The notes under the pieces: generated by a model | Seen by the model: only the letters and a program-made list of their open reading frames with translations | Told to the model about the DNA's origin: nothing | Database searches by the model: none | Shown here: positions 1 to 64,000 of the stretch, one piece after another | Position numbering within the stretch: position 1 is the first letter of the stretch | Layout of the letters: each line of letters begins with the position of its first letter | Assembly: GCF_003315205.1 (NCBI RefSeq) | Contig: NZ_QNRR01000014.1 | Location: 62,001-126,000 of the forward strand | Direction: 5' to 3' | Source of the DNA: Roseimicrobium gellanilyticum | GTDB taxonomy: Bacteria; Verrucomicrobiota; Verrucomicrobiia; Verrucomicrobiales; Verrucomicrobiaceae | DNA length: 64,000 nt | Position numbers and translations under genes: made by a program

Positions 1-1431
1 CGCTTTCACAAACTCCGGCTCTGCTTCATAGGAGCCGCCATCCAGCAGCAGTTCCCCCATGCGTCCGTAGCGTGCGGCATCACGCCCCGCCAGCACCGAC
101 TCGTGCTTCGCGCCATCGCGTGTCGCGAAGGCATTGAGCGTGGTGCGATCCTTCCAGAAAAAGAGCAGGCCTTCCTTGCTGGCAGGCCATGAACTCGCGA
201 TGACGGAGGCACCGGACTGCGTAGCGGTAGGGATGGTGTATCCCTTGAGATTCGCACTGTCGGCATTGGCGATCCAGGCATCCGGGTAGGCATCACCGCG
301 GTTGTCGTGGCAGATTTGCAGCCATGCTTCCATCTTGTCCGCGGTCTCGCTCATGCGTCCCAGGTAGATTTCGGCAGAGCCGCCACCTTTGTTGATCACC
401 GATCCGTCTTCGCCCTTCTTCTTCGCATAGGGGCCCGTGATGACGATGTAGCGTGCGTGATTGCTCCAGCGCGGATGGTAGAGTTCGCTGCCCTTCATGC
501 CGGCAGCTTCGCTGAGATTGATATACCAATTCTTGCTGCCGTCCTCAGCCGCCATGGCCACCTTTCGATGTTCACCATCAAAGGTCCAGCCCACCCCGCT
601 GTTATCCGGTGCCAGCCCGCTCCAGCACCCGGTCGTGATCTTCTTCGCCGTGTATTTGCCTCCCTGGAGGATGAGGACACCAGAATGTGGCCAGGGAAAC
701 TGGCCACTGGCTCGCGTGCCATCCCGCGAGAACTGCACATTGTCCGGAGTGATGGGCGTGTCGTCGTACATCACCTCGACCTTGGAGGGATCCTCGAGAG
801 GAAAACGGATCAGCTTGTCTCCTTCCAGGGAGAGTCCTTTGGTGGCCTTCAGATTGGAGACCGCAAAAACGTACTCGGTGCCACTCGCAGGATCCTTCCA
901 GCAGTCGACTGCGTAGCCCTCCGCCAGCTTCACCGGGGCAGAGCCCTTCCAATCCGTGCGGTAGATGACGGGGTGATAGTGCTTCTTCCCCCCTTTGCGC
1001 ACAGTGTTCTTGTCCGTGTAAAGAATGACCTCGCCAGTGGTCGAGAGCAGCGGGCGGGAGTAGTTGGCAGGCTTGGAAAGTATCGCACGCTCACCCTTGC
1101 CGTCACGTGTGTCGATGCCCATGAGCAGGAGCTTGTCACTCTGTGCAAAGGTGTCTCCTTCGTGGGGTTGGGACGCCTTGGCCCACACCAGGCGGGTATG
1201 CGCCCCCGTGAAAGCTTCGATCGCCTGGCTGGTCTCCGTGGGATTGTCGTCCGGCGGGTGCGACTTGTCCGACTTGGATTTTGATTTGTCCTTGGAGGAC
1301 GACTTTTCCTTGGAAGACTTGCTCTTGGTCTCCTTCCCATCGTCCCCATCCTTGTCGCAGGACGGAAGCAGGGAGAGCGACGCCATGGCGGCGGACGCGA
1401 GCAAGAGAGAAAAATGACGGGGCAACTTCAT
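1..1431 (-). CDS. Secreted lipoprotein with predicted TolB/WD40-like beta-propeller (3' end beyond window)
   Basis: An open minus-strand frame runs from an ATG at 1431 to the window edge without a stop (477 codons), so the C-terminus is missing. The N-terminus has a signal peptide ending in the lipobox LLPSC (Cys25). It is followed by a Lys/Ser/Asp-rich linker (about residues 26-65) and then a long domain with repeated strand-rich segments such as SRPLLSTTGEVILYTD and LYHPRWSNHARYIVITG. That pattern resembles the blades of TolB/WD40-like propellers. Such lipoproteins usually sit in the outer membrane or periplasm. The fold is inferred from pattern only and no catalytic motif is visible. The gene is divergent from trpS. 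Confidence 0.75.
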   Translation of the reverse strand, partial: MKLPRHFSLLLASAAMASLSLLPSCDKDGDDGKETKSKSSKEKSSSKDKSKSKSDKSHPPDDNPTETSQAIEAFTGAHTRLVWAKASQPHEGDTFAQSDKLLLMGIDTRDGKGERAILSKPANYSRPLLSTTGEVILYTDKNTVRKGGKKHYHPVIYRTDWKGSAPVKLAEGYAVDCWKDPASGTEYVFAVSNLKATKGLSLEGDKLIRFPLEDPSKVEVMYDDTPITPDNVQFSRDGTRASGQFPWPHSGVLILQGGKYTAKKITTGCWSGLAPDNSGVGWTFDGEHRKVAMAAEDGSKNWYINLSEAAGMKGSELYHPRWSNHARYIVITGPYAKKKGEDGSVINKGGGSAEIYLGRMSETADKMEAWLQICHDNRGDAYPDAWIANADSANLKGYTIPTATQSGASVIASSWPASKEGLLFFWKDRTTLNAFATRDGAKHESVLAGRDAARYGRMGELLLDGGSYEAEPEFVKA

Positions 1432-1715
1432 TCAGCGCAATAACCAGACGGATGGATCCAATACGGGCGCAACTCCACCATGCTGGAGGGCTGGTCTCGG
1501 CGAAAACAAAAACTCGCCGGGGAGTAGAGCTGCGACATGAGCAGCATCTCCTTTCTACCAAGGAGGCTGCAGGCGGGCGTCACATGGAGACGTCTTCACG
1601 GGGGCGTGCTGGGCGCCGCAGGGGCGTCCGCACCACGTGAGGTCTGTCCGAAGGCAAGGTTCACGGAAAGTCCCTAGGTTGACTTTACGCTGGTCGCAAG
1701 CACTTTCGCCACCCC

Positions 1716-2681
1716 ATGCGTATCCTCTCTGGACTCCAGCCCACCGGCCGGCTTCACCTCGGCAACTACTTCGGCATGATGCAGCCTGCGCTGCAGCTTC
1801 AGCACGAGGGAGAGGCATTTTATTTCATCGCGGACTACCATTCCCTCACGGCCATTCAGAATGCGAAGGTCCTTCGCGAAAACGTGCAGAATCTGGCTGT
1901 CGATTTCCTCGCCTGCGGACTCGATCCGGAGAAGGCCGTCTTCTTCCGCCAGAGCGATGTGCCTGAGGTGACGGAACTCTCGTGGATTCTCAACACCGTC
2001 ACTCCCATGCCGATGTTGGAGAATTGTCACAGCTACAAGGATAAGATCGCCAATGGCATCACGCCAAACAGCGGCCTCTTCACCTACCCCGTGCTCATGG
2101 CGGCGGACATCCTGATTTACGACAGTGATCTCGTCCCCGTGGGCAAAGACCAGAAGCAGCACCTGGAAGTGACCCGCGACATCGCAGTGAAGATGAACCT
2201 CGCCTACGGTGAAGGTCTGCTGAAGGTCCCGAAGGAGCGCATTCGCGAGGAAGCTGCCGTTGTTATCGGCACTGATGGCAAGAAGATGAGCAAGAGCTAC
2301 GGAAATACCATCGAACTCTTCGAGGAGGAGAAGCCCTTCAAGAAGAAATTCAAGAAGATCGAGACGGATTCGACTCCGGTACCGGATCCCAAGCCCATCG
2401 AAGGGAGCAACATCCTGCCGCTATACCGCCTGGTGGCCACTCCGGAAGAGGTGGCGACCATGGAGCAGGAGCACCGTGCTGGCGGCGTGGGCTACGGCGC
2501 ATTCAAAGAACGTCTGGGCGACAAGATGTGGGACTTTTTCGCCGAAGCACGCGCCAGACGCGCTGACATCCTCTCCAAGCCCGGCTACGTGGAAGACGTG
2601 CTCCAAGCCGGAGCGGCAAAGGCACGCGCCGTGGCAAAGAAGACCGTGGAACGCGTGCGCCACGCGGTGGGCCTGGGTTGA
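1716..2681 (+). CDS. trpS: Tryptophanyl-tRNA synthetase
   Basis: This is a class Ic aminoacyl-tRNA synthetase that charges tRNA-Trp in the cytoplasm. At 321 aa it matches the usual short bacterial TrpRS. The N-terminus SGLQPTGRLHLGNYFG carries the HIGH-type motif (HLGN, residues 14-17). KMSKS occurs complete at residues 190-194 (GKKMSKSYGN). The tryptophan-pocket region FRQSDVPEVTELSWIL and the segment VPVGKDQKQHLEVTRDIA are typical of the family. The ATG at 1716 follows a C-rich stretch and not a Shine-Dalgarno sequence. It is a single gene, with an unknown ORF about 140 bp downstream. Confidence 0.97.
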   Translation: MRILSGLQPTGRLHLGNYFGMMQPALQLQHEGEAFYFIADYHSLTAIQNAKVLRENVQNLAVDFLACGLDPEKAVFFRQSDVPEVTELSWILNTVTPMPMLENCHSYKDKIANGITPNSGLFTYPVLMAADILIYDSDLVPVGKDQKQHLEVTRDIAVKMNLAYGEGLLKVPKERIREEAAVVIGTDGKKMSKSYGNTIELFEEEKPFKKKFKKIETDSTPVPDPKPIEGSNILPLYRLVATPEEVATMEQEHRAGGVGYGAFKERLGDKMWDFFAEARARRADILSKPGYVEDVLQAGAAKARAVAKKTVERVRHAVGLG

Positions 2682-2820
2682 TCTGATTCAGCCCGCCCCA
2701 CGCAGCCAGGCCTTTGGGAAGTAACCGCCGGTACCCCGGCGGGTCCAGTAGCGCTTTCTCGCGCGCCGTGCAGCGGGACCCGAGTTGCACTTTTGGACAG
2801 ATTCTGTGGTATGTCCCTGC

Positions 2821-3411
2821 ATGAATCTTCCCGACTCAAAACAAGGCGAAGTCTGGCGTCAGGCACTCCGCAAGGTATTCGACACCGAAATTGCCACGAT
2901 GGACCTCCCTGAGAGATCCAATCTGAGTCCTGCCGATGCCGAACAATGCCGCATCCTCGGACGGACACTCATTCAGTGGCTGGAAGGTCACGGCCCCCTC
3001 ATGCTCCAGGAGAGGGCCTTCATTGAAGAAACACTTCATGAGCCCACCGAGCCCGACATCATTTTCGTTTCCAGCACTCCGGGGCTCGTGGCGGCACGAC
3101 AGATTCTGAACCCCAAACCAGAGCGGGTCTTCTACTTTCCAGCGGACCGCTTCGACGCCTTCTGCGAGGCGCATCCCGATCCTGAATTCTACTGGCATGT
3201 GACCTACCAGTCCGACTTTCCGGAGCTGGACGCAGAAGAGATCGAACGCGCGAAAAAGGAACACCCCATCGAGCCTGCGGAGAAGTACTGGCTGCATCGG
3301 GAAGCGACGACCATGGGGCCATTGTTCGGCAGAGGGGGAAATCACCTCTGGAAATGGGACGGGACGAGGCAGAAGCTGCTGCAAGAGGGATTCAGCTCCT
3401 GGATTTCCTAG
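2821..3411 (+). CDS. Hypothetical cytoplasmic protein
   Basis: A 196-aa protein, not recognised. The ATG at 2821 (MNLPDSKQGEVW) is preferred over an in-frame upstream start because the upstream residues (MHFWTDSVVCPC) look like translated leader. It has no signal peptide or membrane segment. The composition is acidic and rich in aromatic residues, with an EPDIIFVSSTPG stretch about one third in that could be a Rossmann-like strand and turn. It lies downstream of trpS on the same strand with a 139-bp gap, so it may have its own promoter. Confidence 0.7.
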   Translation: MNLPDSKQGEVWRQALRKVFDTEIATMDLPERSNLSPADAEQCRILGRTLIQWLEGHGPLMLQERAFIEETLHEPTEPDIIFVSSTPGLVAARQILNPKPERVFYFPADRFDAFCEAHPDPEFYWHVTYQSDFPELDAEEIERAKKEHPIEPAEKYWLHREATTMGPLFGRGGNHLWKWDGTRQKLLQEGFSSWIS

Positions 3412-3504
3412 GCTGCACCCCCGCGGCGGGGACTCACTGCCGAATCTCCCAGTTGCGCGCATGCGTAGCGCAGACCAGATTTCCAACCCCACGCCTCGCG
3501 TCGC

Positions 3505-4200
3505 ATGTGGAGCCACATATTTACATTTCTGGCAGGGGTGATCTGCGGCCTTGGCGGCATGAGCATCTGGTTTGGCCTGCGCTTCTTCGCGGACCTTCGT
3601 GCCACGAAGCACGCTGCGGCCTCGGACCTTTTCGCCGTGCTGCCGGGTGAACGCGACCAGGCCGCCCTCGCCGCGGTGGAGGCGTGCAAGAACCGGCTGC
3701 GCTGGAACAAGAACCCGAACCCTGAGTGGCTACCCCCACTCGTGGACGAAATCCCGAAGCTGGTGCGGGAAATCGCCGCGGTATATCACCCCAATTCCCC
3801 CCAACCCCTGCTCGCTCCTGGCTTGAGCCATTTCACCCGGGCATTGCAACTTGCCGCGACAGACGTGACGGAATTTTTGCAAACGCGTACCGTGGGACGC
3901 CTGGTGGATGTGAGCGCGCACACCGCGATCAAGACCTGGGAGAAAGGCCGGGAGGTCATCCAGCATGAGACGGTGCAGGCCCTCGGCAAGTGGTACCGGC
4001 GCATCCTTCCCGTGTGGCAGGTACTGCGATGGAACAGCCCTGTGGTCTGGGCCTCCATGGCCGTGTCGAACATCGCCGCTCGCACGTTGCAGCCGGCGAT
4101 TATCGACATCGTGGCACGCCGCGCCGTGGAGCTCTACAGCGGCCGCGTGGCGGGTACCTTTGATCTGCCAAAACTGGAAGCTCCCAAAACAGACAAGTGA
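3505..4200 (+). CDS. Hypothetical membrane-anchored protein
   Basis: A 231-aa protein of unknown function. A single N-terminal membrane segment (about residues 5-28, rich in Gly/Phe/Leu) serves as an uncleaved anchor. It is followed by a mostly helical, charged soluble region. A second moderately hydrophobic stretch near residues 172-205 (SPVVWASMAVSNIAARTL) may be amphipathic. The ATG at 3505 directly precedes the hydrophobic segment, which supports the start. It is followed after 65 bp by a VOC-family gene on the same strand. Confidence 0.7.
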   Translation: MWSHIFTFLAGVICGLGGMSIWFGLRFFADLRATKHAAASDLFAVLPGERDQAALAAVEACKNRLRWNKNPNPEWLPPLVDEIPKLVREIAAVYHPNSPQPLLAPGLSHFTRALQLAATDVTEFLQTRTVGRLVDVSAHTAIKTWEKGREVIQHETVQALGKWYRRILPVWQVLRWNSPVVWASMAVSNIAARTLQPAIIDIVARRAVELYSGRVAGTFDLPKLEAPKTDK

Positions 4201-4265
4201 TCAATGTGCACGTTTTTTCCACTGACCCAATTGATTCCTCTGATGTTCCGGCGTAAGGGCGGCTC

Positions 4266-4652
4266 ATGAGCGCCGCCCCTTCCACCACCTCTCAAGTAAA
4301 ACGCATCAGCCCCATGCTGGCCGCTGCGGACATGGAGGAGACTCTGGAATTCTACACCGCTGTGCTGGGCTTCACCGTCACCCTGAAGTCCCCTGAGTAC
4401 TCGATCGTCGACCGTGATGGCGCCACCATCCATTTCATGAAAGCGGCTGATGAATCGGTGATGAATGCCGTGCGTGGTCACACGGAGATCTACATCGAGG
4501 TAGACGACATCCAGGCCATGTACGAGCACGCAAAGACCTGCAGGGTCCCAGGGCGGTTGACGGAACTCCAGGTGCGGGACTACGGCATGACCGAATTTCA
4601 CATTGATGATCCGAACGAGTGTCTGGTCTTTGTAGGACAGGTGACACGATAG
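4266..4652 (+). CDS. VOC-superfamily (glyoxalase/bleomycin-resistance-like) protein
   Basis: A small protein of 128 aa with the paired beta-alpha-beta-beta-beta modules of the vicinal oxygen chelate fold. Module one contains ISPMLAAADMEETLEFYTAVLGFTV and module two contains HTEIYIEVDDIQAMYEHA, ending EFHIDDPNECLVFVGQ. Putative ligands are the His of HTEIY and the Glu of the last strand. In the bleomycin-resistance/glyoxalase branch such proteins bind or modify small molecules. The substrate cannot be told from sequence. Confidence 0.85.
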   Translation: MSAAPSTTSQVKRISPMLAAADMEETLEFYTAVLGFTVTLKSPEYSIVDRDGATIHFMKAADESVMNAVRGHTEIYIEVDDIQAMYEHAKTCRVPGRLTELQVRDYGMTEFHIDDPNECLVFVGQVTR

Positions 4653-4710
4653 CTCGCTACACCACAGTTCACGGATTCGGAACACAACCGCAGTCCGTTT
4701 GCCGGGATCT

Positions 4711-5283
4711 TCACCGATCCAACACCAGCTTGGATTCCGCTGGCGTCAGCTCCCTCCACTTCCCTTCCTCAAGCTTGGAATCTCTCAGGGTAAACTGGCC
4801 AATGGCCACGCGAATCAGGCGCAATGTCGGGAATCCCACTGCGGCGGTCATGCGCCGCACCTGACGATTTTTCCCCTCGGTGAGCGTCAGTTCCAGCCAG
4901 CTCGTCGGCACGCTCTTGCGTTCACGAATGGGCGGTACGCGTGGAAGATGCGGAGGGTCCGGCTCGACCAGTGCCGCTTTGCACGGCAGCGTGGTGAAGT
5001 CCGGAAGCTTCACGCCCCGGCGAAGCTTGTCCAACGCCGACTCATCAGGGATACGCTCCACCTGTGCGTGATAGGTGCGCGCATGCGCGTGCTTGGGATG
5101 CAGCAGCCGCTCGTTCCAGCGCGCCTCATCGCTCAGCAGCAACAACCCCTCCGAGTCCGAATCCAGCCGCCCAATGGGATACACATCCTTGGGAAACCCA
5201 AACTCGGCGAGCACACGATGCGTGGGGTGCTCCTTGGTGAATTGGGAGAGCACGCCGTAGGGTTTGTAGAAAGCGAGGAGCAA
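4711..5283 (-). CDS. RsuA/RluE-family rRNA pseudouridine synthase
   Basis: This enzyme isomerises a specific uridine in rRNA to pseudouridine. Family signatures are FYKPYGVLSQF near the N-terminus, the catalytic-Asp motif GRLDSDSEGLLLLS, and the C-terminal LTEGKNRQVRRMTAAVGFPTLRLIR. There is no N-terminal S4 domain, which points to the short RluE-like branch. I chose the TTG at 5283, which gives MLLAFYKPYG, a normal family start. An upstream in-frame TTG at 5355 would add residues with no family resemblance. About 190 aa. RluE (23S) is the likely role, but the exact target base is not provable here. Confidence 0.9.
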   Translation of the reverse strand: MLLAFYKPYGVLSQFTKEHPTHRVLAEFGFPKDVYPIGRLDSDSEGLLLLSDEARWNERLLHPKHAHARTYHAQVERIPDESALDKLRRGVKLPDFTTLPCKAALVEPDPPHLPRVPPIRERKSVPTSWLELTLTEGKNRQVRRMTAAVGFPTLRLIRVAIGQFTLRDSKLEEGKWRELTPAESKLVLDR

Positions 5284-5393
5284 GGTTGGAACTGGTAATC
5301 GGTAGATTAGTAAGCAGTAAATAGAAATGAGTACTGGCACAGAGTGAACAAGCAAGAATCGAAGTTACGGCTTACTACTTGCTGAACTACTGA

Positions 5394-6362
5394 TTACCTG
5401 CTCCCCACTCGCCCTCCGCTCACCACTCTCACCACCCAGAACACCGGATTCACAAACAACGCCAGCAGCAGCAGCTTGTGATACAGAAAGCCAAGCTGCA
5501 TGACCTCCGTCACCGTGCTGTGGAAGAAATACAGTGATACACCGAAGAAGAGCGCGATGCGGCGGTTGTGAAGGCCGAGGAAGACGAGGAGCTCCAGCGG
5601 CAATGCGCCCGCGAGCATCACCGCGGTGATCATGGGATGATCCACCATCGCCTGCCCCAGCCACGCGCTGCTATCAGCGAGACGCGGTTGCAGCCAGTCG
5701 TAGTAGCCCATGCCCTCGGACTTCACCACCTGCAATCCGAAATAGGGTGTATCAGAAATCCAGTCACCACGGGACTCGATCAGTTTGGTGATGGCGGAGA
5801 CCACATACGTGGCCGCCAGCGACTGGCGCCCCCAGTCCGCCGCAAGCTGCTGCGATGTGAATCCATGCGGCATGGAAAGCCGGGTGCGCGGCTGGATCGC
5901 TGCCCAGACATAAGCCATCCACTGGGCCAGCAGCACCACCGTGAGCACCTGGGTGGTGTGGCCAATCGCACCCTGTGAGTTCCCCAGCACGCCCAGACCA
6001 ATGCTGGCAACGAGGACAGGGAAGAGCGTGAGCACCGGAAAGACATTCGCCACATACAGCAGCAGGCAGACGGCCCACAGCGGCACGAGATACGGCGACA
6101 GCGCCTCTTTGCCCAGCCAAGTGAAGTCCACTCCCCACACCGCCAGCCCATGTGGCTGCGGCTGCTGATCAAACGGTGAAGGCTGCCGCAAGGTGAGCCA
6201 TGCCGCCCAGGCAATGATGCAGCGTATGGACAGCGTCTCCCACCACGCATGACGCATGGGCTCAATGGCGAGCCAGAAACGCAGGAATCGCTTCCACCAC
6301 GGAGCACCAGATGGCGAGCCAGCGCTGTCACCAGCAGCAGTCATGGCATCCGCCGCACTCAT
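5394..6362 (-). CDS. Multi-pass membrane protein, HTTM/DoxX-like
   Basis: A 322-aa integral membrane protein with about seven to eight hydrophobic segments, for example YLVPLWAVCLLLYVANVF, LFPVLVASIGLGVL, and a C-terminal FLYHKLLLLALFVNPVFWVV. The conserved-looking motif AATYVVSAITKLIESRGDW resembles the helix that precedes the lumenal loop in HTTM (vitamin-K-carboxylase-like) proteins. The assignment is tentative. Its ATG (6362) overlaps the TGA of the upstream gene in an ATGA, so the two are translationally coupled and probably form one membrane complex. Confidence 0.7.
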   Translation of the reverse strand: MSAADAMTAAGDSAGSPSGAPWWKRFLRFWLAIEPMRHAWWETLSIRCIIAWAAWLTLRQPSPFDQQPQPHGLAVWGVDFTWLGKEALSPYLVPLWAVCLLLYVANVFPVLTLFPVLVASIGLGVLGNSQGAIGHTTQVLTVVLLAQWMAYVWAAIQPRTRLSMPHGFTSQQLAADWGRQSLAATYVVSAITKLIESRGDWISDTPYFGLQVVKSEGMGYYDWLQPRLADSSAWLGQAMVDHPMITAVMLAGALPLELLVFLGLHNRRIALFFGVSLYFFHSTVTEVMQLGFLYHKLLLLALFVNPVFWVVRVVSGGRVGSR

Positions 6363-6892
6363 GAGCGCACCTCCCCTACCAGCTTCTCCCGCTTCACGAT
6401 CTTCCCGTCCTCCAGGGTGATGTCCACCTGGTGCAGGCGGAAGCCAGGATACTTGCGCACTTCCTCCTGGGCCTTGCTGGTATCGCGCAGTTGCTTGAGC
6501 GTGGCATCCCCCGCAGGGCGGCACTCCTCACCGCTCATCTCCACGAGGCGCTTGCGATACTTCGTCCCCGATGCCGTGGCCTGTTCTTTGAGCCGACGTA
6601 CTTCGGCCTTCAGGAACTGGTCATAAGCCTTCTTCACCCCCGAACCCCAGTTTCCAAAAGTGGGCACCAGCGCCACCGGTTTGTCATTCAAGTCTGTGAC
6701 GTACACATAGTACGCCGTCGGCTCGAACGTCGAATACATCGGGAAGTTCGAGAAGGGATACCACTCGCCATGCTGCTTGGCATCCGGATGGTTCCGCGTG
6801 AGAAACGGCACGAGCGCACCGCTCACAAAAACAAAAAACCAGTGCAGCTTGAAGGGAATCCAAGCAATGCACTGGCGGAGTCGGTTCATCAT
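6359..6892 (-). CDS. Hypothetical membrane-anchored partner of the HTTM-like protein
   Basis: A 177-aa protein with one N-terminal membrane segment (about residues 12-33, IPFKLHWFFVFVSGALVPFL). It is followed by a soluble domain containing WYPFSNFPMYSTF and a charged helical stretch. The Phe/Tyr-rich WYPFSNFPMYS motif is seen next to HTTM-type genes in other bacteria as far as I recall, but I cannot name a family. The stop overlaps the next gene's start by 4 bp (ATGA), so the two are translationally coupled. Confidence 0.65.
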   Translation of the reverse strand: MMNRLRQCIAWIPFKLHWFFVFVSGALVPFLTRNHPDAKQHGEWYPFSNFPMYSTFEPTAYYVYVTDLNDKPVALVPTFGNWGSGVKKAYDQFLKAEVRRLKEQATASGTKYRKRLVEMSGEECRPAGDATLKQLRDTSKAQEEVRKYPGFRLHQVDITLEDGKIVKREKLVGEVRS

Positions 6893-6953
6893 TCAGAAGT
6901 AGTGGAGTGCGCGCCCCGGCTCCCGCTGCGCGCACTTTGCGAAGTGCGACGCG

Positions 6954-7748
6954 TTACTTGCCTTCGCCGCCGATGTTCAGAAGCTCCACTTCGAAGACGA
7001 GGGTGGAGTTCGGACCGATTTTCGGGGGGCGCACCTGCTCACCGTAGGCGAGCTTCGCAGGGATGAAGAACTTGAACTTGCTGCCCACGGACATGAGCTG
7101 CACGCCTTCCGTCCAGCCGGGGATCACGCCGTTCAGCGGGAAGGTGGCGGGCTGGCCATGCTTCTCGGAACTGTCGAACTCGTCCCCGTTGATGAGGGTA
7201 CCCTTGTAGTGCACCGTCACTTCATCTGTGGCCTTCGGCTTCGGGCCGTCCGCCTTCTTGAGCACTTCATACTGCAGGCCGCTGGCGGTGGTGGTCACGC
7301 CATCACGCTTGCCATTGTCCGCGAGGAATTTTTCACCGTCTTCCTTGTTCTTGGGGCCGGCCTTTGCGAGCTCCGCGGTGGCCTTTTCCATCTCCGCCTG
7401 CTGCTTGGCGATCTCTTCCTGCTGCTTGGCCATCATTGCCATCTGGAAGGCCTGCATGGCGCTGCTCAGCTCGGCTTCGGTGTACTTGCCGTCCTTCTTC
7501 TCCGCCAGCGCATCCTTGATGCCCTGCAGCAGCGTTTCGGGAACGATCTCAAGGCCATTGCGCTTGAAGTCGCCACCAATCTGGGTGCCAATGAAGTAGC
7601 TCACCTTGTCCATCTGGGCCGGATCTGCCTTCGCAGGAGCTGCAGCTGGGGCCTCGGCGGGTTTGGCTTCAGCAGGCTTGTTCTCCTGCGCGCCAAGAGT
7701 GGCGACGGTAGCAAGAGCGACGATGGGGCACAGGAGGATGGATTTCAT
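6954..7748 (-). CDS. Secreted FKBP-type peptidyl-prolyl cis-trans isomerase
   Basis: This protein catalyses cis-trans isomerisation of Xaa-Pro bonds in exported proteins. The 264 aa comprise a Sec signal peptide (residues 1-20, cleavage near LGAQ), an Ala/Pro-rich linker, an FkpA/Mip-type helical N-terminal dimerisation domain (about 47-140, ending in a Gln/Glu-rich coiled region AKQQEEIAKQQAEME), and an FKBP domain (about 155-262). The FKBP domain contains VHYKGTLINGDEFDSS, GVIPGWTEGVQLM and FFIPAKLAYGE. These are the drug-binding and active-site signatures of the family. The location is probably periplasmic. Confidence 0.93.
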   Translation of the reverse strand: MKSILLCPIVALATVATLGAQENKPAEAKPAEAPAAAPAKADPAQMDKVSYFIGTQIGGDFKRNGLEIVPETLLQGIKDALAEKKDGKYTEAELSSAMQAFQMAMMAKQQEEIAKQQAEMEKATAELAKAGPKNKEDGEKFLADNGKRDGVTTTASGLQYEVLKKADGPKPKATDEVTVHYKGTLINGDEFDSSEKHGQPATFPLNGVIPGWTEGVQLMSVGSKFKFFIPAKLAYGEQVRPPKIGPNSTLVFEVELLNIGGEGK

Positions 7749-7933
7749 GGTAGAGCCCGAAACCTACGCCCCGGGGCGCGCCGTCGTCAAGGAGTCGCCC
7801 GGGATTATTCATAGGTGACAATTTCGGACCCTGACCTCTATGTAAGGGGGTACGGCAGAAGGGCCTGCATCACGTCCCCGACTGAAGCATTCTCTCTTCC
7901 TTCCTGCGGTTTGACCACCCCTCCATCCCGGCT

Positions 7934-8992
7934 ATGAGCAACTCCATGAGCTTGGAAGACATCCTTACCCTGGCCAGCGACCAAGATGAGCTGCGCGAAA
8001 AATTGATCGCCGTCTGTCGGGCCATGGATGCCTCGCTGCAGAAGGAGGGCATCTCCAGCCGTGAGCAATACGCCAGACCACTGCTCGACGTCGTGATGCG
8101 GGGAAGGGTGTTCCGCAAACGGCTCGCCAGCGGCGTGATGATTGAGATGCCCTACGGCAACAAAATCAGCCGCGAATTTCTCCTGAGTCCCGAACCGGAG
8201 CCAGATCACGTGTGGGAACCCCAGACCACCAAACTGCTCATGCACCTCGCGTCTGGCGCCAGGCACGTGGTGATTGGCGGCGCCTACGTGGGTGACCAGG
8301 CGGCGCCACTCGCCAGCCTGATGCAGTCCTGGGGCGGGGCATGCCACGCCTTCGAACCCGAGGAGGCCTCCTTCCGGTTCCTGAAGCGAAGCGCAGAAAT
8401 CAACCACCTCACAAATCTCCATTGCGTTCCAGCGGGTCTCTGGGACGCAGACGCGCACATTGCACTCACCGGAAGTGACTCGCTGGCCTCACCCACAGCG
8501 GCAGAGGCGGATAACGCCGACAGCATCGCAGCCCGAAGCCTCGACAGCTACGCGGCGGAGAAGGGCCTCGATGAAGTGGGCCTCATCATGTTGGATACCG
8601 AGGGTGGTGAATTTGCGGCCCTGCGTGGCGCGGAGTCTTTCCTCACCCAGCCGGAAGGCAAAGCTCCACACCTCGTGTTTGAGGTGCATCGCCATCATGT
8701 GGACTGGTCTGCGGGGCTGGAGTCCACCGACATCGTGCGGCATGTGCGGGAGCGCGGATACGAGGTATTCGCGATACGGGACTATCACTCCAATCATCCC
8801 ATGCATGGAGAGCCCGTGGAGCTCATCCCGTGTGACAGCGTGTACTTGGAAGGGCCCCCGCATGGGTTCAACATGCTTGCAGTAAAGGACCCCGGTACGC
8901 TGCACTCTCCGTTCTTCAGGGTCGTGCGCGGAGTCAGCCCGAAGCTGTTGCTACATCGCGATCCCGCGCTGCACCAGCCGGTGCGACAATAG
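7934..8992 (+). CDS. FkbM-family SAM-dependent methyltransferase
   Basis: A 352-aa protein. The core (about residues 95-300) has a Rossmann-like start ARHVVIGGAYVGDQAAPLA, an acidic ribose-binding end HAFEPEEASFRFL, and the FkbM hallmark GLIMLDTEGGEFAALRGAESFL followed by LVFEVHRHH. FkbM enzymes O-methylate sugars or polyketides. The neighbours (CmcI-like, epimerase, GT2) suggest the substrate is a surface glycan. It converges with the CmcI-like gene. The ATG at 7934 lacks a Shine-Dalgarno sequence. Confidence 0.88.
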   Translation: MSNSMSLEDILTLASDQDELREKLIAVCRAMDASLQKEGISSREQYARPLLDVVMRGRVFRKRLASGVMIEMPYGNKISREFLLSPEPEPDHVWEPQTTKLLMHLASGARHVVIGGAYVGDQAAPLASLMQSWGGACHAFEPEEASFRFLKRSAEINHLTNLHCVPAGLWDADAHIALTGSDSLASPTAAEADNADSIAARSLDSYAAEKGLDEVGLIMLDTEGGEFAALRGAESFLTQPEGKAPHLVFEVHRHHVDWSAGLESTDIVRHVRERGYEVFAIRDYHSNHPMHGEPVELIPCDSVYLEGPPHGFNMLAVKDPGTLHSPFFRVVRGVSPKLLLHRDPALHQPVRQ

Positions 8993-9014
8993 CACCAGGA
9001 CCCAGCCTGAAGGT

Positions 9015-9767
9015 TCAGACCTTGCGTCTCAGGTAGCCACTGATGCCCTCCGTGATCATGGCCTTGTCACTCAGGTCATTCATGATCTCAAAATCATCGC
9101 GCTCCGCGAGGAAGGCGCGCAGGGCTGTCATGGGATTGTCACCCACGTCCCACGGACGATCCTTGTAGTACCCCTTCGGGAAAAACTCGATCAGAGTGTC
9201 CGGCAACACGCAGTACGAGCCTGGCGTGACAAGATCCGCGTACAGCTTCAGTTCATCATACACATGCTGGTGCGTGTGGTTGGAATCGAGGAACACCATC
9301 ACACGCTCTTTCCCTTCCGCCTTCTCCCGGATCTGGGCGGCAATTGCAGGATCCGTGGAGCTGCCTTCAATCATGGTGATGCGGGGGCTCATGGGATGGG
9401 CCTCGATTTCCCGGCGGTTGTGCGCACGGATATCGATGTCCACAGCAACGACCTCGCCATGGCCGATCAGTTGGAGCATCGAGGCTGAGAGGATGAGGGA
9501 CCCACCATGGGCAATGCCGGTCTCGATGATCAAATCCGGTTTCACAGCCCAGATGATCTCCTGCTGAAGCACGATGTCCGCGGGATATTTGATGATGGGC
9601 CTGCCCAGCCAGGTGAAGTTGTAGCAGGCTTTGTAACGATCCGCGTGCAGCATCCAGTCCAGCGATTTGCGCTGCAGTTCCACATCGCGCCCCATCGCTT
9701 CAATATCACGCCGACGCTCTTCAAAAAACTGCCGGACGGGATCCATGGGTGACTGGGCTGATGTCAT
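9015..9767 (-). CDS. CmcI-like (cephalosporin hydroxylase family) protein
   Basis: A 250-aa protein with the signature of the CmcI family, a SAM-binding Rossmann fold: IIETGIAHGGSLILSASML, then VVAVDIDIRAHNR, and VMVFLDSNHTHQHVYDELKLY with the metal/active-site Asp and His residues. Many members in polysaccharide clusters act as O-methyltransferases despite the historical hydroxylase name. The start overlaps the stop of the upstream epimerase gene (ATGA), so the two are co-translated. Confidence 0.88.
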   Translation of the reverse strand: MTSAQSPMDPVRQFFEERRRDIEAMGRDVELQRKSLDWMLHADRYKACYNFTWLGRPIIKYPADIVLQQEIIWAVKPDLIIETGIAHGGSLILSASMLQLIGHGEVVAVDIDIRAHNRREIEAHPMSPRITMIEGSSTDPAIAAQIREKAEGKERVMVFLDSNHTHQHVYDELKLYADLVTPGSYCVLPDTLIEFFPKGYYKDRPWDVGDNPMTALRAFLAERDDFEIMNDLSDKAMITEGISGYLRRKV

Positions 9768-10681
9768 CGGGTGGCACTATGAATGGACTGCCAGAGGCGT
9801 TGCAATCCGTTTTCGAGATTCACCCGGGGTGTCCATCCTGTGGACCGGAGCTTGGAGGAGTCTGCGATGGCGCAGGGCATGAGATCCTCGTTGGGAGGAT
9901 CCTGCGCCGTGACCAGTCCTGGATCCGCTCCCACGGTGATGGCAATCTGCCGCGCCAGTTCCAATACCCGCACGCCCTCGCCTGTGCCGATGTTCACGAT
10001 GCCGGTGAGACCGGACTCGATGGAAGCCAGCATCCCCTCCGCGACGTCGGCCGCATGAATGTAGTCCCGGAGGCTCTCCGGCGTCTTCACGGAAACGGGC
10101 GTGCCCGCTGCGAGTTGCCGCATGAGGAACGAGGTCATGCGAGCGGCGTCTTCGCCCTCGCCATAAGCATTGAACACACGGAACCAGGACCAATCCACTC
10201 CGGCATGCCCGGCTATGTCCCGGAGGACTTCCAGTGTCGCCAACTTGGCGCGGGAATAACAAACCAGAGGCTTCAGCGGCGAGACGTCTTCCACCAGGGG
10301 CTCGGGGCAGGTGGCATACTCAATGAAGGTTCCAGTCCCAGTGAGATTCCGGACTCCACGCTCCACGAGCCCGCGAAACAATGCCGCGCTCTGCTCCACG
10401 AGGAGGTCGTTCTCTGGCGAGGTGAAATTCACACCAGGCCGGGCAATCCACGCGAGGTGGATGAGGGCTGTGGGCGCAAACGAATCCACCTCACGCCACG
10501 GAATTTCGCCCATGGAACCCGTCGCCCTCCTGCAGTCTTGAGGAAGGGGCGCTTGTGGGTCGCGGCACATCCCCAAGACCTCATGCCCCCTGACCCTCGC
10601 TTCTCGACAGACAGCACCACCAATCAGCCCATTAGCGCCTGTAACAAACAGCCGCTCATGCCCCTGTACATTTTTGAGCAT
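9764..10681 (-). CDS. NAD-dependent epimerase/dehydratase (extended SDR)
   Basis: A 305-aa extended short-chain dehydrogenase. The N-terminal Rossmann motif is FVTGANGLIGGAV (Gly-rich GxxGxxG). The catalytic Tyr and Lys lie in CYSRAKLATLEVL. The sugar-nucleotide binding half contains FRVFNAYGEGEDAARMTSFL, RDYIHAADVAEGML and VNIGTGEGVRVLEL. It probably interconverts or reduces a nucleotide sugar for a surface glycan. It heads a two-gene operon with the CmcI-like gene. A good minus-strand promoter lies immediately upstream (10701-10728). Confidence 0.9.
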   Translation of the reverse strand: MLKNVQGHERLFVTGANGLIGGAVCREARVRGHEVLGMCRDPQAPLPQDCRRATGSMGEIPWREVDSFAPTALIHLAWIARPGVNFTSPENDLLVEQSAALFRGLVERGVRNLTGTGTFIEYATCPEPLVEDVSPLKPLVCYSRAKLATLEVLRDIAGHAGVDWSWFRVFNAYGEGEDAARMTSFLMRQLAAGTPVSVKTPESLRDYIHAADVAEGMLASIESGLTGIVNIGTGEGVRVLELARQIAITVGADPGLVTAQDPPNEDLMPCAIADSSKLRSTGWTPRVNLENGLQRLWQSIHSATR

Positions 10682-10700
10682 ATGACAAATATTGTTTGAA

Positions 10701-10728
10701 ATTGCACAATCGCAAGCAAGCCTGTCAA
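10701..10728 (-). promoter_or_regulatory. Sigma-70-type promoter for the epimerase/CmcI operon
   Basis: Read on the minus strand, a perfect -35 TTGACA (10723-10728) is separated by 16 bp from TGCAAT (10701-10706), a 4/6 match to the -10. The implied transcription start near 10694 leaves only about a dozen bases before the ATG at 10681. It lies in the AT-rich divergent gap between the epimerase and the glycosyltransferase genes. Confidence 0.5.
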
Positions 10729-10780
10729 ACTATACACGTAAGCACTCCTCGCAGAACAAGGCAGTGTTTGCATCACCGTC

Positions 10781-11854
10781 ATGAACAGTCTGGACCAAGG
10801 CCGGATTTCTGATGCTGCGGACAAGCCATCGTCTCTGGTCACCATTGGTATCCCCGTGTTCAATGGCGAAAAGCACCTGGCCCAGGCGCTGGATTCCGCT
10901 CTTGCCCAAGACTGCCCCAACTTGGAAATCCTCATTTCTGACAACGCCTCCACGGATGGGACCCAGGACATCTGCAAGGAATACAGGCGGCGCGATTCCC
11001 GGATCCGATACCACCGCAACAAGGAGAACCTCGGTGCCAGCGGGAACTTCCAGGAGGTCCTCAAGAGGGCGAACGGCGAATACTTCACGTGGCTTGCCTG
11101 CGACGATATCCTCACCCGTGGCGACTATGTGAGCAAACTTGCTGGATATCTCGACACGAATCCCGATGTGGTCTTGTGCGGCTGCACCACCAAGGCCTTT
11201 GTGGGAGAGGACTTGCGAGCCACTTGTACCCACGTCCTGGAGGCAGTAGCCCCGGAGCGGGATTGGAAGGAAGCGCGGAAAGAATTCTTCCGCTGGCCCC
11301 AGACCGCCTGCCATTTTGTCATCTACGGGCTCTACCGAAGGCGGCCTTTGCTGAAGGTTCCCGTGGATGGACGTACCCATTGGGGCCGGCCGGTCGTGTT
11401 GGACATGGAGTTTCCCATTCTCTCCCGGCTGAGCAATTTCGGCCGTATCGTGTCCCTGCCGGACATGGAGCGAGCCTACCGGTCGCACGCTTATTCGTCT
11501 TGCAATCGTGATGTGGAGGAACTCTCGACCGCCAGCCAATTCTGGCTGGCCCTGCGCATGAAAAGCACGCTCTTGAGGACAGCGGCAACCTTGAATGTGC
11601 CTGCCGATGAGAAGTGGGAGCTGATCAAGCTGACGCTGCACAATTTCCTCCACCACCCCTTGGGCAGGCTGCCTGAGTTTCGGGCGGATTTGGAAAACCA
11701 GCGTGTGGAAAACGGAATCCTGCGTGATGCTTGCGAAGAGCGCCTGAACCTGATTCACCAGCAGGACGCAGCCATGCGCTTGATGACAAAACGGATTGAG
11801 GAGCTGGAAAACCAGCTCGCGCAAACCCGGGCAGCGGACGAGAACGCGCGATAA
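10781..11854 (+). CDS. Family 2 glycosyltransferase
   Basis: A 357-aa GT-A fold glycosyltransferase that transfers a sugar from a nucleotide donor. The N-terminal catalytic domain (about 20-230) contains VTIGIPVFNGEKHLAQALDS, the nucleotide-binding ILISDNASTDGT, the GASGNFQ segment and a metal-binding LACDDILT in place of a plain DxD. The C-terminal part (about 300-357) is a charged coiled-coil-like tail (MTKRIEELENQLAQTRA). It is soluble with no membrane segment. It is divergent from the epimerase operon and was probably built with it for a surface polysaccharide. Confidence 0.92.
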   Translation: MNSLDQGRISDAADKPSSLVTIGIPVFNGEKHLAQALDSALAQDCPNLEILISDNASTDGTQDICKEYRRRDSRIRYHRNKENLGASGNFQEVLKRANGEYFTWLACDDILTRGDYVSKLAGYLDTNPDVVLCGCTTKAFVGEDLRATCTHVLEAVAPERDWKEARKEFFRWPQTACHFVIYGLYRRRPLLKVPVDGRTHWGRPVVLDMEFPILSRLSNFGRIVSLPDMERAYRSHAYSSCNRDVEELSTASQFWLALRMKSTLLRTAATLNVPADEKWELIKLTLHNFLHHPLGRLPEFRADLENQRVENGILRDACEERLNLIHQQDAAMRLMTKRIEELENQLAQTRAADENAR

Positions 11855-12097
11855 ACGGATGCTTGAAGCACGGCTTCAGCCTTGATTTGAGCAAGTTCCG
11901 CGCGGTACGTTCCAAAAGGGAAGCCATCACCCGCCTGTTGCTCTGGTTTGACCACGGTCCTAAGCTGGTGAATGGAAATTGGGTGTCCGCAAGGGAGGGT
12001 GGTTCCGTCGGCCGGCTGGTCCGCTGCGGGGCGCCAGAGCTTGCGCGGTGCGCCATTTCTCATTTGAATAAACCCTCCCGCCTCTCCGTCAGAACCG

Positions 12098-12718
12098 ATG
12101 AACGACCCCGCCGTGGCTTCTCCTGCCGCTCCGCCCTCCAGCGAGGTCGCCGACTTGGAACTCGTCAAACGGTGCCAGCGCGGCGACGCGCGGTCGTTTG
12201 ATCTGCTTGTCACTCGTTATCGCGGAAAGGTTTACGGCATGTGCTACCACCTTGTACAGAACGACCAGGATGCATGGGACCTCGCCCAAGAGGCCTTCAT
12301 CAAGGCGTGGAAGGCGCTGCCCTCGTTCAAGGGCGACTCCTCCTTCTACACGTGGCTGTACCGCATCGCCCACAACACCTCGTACGATTGGCTGCGCAAA
12401 AAGCGCATCCAGAGCGACGGAGAGTTCAACGATGAAATCGGCCGCCCCGTGGCCGCCGGCGCGGAAGCCGTGCCCAAGGGAGATTTCGCCCCCGACGAAG
12501 CGTTGAAGAACCGCGAGTTGGGTGCACGTATCCATGAAGCCATCGCGCAGCTCAGCCCAGACCACCGCACCGTCATTCTCCTGCGGGAGGTGGAAGGTCA
12601 CAGCTACGAGGAAATCGCACAAGCAACCAACAGCAGCCTCGGCACCGTGATGAGCCGCCTATTTTACGCCCGCAAAAAGCTTCAAGAATTGCTCAAGGAC
12701 ACCTATGAAAACGCCTGA
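12098..12718 (+). CDS. ECF-type RNA polymerase sigma factor (RpoE-like)
   Basis: A 206-aa group IV sigma factor. Region 2 (about 28-100) has DLLVTRYRGKVYGMCYHLVQN and the -10-reading stretch DLAQEAFIKAWKALPSFKG. Region 4 (about 140-200) has HRTVILLREVEGHSYEEIAQ and TVMSRLFYARKKLQELL. A Pro/Ala-rich N-terminal extension of about 20 residues precedes region 2. The 3' end overlaps the next gene by 14 bp, and that gene encodes the probable anti-sigma factor. The regulon is unknown. Confidence 0.95.
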   Translation: MNDPAVASPAAPPSSEVADLELVKRCQRGDARSFDLLVTRYRGKVYGMCYHLVQNDQDAWDLAQEAFIKAWKALPSFKGDSSFYTWLYRIAHNTSYDWLRKKRIQSDGEFNDEIGRPVAAGAEAVPKGDFAPDEALKNRELGARIHEAIAQLSPDHRTVILLREVEGHSYEEIAQATNSSLGTVMSRLFYARKKLQELLKDTYENA

Positions 12719-13361
12719 TGATCAACTGCTGGGCCGCTGGCTCGACGGGGAGCTGACCCCCGAAGAGACCGCCCGCTTCGAGGCCATGATGGCTGTCGAC
12801 CCCGCCCTGCGCGAGGAGGCCCTGTCCATGAAAAAGATGGGCGAGGCTATTCGTGCGCATGTGACCATGGAACGTGAGGTGCCTCATGCGGACTTCTTCA
12901 ATTCCCAGATCATGGAGCGCATCGCCGCCGAGCAGCAGGCTGAAGAGCGTGCCAAGAGTGGCAGCAAGGCCACCGCCGCCGCAGGTTCTTGGCTGGACTG
13001 GCTCCGCGCCCCGTGGGTGTATGCCGGTGCCGCCGCCGTGCTGATGGCTGGCTTCTTCCTCCTGCAGCAGCAGACTGCCGGAACAGATGGCCGCACGCAA
13101 ATCCTGAGCCTCTACGCGCCCAGCGCCACTGTGAAGGCTACCGCCAGCTACAACGCCGATGCCGATGCTACTGTGTTGATGCTGGATGGCCTCGAAGCCA
13201 TTCCCGCCGATCGGAATGTAGCGGGATTCAACGTCCACCACAGCGAGAACGACGCCCAGATGGCAACCACCACCCTTTTCAATGAAGATGGCGGTGTGCT
13301 TCTGGTGATGTCCAAAGACGCCGCCAGCCGCCCGCTCATGCTCGGTGGCAGTGGACTTTAA
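12705..13361 (+). CDS. Transmembrane anti-sigma factor, non-zinc type
   Basis: A 218-aa protein overlapping the sigma gene by 14 bp. The N-terminal cytoplasmic part (DQLLGRWLDGELTPEETARF) matches the helical anti-sigma domain found beside ECF factors. One membrane helix lies near residues 105-121 (WVYAGAAAVLMAGFFLL). A periplasmic domain of about 90 residues follows. The usual zinc motif HxxxCxxC is absent, so sequestration would be zinc-independent. Function is inferred from position and topology. Confidence 0.8.
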   Translation: MKTPDDQLLGRWLDGELTPEETARFEAMMAVDPALREEALSMKKMGEAIRAHVTMEREVPHADFFNSQIMERIAAEQQAEERAKSGSKATAAAGSWLDWLRAPWVYAGAAAVLMAGFFLLQQQTAGTDGRTQILSLYAPSATVKATASYNADADATVLMLDGLEAIPADRNVAGFNVHHSENDAQMATTTLFNEDGGVLLVMSKDAASRPLMLGGSGL

Positions 13362-13381
13362 GGGAACATGAAAACGCATAG

Positions 13382-13975
13382 ATGAGAGTTTCGGCCATCA
13401 CTTCCCTCTTCAGTCTCGCCGGTATGCTGGTCGGCTCAACGCTGCCGCTGTGCGCACAAAACACGTCGACCGCCCCTGCTGCTGCGACGACAGCGGCGCC
13501 ATCCCCTGCCCCGGTCAATCCGTCGGTCACAGCGGACAAGGCTGCCAAGGATGGATTGGTCTGGGGAGCGCTCATTTACGGGACCGCCAAGTCGCCCGAG
13601 GGCAGGAGCGAAGCTGCATCACCCACAGATTTTCCCGACCTGCAAAAGAGGCTCGGCAAGGCATTTCCCTTCAAGCATTTCGAAATCCTCGGCCAGCACA
13701 GCCAGGTGGTGTTTCGTGAGTACGAATCCTGGGTGGTGCCTTCCAAGGATGTCTTCCTGAAGCTGGACTCCAAGGGCACGTCGATGGACGGTGGTCTGAA
13801 TCTCCACCTGCAGTTCTGGCAAGGGCAGCAGGTGCTGGTAAAAACGGACACTGTACTTCGCAAGGGAAGCCCCCTCTTCATCGGCGGCCCCAAGTGGAGG
13901 GATGGCCAGGTCATCTTTGTGCTCCTGCTGAAGGATGCCGAGGTGACCTCCACGGCTGCTCTGCAGAAACGGTAG
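13382..13975 (+). CDS. Hypothetical secreted protein
   Basis: A 197-aa protein with a Sec signal peptide (residues 1-25, ending LPLCAQ), then an Ala/Thr/Pro-rich linker and a compact domain of about 150 residues (KAFPFKHFEILGQHSQVVFREYESW). It is not recognised. It follows the anti-sigma gene by 20 bp on the same strand and is probably the third gene of that operon, so it may be an effector or envelope target of the ECF system. A terminator-like hairpin follows about 70 bp downstream. Confidence 0.75.
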   Translation: MRVSAITSLFSLAGMLVGSTLPLCAQNTSTAPAAATTAAPSPAPVNPSVTADKAAKDGLVWGALIYGTAKSPEGRSEAASPTDFPDLQKRLGKAFPFKHFEILGQHSQVVFREYESWVVPSKDVFLKLDSKGTSMDGGLNLHLQFWQGQQVLVKTDTVLRKGSPLFIGGPKWRDGQVIFVLLLKDAEVTSTAALQKR

Positions 13976-14044
13976 CCTGTTTCAAACTCCGGTCAGGCGG
14001 TTCTGGCTCACCTCAGGGAAGGCGCGAAGCCTTCCCCAAGGATC

Positions 14045-14066
14045 GGGGCACTCCTGCCCCCGTTTT
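14045..14066 (+). terminator. Intrinsic terminator-like hairpin after the ECF operon
   Basis: The stem GGGGCA/TGCCCC (14045-14050 with 14055-14060, CTCC loop) is followed by cgtttt. A second perfect 8-bp stem GGGAAGGC/GCCTTCCC lies just upstream (14016-14036). The T-run is short, so strength is uncertain. The hairpin also belongs to a recurrent motif described in the findings. Confidence 0.55.
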
Positions 14067-14132
14067 CGTGCTGCGGAACAAAGGTGGCCAACTCCGGCTC
14101 GACACTCCGCGCATCCTGCGCACCGTGTTTTC

Positions 14133-14612
14133 ATGACCTCCACCAAAGGCGCGCGCACGCTCAAGATTTGTATGGGCCTCGCCCTCATCATCATGGGTGC
14201 GATTGCCACCGGCGTGCTCTGGGTCTCCTACAAGCGCGCCGAAGAGACACGCCACTGGAAGCCGGTACCTGCGGTCATCACTGTTTCCCTGCTACTCACC
14301 GAGCGCCCTACCCATAACTCCCCCCTCGCTTACCGACCGGAGATTCACTACCGCTACACCCTTGATGGGAAGACCCACACCGCCTCGCACGTGCGACGCG
14401 TAGAGGGCCGCACTTCCCACAAGGAAGGCGCCGAGGCCAGGCTGGAAGCGTATCCGGTGGGCAAGGAAGTCACCGCCTGGGTGAACCCCGCCGACCACGA
14501 CTTCGCCGTCCTCGAGCACTCCACCCGCGCCGCTCTCTATAGCATCTGGTTCCCCTGCCTCTTCATGGTGGGAGGACTGGGGATGATCATTTCAGCGCTG
14601 CGGAAGAAGTAG
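14133..14612 (+). CDS. DUF3592 membrane protein
   Basis: A 159-aa protein with two membrane helices flanking an extracytoplasmic beta domain: helix one about residues 11-31, helix two about 134-153 (IWFPCLFMVGGLGMII). The middle has the family pattern WKPVPAVITVS...YRPEIHYRYTLDGKTHTASHV...YPVGKEVTAWVNPADHDFAVLE. That pattern is diagnostic of DUF3592, whose function is unknown. Confidence 0.85.
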   Translation: MTSTKGARTLKICMGLALIIMGAIATGVLWVSYKRAEETRHWKPVPAVITVSLLLTERPTHNSPLAYRPEIHYRYTLDGKTHTASHVRRVEGRTSHKEGAEARLEAYPVGKEVTAWVNPADHDFAVLEHSTRAALYSIWFPCLFMVGGLGMIISALRKK

Positions 14613-14635
14613 CGGCAACGCCAGCCCTGAGCGCA

Positions 14636-14808
14636 GCGGCGAGAGTAGCCGACTTTCTCCGAAAGTCGCAGCGCGGGAAGACGCTGCATCTGCGCAAATT
14701 TTCGGCGTATTGCCGAAGCCCCAGACTCTCGAAGCTCGACGTGACAGAAGGCGTTTCGCAACACGAGACGAGCTGCGACTTTCGGAGAAAGTCGGCTACT
14801 CTCGCCGC
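14636..14808. repeat. REP/BIME-like element: 37-bp perfect inverted repeats flanking about 100 bp
   Basis: Arms at 14636-14672 and 14772-14808 are exact reverse complements over 37 bases. Each arm folds on itself: GACTTTC-TCC-GAAAGTC in the left arm and its complement in the right. A third small stem (TTCGGC/GCCGAA, 14701-14717) lies between. The element fills the gap between two convergent genes. There is no adjacent transposase. The architecture (two inverted hairpins, intergenic, convergent) is that of bacterial REP doublets. Confidence 0.75.
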
Positions 14809-14828
14809 CAAGCGCCTCGCCTTAAGTC

Positions 14829-16994
14829 CTACTCCTCCCAACCGCTGAACGGCGGGCGCTTCTTCTTGAAGCCACCGGGACCTCCGCTGCTGTAGCCGCC
14901 GAATTTCTTCTTCGGACCATAGCCGCCTGAGCCAAAACCACCGCCACCGTAGCCACTGCTGCGCGGGCCATAGGATCGGCGCTCACGCTGGTCATACTGA
15001 CCACCACCCTGGCCACCTTGGTAGCCCTGGCCCTGACCTTGGCCGCCTTGATCGCGATCACGGAATCCGCCGCCTCCACCGCCACCGAACGGGCGACGCT
15101 GGAATCCACCGCCACCACCTTCCGGCGGGCCGGCGATGTCCATACGCAGACCACGGCCGCGGAACACGGCTCCACCGATGGCGTCCTGCACCTGCTGCAC
15201 GAACTCGTGCGGCACACCGATGTAGCTGCACTTCTCGAAAATCTCCACACGGCCCAGGCTCCCCGGGGGAAGGTTTGCCGTCTTGTAGATGGCACCCACG
15301 ATGTCGCGAGGCGTGGCCTCGTCCATGGCGCCGATGTTGATGAACATGCGGGTGAAGTTCCCCTGCTGCTGCGGAGGCGGACCCTGGCGGGGACCACGGT
15401 CTTCGCGGAATCCACCGTCACCACCCTGGCCTCGGCCTTGTCCCTGGAACTGCTCACGATCGCGGAAGCGGCCATCGCCTTGTTCACGCGGGCGGCGTTC
15501 CGGCTTCGGACGGTCTTCAAGGATCTCCTCGGACTCACGAGCCGACTCAGCAATCCAAAGATGCATCAGTGCGCTGGCGATGTCTGTGCTGTTCTGTCCA
15601 GCATCCAGCAGGCGCTGCAGTGTGTCCTCATGGGACTTGAAGTCGCCCTTGTCGAGGGTGGCCTGAAGCTTCTCGATGTAGCCATCCGTGCGCTTGCCTT
15701 CCACTTCTTCACGGGTCGGCACCTTGGAGCGCTCGATGTTGACCTTCGCATAGCGCTGGATGCGCTGGAGCAGGAAGATTTCACGACCGCTCACGAGGCT
15801 CACGGCCTTGCCCTTACGGCCCGCACGACCGGTACGGCCAATGCGGTGCACATAGTCTTCTTCGTCGTAGGGCAGGTCGAAATTCACGACCAGATCCACT
15901 TCATTCACGTCGAGACCGCGCGCGGCCACGTCCGTACACGCGAGCACTTCCACCGTGCCAGCGCGGAAGTTCTTCATCACGCGGTCACGCATGGTCTGGT
16001 TCAGGTCACCGTGCAGGCGATCCACGGAATAGCCACGGGCCATGAGAGCATCCGTCACGTCATCCACAGCGCGCTTCGTGTTGCCGAAGACCATCGCGAG
16101 ACGGGGGTTCTCCATGTCGAGCACACGGCAGAGCACTTCGATCTTCGAACGGCTCATGCACTCGAAGAAACGCTGCTCCACAGAGGGAACGGTGAGCGCC
16201 TTGTGCGCGATGCTCACACGCACGGGATTGCGCGTGAAGCTCTCCACCAGCGGGCGGATGGGGCCATCCAGCGTGGCCGAGAAGAACAGGGTCTGGCGAT
16301 CTTCGGGAAGCAGGGAAACGAGGTTCTCAATGTCCTCGCGGAAGCCCATGTCGAGCATCTCATCGGCTTCATCGAACACGAGCAGCTTGAGGTCATCGAG
16401 GATCAGCACGCCCTTCTCGATCAGGTCGTGGATACGACCGGGGGTACCCACCACCACCTGCGCACCGTCCTGGAGGCCGCGAATCTGGCGATGGTACGTG
16501 GCGCCGCCATACACCGGCAGGGCGCGGATGCCGCGTTTGAAGGCCGTGAGCTTGTGCACTTCTTCGCACACCTGCATGGCCAGCTCACGCGTGGGACACA
16601 TGATGAGCGCACGCACACCGCGGTCCCGGGGATCAATCGACTGCACCACGGGAATGGCGAAGGCCATGGTCTTGCCAGAACCCGTCTGGGACTGGCCCAC
16701 CACGTCGCGGCCCTGAAGTGCCGGCGGAATACCACCCGCCTGAATCGGCGAAGGTTGTTCAAAACCAAGGGCTGTCACCGCCTGGAGAATCTCCGGGGCG
16801 AGGCCGAGGTCGGCGAAAAGCGGCTTGTCGGATACGGGGGCCGGGACGGGAACAGGACCGGAACTCTCCTGAGCTATGGGGGCAGGCTGAGGGGCGGGAG
16901 CAGGAGCCGACGACTGGGGCACGACCTCCGGGGAGGGGGCGGCTGACGTGGCCTCGGGCTCAGTGCCGGGCTCAAAAGAAGAGTTACTATCCAT
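14829..16994 (-). CDS. DEAD-box RNA helicase with DbpA-type RNA-binding domain and Gly/Arg-rich tail
   Basis: A 721-aa ATP-dependent RNA helicase. It has an Ala/Pro-rich N-terminal extension (1-55), a Q motif (GFEQPSPIQ), Walker A SQTGSGKT, PTREL, DEAD (FDEADEML), SAT (FFSATLDG) and motif VI HRIGRTGRAGRKG. A DbpA-like RNA-recognition domain follows (about 545-625, MFINIGAMDEATPRDIVGAI...GVPHEFVQQV) and the tail is Gly/Arg/Gln-rich and disordered. The layout resembles CsdA/DeaD-type helicases that remodel ribosome precursors and cold-structured mRNAs. The leader carries a terminator-like hairpin right before the start codon. Confidence 0.95.
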   Translation of the reverse strand: MDSNSSFEPGTEPEATSAAPSPEVVPQSSAPAPAPQPAPIAQESSGPVPVPAPVSDKPLFADLGLAPEILQAVTALGFEQPSPIQAGGIPPALQGRDVVGQSQTGSGKTMAFAIPVVQSIDPRDRGVRALIMCPTRELAMQVCEEVHKLTAFKRGIRALPVYGGATYHRQIRGLQDGAQVVVGTPGRIHDLIEKGVLILDDLKLLVFDEADEMLDMGFREDIENLVSLLPEDRQTLFFSATLDGPIRPLVESFTRNPVRVSIAHKALTVPSVEQRFFECMSRSKIEVLCRVLDMENPRLAMVFGNTKRAVDDVTDALMARGYSVDRLHGDLNQTMRDRVMKNFRAGTVEVLACTDVAARGLDVNEVDLVVNFDLPYDEEDYVHRIGRTGRAGRKGKAVSLVSGREIFLLQRIQRYAKVNIERSKVPTREEVEGKRTDGYIEKLQATLDKGDFKSHEDTLQRLLDAGQNSTDIASALMHLWIAESARESEEILEDRPKPERRPREQGDGRFRDREQFQGQGRGQGGDGGFREDRGPRQGPPPQQQGNFTRMFINIGAMDEATPRDIVGAIYKTANLPPGSLGRVEIFEKCSYIGVPHEFVQQVQDAIGGAVFRGRGLRMDIAGPPEGGGGGFQRRPFGGGGGGGFRDRDQGGQGQGQGYQGGQGGGQYDQRERRSYGPRSSGYGGGGFGSGGYGPKKKFGGYSSGGPGGFKKKRPPFSGWEE

Positions 16995-16999
16995 ATTAA

Positions 17000-17054
17000 A
17001 AAGCCCCCACGGTATTTGGGGGTTGCCAAACTCTCACCGATGACGGTATTAGCA
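17000..17054 (-). promoter_or_regulatory. Helicase leader: extended -10 and terminator-like hairpin abutting the start codon
   Basis: On the minus strand an extended -10 TGCTAATAC (17046-17054) would start a leader of about 45 nt. That leader contains a CCCCC/GGGGG stem (17018-17022 with 17004-17008, 9-nt loop) followed immediately by CTTTTTAAT and then the ATG at 16994. No Shine-Dalgarno sequence fits between the stem and the start. The arrangement looks like an attenuator or an RNA thermoswitch. The role is inferred. Confidence 0.45.
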
Positions 17055-17135
17055 AGGTTTTGTTTTTTGGGGAGGAGGGAGCAAGGGAGAAGACGCCATT
17101 GAGCGTCTCGCCTCAGGAGCGGAGGCCAGCACGGA

Positions 17136-17258
17136 GTGGTCCGCACAGTCCCTGTGCGGGTTAATGGCGCGGCCGCGGTTTACTTCGTGTCTCTGCAAAT
17201 TGGCGCAGGATCAGGGAGCAGCCTCCCCACTGACCGCACAGGGGACTGTGCGGACCAC
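17136..17258. repeat. Second REP/BIME-like inverted hairpin pair
   Basis: The left arm 17136-17159 and right arm 17234-17258 are reverse complements apart from one extra C. Each arm is itself a hairpin with stem CCGCACAG/CTGTGCGG and a TCC or CCC loop. The pair spans the space between the helicase and the 3' end of metH. The layout is the same as at 14636-14808 with a different stem sequence. Confidence 0.7.
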
Positions 17259-17263
17259 ATCGC

Positions 17264-20200
17264 TCAATACGCCAGCCACGGCCCGAGCCACTTCTCCATG
17301 TGCTCCACCGTCTCGCCCTTGCGTTTGGCGTAGTCTTCGATCTGATCCTTGTTGATCTTGCCGACGGCGAAGTAGCGCGCCTCGGGGTGGCCGAAGTACA
17401 GGCCACTCACGGCAGCGCCGGGATGCATGGCGTTGCTTTCGGTGAGCGTCACGCCCGTATGGGCAGTGGCGTCCATGAGAGCAAACAAGATGGGCTTCTC
17501 GGTATGGTCCGGCTGCGCGGGATAACCCGGTGCGGGACGGATGCCGCGATAGCGCTCGCGGATGAGTTCCTCGTTGCTGAGCTCTTCTGTCTTCTCATAG
17601 CCCCACGCGACACGAGCCTGCTTATGCAAGTATTCTGCGGTGGCTTCGGCAAGACGGTCCGCAATGGCCTTGGCCATGATGCTGTTGTAGTCGTCGTGCG
17701 CGTTCTTGAAGGTGTCGGCAAACTCGTCTCCTCCGTGGATGCCCACGCAGAAGCCGCCGATGTAGTCCGCGCGACCGCTCTCCTTCGGCGCGACGAAGTC
17801 CGCCAGGGCGTAGTTCGGTTTGTCCTTCTTGGGATTTTGCTGGCGCAACGTGTGAAACACGGTGCGCACCTCGGAGCGTGATTCGTCTGTGTACACTTCC
17901 ACGTCGTCGCCCACACGATTGGCAGGCCAGAACGCGTAGCATGCGCGGATGGTGTAGCGCTTCTCCGCGATGACACGTTGCAGCAACGCGTACGCATCGT
18001 TGTAGAGCTTTGCCGCCTCGGGCTCGACCTGTTCCTGGAACTCTGGCAGCGCGCTTTTGAAGCGCTGCTCATCCGGATGCCAGCGACCCCGCAGCTCCCA
18101 CGTGTGGAAGAACGGCGACCAATCAATGAAGGGCACCACCTCCTCGATGGGCAGCGGGTCATACACCTTCACGCCCGTGAAGGACGGCACGGCGATCTCC
18201 TGCGTGGCCCAGTCAAATTGTGATCCCTTCGCGCGGGCCTCGGCAATCGGCAGCAGCTTGCTGGCCTCATCCTTGGCAGCGTACTTCTGGCGCAGGTCGT
18301 TATGGCGCTCTTCGTTCTTCTGCACGAAGCCCGCCCGTTGATCTTCGCTGAGCAGTGATGTCATCACGGGCACGGAGCGGGAAGCATCCAGCACATGCAC
18401 GATGGGATGATCGTACTTCGGGGCGATCTTGATCGCGGTGTGCGCAGCGCTGGTGGTCGCACCGCCGATAAGCAGCGGGAGCTTGAAGCCGTTACGCTTC
18501 ATCTCGCTGGCGACGTGCACCATCTCATCGAGCGAAGGCGTGATGAGGCCGCTCAGGCCGATGATGTCCGCCTTCTCTTCGACAGCACGCTCAAGAATCT
18601 TCTCACAAGCCACCATCACACCGAGGTCGATCACGCGGAAGCCATTGCAGGCCATGACCACGCCCACGATGTTTTTTCCGATGTCGTGCACGTCGCCTTT
18701 CACCGTGGCGAGCACGATGGTAGGTGAGGATTCTTCAGCGGCCATTTCCGCCACGGCATCGGCATTGGTCTCCAGGGCCTTGCGGTGGGCGGCAGCGCGA
18801 GCTTCGGCCTGCGCCACCTTTTCTGCCTCCATGAACGGTTGCAGATAAGCCACGGCCTTCTTCATCACGCGGGCGCTCTTCACCACCTGTGGCAGGAACA
18901 TCTTTCCTGCACCGAAAAGGTCACCCACCACGCTCATGCCATCCATGAGAGGACCTTCGATGACCTTCAGCGGCACGCCGAGCTCAGCGCGCGCTTCTTC
19001 CGTGTCCTGATCGATGAAGTCCGTGATGCCACGAAGCAGGGCATGCTCCAGCCGCTTCGCCACCGGAGCGTCGCGCCAGGCGAGATCGACTTCCTGCTTC
19101 TTGTCACCCTTCTGTCCCTTGAACTGCTCGGCGTAGTCGACCAGGATCTCCGTCGCATCCGGGCGGCGGTTGAGAAGCACGTCCTCCACCTTGACCAACA
19201 TTTCCTCGGGGACGTCTTCGTACACCTCGAGCATGCCGGCATTCACAATGCCCATGTCCATGCCCGCCTTGATCGCGTGATAGAGGAAGGCGCTGTGCAT
19301 TGCCTCGCGCACCTTGTTGTTGCCGCGGAAGCTGAAGCTGATGTTGCTCACGCCGCCGCTCACTTTCGCGCCGGGCAGGTTCTGCTTGATCCACCGCGTG
19401 GCGTTGATGAAGTCGAGCGCGTAGTTGTTGTGCTCCTCCATCCCCGTGGCCACGGTGAGGATGTTCGGGTCAAAGATGATGTCCTGCGGGTTGAAGCCCA
19501 CTTCGTCCACGAGAATGCGGTAGGCACGCTCGCAGATGCGGATCTTGTCCTCGTAGGTCGCGGCCTGGCCCTGCTCATCGAAGGCCATCACCACCGTCGC
19601 GGCGCCGTACTGGTTGATGACGCGGGCATGATCCTTGAAGATCTCCTCGCCTTCCTTCAGCGAGATGGAGTTCACGATGCCCTTGCCCTGGAGGCACTTC
19701 AGACCGGCCTCGATGACCTCCCACTTCGAGGAGTCCACCATGATCGGTACCTTCGCGATTTCAGGTTCGGCGGCCAGCAGTTGCAGGAACCGCGTCATCA
19801 TGGTCACGCCCTCGATGAGGCCTTCGTCCATGCAGACGTCGATGACATTGGCACCATTCTCCACCTGCTGGCGGGCGATGGCGACCGCGTCCTCCAACTT
19901 GTTCTCTTTGATGAGCTTGGCGAACTTGGGCGAGCCCGCCACGTTCGTGCGCTCGCCGATCATGAGGTAGTTCGCCTCTTTCGCCAGCGTGAAGGCATCA
20001 CTGCCACTCAGGCGCATGAGGGGCTCGATTTCCGGAATGGGGCGGGGCTCAAAACGCTCCACCGCCTTGGCGATGGCCGCAATGTGGTCCGGCGTGTTGC
20101 CGCAGCAACCACCCGCGATGTTCACCAGCTTCCCACCGGCAAAATCCGTGAGGTACTCACCCATGTGCTGCGGCTCAAGGTCGAAGCCGGTGGGCGTGAG

Positions 20201-21121
20201 CGGGTTGGGCATGCCCGCGTTCGGGTAGCAGGAGACGAAGGTGTCCGCACGGGTGGATAGCTCCTCCAAGAAGGGGCGCATCTTGTCCGGACCGAGGGAA
20301 CAGTTCAGCCCGATCGACAGGAGCTTGTGCTGCCGCACTGAATTCCACAGAGCCTCGACCTTCTGCGCCGAGATCATGGTCTCGCCACCGAGACCCACCG
20401 CTGCGGAAACCTGGATGGGAAGGCGAAGCTTGTCCTCGTCAAAGACCTGCTCGATGGCGACCAGTGCCGCCTTGGCATTCAGGGCATCGAAGATGGTCTC
20501 CACCAGCAGAGTGTCGCAGCCGCCAGCAATGAGGGCGCGGACCTGGCGTCGGTAGTCCTCCACCACCTGATCGAAGGTCACGACGCGAAATCCGGCGTCA
20601 TCCGCATCGGGAGACACTGAGAGCGAGACCGTGAGCGGCCCGATGGCGCCGGCCACGTAGCGCTTGCGGCCCGTGTCCGAGCCAATCTTGTCCGCCCATT
20701 CGCGACAGAGGCGCGCGGACTGGAAATTGATGTCCCAAGCAAGCTCCTCAAGGAACTTATCATCAAGGACTTCCTGATAGAAGGCGGCGTCCTTGCGACC
20801 CTTGCCAGTCTCACGGGGATCCTCCTTGAAGAACTCGCTCTGGGCGATGCTGGAGCCGGAGAACGTGTTCGTCTCGATCATGTCCGCCCCCGCCACGAGG
20901 AAGCGCTTGTGGATGTCTCCGATGACATCCGGCCGGGTCAGGGAAAGGATGTCCCCGTTGTTCTTCAGGTCTTTGGGGGCATCCTTGAAACGTTCACCGC
21001 GGGTGTCCGCCTCGGTCAGACCATAGCCGCGGATGGTGGTGCCCATGGCTCCATCGATGACCATAATGCGGCGGCTGAGCTCTTTACGGAGTTCTTCAGT
21101 GGCATCGGGTTGGGCGGGCAT
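17264..21121 (-). CDS. metH: Cobalamin-dependent methionine synthase
   Basis: This enzyme methylates homocysteine to methionine using 5-methyl-tetrahydrofolate and B12. At 1285 aa all modules are present. The homocysteine domain has zinc cysteines in GLNCSLGP (about 270) and GGCCGN (about 340). The folate domain starts near 375 ([16 protein letters not shown]). The cap helices span about 660-770. The B12 domain has the axial-His motif [11 protein letters not shown] (about 810). The C-terminal reactivation domain has RPAPGYP for SAM binding. Reductive reactivation would need a flavodoxin-type partner not seen here. I find no recognisable SAM, SAH or cobalamin riboswitch upstream. Confidence 0.98.
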
Positions 21122-21814
21122 GGGAGGGGGATGTTAGAACCGGCGGCGGAGGCTTTCAAGTACGTATCAACGCATCATGATAGGAAGATACGAATAGGAG
21201 CTGACGAAAGCCCGAAGGATTCCGTAAAAAGACAAAAGTTGGCCAAACGAACTATCGTTTTGGAAGTCGTTGGTTTTCAGCGAACGAACGGGTGAATTCC
21301 TGACAAGGCGGCAACTTGTCGTGGTGAATCGGGCGATGAGGGAAGTGCGCATACGAGCAGCGGGCAAGTCCTGCACAGAGTATTCCATGAGATGGCGAAG
21401 AAGCTAGTCTCATTTGCTCGATAATCCCGTTGAACACACCGTTAAACTAAATGCGGCGATTGAGGTGCTAGTGCATTGTCGAAGAGGTGACAAAGGGTTC
21501 CGACCATGGGCTCGAAACGGTGGGGCAGGTGGGTCCGATTGGACGCGGCGGACGGGAGTCACACGGATAGGAGTTATGCGCAATTTGGGATCATTATATA
21601 AAGCATTTCACATAACGTCGCGGCTCCCTCCGTGAGTGACGCAATTGTGACCGGATTGCAGGTTGATTTTCGAGGCCTTGATCAGCGTGGAACGCCCATT
21701 CCATGCGGGAAGGAGGGACTTTGTGAAAAATTTCACAAATTAGCCTTGCACCCATTTCCCAGTCCGGTTAAGTCATAACCCCCGCCATTGTTTCGGGCCC
21801 CTGATCTCACGCTT
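21122..21814. other. Gene-poor gap between divergent metH and the atp operon
   Basis: About 690 bp with no convincing gene. The base composition is more AT-rich than the neighbours. Visible structures are CCAAACGA-ACTA-TCGTTTTGG (21243-21263), GACAAG/CTTGTC (21302-21320), TATATAAA near 21596, and the 20-bp palindrome at 21720-21739. Short ORFs here have no family resemblance. It presumably holds both promoters and possibly an unannotated RNA. Confidence 0.6.
21720..21774 (+). promoter_or_regulatory. Palindromic operator-like site and weak promoter for the atp operon
   Basis: A perfect 20-bp palindrome TTTGTGAAA-AA-TTTCACAAA (21720-21739) sits a few bases upstream of a possible -35 TTGCAC (21746-21751), 17-bp spacer, and weak -10 TAAGTC (21769-21774). 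The half-site TGTGA resembles a CRP/FNR-type half-site, but the 4-bp spacing between TTGTGA and TTCACA differs from the classical 6 bp. Palindrome confidence is high and promoter assignment is low. Confidence 0.45.
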
Positions 21815-22720
21815 ATGCTTCCCGCCGAGAATCTAACTTTTTCGATGCCCGTCATGCTGGCTGAAGTAGGCGCGGCTGCGAGCCCGGTTTTTCCGGGCCT
21901 CAGCTTCCTGAGTTTCATCACCAGTTCCACCTTGGTGGCGCTCATCGTACTCGGAGTGCTGCTCTGGCTGTCCAAGAAAGCAACCACCGGCATGCAGTTG
22001 GTGCCGCACAAGGCGCAAAACTTTTTTGAGTTTCTGGTGGAAGGTCTCTATGGCCGCGTAGAAGCCATCGTGGGTGCCAAGCTTGCGCCGAAAGCGTTCC
22101 CTCTGCTGGCAACGCTGTTCCTCTTCATCCTTGTTTCAAACTGGTTCGGCCTTGTTCCTGGAGTCGGCACCATTGGCTGGGGCAAAGGCACGGGCCCACT
22201 TACCATCGGCACTGGCGCCCATGACATGGTGAACCCCGTTCTGCGTCCTCCGACAGGCGACCTGAACATGACCATCGGCCTCGCGCTGACCGCGTTTATC
22301 GTCTGGCTCTTCATCACGCTCAAAGAAATCGGCGTGTGGGGCTTCGTGGTTCACACTTTCGGACCCAAAGGTGGTCTGAAAGGCTTCATGGGGTTCGTGG
22401 TTGGTCTCGTGTTCCTCTTCGTCGGCGCCATCGAGTTGGTGTCCATCGCGATGCGCCCGCTGACCCTCTCCGTGCGTCTCTACGGGAACATCTATGCCGG
22501 TGAAAGCGTGCTTCACGCCATGAGCAGCATGATGGACAACTCCGGCCCGGTCTTGAGCTTCCTGGGCAGCGTGCTTCTCCCGATTCCCTTCTACTTCATG
22601 GAACTGCTGGTGGGCCTGCTGCAGGCCATGGTGTTCACCCTCCTCTGCGCGGTGTACATCCAGCTCTCCACTACTCACGACGACCACGGTCATGAGGAAG
22701 GACACGGCAGCCATCATTAA
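21815..22720 (+). CDS. atpB: ATP synthase Fo subunit a
   Basis: This is the stator half of the proton channel in the inner membrane. It has about 301 aa with five to six membrane helices. The essential arginine is in SVRLYGNIYAGE, equivalent to E. coli Arg210. The ATG at 21815 is preferred to an in-frame TTG at 21788. The C-terminal tail is His-rich (HDDHGHEEGHGSHH), unusual but short. It is the first gene of the atpBEFHAGDC operon; no atpI precedes it. Confidence 0.96.
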   Translation: MLPAENLTFSMPVMLAEVGAAASPVFPGLSFLSFITSSTLVALIVLGVLLWLSKKATTGMQLVPHKAQNFFEFLVEGLYGRVEAIVGAKLAPKAFPLLATLFLFILVSNWFGLVPGVGTIGWGKGTGPLTIGTGAHDMVNPVLRPPTGDLNMTIGLALTAFIVWLFITLKEIGVWGFVVHTFGPKGGLKGFMGFVVGLVFLFVGAIELVSIAMRPLTLSVRLYGNIYAGESVLHAMSSMMDNSGPVLSFLGSVLLPIPFYFMELLVGLLQAMVFTLLCAVYIQLSTTHDDHGHEEGHGSHH

Positions 22721-22802
22721 ACTTTGAGACTTTGGCTGCAGGACCATGCGCAACGTGTGGATGCAGTCGACACAACAAACACAAACATCCAGAACTAAGC
22801 AT

Positions 22803-23054
22803 ATGATCAACGAAATCATCACCATGGCTGCCGAAGCTCCCGCTCACGCTCCCGCAGTGCAGGGCGTCTACGGCAACATCGCCTCCGGCCTCGGCGTCAT
22901 CGGCGCTGCTCTTGGCGTGGGCATGGCCGGCTCCAAGGCTGTGGAAGCCGTGGGCCGCAATCCCGGCGCTTTCGGTAACATCCTCGTTATCGGCATTATC
23001 GCGATGGCCCTTGCAGAAGGTCTGGGCGTGATGGCCCTCTTCCTTGCCAAGTAA
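22803..23054 (+). CDS. atpE: ATP synthase Fo subunit c
   Basis: An 83-aa hairpin of two membrane helices forming the rotor ring. The polar loop contains the conserved GRNPGAFG, and the ion-carrying Glu lies in IAMALAEGLGV. The Gln and Ser/Thr that coordinate sodium in Na-dependent rings are not seen, so proton coupling is inferred. I place the start at MINEIITMAAEAP (22803); a longer in-frame ORF from 22746 adds an implausible hydrophilic leader. Confidence 0.95.
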   Translation: MINEIITMAAEAPAHAPAVQGVYGNIASGLGVIGAALGVGMAGSKAVEAVGRNPGAFGNILVIGIIAMALAEGLGVMALFLAK

Positions 23055-23144
23055 GTCGTTCTTGTTACTTCCCGGCGGGCTGCCCGTGCAGCCCGCCAAC
23101 TTTCGCCTCCTCAACCAGCAGCAGCACCTACACCAACCAGCGTT

Positions 23145-23636
23145 ATGTTAGAACAGTTCGGCATCCAGTGGCCCAAGATCATCGCGCAGGTCTTCACTTT
23201 CGGAATCGTGTATTTCGTGCTGAATCGCTACGCATTCGGCCCGATCGTCGCCATGCTGGAGGCCCGCCGCAAGCGCATCGCCGATGGCGAAGCCAAGCTT
23301 GAAAAGATCGCCCGTGACCTCGCCGCCGCAGAAGAAAATGCGCGCGCCATCATCGACAAGGCCAACACCGACGGCAACCGCCTCATCAAGGAAGCCAATG
23401 ACAGCGCCGCCGCAGTGAAGGAGCGCAAGGCTCAGGAAGCAGTCGCTGAAGCCAACAGCATCCTCGCCAAGGCCCGCGAAGCCTCCAAGCTCGAACAGGA
23501 GCAGCTTCTCACCCAGCTCAAGCGCGAATTCGGCCGCATGGTCGTGGACGCCACGGGCCGCGTGACCGGCAAGGTCCTCACCAACGAAGACCAGGACCGC
23601 ATCAATCGCGAGACGGCTGCCCAGGTGGCCCTCTAA
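23145..23636 (+). CDS. atpF: ATP synthase Fo subunit b
   Basis: This 163-aa subunit forms the peripheral stalk. The N-terminal membrane helix (about 8-27, IIAQVFTFGIVYFVLNRYAF) is followed by a long Ala/Lys/Glu-rich coiled coil (EARRKRIADGEAKLEKI onward) that reaches F1. Length and topology are normal. It is one copy of a single b type with no b-prime partner gene, so a homodimer is expected. Confidence 0.95.
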   Translation: MLEQFGIQWPKIIAQVFTFGIVYFVLNRYAFGPIVAMLEARRKRIADGEAKLEKIARDLAAAEENARAIIDKANTDGNRLIKEANDSAAAVKERKAQEAVAEANSILAKAREASKLEQEQLLTQLKREFGRMVVDATGRVTGKVLTNEDQDRINRETAAQVAL

Positions 23637-23684
23637 TCCTGCCCTTCCCTTTCCGAATCCCATTTCCCCTAGCAGAGACCGGAC

Positions 23685-24083
23685 ATGAAAATCGACAAGA
23701 ACTCCGCCCGCGCCGCACGCCAGCTCATGCGCGCCTGTGTGGACAAGAATGGCCGTCTCCAGCAGCCCCGCGTCCGCGCTGTGGTGAAGCGCCTCGCCGA
23801 GGAGAAGCCCCGCGGCTACCTGCGCATCCTCGCCGGGTTCGAGCGTCTGCTCCGCCTCGAGGTGGAAAAGCGTCACGCGCTCATCGAAAGCGCCTCGCCC
23901 CTCTCCAGCACCTTGCGCGACAAGATTCGCGCCGACCTGCAGGCCAAGTTCGGCACCGATCTTGAATTTGATTTCGCTGAGAAGCCCGAGCTTCTCGGCG
24001 GTCTTCGTGTGCAGGTGGGCAGCCATGTGTGGGACGGCAGCGTCCTCGCCAAGCTCGAATCCCTCCGCAACAGTCTCTCCTAA
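23685..24083 (+). CDS. atpH: ATP synthase F1 subunit delta, short form
   Basis: It lies in the invariant delta position between b and alpha. It has only 132 aa against roughly 175-180 in most bacteria. The C-terminal part is typical ([20 protein letters not shown], then [20 protein letters not shown]), matching the b-contacting region. The shortage is in the N-terminal helical bundle that caps the alpha subunits. The reading frame is intact and the spacing to atpF is normal (48 bp), so this looks like a genuine short form and not a frameshift. Confidence 0.9.
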
Positions 24084-24133
24084 GTCCCCTTCCCGGCCAG
24101 TTTCAGAATCCTACTTCAACCGCAGTCAAATCC

Positions 24134-25663
24134 ATGAGCAGCATCCTCCAGGAAATCGAAAGAGAAATCGCCGGACTCAAGACGGCTGTCACCAGGTCCA
24201 ACGTGGGCGTGGTTCGTGAAATCGGGGACGGCGTGGCGAAGGTCGAAGGCCTGAGCGATGTGATGCTCAACGAAATGATCGAGTTCCCCGGCGGCCTGTA
24301 CGGTCTGGCGCTGAACCTCGAAGAAACCGAAGTGGGTTGCGTGCTTCTCGGCTCCGGCGAAAAGATCAAGGCTGGCGACGAAGTCAAGACCACCGGTCGT
24401 CTCCTCTCCGTTCCCGTGGGCAAGAGCCTCCTCGGCCGCGTGGTGAACGCGCTCGGCCAGGCCATCGACGGCAAGGGCGACATCAAGGGTGACGCTGAGT
24501 ACCCGGTCGAAAAGATCGCTCCTGGCATCATTACCCGTAAGTCCGTGTCCGTTCCCGTGCAGACCGGCATTCTCCCGATTGATGCGATGATTCCGATTGG
24601 CCGCGGTCAGCGCGAGCTCATCATCGGTGACCGCTCCACGGGCAAGACCACCATTGCGGTGGACACCATCATCTCCCAGGCGAAGCAGAACAAGGCTGCC
24701 GAACAGGGCAAGCTGCAGGGCCACAAGCCCCTCTACTGCATCTACGTCGCCATCGGCCAGAAGCAGTCGAACATCGCCCGTGTGGTGAAGACGCTCGAAG
24801 AAGCCGGCGCCATGGAATACACCGTGATCGTCAGCGCTTCCGCTTCGGACTCCGCGGTGAACCAGTACCTCTCCCCGTACACGGGCTGCGCCATCGGCGA
24901 ATGGTTCATGGACCAGGGCCAGGACGCTCTCATCGTGTTCGATGACCTTTCCAAGCAGGCCGTTGCTTACCGCCAGGTGTCCCTGGTGCTGAAGCGCCCC
25001 TCCGGTCGTGAAGCCTATCCCGGTGACGTGTTCTACCTCCACAGCCGTCTGCTTGAGCGCTCGGCCCGTGTGAATGAAAACTACGGTGGCGGTTCCATCA
25101 CCGCTCTCCCGATCATCGAGACGCAGGCCGGTGACGTGTCCGCGTACATCCCGACGAACGTGATTTCCATCACGGACGGCCAGATCTTCCTCGAAACTGA
25201 CTTGTTCTACCAGGGCATCCGCCCCGCCATCTCGGTGGGTCTCTCGGTGTCCCGCGTGGGTTCCGCCGCCCAGACGAAGGCCATCAAGAAAGTGGCCGGT
25301 ACCACCAAGCTGGACCTCGCGCAGTTCCGTGAACTCGCTGCGTTCGCCCAGTTCGGTTCCGACCTCGACGCTGGCACGAAGGCCAAGCTCGACCGCGGCG
25401 CCCGCATCGTGGAACTCTTCAAGCAGCAACAGTATCAGCCGAAGAGCCTCCCCATCATGGTGGTGACCCTTTACGCGATGCAGAACGGCTTCTTCGATGA
25501 CGTGCCGGTGGACCGCGTGCGTGAGTGCCAGACCAAGCTGGAAGAATACTTCACCACCCGCAAGGAAGCCCTCCTCGACCGCATCGGCAACGAGAAGGCC
25601 CTCGACAACGTGGCGGACGAACTGAAGACCGCGGTCACCGATTTCAAGGCGACCTGGAAGTAA
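24134..25663 (+). CDS. atpA: ATP synthase F1 subunit alpha
   Basis: This is the non-catalytic nucleotide-binding subunit of F1. It has 509 aa starting [15 protein letters not shown]. It contains Walker [31 protein letters not shown] (Walker B), and the alpha signature [17 protein letters not shown] with the arginine finger that reaches the beta active site. A longer in-frame ORF begins at 24029 but overlaps atpH and adds unrelated residues, so 24134 is chosen. Confidence 0.98.
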
Positions 25664-25712
25664 GTCCCTCCTGCTGCAGTCTCCGGTCTCAAATTTCGAA
25701 TCTTAGCGCCCA

Positions 25713-26609
25713 ATGCCCTCCACCCGCGACATCCGCCGCCGCATCAAGTCGGTCAAAAACACGGCCCAGATTACCAAGGCCATGCAGCTCGTCGCGGCTG
25801 CGAAGATGAAGAAGGCACAGGATCAGGCCACCAACGGCCGTCCCTATGCCGAGCTTCTGAACAAGGTGCTGGTGAGTCTGCGTGAAGGCATTGAGGAAGG
25901 CAGCCATCCTTACTTTGTGGAAGGAAAGGGCGGCAAGACCCTCGTCATCCTCATCACGAGTGACAAGGGCCTGTGCGGCGCGCTGAATACGAACCTTCTC
26001 AAGAAGCTCATCGCAGCCGACCTGCCGGGCGAAGTGGAGTTCGTGACAATCGGCCGCAAGGGCGCCCAGTCCCTCTCCCGCCTGCGCAAGAAGCTCATTG
26101 CCGACTTCCCCATCAAGGATCCCGCGAAGTTCCTGGAACTCCGCACGGTCGGCAACTTCGTGCAGGAGAAATTCCTCACGGGTGAGTACGCGAAGGTCCT
26201 CGTCGCCTTCAACAACTTCATCAACACGGTGACCATCGTCCCCACGGTGGAGCAGCTCCTTCCGGTCAATCCCGTGACCCTCGGCGGCAAGCGGGACTTC
26301 GAAGGCATGAGCGGCGTCTACCAGCCAACAGAGCAGCAGGCTGGAGACAATCCGGAGTACATCTTCGAGCCGGATGCCCGCACGGTGTTTGAGACCATCC
26401 TGCCGCAGTATGTAAACAACACGCTCTGGCAGATGCTTCTGGAAGCCCGCGCGTCCGAGCACTCCAGCCGTATGGTCGCCATGAAGAATGCGACCGACAA
26501 CGCGAAGCAGCTCATCAAGGACCTGACCCTCGAGTACAACAAGCTCCGCCAGGCTGCCATCACCAACGAACTTCTCGAAATCACGACCGCCAAGATGGCG
26601 CTCGAATAG
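25713..26609 (+). CDS. atpG: ATP synthase F1 subunit gamma
   Basis: This is the rotor shaft of F1, 298 aa. The N-terminal helix STRDIRRRIKSVKNTAQITKAMQLVAAAKM and the C-terminal helix ARASEHSSRMVAMKNATDNA are the hallmark paired coiled coil. The middle GLCGALNT is also conserved. The length is near the family norm. A 49-bp gap separates it from atpA. Confidence 0.97.
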   Translation: MPSTRDIRRRIKSVKNTAQITKAMQLVAAAKMKKAQDQATNGRPYAELLNKVLVSLREGIEEGSHPYFVEGKGGKTLVILITSDKGLCGALNTNLLKKLIAADLPGEVEFVTIGRKGAQSLSRLRKKLIADFPIKDPAKFLELRTVGNFVQEKFLTGEYAKVLVAFNNFINTVTIVPTVEQLLPVNPVTLGGKRDFEGMSGVYQPTEQQAGDNPEYIFEPDARTVFETILPQYVNNTLWQMLLEARASEHSSRMVAMKNATDNAKQLIKDLTLEYNKLRQAAITNELLEITTAKMALE

Positions 26610-28112
<1,503 letters not shown>

Positions 28113-28162
28113 GCCTGACGACCCATTCTGGTTCCTGACAACGATTCCTCCAATAGCAACCC

Positions 28163-28579
28163 ATGCCTCTCCAGCTCGAAATCGTCACTCCTGAAGCCCG
28201 GATCTTCTCTGGAGAGGTGGATTCGGTGGTGCTGCCTGGCTCCGATGGTGAGCTGGGCATCCTGCCCCACCACGTGCCTCTGGTCACCACGCTGAAGCCC
28301 GGTGAGCTGGTCTATTCCCAGACCGGCAAGTCGGAATACTTCGCTGTGGGCACCGGCTTTGTGGAAGTGACCGGTGGACGCGTGTCCGTGCTTACGGACA
28401 TGGCCAAGGGCGAAAGCGAAATCGATGAGAAGTCCGTTGAGGACGCCCTCAAGCGCGCGCAGGAACGCCTGGAATCCATCAAGCACGATTCGGCTACCGA
28501 AGAGGTCGCGATGGTGCAGGCCATGATCCAGAAATCCATGGCTCAGCTCCACGTGAAGCGCCGCCGCAAGAACGTCTAA
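28163..28579 (+). CDS. atpC: ATP synthase F1 subunit epsilon
   Basis: It couples the rotor to the c-ring and may inhibit ATP hydrolysis. It has 138 aa. The N-terminal beta sandwich (MPLQLEIVTPEARIFSGEVDSVVLPG, GELGILPHHVPLVT) is followed by the two-helix C-terminal domain (EDALKRAQERLESI). It is the last gene of the operon; a strong terminator starts about 45 bp after its stop. Confidence 0.97.
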   Translation: MPLQLEIVTPEARIFSGEVDSVVLPGSDGELGILPHHVPLVTTLKPGELVYSQTGKSEYFAVGTGFVEVTGGRVSVLTDMAKGESEIDEKSVEDALKRAQERLESIKHDSATEEVAMVQAMIQKSMAQLHVKRRRKNV

Positions 28580-28622
28580 ACCAGCGCGACACATCCGGTC
28601 GTCACTCTCATTCGATTCCACG

Positions 28623-28651
28623 CAGGAGGCAGCAATGCCTCCTGTTTTTTT
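28623..28651 (+). terminator. Rho-independent terminator of the atp operon
   Basis: A 9-bp perfect stem CAGGAGGCA/TGCCTCCTG (28623-28631 with 28636-28644) with a GCAA tetraloop is followed directly by seven T residues. This is the clearest intrinsic terminator in the window and it ends the atpBEFHAGDC transcript. Confidence 0.93.
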
Positions 28652-28693
28652 GGCCGGGAGGCTTCCCGAGTTCTGAGCGCTTTTTATCTGGTT

Positions 28694-28721
28694 TTGCCTT
28701 TCAATTCCCGTTACTCATAAA
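28694..28721 (+). promoter_or_regulatory. Promoter of the TraB/GumN lipoprotein gene
   Basis: -35 TTGCCT (28694-28699), 16-bp spacer, -10 CATAAA (28716-28721). The implied start near 28728 is 17 bp before the ATG at 28745. It sits just after the atp terminator, consistent with an independent unit. Confidence 0.5.
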
Positions 28722-28744
28722 GCGCACTCCTTTCCTCGTTCGCA

Positions 28745-29683
28745 ATGCCCCGCCGTCTTCCGCTACTGCTCTGCCCCGCCATCGCACTGATGATGCTGGC
28801 GCCTGTTTCCTGCAGCAAGGAGCCAGCGAAAGGCCACGCCGGCCCTTCCAGCGTCTGGCGCGTCGAGAAAGGCGGAAAGCACATCTATGTCGGCGGCACC
28901 ATCCACCTGCTGCGCGACAAGGATCATCCGTTGCCGCAGGTCTTTGATCAGGCGTATGCCGACAGCTCCAAGCTCATCTTCGAGCTCCCGCCTGACGCGG
29001 ATGAAGATGGCGCCATCATGGCGCGCATGCGCGAAATGGGCGCCTATGGCGAAGGAGACGACCTCGCCACGCATGTAGAAAAAGACACCCTGAAAAAGGT
29101 GCATGCGTGGAGCGACCGGAATGGCTTCTCCCGGGAAGCGGTGGACAAGCTCCGCCCCTGGTATCTGGCATTGACCGTGTCTGCCACCGAGTACAGCAAG
29201 ATGGGTGCAAACCCCGCCAATGGTGTCGACGCCCACTTCGAGGAACTGGCGAAGAAGGATGGCAAAACCGCCGCCGGACTCGAATCCATCGAGTTCCAGC
29301 TCAGCATCTTCGCCAACCTCAGTGACAAACTTCAGGAGGAACTGCTCCTTCAGACATTCACCGAAGCGCAAACTGCCGCCAAGGATTTCGAGGATCTCAT
29401 CGCCGCCTGGAAATCCGGCAACATGCCGAAGCTACAGGAGTTTCTGTTCCGCGATGCGGACAAGTACCCCGAGCTCATGGAAGACTTTCTCTTCAAACGG
29501 AACAAGGCCTGGATCCCGCCCCTGATGAAATATCTGGAGAAGGGGGAGACCGTGTTTGTCCTCGTGGGTGCCGGGCATCTCGGTGGCGAGCAGGGGGTGC
29601 TCAACCTGCTCAAGAAGGAGGGCTGCACGATCACGCAGCTCGGGGTGGCGGAAGCACCCACGGCGAAGCCGCGCAGTGAGTAG
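28745..29683 (+). CDS. TraB/GumN-family lipoprotein
   Basis: A 312-aa secreted protein with a signal peptide ending in the lipobox APVSC (Cys23). The family signatures are the N-terminal GGKHIYVGGTIHLLRDKDHPLP and the C-terminal ETVFVLVGAGHLGGEQGVLNLL, which carry the two conserved GxxH motifs thought to bind metal in the TraB/Tiki metalloprotease-like fold. A Pro-rich tail ends the protein. The substrate is unknown. The location is the membrane surface facing the periplasm. Confidence 0.9.
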   Translation: MPRRLPLLLCPAIALMMLAPVSCSKEPAKGHAGPSSVWRVEKGGKHIYVGGTIHLLRDKDHPLPQVFDQAYADSSKLIFELPPDADEDGAIMARMREMGAYGEGDDLATHVEKDTLKKVHAWSDRNGFSREAVDKLRPWYLALTVSATEYSKMGANPANGVDAHFEELAKKDGKTAAGLESIEFQLSIFANLSDKLQEELLLQTFTEAQTAAKDFEDLIAAWKSGNMPKLQEFLFRDADKYPELMEDFLFKRNKAWIPPLMKYLEKGETVFVLVGAGHLGGEQGVLNLLKKEGCTITQLGVAEAPTAKPRSE

Positions 29684-29827
29684 CGCCTCAAATGGGGCAA
29701 GAGTGTCCCCATTGAGGGTGACACGCGCCTTTCATTCGAAACATTTTCCTGCCATCTTAGAAAGACCGAGGGGTGCGGAGTGGCACCACGACCCCTGACA
29801 ATCTTCCTCTCGGGATACCGAATACGC

Positions 29828-30292
29828 TTACGCCGCCTTCTTCAGGCTGCGCAGGTACGCCACGACGGCCTCAGCTTCATCACGCTTGAGACGATACGGA
29901 GGCATCGGCGGCAGGACAGGCGCTCCAGACGGGCGCTTGCCGCTCATCATGAATTCGACCGCCTGCTCATCCGTGGTCATGGTGGGCAGACCAGCGATGG
30001 GAGGCGCGACAGGGTTCCACGGCATCTCCACCAAGGGCTTGAATCCAAGGGGCGCGCCCTGCAGCCATTTGCTCTTGTCGAACTCCCCGCTGGGCAGGCG
30101 TGCGGTGTGGCAGTCCGCACAGAGGCCAATGTTCTCCACGAGATGCTTGCCGCGTTCCACCTTGGACTGAAGCGACCCATCATGGAGGGTCACAGATGAG
30201 CCCGCCGTCAGGCGTTCACACTGGGTGGTGGCAAGGGTGGCCGCAGTCAAAGCCGCGAGACCAACGGTGAGGGGGAGGGTGAGCTTCTTCAT
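29828..30292 (-). CDS. Small secreted c-type cytochrome
   Basis: A 154-aa protein. The start MKKLTLPLTVGLAALT at 30292 gives a clear signal peptide; a longer in-frame ORF to 30436 lacks one. One heme-attachment site CADCH lies at about residue 58-62 within GLCADCHTARLPSGEF. A possible distal Met is in PVLPPMPPYRLKRDEAEAV, followed by the class I C-terminal helix. It probably carries single electrons in the periplasm. It is convergent with the TraB/GumN gene. Confidence 0.88.
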   Translation of the reverse strand: MKKLTLPLTVGLAALTAATLATTQCERLTAGSSVTLHDGSLQSKVERGKHLVENIGLCADCHTARLPSGEFDKSKWLQGAPLGFKPLVEMPWNPVAPPIAGLPTMTTDEQAVEFMMSGKRPSGAPVLPPMPPYRLKRDEAEAVVAYLRSLKKAA

Positions 30293-30650
30293 TTCTGAGC
30301 ATGGGATGTGCTGCCTCCGCAAATGCTCCGCCCACGCGCCCTGATGATGGGAACGGAGGCTGGGAAAATGCGGATTCACAGGGTTCATGTGGGCACGTTC
30401 GCGGGCGTGACAGAGAAAATTAAGGTCCGCGCCCACCTAAAACCTCCCTCCCAAGCGGTGCTTTTGTGACCGGGTTCACTGCCTCTGTGCCAGCCGCGAC
30501 CTTTGCTGAAAGGCCACCCCACTGGGGCGCGATTTGTTTTCCCCGCTCTGAGGACCGGCTCTTCTGCTGATCTTCATTGACGCGGGGAAGGTCATTTCCC
30601 ATCATCAGACCCCTCACAAATCCGTCAGTCGTTTCCCAACCGCCGTCCAC
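30293..30650. other. Divergent intergenic region upstream of cytochrome c and acs
   Basis: About 360 bp without a supported gene. It must contain the promoters of both flanking genes. A TTGACG at 30577-30582 is a possible -35 toward acs, but there is no good -10 at the right distance. I see no riboswitch-like structure, only a short CCCC-ACT-GGGG palindrome near 30518. Confidence 0.6.
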
Positions 30651-32612
30651 ATGAGCTCCGACTTCAAGTCCGTCCTGCACGAAACCCGCGTGTTCCCCCC
30701 GTCCGAGGAATTCAAGGCCAAGGCACGCATCAGCAGCATGGAGGAGTACAAGAGGCTGCATGAAGAGTCCCTGAACTCCCCCGAGACCTTCTGGGGCCGT
30801 GAAGCGGGCGAACTCAAGTGGCAGCAGCCCTGGACCCAGCTCCTCGACTGGAAGCCCCCCTTCGCGAAGTGGTTCGTGGGCGCCAAGGTGAACGTCGCAG
30901 AAAACTGCGTGGACCGTCACGTGGAAGCCGGACGTGGTGACAAGGTGGCCATCCTGTGGGAAGGCGAACCCGGAGACACCCGCAGCATCACCTACAGCCA
31001 GCTCAAGGATGAGGTGTGCAAGTTCGCCAATGTGCTTAAGGCGCAGGGCATCAAGGCCGGCGACCGCGTGCTCATCTACATGCCCATGGTGCCGGAAGCC
31101 GCAGTCGCCATGCTGGCCTGCGCGCGCATCGGCGCCGTGCACAGCGTGGTCTTCGGTGGCTTCAGCTCCGAGAGCATCAAGGACCGACTGCATGACAGCG
31201 GCGCCATCGCCGTGGTCACTGCGGATGGCGGCTATCGCCGTGGCAAGGTGGTGCCTCTCAAGGCGAATGTGGACACCGCGCTGAGCGGTGGCGAGTCCAA
31301 GGTGGAGAAGGTCATCGTGCTCAAGCGCACCGGCCAGGACATCGCCATGCAGGCGGGTCGCGATGTCTGGTGGCACGCCGCAGAAGCGGAAGTCGATGCG
31401 AACTGCCCAGCGGAAGGCTTCGACTCCGAGCATCCCCTCTTCATCCTCTACACCAGCGGATCCACCGGCAAGCCGAAGGGTATCCTGCACACCAGCGGTG
31501 GTTACCTCGCAGGCACGTATCTCACCAGCAAGTACATCTTCGACATGCGTGATGACGATGTGTACTGGTGCACCGCCGACGTGGGCTGGATCACCGGACA
31601 CAGCTACATCGTGTACGGCCCGCTCGCGAATGGTGTGACCGCTCTCATGTACGAAGGCGCTCCTGATACGCCACACTTCGGTCGCTTCTGGGAAATCGTG
31701 GAGAAGTACAAGGTCACCATTCTCTACACCGCACCCACCGCCATCCGCGCCTTCATCAAGTGGGGCGATGAACATGTGACGAAATATGACCTCAGCAGCC
31801 TGCGCCTGCTCGGCAGCGTGGGTGAACCCATCAACCCCGAAGCCTGGATGTGGTACCATCAGGTCATCGGCGGTGGCCGCTGCCCGATCGTCGACACCTG
31901 GTGGCAGACCGAAACCGGCGCGATCATGATCACTCCGCTTCCAGGCGTGACTCCCACGAAGCCCGGCACGGCCACGTTGCCCTTCTTCGGCGTCGACGCC
32001 GCGGTGCTCGATGACGATGGCAAGGAAGTGGGCCCGAACGAAGGCGGCAAGCTCGTCATTCGCAAGCCCTGGCCCTCCATGCTGCGCACCATCTACGGTG
32101 ATGCCGAGCGCTATGAGCAGACCTACTGGGGAACCTATCCCGGCATCTACCTTGCCGGTGACAGCTCACGCCGCGATGAAGATGGTTACTTCTGGATCAT
32201 GGGCCGTATTGACGACGTGCTGAACGTCTCCGGTCACCGCCTCGGCACTGCTGAAGTGGAAAGCGCCCTCGTGAGCCATGCCTCCGTCGCGGAAGCCGCT
32301 GCCGTCGGTCGTCCCGACGAGATCAAGGGACAAGCCGTCGTCGTCTTCGTCACGCTGAAAGCCGGCGTGGAAGCCAATGACGGTCTCGCCAACGAACTCA
32401 AGAAGCACGTGGGCAATGTCATCGGTGCCATCGCACGCCCGGATGATGTACGCTTCGCGAACGTGCTGCCCAAGACGCGCAGCGGTAAGATCATCCGTCG
32501 TCTCCTCAAGGAAGTTGCCGCGGGCGGCCAAGTGAAGGGCGACACCACTACCCTTGAAGACTTCGGTGCTGTGGCGGCACTGATGCAGTCGCAGGGGAAG
32601 GATGAGGAATAG
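30651..32612 (+). CDS. acs: Acetyl-coenzyme A synthetase (AMP-forming)
   Basis: It activates acetate to acetyl-CoA through acetyl-AMP. It has 653 aa, the usual full length. The adenylate-forming core motif [50 protein letters not shown] and the C-terminal acetylatable lysine motif [13 protein letters not shown] (Lys near 612) are all intact. So it would be open to control by lysine acetylation, although no Pat/CobB genes are in the window. It is a single cytoplasmic enzyme. Confidence 0.98.
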
Positions 32613-32637
32613 ACGGTAGCAACTCCATCGCGAGCTT

Positions 32638-33615
32638 ATGAAAACAGCCACTCTTGTCCTCTTCATGACAGGGTGGCTGTTTTCTTTGGTACACGGCCAG
32701 AATGCCAGTCCCCAACCACCAGTCTTGGGTGTTGGCGAGTTCCTCGCTCTGGAGGTCCCCAAGTACAAGGTTGAACGCCTCACCCTTGAGGCCACAGTGG
32801 CAAAGCTGGAAGAGATGGCAAAGCTGCAAACAGGACAGGGAGTCCCTTCCATCAAGGTCGTGCGCTACGGGCAGACTGTCTCGACCGAAGCCAATCCGTG
32901 GGAGGAGCGAGAGCTCCTGACATTGGAGGTAGAACGGGATTCGGTGGCGAATATCCTCAACTACATCGGCGAGCTGACCGGCTTCGTGCGATATGCCGAC
33001 AAATGGCAACTGGGCCTATTCCAGGTACCGCAGCTCCCTGAGAGATCATCGACTGCATCTACCGCGCCCTCTGGCAGCATGAGCATCGCCCAATTCATGG
33101 CTTTCAAGGTGCCGGAATTTCAGTGTGTGAATGCCTCCAGCGCCGAAGCGGTTTCGAAATTGAGGGAGGTGGTGTCAAAAGCCTCAGGCAAACGGAGTCC
33201 AGTGATAGGCGTGGTGGACTATGACACCGACGCGAAACGCGAACGGCCTCCTGTACGTCCGGAAGATATCCCTCGCGTCACTCTGGATCTGAAGGACACC
33301 GCGGCGGGTGAGCTTCTCCGCTACATTGCGGAACTGAGTTGCCGGAGTACGAGATTTACCGATTCGTGCATCGGCCTTCGAGACATACTGGGGCTGTACC
33401 ATCCCAAGGCCGTTCGGGAATTCCGCCTCAAGGAAATCACTGCCGTATGGGGAAAACCTCAAAAGCCCATTGCAGGATGGTTGCAAGACATCCTGCCCGT
33501 GCCTCTGGCAGATGTCGTGGGCGTGAATGAAAGCACCGGGCAAGTATTCATCACCTGCCCGCCGGAATACATGAGATCCGTCCTGCAGCCACCCAAGAGT
33601 GAAAAGCGAAAATGA
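32638..33615 (+). CDS. Secreted protein with two STN-like repeat domains
   Basis: A 325-aa protein with a signal peptide (cleavage near LVHGQ). Two homologous halves are visible. The first, about residues 38-125, runs from ALEVPKYKVERLTLE to LTLEVERDSVANILNYIGELTG. The second, about 150-240, runs from FKVPEFQCVNASSAEA to VTLDLKDTAAGELLRYIAELS. The VTLDLKDTAAGELLRYIAE pattern resembles the secretin/TonB short N-terminal (STN) domain. It follows acs by 25 bp, but the link is probably only positional. Function is unknown. Confidence 0.7.
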   Translation: MKTATLVLFMTGWLFSLVHGQNASPQPPVLGVGEFLALEVPKYKVERLTLEATVAKLEEMAKLQTGQGVPSIKVVRYGQTVSTEANPWEERELLTLEVERDSVANILNYIGELTGFVRYADKWQLGLFQVPQLPERSSTASTAPSGSMSIAQFMAFKVPEFQCVNASSAEAVSKLREVVSKASGKRSPVIGVVDYDTDAKRERPPVRPEDIPRVTLDLKDTAAGELLRYIAELSCRSTRFTDSCIGLRDILGLYHPKAVREFRLKEITAVWGKPQKPIAGWLQDILPVPLADVVGVNESTGQVFITCPPEYMRSVLQPPKSEKRK

Positions 33616-33660
33616 CGGCCTCCTTGGTCTGATGCGGAAGTCGACAGTGTAAAGGAAACT

Positions 33661-33723
33661 GCGAGAGAGAATCTCTCTCGCACACAAGATAGCACCCCAC
33701 TGACCGCCGAGGCTCGGCGGACT
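33661..33723. terminator. Two hairpins between convergent genes
   Basis: GCGAGAGA/TCTCTCGC (33661-33681) and CCGCCGAG-GC-TCGGCGG (33705-33721) lie between the stop of the plus-strand gene at 33615 and the stop of ychF at 33730. Neither has a real T-run, so they may act as Rho-independent pauses or as repeat elements. The second shares its flanks with the element at 17226-17258. Confidence 0.45.
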
Positions 33724-33729
33724 ACTTTC

Positions 33730-34845
33730 TTAGACGTTGAAGCGCCACTCGACGACGTCGCCGTCCTTCATGACGTATTCCTTGCCTTCGATGCGGAGCT
33801 TGCCCTTTTCGCGGCACTTGGCGTAGGAGCCCAGTTCGGCGAGGTCATGGAAGGCAACGATTTCCGCGGCGATGAAGCCACGCTCGAAGTCGCTGTGAAT
33901 CACGCCGGCTGCCTGCGGAGCCTTCATGCCCTTGGTGATGGTCCAGGCGCGCGTTTCCTTCTCACCGGTGGTGAGGTAGGTCTGCAGGCCGAGGAGCTCA
34001 AAGGCGCCCTTGATGAGGCGGGAGACGCCGCTGTCCTTCACGCCGAGGTCGGCGAGATAGGCTGCAGCTTCTTCGCCGGTGAGGTCGATGAGCTCGCTCT
34101 CGATGGCAGCGCTCACCACCACGGCGGACGCAGCGTGGGCATGGCTCACGTATTCGCGCACCTTGCTCACCATGGGATGCTTGTCCGGGTCATTGCTGGC
34201 CGCGGCGAGCTCGTCTTCAGAAACGTTGCAGGCGTAGATGACCGGCTTGCCGCTCAGCAGGAAGAAACTCTTGAGCAGCTTCGCCTCATCGTCCGAGCAC
34301 TCGAGCGTCACGGCGGGCTTCAGGGCGTCAAAGTGGGGTAGCAACCGTTCACACAGGGCCAGTTCGGCCTGCGCTTCCTTGTTACCGCGCTTGGCTTCCT
34401 TTTCCACGCGCCCTTTGCGCTTGGTGATGCTCTCCATGTCCGCGAGGATGAGCTCGGTGTTGATGACCTCGATGTCACGCACCGGGTCCACACTGCCGTC
34501 CACGTGGTGGATGTCGGAGCTCTCGAAGCAGCGCACCACGTGCACCACGGCATCCACTTCGCGGATGTGACTCAGGAACTGATTCCCCAGGCCCTCGCCC
34601 TTGCTGGCGCCCTTCACGAGGCCCGCAATGTCCAGAAACTCAATGGCTGCCGGGATCAGCTTCTGCGAGCCGCTGATCTTGCTCAGGACTTCGAGACGCT
34701 CGTCCGGCACGATGACGACGCCCTGGTTGGGCTCGATGGTGCAAAAGGGATAGTTCGCCGACTCCGCCTTCCTCGTGCGCGTGACCGCGTTGAAGAGCGT
34801 GGATTTTCCGACGTTGGGGAGACCGACAATACCTGCGCGTAACAT
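33730..34845 (-). CDS. ychF: Redox/ribosome-associated GTPase-like ATPase YchF (EngD)
   Basis: An Obg-family P-loop protein that in this subfamily prefers ATP. It has 371 aa. G1 is GLPNVGKST at residues 8-16, G3 is DIAGLVKGASKGEG, and the G4 position reads NVSEDE instead of NKxD, the basis of its ATP preference. The C-terminal TGS domain contains TGEKETRAWTITKGMKAPQAAGVIHSD. It binds ribosomes. It is a stand-alone gene here. Confidence 0.96.
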   Translation of the reverse strand: MLRAGIVGLPNVGKSTLFNAVTRTRKAESANYPFCTIEPNQGVVIVPDERLEVLSKISGSQKLIPAAIEFLDIAGLVKGASKGEGLGNQFLSHIREVDAVVHVVRCFESSDIHHVDGSVDPVRDIEVINTELILADMESITKRKGRVEKEAKRGNKEAQAELALCERLLPHFDALKPAVTLECSDDEAKLLKSFFLLSGKPVIYACNVSEDELAAASNDPDKHPMVSKVREYVSHAHAASAVVVSAAIESELIDLTGEEAAAYLADLGVKDSGVSRLIKGAFELLGLQTYLTTGEKETRAWTITKGMKAPQAAGVIHSDFERGFIAAEIVAFHDLAELGSYAKCREKGKLRIEGKEYVMKDGDVVEWRFNV

Positions 34846-34958
34846 GGGGCGCGGAGCTTACCGAGAAGCGGGCCGGGTGCGAGGGGAAAATGAGTCACCC
34901 TCGCCGGGTATTGACACCTGCGGCCTGCCTATACCTATTGAGCTGAACCTTGCCACCC

Positions 34959-35417
34959 ATGGACGACCTTCCAAGCATCCCAGCACTGATCCAGCGGACG
35001 AAGGCCCTGGCGGCACTCGACCTCATCATGTCCCCGGAGTGGGCCTTCCGTTACTTTTCCTTCAATTGCACATGGGCCGCAGGCGAGCAGATGGCAAGCA
35101 TGCGGGACGGCTCCGGCGACGATTGGTCCCTGGTCTTTCACAAAGATGGATGGAGTGGCCTCAAAGGACTGACTCATGAGTCCGACGCGTGGAGCGAAGG
35201 AGGCGCGGAACTCTCGGCCGCCTTGCAATCAGTCATTCCGCCCACACTCCGCACCTTTGCGAGTGAATACTATGAGGTCGAGATCCCCCTGAAAGTCGTT
35301 ACGAAGATTTACACCCTCGCCCCCATCACCCGTGAGATGGTGAAGTCCCTGAATCCGGCCATCACGCTGAAGGACATTCAGGCCGAACTTCGCGATGGGA
35401 TTGGCTACCCGGTCTGA
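34959..35417 (+). CDS. Hypothetical protein
   Basis: A 152-aa protein. I chose the ATG at 34959 (MDDLPSIPALIQRTKAL) over an in-frame TTG at 34950. It has no signal peptide or membrane helix. The motif RYFSFNCTWAAGEQMASMRDGSGDDW followed by GLKGLTHESD recalls a family of small stand-alone proteins with Trp-rich cores, some found beside contact-dependent toxins as immunity-like proteins. No toxin gene is next to it here, so this is only a resemblance. Confidence 0.65.
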   Translation: MDDLPSIPALIQRTKALAALDLIMSPEWAFRYFSFNCTWAAGEQMASMRDGSGDDWSLVFHKDGWSGLKGLTHESDAWSEGGAELSAALQSVIPPTLRTFASEYYEVEIPLKVVTKIYTLAPITREMVKSLNPAITLKDIQAELRDGIGYPV

Positions 35418-35499
35418 TAGAGACCGTTTCGTCACGCGCGGCGAACCCACCGTAGGGAACCGCCTTGCGTCCCATCGCCGGCACTCGTACCATGGCCCC

Positions 35500-35841
35500 A
35501 TGGGCGATCTCTACGACGACAGTGTCTTCAAAAGACGTGAGGAGGCCAATCAGCAACAGGCCAAAAGCCAGAACCTCCTTTTCATCGGCGTCATCATCCT
35601 CGTTCTGCTCGTCGCAGGTGGAGCCTATCTCTGGAAGCTGAAGTACAGTCCCGCGAACCGCATCATCAACATCAACAAGGCCTCCGTGGAGGAGTTGCAA
35701 TACCTCCCGGGAGTCGGACCTGCAGTGGCGAAGGACATTGTGAAGGGCCGCCCGTATAAGACGCCTGAAGATCTGAAGAACGTGAAGGGTATCGGCGACA
35801 AGACCTACGAAAAGATGGCCCAGCGTGTGAAGGTGGAATAG
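35500..35841 (+). CDS. ComEA-like helix-hairpin-helix DNA-binding membrane protein
   Basis: A 113-aa protein. One N-terminal membrane anchor (about 20-40, LLFIGVIILVLLVAGGAYLW) is followed by a tandem helix-hairpin-helix domain: NINKASVEELQYLPGVGPAVA and LKNVKGIGDKTYEKM. ComEA binds double-stranded DNA during transformation uptake. This protein has the same plan but no other com genes are in the window. The ATG at 35500 is chosen because the upstream in-frame residues are Arg/His-rich leader. Confidence 0.85.
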   Translation: MGDLYDDSVFKRREEANQQQAKSQNLLFIGVIILVLLVAGGAYLWKLKYSPANRIININKASVEELQYLPGVGPAVAKDIVKGRPYKTPEDLKNVKGIGDKTYEKMAQRVKVE

Positions 35842-36170
35842 GCGAACTCCGCTGGGAGTGGCGGAGCTTGCTCTTCGTGCAGTCACCTTCAACGGTCTCG
35901 ATCACGAGGAAGCTGCTGGTGACGCCTCTGGAGCAGCTGGTGGAACATGGCTTTGCCTGCCAGATGAAAGAGGATGGTGCGTCAGGGGTGGCGGACAAGA
36001 GTGTCCACGCTCCTTTGAAATGCCCGATGCCTCACTCTCACACCAAGACCTACTTCCAGCGCTTCTTGGTATTGGAAGCCATGGGAACGCTTCACGGCAG
36101 CAAGCTGCCTGCGGAAAGCTGGAGCAAGCTCCAGCACTCCAAATTCTGGCGCTTCGCCGCCTGCAGACTG
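35842..36170. other. Intergenic region with several hairpins, no supported gene
   Basis: About 330 bp. It contains CTCCGC/GCGGAG (35847-35866), GGACA-AGAG-TGTCC (35993-36006) and a perfect GCTGGAGC-AA-GCTCCAGC (36118-36135). Long frames cross it on both strands but none has a family resemblance or a sensible start. It may hold repeat elements or decayed sequence. Confidence 0.55.
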
Positions 36171-36611
36171 CTAGCTCTCCCGGCCCTCGCGATACCCCTT
36201 CGTGTATCCCTTCCGGAAGTCGGACTCAGTCACGGGCGAATACTTGTGCTCGTGTCGCTGGTAGTAGGGACTGCGGCCGTTCTCAGCATCGGAATGACCA
36301 GCGTCATAGCCTTCGCTGTAGGCCCTGTCCTTGATCTCATCATTCGCATCGGCCTGGTCTTCGCCCGTCTCGTAGCCGAGATCATAGCCGCGCTCATAGG
36401 CATCCTCGGTGGCCTTGGAATATTCGAAATGATAGCGCTCGTAGTCGTCGTCACGACCGCGGCGTCCGTCTTGGAAGCCTCGATGGTAGCCCTGGCGATA
36501 GGCGGACTCCTTCGCACCTCGATACGCATCGCTGCCCGGCGCCGGGGCGGGCCGGGAGGTGCAGGAAGCCAGCAAGGCTATCAGCAGGAGGAGGAATGCG
36601 GAGTGCTTCAT
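36171..36611 (-). CDS. Small lipoprotein with repeated GY-x-x-G segments
   Basis: A 146-aa protein with a signal peptide ending LLASC (Cys17). The mature part is hydrophilic and built of imperfect repeats: YRQGYHRGFQDGRRG, YERGYDLGYETGEDQ, YSEGYDAGHSDAENG, FRKGYTKGYREGRES. Each repeat places Gly-Tyr-x-x-Gly at a regular spacing, suggesting a linear repeat scaffold. I do not recognise a named family. It probably sits on the outer membrane. Confidence 0.75.
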   Translation of the reverse strand: MKHSAFLLLLIALLASCTSRPAPAPGSDAYRGAKESAYRQGYHRGFQDGRRGRDDDYERYHFEYSKATEDAYERGYDLGYETGEDQADANDEIKDRAYSEGYDAGHSDAENGRSPYYQRHEHKYSPVTESDFRKGYTKGYREGRES

Positions 36612-36691
36612 GATCGTTTCGTGCTCGTTCGGGCAATGGGGCGCGGGAAAAGTTCGGCTGTATCTTACACGCTACAAGCCGGGCAGTTTCG

Positions 36692-37183
36692 TCAGGCCTT
36701 CAACAAATCTTCGCACGTGGCCACCTTCTTCTCAAAGTCCTTCACGAAACTCCGCTTCCCCTTTTGCACCACGGTGTGCCCCTCTGCTTCCAGGAGTTCC
36801 TTCAATTCTCCGATACCGCCCGGGTATTTCGGATTGAGCTCGCCGCCCAGCTTCAGAATGCGCCAATAGGGTGTGATACGCCTTGCCCCACCGGCCGCTG
36901 ATTCCGCGGCAGCGTGCGCGGCAATCCAGGCGAAGATACCCGTGGTGACCGGGCACGCCGTATTCGTCTCATGCTTCCGGGCGAGCGCCTCGCGCAGATC
37001 ATTGATGGTCGTGACGCGGCCCTTGCGCACCCGTTGCATCAAGACATCCACCTCCCTTGGCGCGCCGATGACAAAGGTCCCGGTGCCCCAGCTCTTGATG
37101 AACTTCTCCGGAATGGGGGCCACCTTCGGCAGTCCCTTGTCATCCTGCAGCTTCTCGTTCCAGGTCTTCTTTGGCTTCGGCAT
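36692..37183 (-). CDS. MGMT-family (alkyltransferase-like) DNA-binding protein
   Basis: A 163-aa protein. The segment KGRVTTINDLREALARKHETNTACPVTTG, then GIFAWIAAHAAAE and ITPYWRILKLGGELNPKYPGG, matches the branch of proteins labelled MGMT family that keep the helix-turn-helix of O6-alkylguanine transferases. The catalytic PCHR motif is not present, so suicidal methyl transfer is not expected. It more likely binds damaged bases or regulates. The role is inferred. Confidence 0.75.
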   Translation of the reverse strand: MPKPKKTWNEKLQDDKGLPKVAPIPEKFIKSWGTGTFVIGAPREVDVLMQRVRKGRVTTINDLREALARKHETNTACPVTTGIFAWIAAHAAAESAAGGARRITPYWRILKLGGELNPKYPGGIGELKELLEAEGHTVVQKGKRSFVKDFEKKVATCEDLLKA

Positions 37184-37208
37184 GGACGTGGTCGTGTAAT
37201 GTCTGAAC

Positions 37209-38522
37209 TTAGATTGCCGTGTGCAGCCAGAAGGTCACGGTATCATTCACATTTGCGATCATGCGCACCTGGCCGTCCTGGGAGATGACATAACCCACCG
37301 CCTGGGGTTCCACAGCGCAGAGCCTGTAGAGAGAGCGGTGCCGGGTGCCATCGCTCTGCACATTCCAACGGCTCACCTGCGTGCGCTCCAGGTCATGCGA
37401 CTGCTCCACATGCACGACATTCATGTCCACGCGGATCTCGCCACCGAAGCCCACGACATTCAGTCCATGCTCCAGCACGAGTGCGCCATCCACCTGCATC
37501 ATGTCTGAGTACATGCGCGCGAGTTCAAAGAAGGACTCCTCCAGATTGTCCAGCTCCGGATCCGTGCTCTTTTTGAAGCAGCTCCAGGCATCTTCCACGC
37601 TGGATCCTTCCGGGCACAATTCCCCAAGCCGTCGCAGCATCGCCTCGATGAGGAACTTCACGCGATTGCCCGCGGATTCCGTGGAGGCGAGGTACTTGCA
37701 GTCGATCCATCGCTCCGCCGCGGACTGCGACTCCTCCGCATTCCTCTTCATCGGGAAGATGACCAACGTGCCCCCATGTCCACTCGAGCGCACCAGGCTC
37801 ACGATGCGTCTCAGGAACTGCAGCGCGATGCGATGAATGAGCTCCGCATACGCTTCGATGGTGAGCGTTTCCGGCAGCCGGTGGGACCAGCTTTCCCGCG
37901 CCAGGCGATGCCGCAGATCCGCAAAGCGCTCGCTCATGAGACGCGACTGGAAGACATCCATGCGCGGTCCGTGGAATTCGCGGCCACGCCACTCCGCGAG
38001 CAACTCGTAGTTCTGGTAAAAGAGCAGCCATCCCGGATCACGCACATGGATGGTGGGGTAAGGCATGGTGATGCCCCCTGGCTTGCGACCACCAGCCATC
38101 AGGTTCAACCACCGGGGTCCGGTATTCAGCAGGCCCCAGATGCGGAAGCCGCGGTCCTTCTCCGGCCATACCGCGATGAGCGAGTGGAAGAAGCTTGCCG
38201 CAGGACTCAACCGCTTGATTTCACCCGCGGTGAAGGCGTGTGTGCTGGCGAAGCGAATGGCATGAATCCCGTCCGGCGGTCCCTCCTGCGCGGTGAAGCC
38301 CTCCGGTGGTGCGATGATGATGCGCGCCCGCACCACCCGGCCCTCTTCCTTCAGCAGGCTCGCGGTGTAGAGGAGGTCACACAGGGCCCGGATCTCTCCA
38401 AGATCGGGCGAGTCCTCCCGGCCACCCACCATGTGCGAGATCTGCGCCACCAGACTGGCCAGGGATGGCTCCGGTCCAGCCAACGAAGTCACAGGTCGGA
38501 TAGCAGGGGTAAGAGTGGCCAT
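37209..38522 (-). CDS. Protein with C-terminal diadenylate cyclase (DAC/DisA_N-like) domain
   Basis: A 437-aa protein. The C-terminal region of about 100 residues keeps the two catalytic hallmarks of diadenylate cyclases: DGALVLEHG (DGA near residues 345-347) and SDGTRHRSLYRLC (RHR near 394-396), followed by the expected strand AVGYVISQDGQVRMI. This predicts c-di-AMP synthesis. The N-terminal part (about 1-330) is soluble, with no membrane helices as in DacA and no DisA DNA-binding domain. It may be a sensor. It is divergent from an ECF sigma gene. Activity is inferred from motifs. Confidence 0.75.
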   Translation of the reverse strand: MATLTPAIRPVTSLAGPEPSLASLVAQISHMVGGREDSPDLGEIRALCDLLYTASLLKEEGRVVRARIIIAPPEGFTAQEGPPDGIHAIRFASTHAFTAGEIKRLSPAASFFHSLIAVWPEKDRGFRIWGLLNTGPRWLNLMAGGRKPGGITMPYPTIHVRDPGWLLFYQNYELLAEWRGREFHGPRMDVFQSRLMSERFADLRHRLARESWSHRLPETLTIEAYAELIHRIALQFLRRIVSLVRSSGHGGTLVIFPMKRNAEESQSAAERWIDCKYLASTESAGNRVKFLIEAMLRRLGELCPEGSSVEDAWSCFKKSTDPELDNLEESFFELARMYSDMMQVDGALVLEHGLNVVGFGGEIRVDMNVVHVEQSHDLERTQVSRWNVQSDGTRHRSLYRLCAVEPQAVGYVISQDGQVRMIANVNDTVTFWLHTAI

Positions 38523-38604
38523 GTTGCAAAGTGAATACGTTCAACTGGCTGATTGGAACGCCGCCAACGCATGACTGCTCAATCTGACACTCCGGTGGGT
38601 GATC

Positions 38605-38616
38605 CGTCAATTGACG
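38605..38616. promoter_or_regulatory. 12-bp perfect palindrome in the divergent promoter region
   Basis: CGTCAATTGACG lies between the DAC-domain gene (start 38522, minus) and the ECF sigma gene (start 38713, plus). The right half includes TTGACG, which may also be a -35. It is a plausible operator for a dimeric regulator, but a 12-bp palindrome can arise by chance. Confidence 0.3.
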
Positions 38617-38712
38617 TGACGCAGGCCATGTCAGGAGCGAATTCGGCCTCTTTGTGTGAAAAAGTGCGTTAAATCCGAAGCGTTCCCGGAGATAACAGCG
38701 TGAGCCCCTCGC

Positions 38713-39246
38713 ATGTCTCCCTCTGAAAACGAACGCCATCATCGATTCCTCCGAGCCTTCACGGCGCAAGAGCCGGTCATCCGTGCGTATGTGCGTCGCT
38801 TGCTCCCGACACGGGCAGACGCTGACGACGTGATGCAGGAGGTCTCGGTCGTTCTTTGGGACAAGTTCGACTCCTTCCAGGCCGATGGCGATTTTCGTTC
38901 ATGGGCCTTTGGCGTGGCCCGCTATGAAGTGCTCGCCTGGCTGCGAGACAAGGGTCGCGACAAGCTGGTGCTGGACGAAACGGTGGTCACGAAGCTCGCG
39001 GATGAGTCCGCCGAGCGTGAGCCGCATCTGGAGCGCCAGCGCGAGGCCCTGGAAGCCTGCATGCAAAAGGTGCCGGCCGACCAGCGCATCCTGCTCATGC
39101 AGGCCTACCAGCCCCAAGCGCGCATGCAGGAAGTGGCGGAAGCCAGCGGACGCACCAGCGCCGGATTCTATCAGTGGCTTCACCGCATGCGTCGCATGCT
39201 GATGGACTGCATTCGCCGCGCTCTGGCGCAGGAGGTATCCTCATGA
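38713..39246 (+). CDS. ECF-type sigma factor (planctomycete/verrucomicrobial type)
   Basis: A 177-aa protein. Region 2 is [25 protein letters not shown] and [19 protein letters not shown]. Region 4 is weaker ([22 protein letters not shown]) but in place. This is the short ECF type found upstream of FecR/LamG and cytochrome modules in Planctomycetes and Verrucomicrobia. Its stop overlaps the next gene's start in ATGA, so it is translationally coupled to its probable anti-sigma factor. Confidence 0.92.
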
Positions 39247-40718
39247 AGCTGGATATGGAACCCCTGATCCATGCCTACATGGATGGCACCATCTCTCACG
39301 ATGAGATGGCCCGGCTCAATGCCCTGCTGCTGGAGAATGCCGAGGCACGGAGGGAGTTCGCAGAGTTGCTGAACATGGACTCCGCGCTCGCTGCTTTGGC
39401 GGCGGGTTGGGAGGAGGAAGCATTGGAGCAAGCGCAAACCGGCCGCTCGACTGCGCCCTCCGCGCATCGCGCGCCGTGGCTCATGGCGACGGTATGCGTC
39501 GTCATCTTGATGGTCGCCGCGGGGTGGTGGTGGCAGGTCGCGCATCGCCCTTTTGCGACCGTGGAGAGCGTTGCGGGAGCAGCGGCCTTCCAGCCAGGCG
39601 CCTCATTGCATGGGGAATTGCACGAGCTGCATGCAGGCACACTCTCGCTAATCACGCGACGGGGAGCCCATGTGGTGATTGAAGCGCCTGCGTCGTTCCG
39701 ATTTGAGTCGGCTCAACGGCTGCGGATTTCACGGGGGCGTCTCGCGGCAGATGTGCCGCCTTCGGCCAAGGGCTTTACGGTGGTGACGCCGTCCGGCGAT
39801 GCCATCGACCTGGGCACGCGTTTTGGTGTCGATGTGCCCGCACAAGGCGCGGCGGAAATTCATGTGTTCCAGGGCGAGGTCATCGCCAAGGCCACCGGTG
39901 CCAGGCAGCAGCAGAGCCTGCGTGGTGGAGACGCCGTGACCATGGACCAGGGCTCCAGCACCACGCGTGAACTGCGCAATGCCGCCTTCATCCAGCCGGA
40001 TGAGGTCTCTTCGCTCAAGGCCGGGCTCGCAGCAGGGCAACGAACACGCGCGGAAGCTGCGCTGCAGCAACTGCGGGAAGACCCTGCACTCATAGCCCTA
40101 ATGGATTTCGAAGCGGAGGCGATGCCAGGCGAAGGTGTGTACCGCATGGTGCAGGGCCGCTGGCCCGGATCACGTGCGCCCGAGTTTGTGCAGGTAGGTG
40201 ACCATCTGAAACTGGACGTCGGCGGCGATCGCTCCTGGCCTCAACTCACCCTGGCCGCATGGGTGCGCATTGATCGACTCGGTGAGCCGTATCAATCGCT
40301 CCTGCATACAGATGGATGGAGCAAAAACAATCCCGGCCAGGTGCACTGGATGATCACACAGGAGGCCGTCATGCGCCTCGCCCTGATCGGAAACACCCTG
40401 GCTCCCGGAGCGGATGAGCGTCAGGGCTATCCCGATTCCCGCACGCCGGTGCTCCCCGAGCAGGGACGCTGGATGCATGTGGCCGTGGTTTATGATTCCG
40501 CGAAGAAGAGCGTGCGCTTCTACCTCAACGGCAGGCTCGACAAGGAGACCCGCCAGGAGATTGCCCATCCCGCTCGTCTCGGTCCCGCACAGATCGGGAA
40601 CTGGAACCAGAGGGATCGCAAGCTCAGTGGCCGCGTGGATGAGTTGCTCATCCTCGGCCGCGCCATGACCGATGACGAGGTGCATACCCTCCACACCGCT
40701 GGAAACCCCTACCGTTGA
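39243..40718 (+). CDS. FecR-like anti-sigma protein with C-terminal LamG domain
   Basis: A 491-aa protein starting in the sigma stop (ATGA). Segments in order: a cytoplasmic anti-sigma-like helical part (about 1-60, [21 protein letters not shown]), a membrane helix (about 78-97), a periplasmic FecR domain (about 100-260, with [19 protein letters not shown]), then a LamG/concanavalin-like domain (about 320-490, [55 protein letters not shown]). The layout suggests a glycan- or ligand-sensing anti-sigma factor that controls the following operon. Confidence 0.88.
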
Positions 40719-40727
40719 GATCCGACC

Positions 40728-43490
40728 ATGTTGCCCAGAGTTTTGTTTGCCATCTCCAGCGCGGTTGTTTCCCTCAGCATGCTCCCGCATGAGGCTCGGG
40801 CCGCGCCAGTGGACTTTGTGCGGGAGGTGCGGCCCATCTTTGAAAGGCACTGCTACGACTGCCACGGAGAAGCCAAACGGAAATCTGGTCTGCGACTTGA
40901 TGTGAAAGCTGCGGCCCTCAAGGGCGGCGACAACCACGGTCCTGACATCATTCCCGGCAAGGCCAAAGACAGTCCGCTGATTCACTTCCTCATCACCAAA
41001 GATGAGGATGAACTCATGCCACCGAAGGGCGGGCCTCTCTCTGCTGCTGACATCGATACCATCACGCGTTGGATCGATGAAGGCGCGCTCTGGCCGGACG
41101 GTGTGGATCTGGTGAAGGTGCAGGACAAGACAAATCACTGGAGTTTCAAGCCAATCGCTGTGCCCGCTGGCGAACACTCCGTCGATACCTTCATCACTGC
41201 AAAGCTGAAGGAACATGGTCTTACCATGGCGCCTGAGGCCGATCGCGTGGCCTGGATTCGGCGTGCCACCTTTGACCTCATCGGTCTGCCACCCACACCG
41301 GCACAGGTGGACGCCTTTGTGAAGGATACCAGCCCGGACGCGCATGCGAAGGTCATCAATGTTCTCCTGGAGTCACCACGCTACGGCGAACGCTGGGCGC
41401 AACACTGGCTGGATGTGGTGCGCTACGCGGATACGCATGGCTTCGAGGTAAACACGGAAAGGCCCAATGCCTGGCCCTATCGGGACTACGTCATTGATGC
41501 GTTCAATGCGGATACGCCGTATGACCAGTTCATCCGCGAGCAGATCGTGGGAGATGCCACGGGCAAGGATGCGGCCACGGGATTCCTCGTCACGGCGTCC
41601 GTTCTTCTTCCAGGGCAAATCGGAAAGGACGAGCCTTCGAAGCGACTGGCGCGGCAAGATTCACTGGATGAGATTGTGATGAACATCGGCCAGACCTTTC
41701 TCGGTCTGAGCGTGGGTTGCGCGCGTTGTCACGATCACAAGTTCGATCCCATCTCACACCATGACTACTACGCCATGCAGGCCTTCATCGCCGGCGTCGA
41801 GTACGGAGACCGCGACCTGCACACCCCTGAGGCAAAGGGAGCCCGGCAGGAAGCCACCCGGAAGAAGACTCAGCTGGCAGCCATCGACAAACGCCTGGCA
41901 GACTTCATCCCGCTGGCCAAAACCGGCGCCTCTCGTGCCCCCATTTCGCCCAAGGAAAACGTGGACCGCTTTGCGCGCGTGAAAACGAAGCGCCTGCGCT
42001 TCACCATTGAAGCGACCAACAATCTCGAACCTTGCATCGATGAACTGGAAGTCTTCAACGTCACCGGCAACAACATCGCTCTGGCGACGGCAGGTGCCAC
42101 CATCACATCCTCAGGAGACACCGTGGTCGCAGATCGTCATGAGCTCCGCTTCCTGAACGACGGTGTCTATGGCAACTCGCGCAGCTGGATGTCCAACGAA
42201 ACAGGCAAGGGCTGGCTGCTGGTGGAGTTCGCGGAGCCGCATGAAATTGACCGGGTGAAGTGGGGGCGTGATCGAACGGGCAGATTCAAGGATCGCCTCG
42301 CTACCGCATACCGGATCGAGATCGAGCAGCATGAGGGGCAGTGGGGCATCATCGCGGATGATGGTGATCGCCAGAAGCCCAGCATCGATGACAAAAAGCC
42401 CGTTGCCTTCTCCACGAAGGGGCTCAGCAAAGAAGAGGCTGCCGAGGCTCGCAAACTCATGGGCGAGCGTCGTCCCTTGGAAGCCGCGATCAAGAGTGCT
42501 GAGGAAGGTGGCAAGGCCTTCGCCGGAAAGTTCCGCACGCCGGATGAGATTCACCTCTTGAGCCGTGGTGATCCCGAGCAGCCGAAGGAACTGGTCACAC
42601 CCGCCGTGCCAGTCGCTCTCGGCACGTTGAAGATTCCCAACGAGACCCCAGAGCAGGAGCGCCGCCAGGCGCTCGCTGAATGGATCGTGCGGCCGGAGAA
42701 TCCCTTCACAGCGCGAGTCATGGTCAATCGCATCTGGCAGGGACACTTCGGTATCGGACTGGTGGAGACGGCAAGTGACTTCGGCCGCAGTGGCATGGCG
42801 CCCTCGCATCCGGAGCTGCTCGACTGGCTCGCGCAGGAATTCATTCGCTCCGGCTGGTCCGTGAAGCAGATGCACAAACGCATCATGCTCTCCGCGGCCT
42901 ACCGTCAGGCAGCACGTGAGAATGCCACTGCGTCTGCGATCGATGCGGATGTGCGCCTGCTCTGGCGCTTCCCCACGCGACGGCTCGAAGCGGAGGTCAT
43001 TCGAGATTCCATGCTGGATGTGGCAGGCAAGTTGAACTTGAAAATGCGCGGTCGCGGTTTTGACCTTTTCGACAAGCGCGGCGGATTGAGCGGTTTCATA
43101 CCCGTTGAGTCCTTCACCGGCGATGGCCTGCGACGTATGATCTATGCGCACAAGGTTCGCCGCGAACGTGAGGCAACCTTTGGCGCCTTTGATTGCCCGG
43201 ATGCTGGACAGAGCACGGCACGTCGACGTGAGTCCATCACGCCCATCCAGGCGCTCAATCTCTTCAACAGCCGCTTCACGCTGGAGCAATCCGAGGCCTT
43301 CGCCCTGCGCGTGAAGCAAGAAGCGGGCGAGGATGCAACCGCGCAAATGCGCCACGCCTGGCGTCTTGCCCTGGGACGAGAGCCTTCTCCAGAAGAGCTC
43401 AGCGACTTCACGCCCCTCATCCGTGAGCATGGTCTCCCAGCCTTGTGCCGGGCCATTTTCAACAGCAACGAGTTTCTCTTCGCACCATGA
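40728..43490 (+). CDS. PSCyt1/DUF1549/DUF1553 cytochrome protein with discoidin-like insert
   Basis: A 920-aa secreted protein (signal peptide 1-25). The domains in order are PSCyt1 with heme motif CYDCH (about 43-47), DUF1549 (about 155-360) with a second heme motif CARCH in [20 protein letters not shown], an F5/8-type-C-like sandwich (about 405-540, [13 protein letters not shown]), and DUF1553 (about 630-880, [24 protein letters not shown]). Such di-heme proteins are specific to Planctomycetes and Verrucomicrobia and are thought to act in oxidative catabolism. The stop overlaps the DUF1501 start. Confidence 0.93.
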
Positions 43491-44971
43491 TACACCACAC
43501 GGACAAGGCTGAGCACCTCTCTCCTGCGGGCCGCACGCTGCTCGATCGACGGCGTTTCCTCACCAGCAGCGCCAGTGCACTTGGCTCCATCGCACTTACC
43601 AATTTGCTGGGCCTCGATGGCCTGCTTGCCGCTTCAACGCCGGGAATCACCATCGATCCTGCCAGGCCCTATGCGCCACGTCGCACGCACTTTCCTGCCA
43701 AGGCGAAGAACGTCGTGGTCATCTTCTGCGCAGGCGCCGTGAGCCAGCTCGAAACGTGGGACTACAAGCCCGAGCTCATCCAGTGGGATGACAAGCCCCT
43801 GCCTGGGGGACCCGCCGTGACCTTCCAGGGCCCCGCCGGCAATCTCGCGCGCCCGCAGTACGCCTTCCGCCAGCGTGGTCTGACCGGGAAATGGGTGAGC
43901 GACATGATCCCGTACCTCGCGGAGCTCACGGACGATCTCGCGTTTGTCCATTCACTGACGAGCAAGTCCAACACCCACGGTCCTGCCGAGAACTTCCTCT
44001 CCACCGGTTTCGTGCTGGACGGCTTCCCCAGTCTCGGCGCTTGGACCACGTATGCCTTGGGTAGCGAAAGCCAGGAGCTGCCCGCCTATGTGGCCATCCC
44101 GGATCCACGCGGCGTGCCGCAGAATGGCTCCAATAACTGGGGTCCCGGCTTCCTGCCCGCCGCTTTCCAAGGCACGACCATGAGTTCGAAGGAACCTGTG
44201 CGCCATCTCGTCGCTCCCGGGATATCGAGCGCGCAGGATCGGGCCGCTCGCACCGCCCTGCAGCGCATGAATGCCCGCCATCTCGCCCAGCACCCGGGCG
44301 ATGGCAAACTCGCCGCCCGCATCGCCAGCTACGAACTCGCCGCCCGCATGCAGCTCAGCGTTCCTGAAATCAATGACCTCAGCTCCGAGCCTGCACACAT
44401 TCTGAAGCTCTACGGTGCGGATGATGTGGCGAATCCGGACAAGGCCGCCTTCGCGCGGAACTGCATCCTCGCCCGTCGCCTCATCGAGCGAGGCGTGCGG
44501 TTTGTGCAGCTCTTCAACGGTGCCTACGCCAGCGGCGGGAAATTGAACTGGGACGGGCACAACGCGCTCAAGGAGCAGTACGACATCCACGCGCCCATCA
44601 TGGACCAACCTGCCGCTGCTCTCATCCGTGACCTGCGCCAGCGCGGTCTGCTGCAGGATACGCTGGTGGTGTGGTGCACGGAGTTTGGCCGGATGCCTTT
44701 TTTCCAAAAAGGAGCCAAAGGCCGGGACCACAATCCGGATGGCTTCACCTGCTGGCTCACCGGCGCCGGCGTGAGGCCAGGCGTGAGCCACGGCGAAACC
44801 GATCCGCTGGGGCAGAGAGCCGTGAAGGATGTGCATCCCCTCTACGACTTCAATGCCACCATCCTGCACCTTCTGGGCCTTGATCACGAAAAGCTCACCT
44901 TCGAGCACAACGGCATCCAGCGCCGCCTCACCAATGTGGAGGGGCATGTGATTCACGAGGTGCTGGCGTGA
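43487..44971 (+). CDS. DUF1501 Tat-exported protein, module 1
   Basis: A 494-aa protein. The start at 43487 overlaps the previous stop (ATGA); a longer ORF begins at 43445 inside the upstream gene. The twin-arginine signal is [20 protein letters not shown]. The DUF1501 body belongs to the alkaline-phosphatase/sulfatase-like superfamily: [65 protein letters not shown]. These proteins always travel with DUF1549/1553 cytochromes. The substrate is unknown. It acts in the periplasm. Confidence 0.93.
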
Positions 44972-45050
44972 GGGAGGTCCACGCGAGAATCGTCCGCAAA
45001 CTCGCGAGAAGAATCACACCCTCTGGGTGCGTTCTCCCTATTCCCTCGGC

Positions 45051-47213
45051 ATGCGGTTTTTCCTGTCTTTCCCGCTCCTCACTCTGGCCGCTTCTGCGGC
45101 TGGCGGTGGTACGGCGTGGGCTGAGGGCAAGTCTGTCGGCTTCAACAAGGACATCCGGCCCATCCTCGCCACGAAGTGCTATGCCTGCCATGGGCCGGAC
45201 GAGGACAAGCGTGAGGGCGGGCTGCGGCTGGACGTGCGTGAGGAGGCCGTGCCTGCCGCCATCAAGCCGGGCGATCCGGATCACAGCGAAGTGTGGGCCC
45301 GCATCATCACGCATGACCCGGATGACGTGATGCCGCCGCCGTCTTCGCCGAAGCAGCTCACCGAAAAGGAGCGCTCGTTGCTCAAGACCTGGATCCAGCA
45401 AGGTGCGAAATATGAGGAGCACTGGTCCTTCCTGCCCATCACGCGGATTGCGCCGCCGCCAGTGAAACAGGTCGCTGGCGTACGCAATGCCATCGACCTC
45501 TTCATCCGTGCGGAGCTGGAGAAGCATCATCTGCCCATCTCCCCTGAAGCGGATCCCATCACCCTGCTCCGCCGCGTCTCACTGGATCTCACCGGCCTGC
45601 CCCCCTCACCCACCGAGGTGAAAGCCTTTCTCAGCGACAAGCGACCCGATGCCTACGAGCGCACCGTGGAGCGGCTGTTGGACTCACCCCATTTCGGCGA
45701 ACGCTGGGGACGTCATTGGCTGGACATGGCCCGCTATGCGGACAGCAATGGTTTCCTGGGTGACGCCGTGCGCCCGAACGCCTGGCGCTACCGCGACTGG
45801 GTCATTGACGCCATCAATCGCGACTTGCCCTTCGATGAGTTCACCATCGAGCAGCTCGCCGGCGATCTCCTCCCAGACGCAACCGCCACGCAGCGGGCCG
45901 GCACCGGCTTCCACCGCAACGCTGCGCTGAACACCGAGGCTGGCGTGGACAAGGAAGAGGCGCGCTTCCAGAACCTCGCGGACCGCGTGAATACCACCGG
46001 CCGTGTCTGGATGGGCCTCACTCTCGGCTGCGCCCAGTGCCACACGCACAAGTATGATCCCATCACCATCCGGGACTACTACAGTACCTACGCCTTCTTC
46101 AACAACACGGTCGACAAGGACGAGGAGGGAACGAAGACGCCTACCCTCAACGAGGTGGATAAGAAACGCCGCGAGACCTACGTGCATATGGCAGGTGACT
46201 ATGCGCGCCGTGGTCCGACCGTCGTGCCAGCCAGCCTTTCCGCACTGCCGAAACTGAAACAACCCGCGGTGGGAGAAGCCACACGGCTCGACTTTGCCCA
46301 GTGGCTTGTGTCCCCAGAGCATCCTCTCACGAGCCGCGTGGCAGTGAATCACGTCTGGAGCAAGCTCTTCGGCGTGGGCATCGTAGCCACTCCGGATGAC
46401 TTCGGCGTGAGCGGCGAGTCCCCCTCTCATCCCGCGCTGCTGGACTGGCTTGCCACGGAGTTCATACGCAACGGTTGGAGCCGGAAGGAACTCATCCGCC
46501 TCATTGTGAACTCTGCCACCTATCGCCAGTCATCCGCCCATCGTGAAGACCTGGTCGATGTCGATCCGCTCAACCGCCTGCTCGCGCGACAGAATCGTCT
46601 GCGACTGGAAGCCGAGGTCCTGCGCGATGCCGCTCTCACCACCAGCGGACTCCTCACACGCAGCATCGGAGGGCAGAGCATCCGCCCGCCGTTGCCTGGT
46701 GACATCTTTGATGTGGGGCGCTCGGTGAAATGGGAGGTGAGCAAGGGGCATGAGCGCTATCGACGTGGCCTCTACATCCTCACCATGCGCAGCATTCTCT
46801 ATCCGATGCTCACCACCTTCGACGCACCGGATGCCGCCGATGCCTGTGTACGCCGTGAACGCAGCAATACTCCTCTGCAGGCACTGACGATGATGAATGA
46901 TCCCGTCTTCGTGGAAGCAACGCAGGCGCTCGCGCTTCGTGTCACGCGTGAGAGCAAGCGAGACACCACTGCGCGGCTTAAACATCTCTTCCGCCTCTGC
47001 ATGATGCGTGAACCGCGTGCGGATGAAATGGAACGGCTCCGCGAGTTCCATGCGGAGCAGGCAAAACGCGTTCGCGCCAGCGGCAAGGAGGCGCTCTCTG
47101 TGCTGGGCATCGTCAAGGACGCTACACCTCCAGCAGATGCCCAGGACACCGCCACCCTCATCGCGCTCGCCCGTGTGCTCATGAATCTGGATGAGTTCAT
47201 CAATCGCGAGTAG
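45051..47213 (+). CDS. PSCyt1/DUF1549/DUF1553 cytochrome protein, module 2
   Basis: A 720-aa paralog of the 40728-43490 protein without the discoidin-like insert. The signal peptide is about residues 1-24. PSCyt1 has heme motif CYACH (KCYACHGPDEDKREGG). DUF1549 has CAQCH (LGCAQCHTHKYDPITIRDYY). DUF1553 covers about 425-690 (RVAVNHVWSKLFGVGIV, LEAEVLRDAALTTSGL). The start ATG at 45051 (MRFFLSFPLL) is preferred over an in-frame start at 45027. It lies 80 bp after module 1. Confidence 0.93.
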   Translation: MRFFLSFPLLTLAASAAGGGTAWAEGKSVGFNKDIRPILATKCYACHGPDEDKREGGLRLDVREEAVPAAIKPGDPDHSEVWARIITHDPDDVMPPPSSPKQLTEKERSLLKTWIQQGAKYEEHWSFLPITRIAPPPVKQVAGVRNAIDLFIRAELEKHHLPISPEADPITLLRRVSLDLTGLPPSPTEVKAFLSDKRPDAYERTVERLLDSPHFGERWGRHWLDMARYADSNGFLGDAVRPNAWRYRDWVIDAINRDLPFDEFTIEQLAGDLLPDATATQRAGTGFHRNAALNTEAGVDKEEARFQNLADRVNTTGRVWMGLTLGCAQCHTHKYDPITIRDYYSTYAFFNNTVDKDEEGTKTPTLNEVDKKRRETYVHMAGDYARRGPTVVPASLSALPKLKQPAVGEATRLDFAQWLVSPEHPLTSRVAVNHVWSKLFGVGIVATPDDFGVSGESPSHPALLDWLATEFIRNGWSRKELIRLIVNSATYRQSSAHREDLVDVDPLNRLLARQNRLRLEAEVLRDAALTTSGLLTRSIGGQSIRPPLPGDIFDVGRSVKWEVSKGHERYRRGLYILTMRSILYPMLTTFDAPDAADACVRRERSNTPLQALTMMNDPVFVEATQALALRVTRESKRDTTARLKHLFRLCMMREPRADEMERLREFHAEQAKRVRASGKEALSVLGIVKDATPPADAQDTATLIALARVLMNLDEFINRE

Positions 47214-47231
47214 CTGAGCCGACACCGCACC

Positions 47232-48707
47232 ATGTCTCCCGCCGAATACTTCACCCAGACGCGCCGCGATTTCCTCGCGACCTCCGCGTGCGGACTCGGC
47301 GGACTGGCCCTGGCGTCGCTGTTCCAGCAGGATGGCTTGCTCGCCTCGGAGTCCGTCCCATCCAATCCGCTCGCCACGCGCAAGCCGCACTTCGCGCCGA
47401 AGGCGGAGCGCTGCATCTTCATCTTCCTTGAAGGTGGCCCGAGCCAGATGGATCTCTTCGATCCGAAACCGCTGCTGAACAAGTATGACGGTCAGCCCCT
47501 GCCGGACTCGCTGGTGGGTGATCAGAAGTTTGCCTTCCTGCAGAAGGAGACGGCCACCGTCATGGGCACGAAGCGGGTGTTCAAGAAGCATGGCCAGTGC
47601 GGCATGGAGATCTCCGATCTGCTCCCGCATATCGCCACCTGCGCGGATGACATCGCGCTGGTGCGCTCCATGCACACCACGCAGTTCAATCATCTGCCCG
47701 GCCAGCTCATGCTGAACTGCGGCGCGCCGTTGCTCGGCCGTCCCAGTCTTGGCTCATGGGTGACGTATGGCCTGGGCAACGCCTCGCAGGAACTGCCCTC
47801 GTATGTGGTGATGGTGAGCAAGGGTCGCGGCCTGCCCGGTGGGAGTTCCACGTGGTCCAGCGGCTTCCTTCCCTCTCCTTATGGCGGTGTCATGTTCCGC
47901 AATGGCGCCTCGCCTGTGCTGAATCTTTCCAATCCCGATGGCATCACCACGGAGATGCAGTCCGCCAGTCTCGGTGCGCTCAATGACTTGAATCGCCTGC
48001 GCCATCGCTACGTGGGGGATCCGGAGATTGCCAGCCGCATCAACAGCTACGAACTCGCGTTCCGCATGCAGAGCGCGGCTCCGGAGTTGGTGGACATCAA
48101 GGGCGAATCCCAGTCCACGCTGGAGGCCTATGGCATCAATCGCTCCGAGCCCCCCATCAAGAGCAACCTGGGCGGCATCGGTTTGTATCAGACTTTCTCA
48201 CGCCACTGCTTGCAGGCGCGGCGCATGGTCGAGCGTGGGGTCCGTTTTGTGAACATCATCCACGCCTCGTGGGATCATCACAGCAGTCTGGATCCGCAAC
48301 TCGCGCACAATTGCCAGATGGTGGACCAGCCCATCGCGGCACTGCTCAGAGACCTGAAACAACGTGGCCTGCTGGATACCACGCTCGTGGTGTGGGGCAG
48401 TGAGTTCGGCCGCACAGCGCTGGGTGAGAATCGCCCCGGCTTCAAGAAGGTCACGGGACGCGATCATCATCCCGGGGCCTTCAGCCTGTGGATGGCCGGA
48501 GGTGGCATCAAGGGTGGCCAGGTCTATGGGGAGTCCGACGACTTCGCGTGGAAGGTCGCGCGCGACCCTGTTTCCATCCACGACTTCCACGCCACGATCC
48601 TGCATCTCTTTGGCATGGATCACAAGAGACTCACCTACCGTTTCCAGGGGCGCGACTTTCGCCTTACCGATGTACACGGCGAGGTGGTGAAGGGGTTGCT
48701 GGTGTAG
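47232..48707 (+). CDS. DUF1501 Tat-exported protein, module 2
   Basis: A 491-aa protein 19 bp after its cytochrome partner. The Tat signal is QTRRDFLATSACGLGGLAL. Family signatures are RCIFIFLEGGPSQMDLFDPKP, MHTTQFNHLPGQLMLN, TLVVWGSEFGRTAL and RDHHPGAFSLWMAGGGIKGG. It differs clearly from the first DUF1501 copy, so the two modules are old paralogs and probably have different substrates. Confidence 0.93.
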   Translation: MSPAEYFTQTRRDFLATSACGLGGLALASLFQQDGLLASESVPSNPLATRKPHFAPKAERCIFIFLEGGPSQMDLFDPKPLLNKYDGQPLPDSLVGDQKFAFLQKETATVMGTKRVFKKHGQCGMEISDLLPHIATCADDIALVRSMHTTQFNHLPGQLMLNCGAPLLGRPSLGSWVTYGLGNASQELPSYVVMVSKGRGLPGGSSTWSSGFLPSPYGGVMFRNGASPVLNLSNPDGITTEMQSASLGALNDLNRLRHRYVGDPEIASRINSYELAFRMQSAAPELVDIKGESQSTLEAYGINRSEPPIKSNLGGIGLYQTFSRHCLQARRMVERGVRFVNIIHASWDHHSSLDPQLAHNCQMVDQPIAALLRDLKQRGLLDTTLVVWGSEFGRTALGENRPGFKKVTGRDHHPGAFSLWMAGGGIKGGQVYGESDDFAWKVARDPVSIHDFHATILHLFGMDHKRLTYRFQGRDFRLTDVHGEVVKGLLV

Positions 48708-48715
48708 CCGCAGTG

Positions 48716-50290
48716 CTACTTCGCCAGCGCCCGCAAGTCGTAACAAAGGATGCGCGGGCCGCTGCTCCCCATCGCCTGCTCATCTTCATTCTGCATGACA
48801 TAAAGCAGACCCCTGCTCACCGCAGGCAGGCACCAGGTATGGGGCGCAAAGAAGAGTGGCGCTCGCGCTTCCACCTTGGCGCCCGAGGGTGAGAGATCCA
48901 TCCAGAGCAGCGAGCCCAGTTCACTGAGCACGAGAAACTTCCCATCCACCTTCAGCAAGCTGGCGCGCTGGATACCCAGCACGGGAGCACTGCCAGGCCT
49001 GCCGCCACGGCCCGGTCGTGCGAGCGCTGTCTCCTCCCAGATCACATCCTCGCGCCACTTCTCTTCGCCCGTATCTGCATTGACACACACCAGCTTGGAG
49101 GACTGCTGCAGCTCCCCATCAATGGCATAGAGGTAGCCATCCACATACACAGGGTTCATCCAGTGCGTGGCGAGGCGTTCAGACTTCCACACTTCCCTCG
49201 CTTTGAAGTTCTCGTCGAACTCCAGCATCACCCCGCCCAGCGGTCGCCCTTTGGGGTACGCGGTGGAAATGAAGACGCGGTTCTTCTCCGGGATGATCAC
49301 AGGGGAACTTGCCGTAGCCGAAGTGTAATCATCCGCCCGCCAGGGGATGCGATCATGCACCGTGCCATCCTTGGCATCCAGGCACAGCAGACCACCGGTG
49401 GCCGGATTGCTCTCGCCTCCTGTGAAGACAAAGACCTTCTTCTTCCCGTGCATGGTGGCAGCAACCGGTGTGGCATAGCTCGCTCCCCACGAGTCCTTCA
49501 CGCCCCAAAGCAGGCGGCCCGTCTTCAGGTCAAAAGACCCCACGCAGAGGCCCGGTGTGGCCAGCTTGCGAGCACGGTCTTCCATGTCATCATCGTCGAG
49601 GGCCATCTCACTCTTGCCACCCACATTCACAATGGCCATGCCGTCCACGAGCAATGCCGAGCCTCCATGCCCAAAGAAGTCCTGAGGCACGAGAAACTCC
49701 TTCCGCAGATCCCGCTGCCACGCCACGCGCCCTGTCTTCAAGTCCAGGCAGGTCATCATGCAGGTGACCCCCACTGTCACCACGCGGCCATCCGCGATGG
49801 AGGGTGACCCGCGCGGGCCATTCGCATAGCCGAAGCGATCCCGGTAGTTGATGGGATACTCATGCACCCAATACCGCTGGCCCGTCTCCGGATGCAGACA
49901 TTCGATGACCTCCTTGCCTTCCACGGCATGGAAGATCACAAGATGCTCGCCACTGATGGCGGGCGAGGTATAGCCCTCTCCCTTGCGCACTTCCCACACC
50001 TTCGGTGGACCACCTTCGGGCCAGGCATGCAGCAGCGGCGTCTCTGGAGAGATGGCGTCATCCTTGGGACCTAGGAATGAGGGCCAGTCACTGGTCACGG
50101 CATCCTTGGAAAGCGGCTTTGGCGCAGCATGAAAGGTGAGCCGGTCAAAGGCCTGCGGCCTGGGTGCTGGGGCCTCGCTGAGTTCCGCAACTTTAGGCGG
50201 GCTGGGATCCACACCGAAAGGCTCCGCGGAAATCGCCAGGCCTGCTCCTACACAGGTGAACAAGAGGATGGACAAAGCCTTCATGCGCAT
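48716..50290 (-). CDS. Secreted PQQ-type beta-propeller protein
   Basis: A 524-aa protein with a signal peptide (MRMKALSILLFTCVGAGLAISAEP). The start is 50290 or the next Met at 50284; a longer ORF to 50776 has no signal. The rest consists of propeller blades with the PQQ/BamB pattern, for example LDLKTGRVAWQRDLRKE, FDLKTGRLLWGVKDSW, LDAKDGTVHDRIPWR, VNADTGEEKWREDVIW. In planctomycetes such proteins often accompany sulfatases and the cytochrome modules. No dehydrogenase active site is recognisable. It converges with the DUF1501 gene. Confidence 0.88.
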   Translation of the reverse strand: MRMKALSILLFTCVGAGLAISAEPFGVDPSPPKVAELSEAPAPRPQAFDRLTFHAAPKPLSKDAVTSDWPSFLGPKDDAISPETPLLHAWPEGGPPKVWEVRKGEGYTSPAISGEHLVIFHAVEGKEVIECLHPETGQRYWVHEYPINYRDRFGYANGPRGSPSIADGRVVTVGVTCMMTCLDLKTGRVAWQRDLRKEFLVPQDFFGHGGSALLVDGMAIVNVGGKSEMALDDDDMEDRARKLATPGLCVGSFDLKTGRLLWGVKDSWGASYATPVAATMHGKKKVFVFTGGESNPATGGLLCLDAKDGTVHDRIPWRADDYTSATASSPVIIPEKNRVFISTAYPKGRPLGGVMLEFDENFKAREVWKSERLATHWMNPVYVDGYLYAIDGELQQSSKLVCVNADTGEEKWREDVIWEETALARPGRGGRPGSAPVLGIQRASLLKVDGKFLVLSELGSLLWMDLSPSGAKVEARAPLFFAPHTWCLPAVSRGLLYVMQNEDEQAMGSSGPRILCYDLRALAK

Positions 50291-50305
50291 GCCATGGTAG
50301 CCAGC

Positions 50306-50719
50306 ATGAAGTCCCATGCGAGTCTCTTTGCCGGAATGTGCGCCCTGATTTGCGCGTCCCTCTTCACCTCCTGCGCCAGCCTCTGCCCGGCAGGGAAGGC
50401 TTCTCCCGGCCAGGTGGAGCACGTGGTGCTGGTGTGGCTGAAGGACGCTGGCAATGAAGCCAAGCGCACCGAACTCACCGCCACGGCGAAGGGCTTCCAG
50501 AAGCAGATCCCCGGCATCATCTCCATCAGCGCCGGAGCGCCCCTTCCCAGCGATCGCCCGGTCGTGGATGACAGCTTCGACCTCGGGCTCGTCATGCGTT
50601 TTGAAAGCAAGGAAGCCCTGGCCGCCTACGAGAAGCATCCAGTCCATGTGAAGGCCGTGAAGGAGGCGCTGGCTCCCGCCTCCAAAAAGCTCCAGGTGTA
50701 TGACGTGGTGGTGCGCTGA
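50306..50719 (+). CDS. Dabb-domain (stress-responsive A/B barrel) lipoprotein
   Basis: A 137-aa protein. The ATG at 50306 is chosen because it gives a signal peptide with lipobox LFTSC (Cys23); a longer ORF to 50129 overlaps the divergent gene. The mature part has the Dabb pattern QVEHVVLVWLKDAGNE, then DLGLVMRFESKEALAAYEKHPVHVKAVKEAL. This ferredoxin-like barrel is typical of dimeric small-molecule binding or lyase-like proteins. The ligand is unknown. Confidence 0.85.
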   Translation: MKSHASLFAGMCALICASLFTSCASLCPAGKASPGQVEHVVLVWLKDAGNEAKRTELTATAKGFQKQIPGIISISAGAPLPSDRPVVDDSFDLGLVMRFESKEALAAYEKHPVHVKAVKEALAPASKKLQVYDVVVR

Positions 50720-50834
50720 TGGCGAAATCGTCATGATCAAAAACTTCATGACGCGCGAATCACGTAGAAGAATCACGCAAGGATCGCGCTTCTGTCATTG
50801 ACTCTGGCATGGTCCTTGCCACCATGCGCGCCCG

Positions 50835-51401
50835 ATGTCTGCTTCACGAGCCAAGGAAGAGCCACTCTATCTCGTGCGCAACTCACCCATCCATGGGAGA
50901 GGTCTCTACGCGCGCAAGTTCATCGAGAAGGACACCTGGATCGTGCAATACGTAGGTGAGAAGGTCGACAAGGACGAAAGCGACCGCCGCGCCAATGCCT
51001 TGCTTGAGTCCTCCAAGGATACCGGCGGAGCCAAGGTATACATGTTCATCCTCAATGATGAGTGGGACATCGATGGCGATGTGGACTGGAATGATGCCCG
51101 ACTCGCAAACCACTCCTGCGATCCCAACGTGGAAGCGCAGACGTGGGAGGAGAAGGAGATCTGGTTCGTAGCCCTGCGCGACATCCAGCCCGGCGAGGAG
51201 CTCACCTTCAACTACGGCTTCGATCTTGAGCACTGGGAGGAGCATCCCTGCCAATGCGGTACCAAGCGCTGCATCGGCTACATCGCTGCCGAGGAATACT
51301 GGCCCACGCTGAAGCGAAAGATCGCCGGCAAGAAGGCGGCCAAGACGCGGAAGCGCAAGATGGCATCCTCTGCCACGGCGCTCGCCCAGGCTGGAGAGTA
51401 A
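50835..51401 (+). CDS. SET-domain protein lysine methyltransferase
   Basis: A 188-aa protein. The SET core is intact: IHGRGLYARKFIEKDTWIVQYVGE, the SAM-binding NHSCDPN motif, and the Tyr motif ELTFNYGFD. It is followed by a post-SET zinc cluster CQCGTKRCIGYI. The C-terminus is very basic (KKAAKTRKRKM), suggesting a nucleic-acid or acidic-protein contact. Eukaryotic SET enzymes methylate histone tails; bacterial relatives in Chlamydia and some Verrucomicrobia methylate histone-like or other proteins. The substrate here is unknown. Confidence 0.92.
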   Translation: MSASRAKEEPLYLVRNSPIHGRGLYARKFIEKDTWIVQYVGEKVDKDESDRRANALLESSKDTGGAKVYMFILNDEWDIDGDVDWNDARLANHSCDPNVEAQTWEEKEIWFVALRDIQPGEELTFNYGFDLEHWEEHPCQCGTKRCIGYIAAEEYWPTLKRKIAGKKAAKTRKRKMASSATALAQAGE

Positions 51402-51489
51402 CGGCCTGCGGTACAAGGCCGAGGCCACGAGTCCATGCTTGCGCTTGACGGGCAGGTGACGCGCATGCAGGGCACTGGCGCGACCTATC

Positions 51490-52836
51490 ATGACCCTGCC
51501 CAGCCTCGCCGCAGCCGCGACATCGGCCACTGACCACGCGTCCGTCCTGCCCTCTGCATGGATGGTGCTTCCGTTCGCAGGGTTGCTGTTGTGCATTGCA
51601 CTCCTGCCGCTGCTCGCCGCCCATTTCTGGGAACGCCACTATGCGAAGGTGGCTGTGGGATTGGGCTCGGTAACCGCTTGCTACTACCTCCTGGTGCTGC
51701 GTGACAGTCATGCGGTAATGCACTCCATGACGGAGTACCTCAGCTTCATGGCGCTCGTGGGCTCTCTCTTCGTCATTTCAGGGGGCATCAATATCGGCGT
51801 GAAGGGCGAAGCCACGCCGCTGGTGAATGTGGTCTTCCTTCTCTTCGGTGCCACCATCGCGAATATCATCGGCACCACAGGAGCTTCGATGTTGCTCATC
51901 CGCCCTTGGATCCGGATGAACAAGTTCCGCATCACTGCCTACCACATCGTCTTCTTCATCTTTGTGGTCAGCAATTGCGGCGGCTGCCTCACGCCCATCG
52001 GCGACCCTCCGCTCTTCCTCGGTTTCCTTCGTGGCATACCTTTCTGGTGGGTCATCCAGCAGGTGTGGCCGGCTTGGCTGCTGTGCATCGGCCTGCTGCT
52101 CGTGGTTTTCTTTGTGATCGATGTCCGCAACTTCAGAAAAGTGCCCCGTCAAGTAGCCGCAAAAGCGACGGCCGAGGAGACCTGGACCTTCCGCGGACTG
52201 CATAATCTGCTGCTGCTCGCACTGGTGCTGCTGGGAGTCTTCCTTCCTCAGCAGTGGAAGGTCGGCACTGAGGCGCTTCACCTGACTGCAGGCGCGCTGC
52301 TGATGATCGCAGCGGCCATCATCTCCTACCTCACCACAGCCCGGCCCATCCATGAGGCGAACGACTTCAACTTCCACCCGGTGAAAGAGGTGGGCTGGCT
52401 CTTCATCGGCATCTTCCTCACCATGATTCCTGCACTGCAGCTCTTGGGCTCGGGGCAGGGCATCACACTGGATACCCCCTTGAGCGTGTACTTCGCCAGC
52501 GGCTCTCTCTCCGCCTTCCTCGACAACGCACCCACCTACCTCACTTTCCTCGCGGCAGGCATGGGACGATTTCAACTGGATGTGAATCAGCCCGCCCATG
52601 TGCTGCAGTTTCTGGAAGCCCATCCCGGGTTCATCGTCGCCGTGTCGCTGGGCTCCGTGTTCTTCGGTGCCGGCAGTTACATTGGAAACGGCCCCAACTT
52701 CATGGTGAAGGCGATTGCGGAGAAGTCAGGGGTGAAGGCTCCCGGCTTCCTGAAATACATCTACGGCTTCTCTCTTCCCCTGCTGCTGCCCATTCTCGCC
52801 ATCGTGGGTTGGCTCATGCTGCGCCACACGCATTGA
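51490..52836 (+). CDS. Sodium/proton antiporter of the ion-transporter superfamily (NhaD/CitMHS-like)
   Basis: A 448-aa inner-membrane protein with about eleven to twelve helices. Two inverted-half motifs of the family are visible: NIIGTTGASMLLIRPWIRMNK with NCGGCLTPIGDPPLFLGF, and the second half LSAFLDNAPTYLTFLA with GAGSYIGNGPNFMVKAI. The paired GDPP and NGPNFM loops resemble the substrate-binding loops of the NhaD/DASS superfamily. Sodium/proton exchange is the best guess; organic-anion transport is the alternative. Confidence 0.85.
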   Translation: MTLPSLAAAATSATDHASVLPSAWMVLPFAGLLLCIALLPLLAAHFWERHYAKVAVGLGSVTACYYLLVLRDSHAVMHSMTEYLSFMALVGSLFVISGGINIGVKGEATPLVNVVFLLFGATIANIIGTTGASMLLIRPWIRMNKFRITAYHIVFFIFVVSNCGGCLTPIGDPPLFLGFLRGIPFWWVIQQVWPAWLLCIGLLLVVFFVIDVRNFRKVPRQVAAKATAEETWTFRGLHNLLLLALVLLGVFLPQQWKVGTEALHLTAGALLMIAAAIISYLTTARPIHEANDFNFHPVKEVGWLFIGIFLTMIPALQLLGSGQGITLDTPLSVYFASGSLSAFLDNAPTYLTFLAAGMGRFQLDVNQPAHVLQFLEAHPGFIVAVSLGSVFFGAGSYIGNGPNFMVKAIAEKSGVKAPGFLKYIYGFSLPLLLPILAIVGWLMLRHTH

Positions 52837-52893
52837 CTGGGGACACCACACCGAGCGCAAGAGGCACAAGCGGCTGTTCGTTCAGAAAAGGCC

Positions 52894-53733
52894 ATGTCCA
52901 TGCGCCATCTTCTTCCCGCCCTCCTCGTTCTGGCTATCACCTGCTCCGCTCATGCCGAGCTGAAAACCGATATCGAATTTGCCAAGGTCGGCGATGTGAG
53001 TCTCACGTTGGACGTCCATGTTCCGGATGGACCTGGCCCTTTCCCCACGGCCATTCTGGTGCATGGCGGTGGCTTTACGAAGGGCGACAAGACCAGCTAC
53101 ATCACTCCCCTCTTCAAACCGCTCAACGATGCCGGCTACACCTGGTTCACCATCAACTACCGCCTCGCACCGCAACATCGCTGGCCCGCATGCCTTGACG
53201 ATGTAGAAACCGCCATCCGCTGGGTGCGTGCGCACGCGGCGGAGTACAAGGTCGATGTGAACCGCATCGCCCTCATTGGTGAATCCGCTGGAGGACACCT
53301 TGTTTCCATGGCTGGGACACGCGCTCAAGGGGATACTGCGGTGGCGGCCGTGGTGCCATTCTACGCGCCGCACGATCTCTTCCTCAGGGCACAACAACGC
53401 AAGGACGTCGGCGAAGGACTCGCAGGTCTTTTCGGCATCTCTCGTGAGGTAAACGACACCACCCTTGCAGCCTTGAAGCAAGGGTCACCCTTCTACCACC
53501 TCAAGGCTGGCCTGCCACCCTATCTCCTCATCCACGGTGACAAAGACGACAAGGTGCCCTTCGAGCAGTCCACCCTGTTCCAGGCCGCCAGCCGGAAGGT
53601 GGGCAACACCTGCGAGCTCATCACCATTCCCGGCGGTGGGCACGGCATGGGCGGCTGGAAGGCGGTGCCCGCAGGCGCAACCTATGCGAATGAGATGATC
53701 ACGTGGTTGAACAAGGTGATGGTGAAGAAGTAA
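52894..53733 (+). CDS. Secreted alpha/beta-hydrolase (BD-FAE-type esterase)
   Basis: A 279-aa protein with a signal peptide ending SAHAE (residue about 21). The oxyanion hole is LVHGGGFTKGDK, the nucleophile motif is GESAGG, an Asp is in HGDKDDKVPFEQS, and the His is in PGGGHGMGG. It lacks long lid insertions. This class deacylates feruloyl, acetyl or acylated glycans. The substrate is unassigned. It lies downstream of the antiporter by 57 bp. Confidence 0.9.
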   Translation: MSMRHLLPALLVLAITCSAHAELKTDIEFAKVGDVSLTLDVHVPDGPGPFPTAILVHGGGFTKGDKTSYITPLFKPLNDAGYTWFTINYRLAPQHRWPACLDDVETAIRWVRAHAAEYKVDVNRIALIGESAGGHLVSMAGTRAQGDTAVAAVVPFYAPHDLFLRAQQRKDVGEGLAGLFGISREVNDTTLAALKQGSPFYHLKAGLPPYLLIHGDKDDKVPFEQSTLFQAASRKVGNTCELITIPGGGHGMGGWKAVPAGATYANEMITWLNKVMVKK

Positions 53734-53790
53734 GGACGGAGGTTCCAAAGGAGCGCAGGCACTCCTTTAAGAAGCGAGCCTTCCAACAAC

Positions 53791-53821
53791 AAAAAGGCGT
53801 GGAGCCGGAGCCCCACGCCTT
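53791..53821 (-). terminator. Bidirectional terminator between the esterase and EF-hand genes
   Basis: Stem AAGGCGTGG/CCACGCCTT (53794-53802 with 53813-53821) with a 10-nt loop. On the minus strand it is followed by TTTTTGTTGTT, which makes it a proper intrinsic terminator for the EF-hand gene. On the plus strand the tail is only GAATTCTT. Confidence 0.85.
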
Positions 53822-53854
53822 GAATTCTTGAATCGTACAGCCGCCTCTTGCGCC

Positions 53855-54751
53855 TTAGTTTTGCGGAGCCGGTGCAGCAGGGGCCTCACCCTCGGGACGA
53901 CGAGGACGCTCGCCTTCACCTTCAGGGCGCGGACGGGCACCGCCATCGCGGCCGCCTTCACCACCAGGACGGCGGAAGCCGCCGCCTTCACCGCCACGAC
54001 CGCCGCCACCCATCATCTCACGCATCCGGCGACTCATCGCTTCGATTTCCTCATTGGAGATGTTTCCATCCTTGTTCTCGTCCATCTGGGCAAACTGCTC
54101 TTCGCTCGCAGCGTGGAATTCTTCCTTGGAGACCGACTTGTCGTCGTTCTTGTCCATACGGCGCAGACGATCGCTGAGGAAGTTCATGCCACCACCACCA
54201 CCCTGACGCATGCCGGGGCTGCCACCGCCTTCACCGTCGGGGCGGCGGAATCCTTCGGGACGAGGACCCCCTTCACCATCGGGACGACGGAAACCCTCAG
54301 GACGGCGCTGGCCGTCGGGTCCCGCAGGAGGACTGCCCGCCTGCTCGCCACCGGGACGCGGACGCACACCGCCATCACGCTCACCAGCGGCACCTTCAGG
54401 ACGGCGCATGCCTTCCGGACGCTGCTGCGCCACATCGCGGGCGCGGCGCGCCATGTCCTCGGCTTCTGACTTCTCGATGAAGCCATCCGCATTGGCGTCG
54501 ATCTTGGCGAAGCGATCTTCCGCCTCCTTCTTCGTGGAGCCCACAAACTCGTCCTTGGAGAGCTTGCCATCATTGTCGGCGTCCGCCCTCTTGATGAACT
54601 CGCCCACGCGATCACCGCCGCCGGGAGGACGTCCTTCACCACCACCACTGCCGGGAGGCGGAGGGGGAGGCGGCGCATCTTGCGCGAGCAAGGGAAGCGA
54701 GCCGCAGCTCAACGCGGCAGCCATGGTCAGGGCGAGGAATCTTGTTTTCAT
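53855..54751 (-). CDS. Secreted EF-hand protein, Gly/Pro/Arg-rich
   Basis: A 298-aa protein with signal peptide MKTRFLALTMAAALSCG...LLAQ. The start at 54751 is chosen over a longer ORF. It has four EF-hand loops in two pairs: DADNDGKLSKDE, DANADGFIEKSE, DKNDDKSVSKEE and DENKDGNISNEE. The third has Lys instead of Gly at loop position six and may bind weakly. The pairs are separated by repeats of RRPEGFRRPDGEGG. It is probably a calcium-binding envelope or extracellular protein, a common type in Verrucomicrobia. Confidence 0.9.
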   Translation of the reverse strand: MKTRFLALTMAAALSCGSLPLLAQDAPPPPPPPGSGGGEGRPPGGGDRVGEFIKRADADNDGKLSKDEFVGSTKKEAEDRFAKIDANADGFIEKSEAEDMARRARDVAQQRPEGMRRPEGAAGERDGGVRPRPGGEQAGSPPAGPDGQRRPEGFRRPDGEGGPRPEGFRRPDGEGGGSPGMRQGGGGGMNFLSDRLRRMDKNDDKSVSKEEFHAASEEQFAQMDENKDGNISNEEIEAMSRRMREMMGGGGRGGEGGGFRRPGGEGGRDGGARPRPEGEGERPRRPEGEAPAAPAPQN

Positions 54752-54922
54752 CGGGGTGCTCAGTCTTGGTTTGGGTAACGGGGGGTGAAACTGCATTTGC
54801 CCGGGAAAGTTGCGAAAAAGGAACCCTGACCCGGCCTCCATGGCCGGGTCGGGATCACAGATGCATCGCAGGATGGACCCGGCGTGCGTGGCGGTGGTCA
54901 GTGGATGAGAGGAGACGACACC

Positions 54923-56251
54923 TTACTGCGCAAGTTCCCGAAGGAGGTATTCATTGAGGCGGATGCCCGCTTCGAAGTTCTCCACAGGGAAGTTCTCGTT
55001 CGGCGCATGCGCCTGGCAATCAGGCAGGGCAAGCCCCAGCAGCAGGGTATCGACACCCAGTACATCCTTGAAAGCCTGCACAATCGGGATGCTTCCTCCT
55101 TCACGAATCAATGCAGGCTTGCCCCCGAAGGTTTTCTCCAGAGCACGTTGGGCCGCCTGGCCAAACGGCGAAAACGGATCCATGAGGTACGGCATGCCCG
55201 TGTGACCCAGCTCGACTTCAAGTCGGATGCCCGGAGGTGTATGGGCCTTCAAATGCTTCTCCACCTGCTTGAGGATTTCATCCGGCTGCTGATCCGGAAC
55301 CAGGCGGAAGCTGAACTTCGCAAAGGCCTCACGTGCAATCACCGTCTTCGAGCCCTCTTGCTGCCAGCCACCACCGATGCCATTCAGTTCCGCCGTGGGG
55401 CGCGCCCAGCGACGCTCCAGATCCGTGAAGCCCGCTTCACCAAACAATTCCGGCACACCGGTCACGGCCTTCGTTTCGGGTTCGCTGTCACCGAGGTTTT
55501 TCCATGCTTCACGTTCCCAGTCCGCCAGAGGCTTCACCGCATCGTAGAATCCGGGCACCTGCACGTGACCTGAGGCATCATGAAAACTCGCGATGATCCG
55601 TGCGATGGCGGTGATGGGATTCATCACTGCGCCACCCCAGATACCCGAATGCAGATCCGTCGCGGGACCGCGCGCAATGATTTCCGCACATGCAATGCCA
55701 CGAAGGCCATAGGTGAAGGTGCCCACGCCGGGCGCGACCATGCCGGTGTCCGAGATCGCGATGACATCGCACTTCAGCAGCTCGCGATTTGCCGCCAGGA
55801 AGGGTTTCAAGTTGGGGCTGCCAATTTCCTCCTCACCTTCGAAGAGGCAGGTGAGATTCACGGGGAGGTCACCTTGCTCACGCAGGGTCTTCTCCAGGCC
55901 GCACACATGCGCCATGAGCTGGCCCTTGTTGTCTGTGGCGCCACGGCACCAGATCCGTCCATCCCGCAGCGTGGGTTCGAAAGGTGGCGTGCGCCATTCA
56001 TTCACCGGAGCATCCGGCTGCACGTCGTAGTGCCCATACAACAACACCGTTCGCCTGCCGGGCACATGCTTGTTCTTCGCGACAATGATGGGATGCCGCG
56101 GGGTCTCATGCAGGGTGGTGGCCAGGCCCATGGCCGTGAGCTTTTGCACCAGCCAGCCTGCACAGGCGCGCGTGTCCGCATTGTGCGAAGATTCCGTGGA
56201 GATACTTGGGAAGCGGAGCAGCGTGAAGAGATCGTTGAGTTCAGGAGTCAT
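54923..56251 (-). CDS. M20-family metallopeptidase (dipeptidase)
   Basis: A 442-aa dinuclear zinc peptidase. Metal and catalytic motifs are LLYGHYDVQPDAP, the bridging Asp in WCRGATDNKGQLMAH, the catalytic Glu pair in FEGEEEIGSPN, and a C-terminal His ligand in LPDCQAHAPNENF. The dimerisation domain follows ATDLHSGIWGGAVMNP. No signal peptide, so it is cytoplasmic. It probably cleaves dipeptides or similar short peptides. Confidence 0.93.
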   Translation of the reverse strand: MTPELNDLFTLLRFPSISTESSHNADTRACAGWLVQKLTAMGLATTLHETPRHPIIVAKNKHVPGRRTVLLYGHYDVQPDAPVNEWRTPPFEPTLRDGRIWCRGATDNKGQLMAHVCGLEKTLREQGDLPVNLTCLFEGEEEIGSPNLKPFLAANRELLKCDVIAISDTGMVAPGVGTFTYGLRGIACAEIIARGPATDLHSGIWGGAVMNPITAIARIIASFHDASGHVQVPGFYDAVKPLADWEREAWKNLGDSEPETKAVTGVPELFGEAGFTDLERRWARPTAELNGIGGGWQQEGSKTVIAREAFAKFSFRLVPDQQPDEILKQVEKHLKAHTPPGIRLEVELGHTGMPYLMDPFSPFGQAAQRALEKTFGGKPALIREGGSIPIVQAFKDVLGVDTLLLGLALPDCQAHAPNENFPVENFEAGIRLNEYLLRELAQ

Positions 56252-56301
56252 GATCAGAACAGGATGAACAAAGATACGCGCGTGTGCGATGGGCCGGGCG
56301 C

Positions 56302-56952
56302 TCAGCGTGGCTCAAGAGCCGAGGGCGGCGTCTGTCCCTGCCAGCGCTGGAAATTGTCCCAGGCAAACATGCCGCACAGGAGGGCATTCCAGACGCTTGG
56401 ATTGGGACGCGTGATCACATAGATGCAAAGCGCCCCCGCGCACAGCATGCCCACGAGGTAGGCAAACTTCTCACGCCTCGGCCCCAGAATGCTTCGGAGC
56501 ACCTGGCCTCCATCGAGCGGGTAGATGGGCAGCAGATTGAGCAGTCCCCAGAAAATGCTCACGGTCATGAAGCTCACAAAGAACGCAGTGATGTACCACG
56601 AGTCTCCTGAGCTGTGCGCGATCACCTGCCAGGCAACAACACCCACCGCAATCTGCAGAAACGGCCCTCCGAGGCTGATGAGGATATGTTGCACACGCGT
56701 GAATCCACGATTGGGAATCGCCAGGCCACCCATCGCGTAGAGCACGATCTCCGCGCGTGCTCCGAACTTTCTCTGAAGCAGCGTGTGCCCCAGTTCATGA
56801 ATCAGAATCGAGATGAACCCAGCAGCCACCCAGATCAGCAGCAGGACGAATCCACGTGGTCCATTGAGCAGATTTGCTCCAAGCATCGCCATGATTGCCC
56901 AGAACATCCAATGCACAGTCACGGGAAAACCCAACAAGGTGAAGCGAATCAT
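56302..56952 (-). CDS. Site-2 protease-like intramembrane metalloprotease
   Basis: A 216-aa membrane protein with about six helices. The zinc motif ILIHELGHTLL and the third-ligand motif LLPIYPLDGGQVLRSIL are intact. The short form has no PDZ domain or CBS domains. Such proteases cleave transmembrane regulators, often anti-sigma factors. Two ECF/anti-sigma pairs lie in this window, but no direct link is shown. An in-frame GTG at 56973 is an alternative start. A small RNA or attenuator unit ends about 70 bp upstream. Confidence 0.9.
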   Translation of the reverse strand: MIRFTLLGFPVTVHWMFWAIMAMLGANLLNGPRGFVLLLIWVAAGFISILIHELGHTLLQRKFGARAEIVLYAMGGLAIPNRGFTRVQHILISLGGPFLQIAVGVVAWQVIAHSSGDSWYITAFFVSFMTVSIFWGLLNLLPIYPLDGGQVLRSILGPRREKFAYLVGMLCAGALCIYVITRPNPSVWNALLCGMFAWDNFQRWQGQTPPSALEPR

Positions 56953-57020
56953 GCGCCACCCTAGGTAACGCACGGAGTGCGGTCAACGAGGTTCGCCCCC
57001 AAGACGCAAAGGAACAGGCA

Positions 57021-57057
57021 AAAAAATCGGGGGCTGCCCCCCTGAAGAGCAGCCCCC
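57021..57057 (-). terminator. Intrinsic terminator downstream of the small RNA candidate
   Basis: A 9-bp stem GGGGGCTGC/GCAGCCCCC (57049-57057 with 57029-57037 on the minus strand) is followed by GATTTTTT. It points to termination of minus-strand transcription about 70 bp before the site-2 protease start. Confidence 0.88.
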
Positions 57058-57174
57058 GCAACAACATTACCCAATTTTACCTGAATCACACGTACGTTGC
57101 CGTTCGTGGCTCGCCGCGACCATCCCACTCATGTTTCGAACCGAAATCTGAATGAAGGATTTTAGCGGTCAGCT
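57022..57174 (-). ncRNA. Candidate small RNA or attenuator leader
   Basis: A predicted transcript from about 57174 to 57022 is bounded by a near-consensus promoter (-35 TTGTCA 57203-57208, 16-bp spacer, perfect -10 TATAAT 57181-57186) and an intrinsic terminator. Within it an ORF of 21 codons (57067-57132, MSGMVAASHERQRTCDSGKIG) could be a leader peptide, though no Shine-Dalgarno precedes it. I recognise no known RNA family. The transcript is read toward the site-2 protease gene, so attenuation of that gene is the alternative to a free small RNA. Confidence 0.5.
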
Positions 57175-57180
57175 GTTTTT

Positions 57181-57208
57181 ATTATAGAAACCGCCCGTGG
57201 AGTGACAA
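57181..57208 (-). promoter_or_regulatory. Strong sigma-70 promoter of the candidate small RNA
   Basis: On the minus strand TTGTCA (57203-57208, 5/6), spacer 16, TATAAT (57181-57186, 6/6). It is the best promoter match found in the window and does not face any long ORF directly. Confidence 0.75.
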
Positions 57209-57354
57209 GGAGATTTTGGAATTTTCTCCCTTCTGAGAAGCATTATCTCAACGCCTGCATAAAGACCCATTCACTACACGCTGAACGCACTGCAAATCGA
57301 GAGGCAAAATGGAATGTGCATGCGAGACACCGATTCGCAGGCTCACGCGCTCCC

Positions 57355-60012
57355 TCAGCCCCGCATCACCACATCCTGTCCCGGCCGGATGGTGCGGCTG
57401 ATCACCTCGCGCAGCATGTCCAGGCTCACCGGCTTGGTGACGAAGTCATTCATGCCGGCACTGATGCACTCCTCTCGCACGCCACTCAGTGCGTGCCCCG
57501 TCACCGCTACGATGATCGGCTGGTGCTTCAGCAGGAAATTATTCCGGATTGCACGAGTAGCATCCTCCCCGCCCATCTCGGGCATCTGGAGATCCATGAA
57601 AACCAAATCGTAAGGAGTGCGCGCCACCAGTTCGATGGCCTCGCGCCCATTCTCCGCAATATCCACCTCGTTGTATCCGAGGCGGGCCAGCATCAAGCGC
57701 GCCAGCTTTTGGTTCATGGGCTGGTCTTCCACCAGAAGGATGCGCGCCGGATGTTCCGAGGCAAAGGATGCCGTGGCATTCGCACCACTGGATTCCTTGG
57801 CTGCCGCGCGCGGCGCTGAGGGTGGCGGTGCCGGTGTTGCTTCGGTGCTAGCAGCAGTGACCAGCGGTACTGGCGCGGCAGGAGCGACTTCGTTTTCGTC
57901 ACGGAACGGGCCGGACAATGAACCGGGAGGAAGCGCAATGGGCACGGCTCTCGGCGCCGGTCGCGGCTCCATGCAAAGCTGTGCCAGGGCACGCAGCAGA
58001 TCCCGGCGGCCTGCCGGTTTGTGCACGAAGAGACACTGGCCCCCCAGCACGGAATGGAAGATCTTCTTCACCTGCTCATGCGCGATGGGTACCATTCCCA
58101 CTACGGCAAGCCCTCGCGCTGCCAGTTCGAGCGACAGGCGGCTGGCCTCATCTCCGGAGAACGACGGGATATCGATGACCACCACCGATGGTGCATCGTC
58201 GAAGAGCTGACGCGTCGCGGCCCCCGGAGTGAGTGTGCGCGCGTCCGCCACCATGCCAAAGTTCCGGCAGTGATGAAGCACGATGCTGGAGGTCGTCTCG
58301 TGCGGAGAAAGCACGAGTACGGAACGCCCCTTCACCGAGGCGAGACAATGCACCTCTTCCGCGAGGCTTTCGTTGTCCTCCGGCGCGACTTCGAGCGGGA
58401 TCTCAAAATAGAAGTTTGAGCCCCGACCTTCCTCACTCACCACATTGATCTCGCCGGACAGGAGGCGGCAAAGGCGGCGCGAGATGGCCAGACCAAGACC
58501 TGTGCCGCCATATTTTCTCGTCGTGGATTGGTCCGCCTGGGTGAAGGCCTGGAAGAGACGTGAAACCTTGCTCGCGGGAATACCGATGCCGGTATCTCTC
58601 ACGGAAACCTGCACATACATCTGTTCACCACCCCCCTGCGGACGAGGGCGCAACACCGGCTGCGCCAGCGCCAGGATCTCACCACGATCCGTAAACTTCA
58701 CCGCATTCCCCAGCAGGTTCACGAGGATCTGCTTCAGACGTTGGAAGTCACTGGAAATATGACGCGGCAGCGTGTCGAAGACATGATAGTTCAGTTCGAT
58801 GCCTTTCTCCGCGGCCTTGTAGGCAAAGATGGACATGGACTCCTGGAAGAGTTTTTCCATGTTCACCGGCATACGCTCCAGCTCCATCTTGGCGGACTCC
58901 AGCTTCGAGAAGTCCAGAATGTCATTGATGAGGTGCAGCAGGCTCTCACCACTGGTGCGAATCATCTTCACCAACTCCCGCTGCTCCGGCCCGAGATTCA
59001 TGTCGAGCAACAGAGACGTGGTGCCGATGATGCCATTCATCGGCGTGCGGATCTCGTGGCTCATGTTTGCCAGGAAGTCCGACTTGGTTTCCATGGCCGA
59101 TTCCGCCAGTTTCTTGGCGCTGATGCACTCCTGGATGAGCGCCTGCTTGCGCTGCTCCTCCGCGGCCAGGTGCTCGATGGTGTCGTTGTACACCCGCGAG
59201 GCTTCAGAGATGTCGTCCGTTCCCTTTTGCGGGAGTCGATAAGTCCAGATGCACTGGCGCAGCGCATGAAGCCCGTCCGCGAGACGCCGCACGCGCATGC
59301 CGATACGCCGGCCCAATCCGATGGCCAGCAACAGTCCGGGCACCAGCCCCGCTCCTACGGCAAGCGTGATCATGCTGACCGTCTTCCGCGCGGCAAGGAG
59401 ATGGCGGAACTGGAACAACGGCTGGCGCGCCACCAGGAAGCCAAGTCTCGTTCCATCTGGCAAAAGGATCGGCGATGCCGCCGTGATCCACTCGGAGAGT
59501 TCCTCATTTTTTGTCCCCTTCGCCCCAGAATTCACGAAGCGTGATGACACTGCATACGGCGCTCCATCAGCCGCGAGGATGATGGCTTCGAGCACACTGG
59601 CGTCTGGAGACTGTCCGCTGATGGACGGCTTGAAGGTGGGCACATCAAAGAAACCCACACGAGTGAACCGGCGCTTGGGTTCCACCTCACCCGGTATCTC
59701 ACGCACGACTTCCACCAGCACCCCCAAACTCGTGAGCACATCCGGTCCGCCAAACTCATTCAACTGGTTTCGCAAACGCTCCTCCATCTGCCACGGCAGA
59801 GCACTCGGCAATTGCTTCGCATTCTGCTCCACGAGCATATGGCCAAGCTCCGCAGAGGCTGCAGTGACCAGGCTGAAGACATGGGACCGCTGCGAGTCAC
59901 GTGCAGACTGCACCTGATGCCACGCCACGCCCGCCATCGCCGCCGCCACCACGACCAGCATGCCCAACAACGAGTTGAACAAAAGCCGGGTGCTGAGCAG
60001 CGTGGACTTCAT
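57355..60012 (-). CDS. Hybrid sensor histidine kinase with degenerate and intact receiver domains
   Basis: An 885-aa inner-membrane kinase. Membrane helices are at about 11-30 and 213-233 with a periplasmic sensor of about 180 residues between, then a HAMP-like segment. HisKA has His319 in [12 protein letters not shown]. The HATPase contains [21 protein letters not shown] and [13 protein letters not shown] first receiver-like domain (about 565-680) has lost the acidic pocket and phospho-Asp pattern ([23 protein letters not shown]). An Ala/Pro-rich linker leads to an intact receiver ([32 protein letters not shown]). It is 65 bp downstream of a stand-alone receiver gene. Confidence 0.95.
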
Positions 60013-60077
60013 GGGCAGCCGGGGGACAGCTTGAACCGGAACGAGATCAGACAGAGGGAGGCCTCAAGAATGCCAGG

Positions 60078-60542
60078 CTAAGCCGCCCTTCTGGAGGAGG
60101 AACGCCGCGCATTGCGCTCCATGACCGCCGTCAAATCCGTCGCGCTGTAAGGCTTGGGCAGGATGTCATCAAAGCCCAGGTTCAGGCAGCTCGACTTGCT
60201 GTCATCGCTCGCGAAGAAACTGCTGCTGGCCACGATGCGAATGCCGGGCTGGATCTGGCGCAGCACCTGCACGGCCTCCATTCCAGAAATGCCGCCAGGG
60301 AGAATCAAATCCAGGATAACCACGTCCACGGGGGTATGACGACCGACGCAATACTTCAGAAGCTGCTCCGCTTCCTCTCCGCTGCTGGCATTCAGCACTT
60401 CCCATCCCTGGGACAGCAGCACGGTACCAACCATCGCACGGAGAACGGGCTCGTCATCCACCAGCAGAATACGTCCCTTCGAGCCGCTGGGCGAGATGGG
60501 ACTCTCCTCATTCAAGATGAAATGGGGGCTTGTGATGTTCAT
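60078..60542 (-). CDS. Stand-alone receiver-domain response regulator
   Basis: A 154-aa protein. The acidic pocket is ILLVDDEPVLR, the phospho-Asp is in VDVVILDLILPGGISGM, the switch residue lies in RIVASSSFF, and the Lys is in DDILPKPYSATDL. There is no output domain. It is the first gene of a pair with the hybrid kinase and is probably its partner in a phosphorelay. It is preceded by a TATAAT at 60569-60574 and a CTATAC/GTATAG palindrome. Confidence 0.93.
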   Translation of the reverse strand: MNITSPHFILNEESPISPSGSKGRILLVDDEPVLRAMVGTVLLSQGWEVLNASSGEEAEQLLKYCVGRHTPVDVVILDLILPGGISGMEAVQVLRQIQPGIRIVASSSFFASDDSKSSCLNLGFDDILPKPYSATDLTAVMERNARRSSSRRAA

Positions 60543-60584
60543 GCGCTCAAAACTGCGGGGTGAAGAATATTATAGTTCTGAATA

Positions 60585-60600
60585 CTATACAGCAGTATAG
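60585..60600. promoter_or_regulatory. CTATAC-AGCA-GTATAG palindrome at the gspE stop
   Basis: A perfect 6-bp inverted repeat with 4-nt spacer covers the stop codon of the ATPase gene and lies 11 bp upstream of the -10-like TATAAT at 60569-60574 that could serve the response-regulator gene. It could be a short operator. Confidence 0.35.
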
Positions 60601-62774
60601 GCAAGACAGCGAATCTCTTCTATCGTTGTATTTCCAGAAATCACCTGATTTAGCCCCTCCTGATACAAAGTCCGGAAGCCGTTTTTCAGGGCAGCGGCCC
60701 GCATGGCGCTTTGCGGAGCCCCCTGTTCAATGAGGTCCCGGAGTTCATCGGTCGTTTCGCACAGTTCCATCAGAGCCACCCGGCCGCTGTAGCCGGTGCC
60801 GTGGCACTCGCTACAGCCCACCTTTTCGTGGATGGGCTGCGTCATAGGCACTGATATAACACCTTGACGATAAAGATGTTCCTGCAATTCCATGGGCGCG
60901 GCCGTGGGCCGCTTGCAGTAGCCGCAGAGCCGGCGAACCAGGCGCTGGGCCTGACTGAGAGCGAGCGAATCCGCCACCAAATACTTTTCCACGCCCATAC
61001 TCAGGAGACGTGAAACCGCCCTGATGGAGTCGTTGGCATGCAAGGTCGTGAGCACCAAGTGTCCCGTCAGGGAGGCATTCACCGCTGCCTGGGCCGTTTC
61101 CGTGTCACGGGATTCCCCAATGAGAATGATGTCCGGGTCCGCTCGCAGCAGGGCACGCAGGCCGTTGGCGAAGGTCAGGTCATACGTGGGATTCGTCTGG
61201 GTCTGGTTGATCCCCTCCACCTCGTATTCGATGGGGTCCTCAATGGTCTGGATGTTGACGTCCACCTCATTGACGCTGTTCAGCAGGGCGTAGAGCGTGG
61301 TCGTTTTCCCTGAACCGGTCGGTCCCGTGACCAGCACCAGCCCCTGGTCACGGCGCATCACCCGGTGGAAAATGTCCGTCTGCCGCTGGGTGAGATTGAA
61401 ATCGCTCAAACGCCGTACGCCATCCTGCTTGTCCAGGAAACGCATGATGACCTTCTGGAAATCACGACGGGTCGGCACGGCCGCGACACGCACATCGAGC
61501 CGACGGGTCCCCACGCGGACGGAGAACCGGCCATCTTGCGCCTCCTGGCGTGTCTGGCTCATGCTCGAGTAGTTCTTCACCATGGCCACGAAGCGCGGCA
61601 GCAGATCCTCCGAGGCCGTGAGGATCACCTTGAGACTACCATCAATGCGCGCCCGGAAACGCGTCATGTTGTAGAACTTCTCGAGGTGCAGGTCGCTCGC
61701 ACGGCAGCGGATGGCCGTGAAGATCGCCCACTGGACGAGCTCTTCCGCCGTGTGATTCGGGCTCTGCGGATTGATGCGCGCCATGTCCTCCGCACTGATC
61801 TCGACAATGTTGTCGTCATCCGCGACGGCCAGCTTGGTATCCACCTGACCGACCGCTTCGGGATTGAAGCTCGATGCGGCGCGCGCAATCGCCTCACGGA
61901 TGGAACTCGGATCCGCGAGCACATAGATGACCCTCGCGGTGTGATTTCCCAGCGAGTGCCATTCGTCTTCGAATGCGTAGTTGTCCTGGGACTCGCTCAG
62001 GAGGTAGATGCACTGACGCCCGGTGTATAGCGGGAAAACATTGTGCCGCTCCAGCAGATGGTGCGGAAACATGTCCTGCCGCGGCGCCTCCTGGGCATTG
62101 AAGACATAGGTTCGCCCGTCACCCACGAGGTAGCGCAAGGCCACACCCAGATTCCGCTGGATGGCATTGAAGTCCGAAACGAGCGGATTCTCCTTCTTAC
62201 TGCGCATCTCCTCATAGAGACCGCTGAGGCGGATGCGATCCGCTTCATCATATGGATAGTGGCGCAACAGCCATTCGAAGGCCGCACCCATCTCACCATC
62301 GCTGAAGCGCGGAATCTCCAGACGCTCGAGGCTGTTGGCCTGCGGGATCGGCATGCGCTGGCAGCGCTGTACGAAGTCCTCCCGCGTTTGTGCATACTGT
62401 TCCCGGGTAATGAGCACCCGCACCACAAGGGCATGCGGTACTCCCCAGAAATCCGAGGCGCGAGGATTGCAGTGGGCCATCACCAGCAAGGGGCCGACGG
62501 TCGACACTGGCAGCCACGGATCCGACGTCGTGGGCACGCGGCCCAGTTTCCTCAACACCCTTTCCGGCTCCGGTGGACAGCTCTCACGCAGCAACGTGAC
62601 TGGCACGAGCCCGTGCTGCAAAGCCGAGCCCTCCAGCGTGAGCACGCCCACATCTCCCGGCACGGGAGAACTCGTCACACCGGTTCCAGCCCTGTTTGAC
62701 TGCTGGGGATGGAGCTGGAGTTGCAGGGTGTTGGCAGCCGGGGCGGACATGAGTGGCAGAGTAGGCAGCATCAT
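60585..62774 (-). CDS. GspE/PilB-family secretion or pilus ATPase
   Basis: A 729-aa hexameric ATPase that drives pseudopilus or pilus assembly. Walker A is TGPTGSGKTTTLYAL (about residue 485), the Asp box is QTIEDPIEYEVEGINQ, Walker B is ADPDIILIGESRD, and the His box is LTGHLVLTTLHANDS. A tetracysteine zinc module follows: CGYC and CSEC. The N-terminal half is about 150 residues longer than usual and seems to contain two MshEN-like modules. The start at 62774 overlaps the upstream pseudopilin stop (ATGA). Confidence 0.95.
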   Translation of the reverse strand: MMLPTLPLMSAPAANTLQLQLHPQQSNRAGTGVTSSPVPGDVGVLTLEGSALQHGLVPVTLLRESCPPEPERVLRKLGRVPTTSDPWLPVSTVGPLLVMAHCNPRASDFWGVPHALVVRVLITREQYAQTREDFVQRCQRMPIPQANSLERLEIPRFSDGEMGAAFEWLLRHYPYDEADRIRLSGLYEEMRSKKENPLVSDFNAIQRNLGVALRYLVGDGRTYVFNAQEAPRQDMFPHHLLERHNVFPLYTGRQCIYLLSESQDNYAFEDEWHSLGNHTARVIYVLADPSSIREAIARAASSFNPEAVGQVDTKLAVADDDNIVEISAEDMARINPQSPNHTAEELVQWAIFTAIRCRASDLHLEKFYNMTRFRARIDGSLKVILTASEDLLPRFVAMVKNYSSMSQTRQEAQDGRFSVRVGTRRLDVRVAAVPTRRDFQKVIMRFLDKQDGVRRLSDFNLTQRQTDIFHRVMRRDQGLVLVTGPTGSGKTTTLYALLNSVNEVDVNIQTIEDPIEYEVEGINQTQTNPTYDLTFANGLRALLRADPDIILIGESRDTETAQAAVNASLTGHLVLTTLHANDSIRAVSRLLSMGVEKYLVADSLALSQAQRLVRRLCGYCKRPTAAPMELQEHLYRQGVISVPMTQPIHEKVGCSECHGTGYSGRVALMELCETTDELRDLIEQGAPQSAMRAAALKNGFRTLYQEGLNQVISGNTTIEEIRCLAYTAV

Positions 62775-63286
62775 TTGCCCCCGGGATTGTACCCCGGCGG
62801 AAATATAAACGGAGTCGTGATGTCCGAGCCATCGAATATCACTTTGAACCCTGTGCCGGAAGTTCCGGGCGGCACGAGGGCGTAGAGCGTTCCCTCCCAG
62901 CGGAGGCGATAGTCCGCGGTATTGCTGGAGACCTCCGGATTCCAGTCTGGGCGCATGTAGGGCGATCCAGGTCTGGGATTGTCCGGGTTCCTCCACTGAA
63001 GGCGACGGAGGACATCATATTCATCACCGGTCGTCACGGCAAAAGGAGTGATGACCAGCTCACCGTTGCCCTGCCCAAAGCGATGCACCGCGGAATTGAG
63101 CGTTTCCAGCAGGTTGCGTGCGACCACTGCTTGTGAACTTCCAAACACGCCCTGGTACTGCGGAATGGCCAGGGCAAGCAACACCGAAAGGATGACAAGA
63201 ACGATGAGCACCTCAGGCAAGGATAGACCTCGCGGGCGGTACATCGCTTCCGCGAATCGAATATCGGTTGGCTCCGCTTTCCTCAT
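62771..63286 (-). CDS. Type II/IV pseudopilin (prepilin-type N-terminus)
   Basis: A 171-aa protein. The cleavage and methylation motif is RPRG-LSLPEVLIVLVILSVL, with Glu at +5 of the mature protein, followed by the hydrophobic assembly helix. The leader is long (about 20 residues) and charged. The C-terminal domain is unrecognised. Its stop overlaps the start of gspE-like ATPase by 4 bp, consistent with one operon. Confidence 0.88.
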   Translation of the reverse strand: MRKAEPTDIRFAEAMYRPRGLSLPEVLIVLVILSVLLALAIPQYQGVFGSSQAVVARNLLETLNSAVHRFGQGNGELVITPFAVTTGDEYDVLRRLQWRNPDNPRPGSPYMRPDWNPEVSSNTADYRLRWEGTLYALVPPGTSGTGFKVIFDGSDITTPFIFPPGYNPGGK

Positions 63287-63309
63287 CGTCTCTCGGCTGG
63301 TTGAGCCTG

Positions 63310-63717
63310 CTAGTAATTGATCGCGGTGCTGCCCTGCTTGAGCGTCACCTTCCTCAGCGGATCGATCGCCGTGGGGAACTCGATGGTATAGCCGTTGGGC
63401 ATGTACGCCGTCCGCGTGGTCTCTGCGTAGGACAGGTAGGGCGCCACCAGGGTGTAGCGCAGATCATTTGTGCTGTTCGCGGTCCAGTCGGAGGAAGCCT
63501 GCGTGCGTCCGCGCGTCTGCACCAGCGTGGCCATGGCCATATTCACCGCTTCTGCACGCGCGATGGCCATGTTCTTCTCGCTGTCCGTGCGCACCTTGAT
63601 GAGGTTCGGCAGAGCCAGGAAGGAAATGATGCCAATGATCGCGACGGCAGCCAGCATCTCGATCAGCGAGAAACCGGAACGCAGGTTCCGGTTCGACGAA
63701 TGGGAAGTAGAAAGCAT
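63310..63717 (-). CDS. Type II/IV pseudopilin, second copy
   Basis: A 135-aa protein with prepilin motif RSG-FSLIEMLAAVAIIGIISF and Glu at +5. The C-terminal part is short, ending PLRKVTLKQGSTAINY. It is divergent in sequence from the neighbouring pseudopilin, so the two are different pseudopilus subunits. It lies 23 bp before the next pseudopilin gene. Confidence 0.88.
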   Translation of the reverse strand: MLSTSHSSNRNLRSGFSLIEMLAAVAIIGIISFLALPNLIKVRTDSEKNMAIARAEAVNMAMATLVQTRGRTQASSDWTANSTNDLRYTLVAPYLSYAETTRTAYMPNGYTIEFPTAIDPLRKVTLKQGSTAINY

Positions 63718-63726
63718 GGCGGGAAG

Positions 63727-64000
63727 TCAGTCTGTTTTGAGCTGCACCTTGGGATACCCATCCGTGGTGGTCCAATCCGGCAGCATGATGTAGCTTTTGA
63801 TGATGTTCAGGGCGTCGCTCTTGATCTTTCCGGAGTTGAGCGTGCTGTCGTTGATGTGCGTGAAAGTATCCGCATCCAGGTAGCCTGAGATCAGGGCCAG
63901 CCGTGCCTTGCTGGTAAGGGCGGCATTGTAGGCCGTGCGGATTTCCTCAATCGTCTTGGGCTTGGTTGAGGTGCCCACCATGCGGTTGCTGTCGCCATTC
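63727..64000 (-). CDS. C-terminal part of an unknown protein (5' end beyond window)
   Basis: An open frame runs from the window edge to a stop at 63727, giving at least 90 residues and only 9 bp before the second pseudopilin gene. The visible part (IEEIRTAYNAALTSKARLALISG, SYIMLPDWTTTDGYPKVQL) is soluble and unrecognised. An ATG at 63981 exists, but the frame is open upstream. By position it belongs to the secretion/pilus operon. Confidence 0.55.
   Translation of the reverse strand, partial: NGDSNRMVGTSTKPKTIEEIRTAYNAALTSKARLALISGYLDADTFTHINDSTLNSGKIKSDALNIIKSYIMLPDWTTTDGYPKVQLKTD

Follow-up and report, generated by a model that had tools for sequence, protein, structure and literature searches.

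In this study, we provide evidence that the minus strand of the window (the whole 64-kb stretch of DNA analysed) carries a gene for a non-coding small RNA that stands alone, between a sigma-70 promoter of its own and a strong terminator, a reading that we hold with good confidence. The element combines a conserved promoter of its own, a terminator with compensatory changes and the absence of a conserved coding ORF, and promoter, structured RNA and terminator are kept together in three genera, in contrast to the spacers flanking them (Table 1). The preliminary description of this locus had left the choice between a stand-alone small RNA and a leader-peptide attenuator of the downstream protease, and it is the former that our results support.

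Table 1. Features of the small RNA locus and its neighbourhood
Feature	Position	Strand	Remarks
Response regulator	60078-60542	-	Upstream of the RNA
Hybrid histidine kinase	57355-60012	-	Upstream of the RNA
Inverted repeat TTCTC-AGAAGG-GAGAA	57224..57239	-	5' of the RNA promoter
Sigma-70-type promoter TTGTCA-16-TATAAT	57181..57208	-	-35 at 57208-57203, -10 at 57186-57181, 16-nt spacer
Counterparts of the RNA promoter			Read by eye: L009 TTGTCT-16-TATAAT; L010 TTGAGT-17-TAGTAT; L011 TTGTGT-17-TATACT; L012 TTGCGC-17-CATATT
Small RNA transcript, about 150 nt	57022..57174	-	Ends inferred from promoter and terminator
5' domain, irregular stem-loop	57109..57173	-	Closed by GCU/AGC and CCGC/GCGG
P3 hairpin CACGAACGGCAACGTACGTG	57089..57108	-	Folded in all five members
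Invariant stretch UGAUUCAGGUAAAAUUGGGUAAUGUUGUUG, about 30 nt	57059..57088	-	Predicted largely unpaired
21-codon ORF, ATG start	57067..57132	-	Judged non-gene: no Shine-Dalgarno sequence, not conserved outside the genus
Intrinsic terminator, 14-pair hairpin	57020..57058	-	UCUUCAGGGGG apex is conserved; ATTTTTTT follows the hairpin
Promoter-like block of the protease, TTGACC-17-TAGGGT	56958..56986	-	Inferred; poor -10 match; ends 5 nt before ATG 56952
M50 (site-2 type) membrane metallopeptidase	56302..56952	-	Pfam PF02163, E 1.2e-12; alternative start 56973

The promoter proposed in the preliminary description was borne out, with 11 of 12 matches to the consensus. When both strands were scanned, it was the only site in the window with at least 11 of 12 matches, and first-order Markov sequences of the same composition contained 0.13 such promoters per 64 kb (60 simulated windows); weaker promoter-like sites occur in the window at a frequency about equal to the shuffled rate. 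Further upstream, the inverted repeat is largely kept in the other species of the genus (G001) as CTCTCAAAAGGGAGAAAG, inside a 61-nt stretch of 72% identity beyond which the flank falls to 33%, and two genomes of the genus g5 (L010 and L011) have another inverted repeat, CTATCATTATTGATAA, fully conserved at a similar place. These repeats are possible regulator sites.

When 57 related genomes were searched with blastn, G001, of the same genus, yielded a homologue over the full length (84% identity), and three genomes from two further genera of the family matched over the 3' part (G014, 96%; G005, 90%; G004, 82%). Together with the source genome (G000), the RNA is present in five genomes belonging to three genera of one family. 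Between G000 and G001, the 84 nt that comprise P3, the invariant stretch and the terminator are 100% identical; identity is 74% in the promoter and 72% in the region just upstream of it, 33% in the far upstream spacer, 31% in the spacer between terminator and protease, and 78-79% in the coding DNA on either side. In another genus, the last 73 nt of the RNA are 90-96% identical, and the adjacent M50 protein is only 51-56% identical there. The transcript alignment places a promoter at the corresponding position in all five homologues, and the same terminator hairpin closes all five RNAs. Thus the two signals noticed initially, promoter and hairpin, are kept in every one of the five genomes across three genera, with diverged spacers flanking them. 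The pattern is that of a discrete RNA gene, the 3' half of which appears to be under strong selection.

The 153-nt RNA has a predicted folding energy of -64.3 kcal/mol, compared with -46.9 +/- 3.9 for dinucleotide shuffles (z -4.4). The sequence of the 5' domain is variable (68% identity within the genus), and its distal hairpin differs in length between genera; its stem-loop is common to the folds of four of the five homologues, the minimum free energy (MFE) fold of L011 pairing the region otherwise. In P3, hand alignment indicates that L012 has CACC/GGUG for CACG/CGUG and UCG/CGA for ACG/CGU. The terminator had been described as a GC-rich hairpin of 9 bp followed by a T-run; hairpin and T-run are indeed present, but the count of 9 bp was too low, the stem having 14 pairs. 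The hairpin itself (57058-57028) reads CGGGGGCTGCTCTTCAGGGGGGCAGCCCCCG, with a CAG loop and T7 following, the lower 10 pairs are all Watson-Crick and the upper four mostly U-G, and the predicted strength is -24 to -27 kcal/mol. Compensatory changes were found at three pairs of this stem across genera (G-C to A-U, C-G to U-A and C-G to G-C), and only 3 of 500 shuffles had as many as three pairs with both partners changed. In the model alignment, 94% of the terminator cells pair, versus 42-52% in slid controls. The upper part, UCUU/GGGG around CAG, retains its U-G pairs in every member, none of them turning into a Watson-Crick pair, so the apex may be conserved for its sequence. Since there are only five sequences, the covariation support is thin and mostly confined to the terminator; together with the changes in P3, the compensatory changes support the structure rather than prove it.

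Between P3 and the terminator lies the invariant stretch, 100% identical within the genus and nearly invariant over the three genera. In the other genera it reads UGAUUCAGGUAAUUGGGUAAWGUUGUWG, and over all members it can be written UGAUUCAGGUAA(AA)UUGGGUAAWGUUGUWG; the differences amount to insertions of 2 nt in g1 and 1 nt in the genus g4, plus two variable positions. The MFE folds give it at most a weak hairpin. Two short repeats are shared by all members: UUCAGG occurs twice per RNA, in the invariant stretch and in the terminator apex, and GGUAA occurs twice within the invariant stretch.

The model of transcription, action and targets that we infer from the presence, conservation, structure and gene order observed here is as follows. 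Transcription would start near 57174 from the sigma-70 promoter, perhaps regulated via the upstream inverted repeat, and would end at 57020-57028, where the strong terminator lies. The RNA would act in trans without Hfq, most likely through the invariant and largely unpaired stretch of about 30 nt, which (possibly together with the G-rich terminator apex) would pair with mRNAs or bind a protein, the hairpins providing stability and presentation. Hfq (PF17209) was not found in six genomes of the group (G000, G001, G004, G005, G014 and G012), the E. coli and B. subtilis controls being positive, and a mode of action independent of Hfq is therefore probable. Scans of five genomes for exact complements of either half of the invariant stretch found no target common to all genera; apart from the RNA itself, a few sites matched, about as many as with the reversed-pattern control. 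Besides the RNA, a single site is shared by two genomes, both of g1: it precedes an FHA-domain ABC transporter gene by about 110 nt (L093:1489-1511, minus strand, and the same place in L102), with 14-17 bp of complementarity and a predicted duplex of -29 to -31 kcal/mol, and no counterpart of it was found in g5. We regard this site as a mere lead, because the scan itself picked it out and similar numbers of matches came from the control. Trans action by either pairing or protein binding is thus put forward as a proposal.

The second of these modes, in which the RNA would mainly bind a protein, titrating it or serving as a scaffold with GGUAA and UUCAGG as binding sites, is a sub-case of the stand-alone RNA, and its likelihood overlaps with that of the latter. 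The duplication of both motifs in all members, the apex U-G pairs that look as if sequence rather than pairing had been selected, and the outcome of the complement scans all fit such a role. As the repeats match no known protein motif and short repeats can arise by chance, we consider it rather unlikely.

The neighbours named in the preliminary description were confirmed: the minus strand also encodes a hybrid kinase and a response regulator, both upstream of the RNA, and an M50 peptidase downstream of it. In each of the five genomes M50 is the next gene after the RNA and has the same orientation, starting roughly 50-130 nt past the terminator, and an M20 peptidase comes next wherever the available sequence reaches that far (the window, L011 and L012), though the gene before the RNA varies (a hybrid kinase in g1, a dihydrofolate reductase in G014 and a protein with no Pfam match in G004). 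The RNA was not found by model search at the M50 loci of 26 relatives, and M50 genes with other genes upstream come without it (upstream sequences inspected for part of the 26). On the M50 protein tree, the RNA-bearing members fall inside one well-supported group of ten that includes RNA-less genera, and two changes are needed. The linkage of RNA and protease is thus common to three genera and some M50 loci are RNA-less; therefore, the protease does not need the RNA.

An RNA acting purely in trans would have no need of such a constant place before M50, and this place is, together with the missing RNA where other genes stand upstream, what speaks for a cis-acting leader or attenuator in which the RNA would sense a signal and polymerase would read through into M50 (and M20). 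We nevertheless think this improbable and prefer the stand-alone RNA, because the ORF is unconserved, no antiterminator was found and the conserved block of the protease is separate. The best upstream pairing with the 5' arm of the terminator stayed within the range of shuffled sequences in all five genomes, and the terminator is very strong. A separately conserved block of 40 nt precedes the start codon of the protease, parted from the terminator by the unconserved spacer; it contains the promoter-like sequence, whose counterpart in G001 is TTGACC-16-TAGGTT beside the diverged spacer, and a different conserved block, TTGCAAAAGCAC...CACTGTCGGCGATG, stands before the protease in g5. The block is compatible with an own promoter and a near-leaderless start. 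Since conservation with G001 begins at ATG 56952, right after TTGACC...TAGGKT, the protease probably starts there and not at the upstream GTG 56973; the conserved block adjoining this ATG suggests that the protease mRNA is leaderless.

As the linkage to the protease is conserved, there is still room for some cis relationship. In one such version, which assumes neither a leader peptide nor a classical antiterminator, RNA and M50 would be one conserved module, and the RNA would represent a new structured class, either controlling intramembrane proteolysis in cis or being tied to protease signalling; we judge this improbable as well. The leader-peptide attenuator specifically is not supported, as neither a conserved leader ORF nor a mutually exclusive antiterminator was found. 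The locus resembles trp/his-type attenuators in having a promoter, a short ORF, a terminator and a downstream gene on the same strand, but differs from them in that the ORF is unconserved and lacks a Shine-Dalgarno sequence, no antiterminator pairing rises above shuffled sequence, and the downstream gene encodes a membrane protease that has a separate conserved block close to its start.

That the 21-codon ORF encodes a 21-residue peptide or leader peptide is very improbable. An ORF of this length does exist as claimed, beginning with ATG, and G001 retains the frame with GTG as the start codon, but most of the ORF lies inside RNA that is 100% identical within the genus, and this RNA-level identity accounts for the conservation of the region; a Shine-Dalgarno sequence was looked for before the ORF and is absent, and neither its frame nor its sequence is kept in g4 or g5. 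The weakest reading of all, that promoter and terminator are a functionless chance pair, might appeal to weak consensus sites being generally common, but it is refuted by cross-genus conservation far above that of the flanks, and a co-oriented pair of such quality, found once in the window, arose in none of the 60 first-order Markov windows; promoter and terminator are rare also when taken singly.

The RNA is a new, narrowly distributed small-RNA family, previously uncatalogued. No match was obtained in the whole window with Rfam 15 at the gathering threshold, and a loose E-value gave only chance matches on the wrong strand; a full-text search of open-licence papers found none describing the RNA. 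A model, R1, matches the RNA in the five genomes with E 1e-25 to 1e-33, these being the same sequences from which it was built. Under stricter filters, the RNA was detected with R1 in 5 of the 289 genomes searched from the order, which represent three genera of one family, and in a phylum sample of 388 genomes in none but the source genome. When 84,980 species genomes were scanned for the motif, a lone match turned up, about the number expected by chance, and the motif was not found in the viral contigs or plasmids scanned. R1 also gave weak matches in further genera of the family; four were read by eye, and as they lie in coding DNA or come without the promoter and the remaining parts of the unit, these matches were taken as chance. 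The best of them (G018 L085:1501-1633, 24 bits) has a similar terminator, and two genomes of the same genus gave none. At L085:1590-1633 (plus strand), G018 carries a different terminator, GCCGGATGCCCTTGTGAGGGGGGCATCCGGC followed by T7, which resembles the apex of the RNA and could be part of another small RNA or convergent.

Among known systems, the closest likeness is to Hfq-independent trans-acting intergenic sRNAs, which have their own promoter, a structured transcript of 50-250 nt, a Rho-independent terminator, a conserved unpaired region and no conserved ORF; the RNA described here differs from the known ones in matching no Rfam 15 family and in its narrow distribution. 6S RNA (RF00013) is also a separate transcription unit of similar size, but its closing stem with a large central bubble is absent here, and this identity was rejected on finding full-length sub-threshold 6S matches at other loci of the same genomes. 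Such matches occur in all six genomes and suggest a divergent 6S RNA in the family that Rfam scores poorly.

The PVC group was credited with only 8 distinct sRNA families in Rfam, compared with 345 in Proteobacteria (2022 review, PMC9029176). If transcribed, the RNA would add a new family to this group, in which few small RNAs are catalogued and to which the source genome probably belongs. That 84 nt are unchanged between species and almost so between genera, with Hfq undetected and a neighbouring protease only about 50% identical between those genera, points to a strongly constrained regulatory contact, and the fixed position beside a site-2-type protease offers a concrete first hypothesis.
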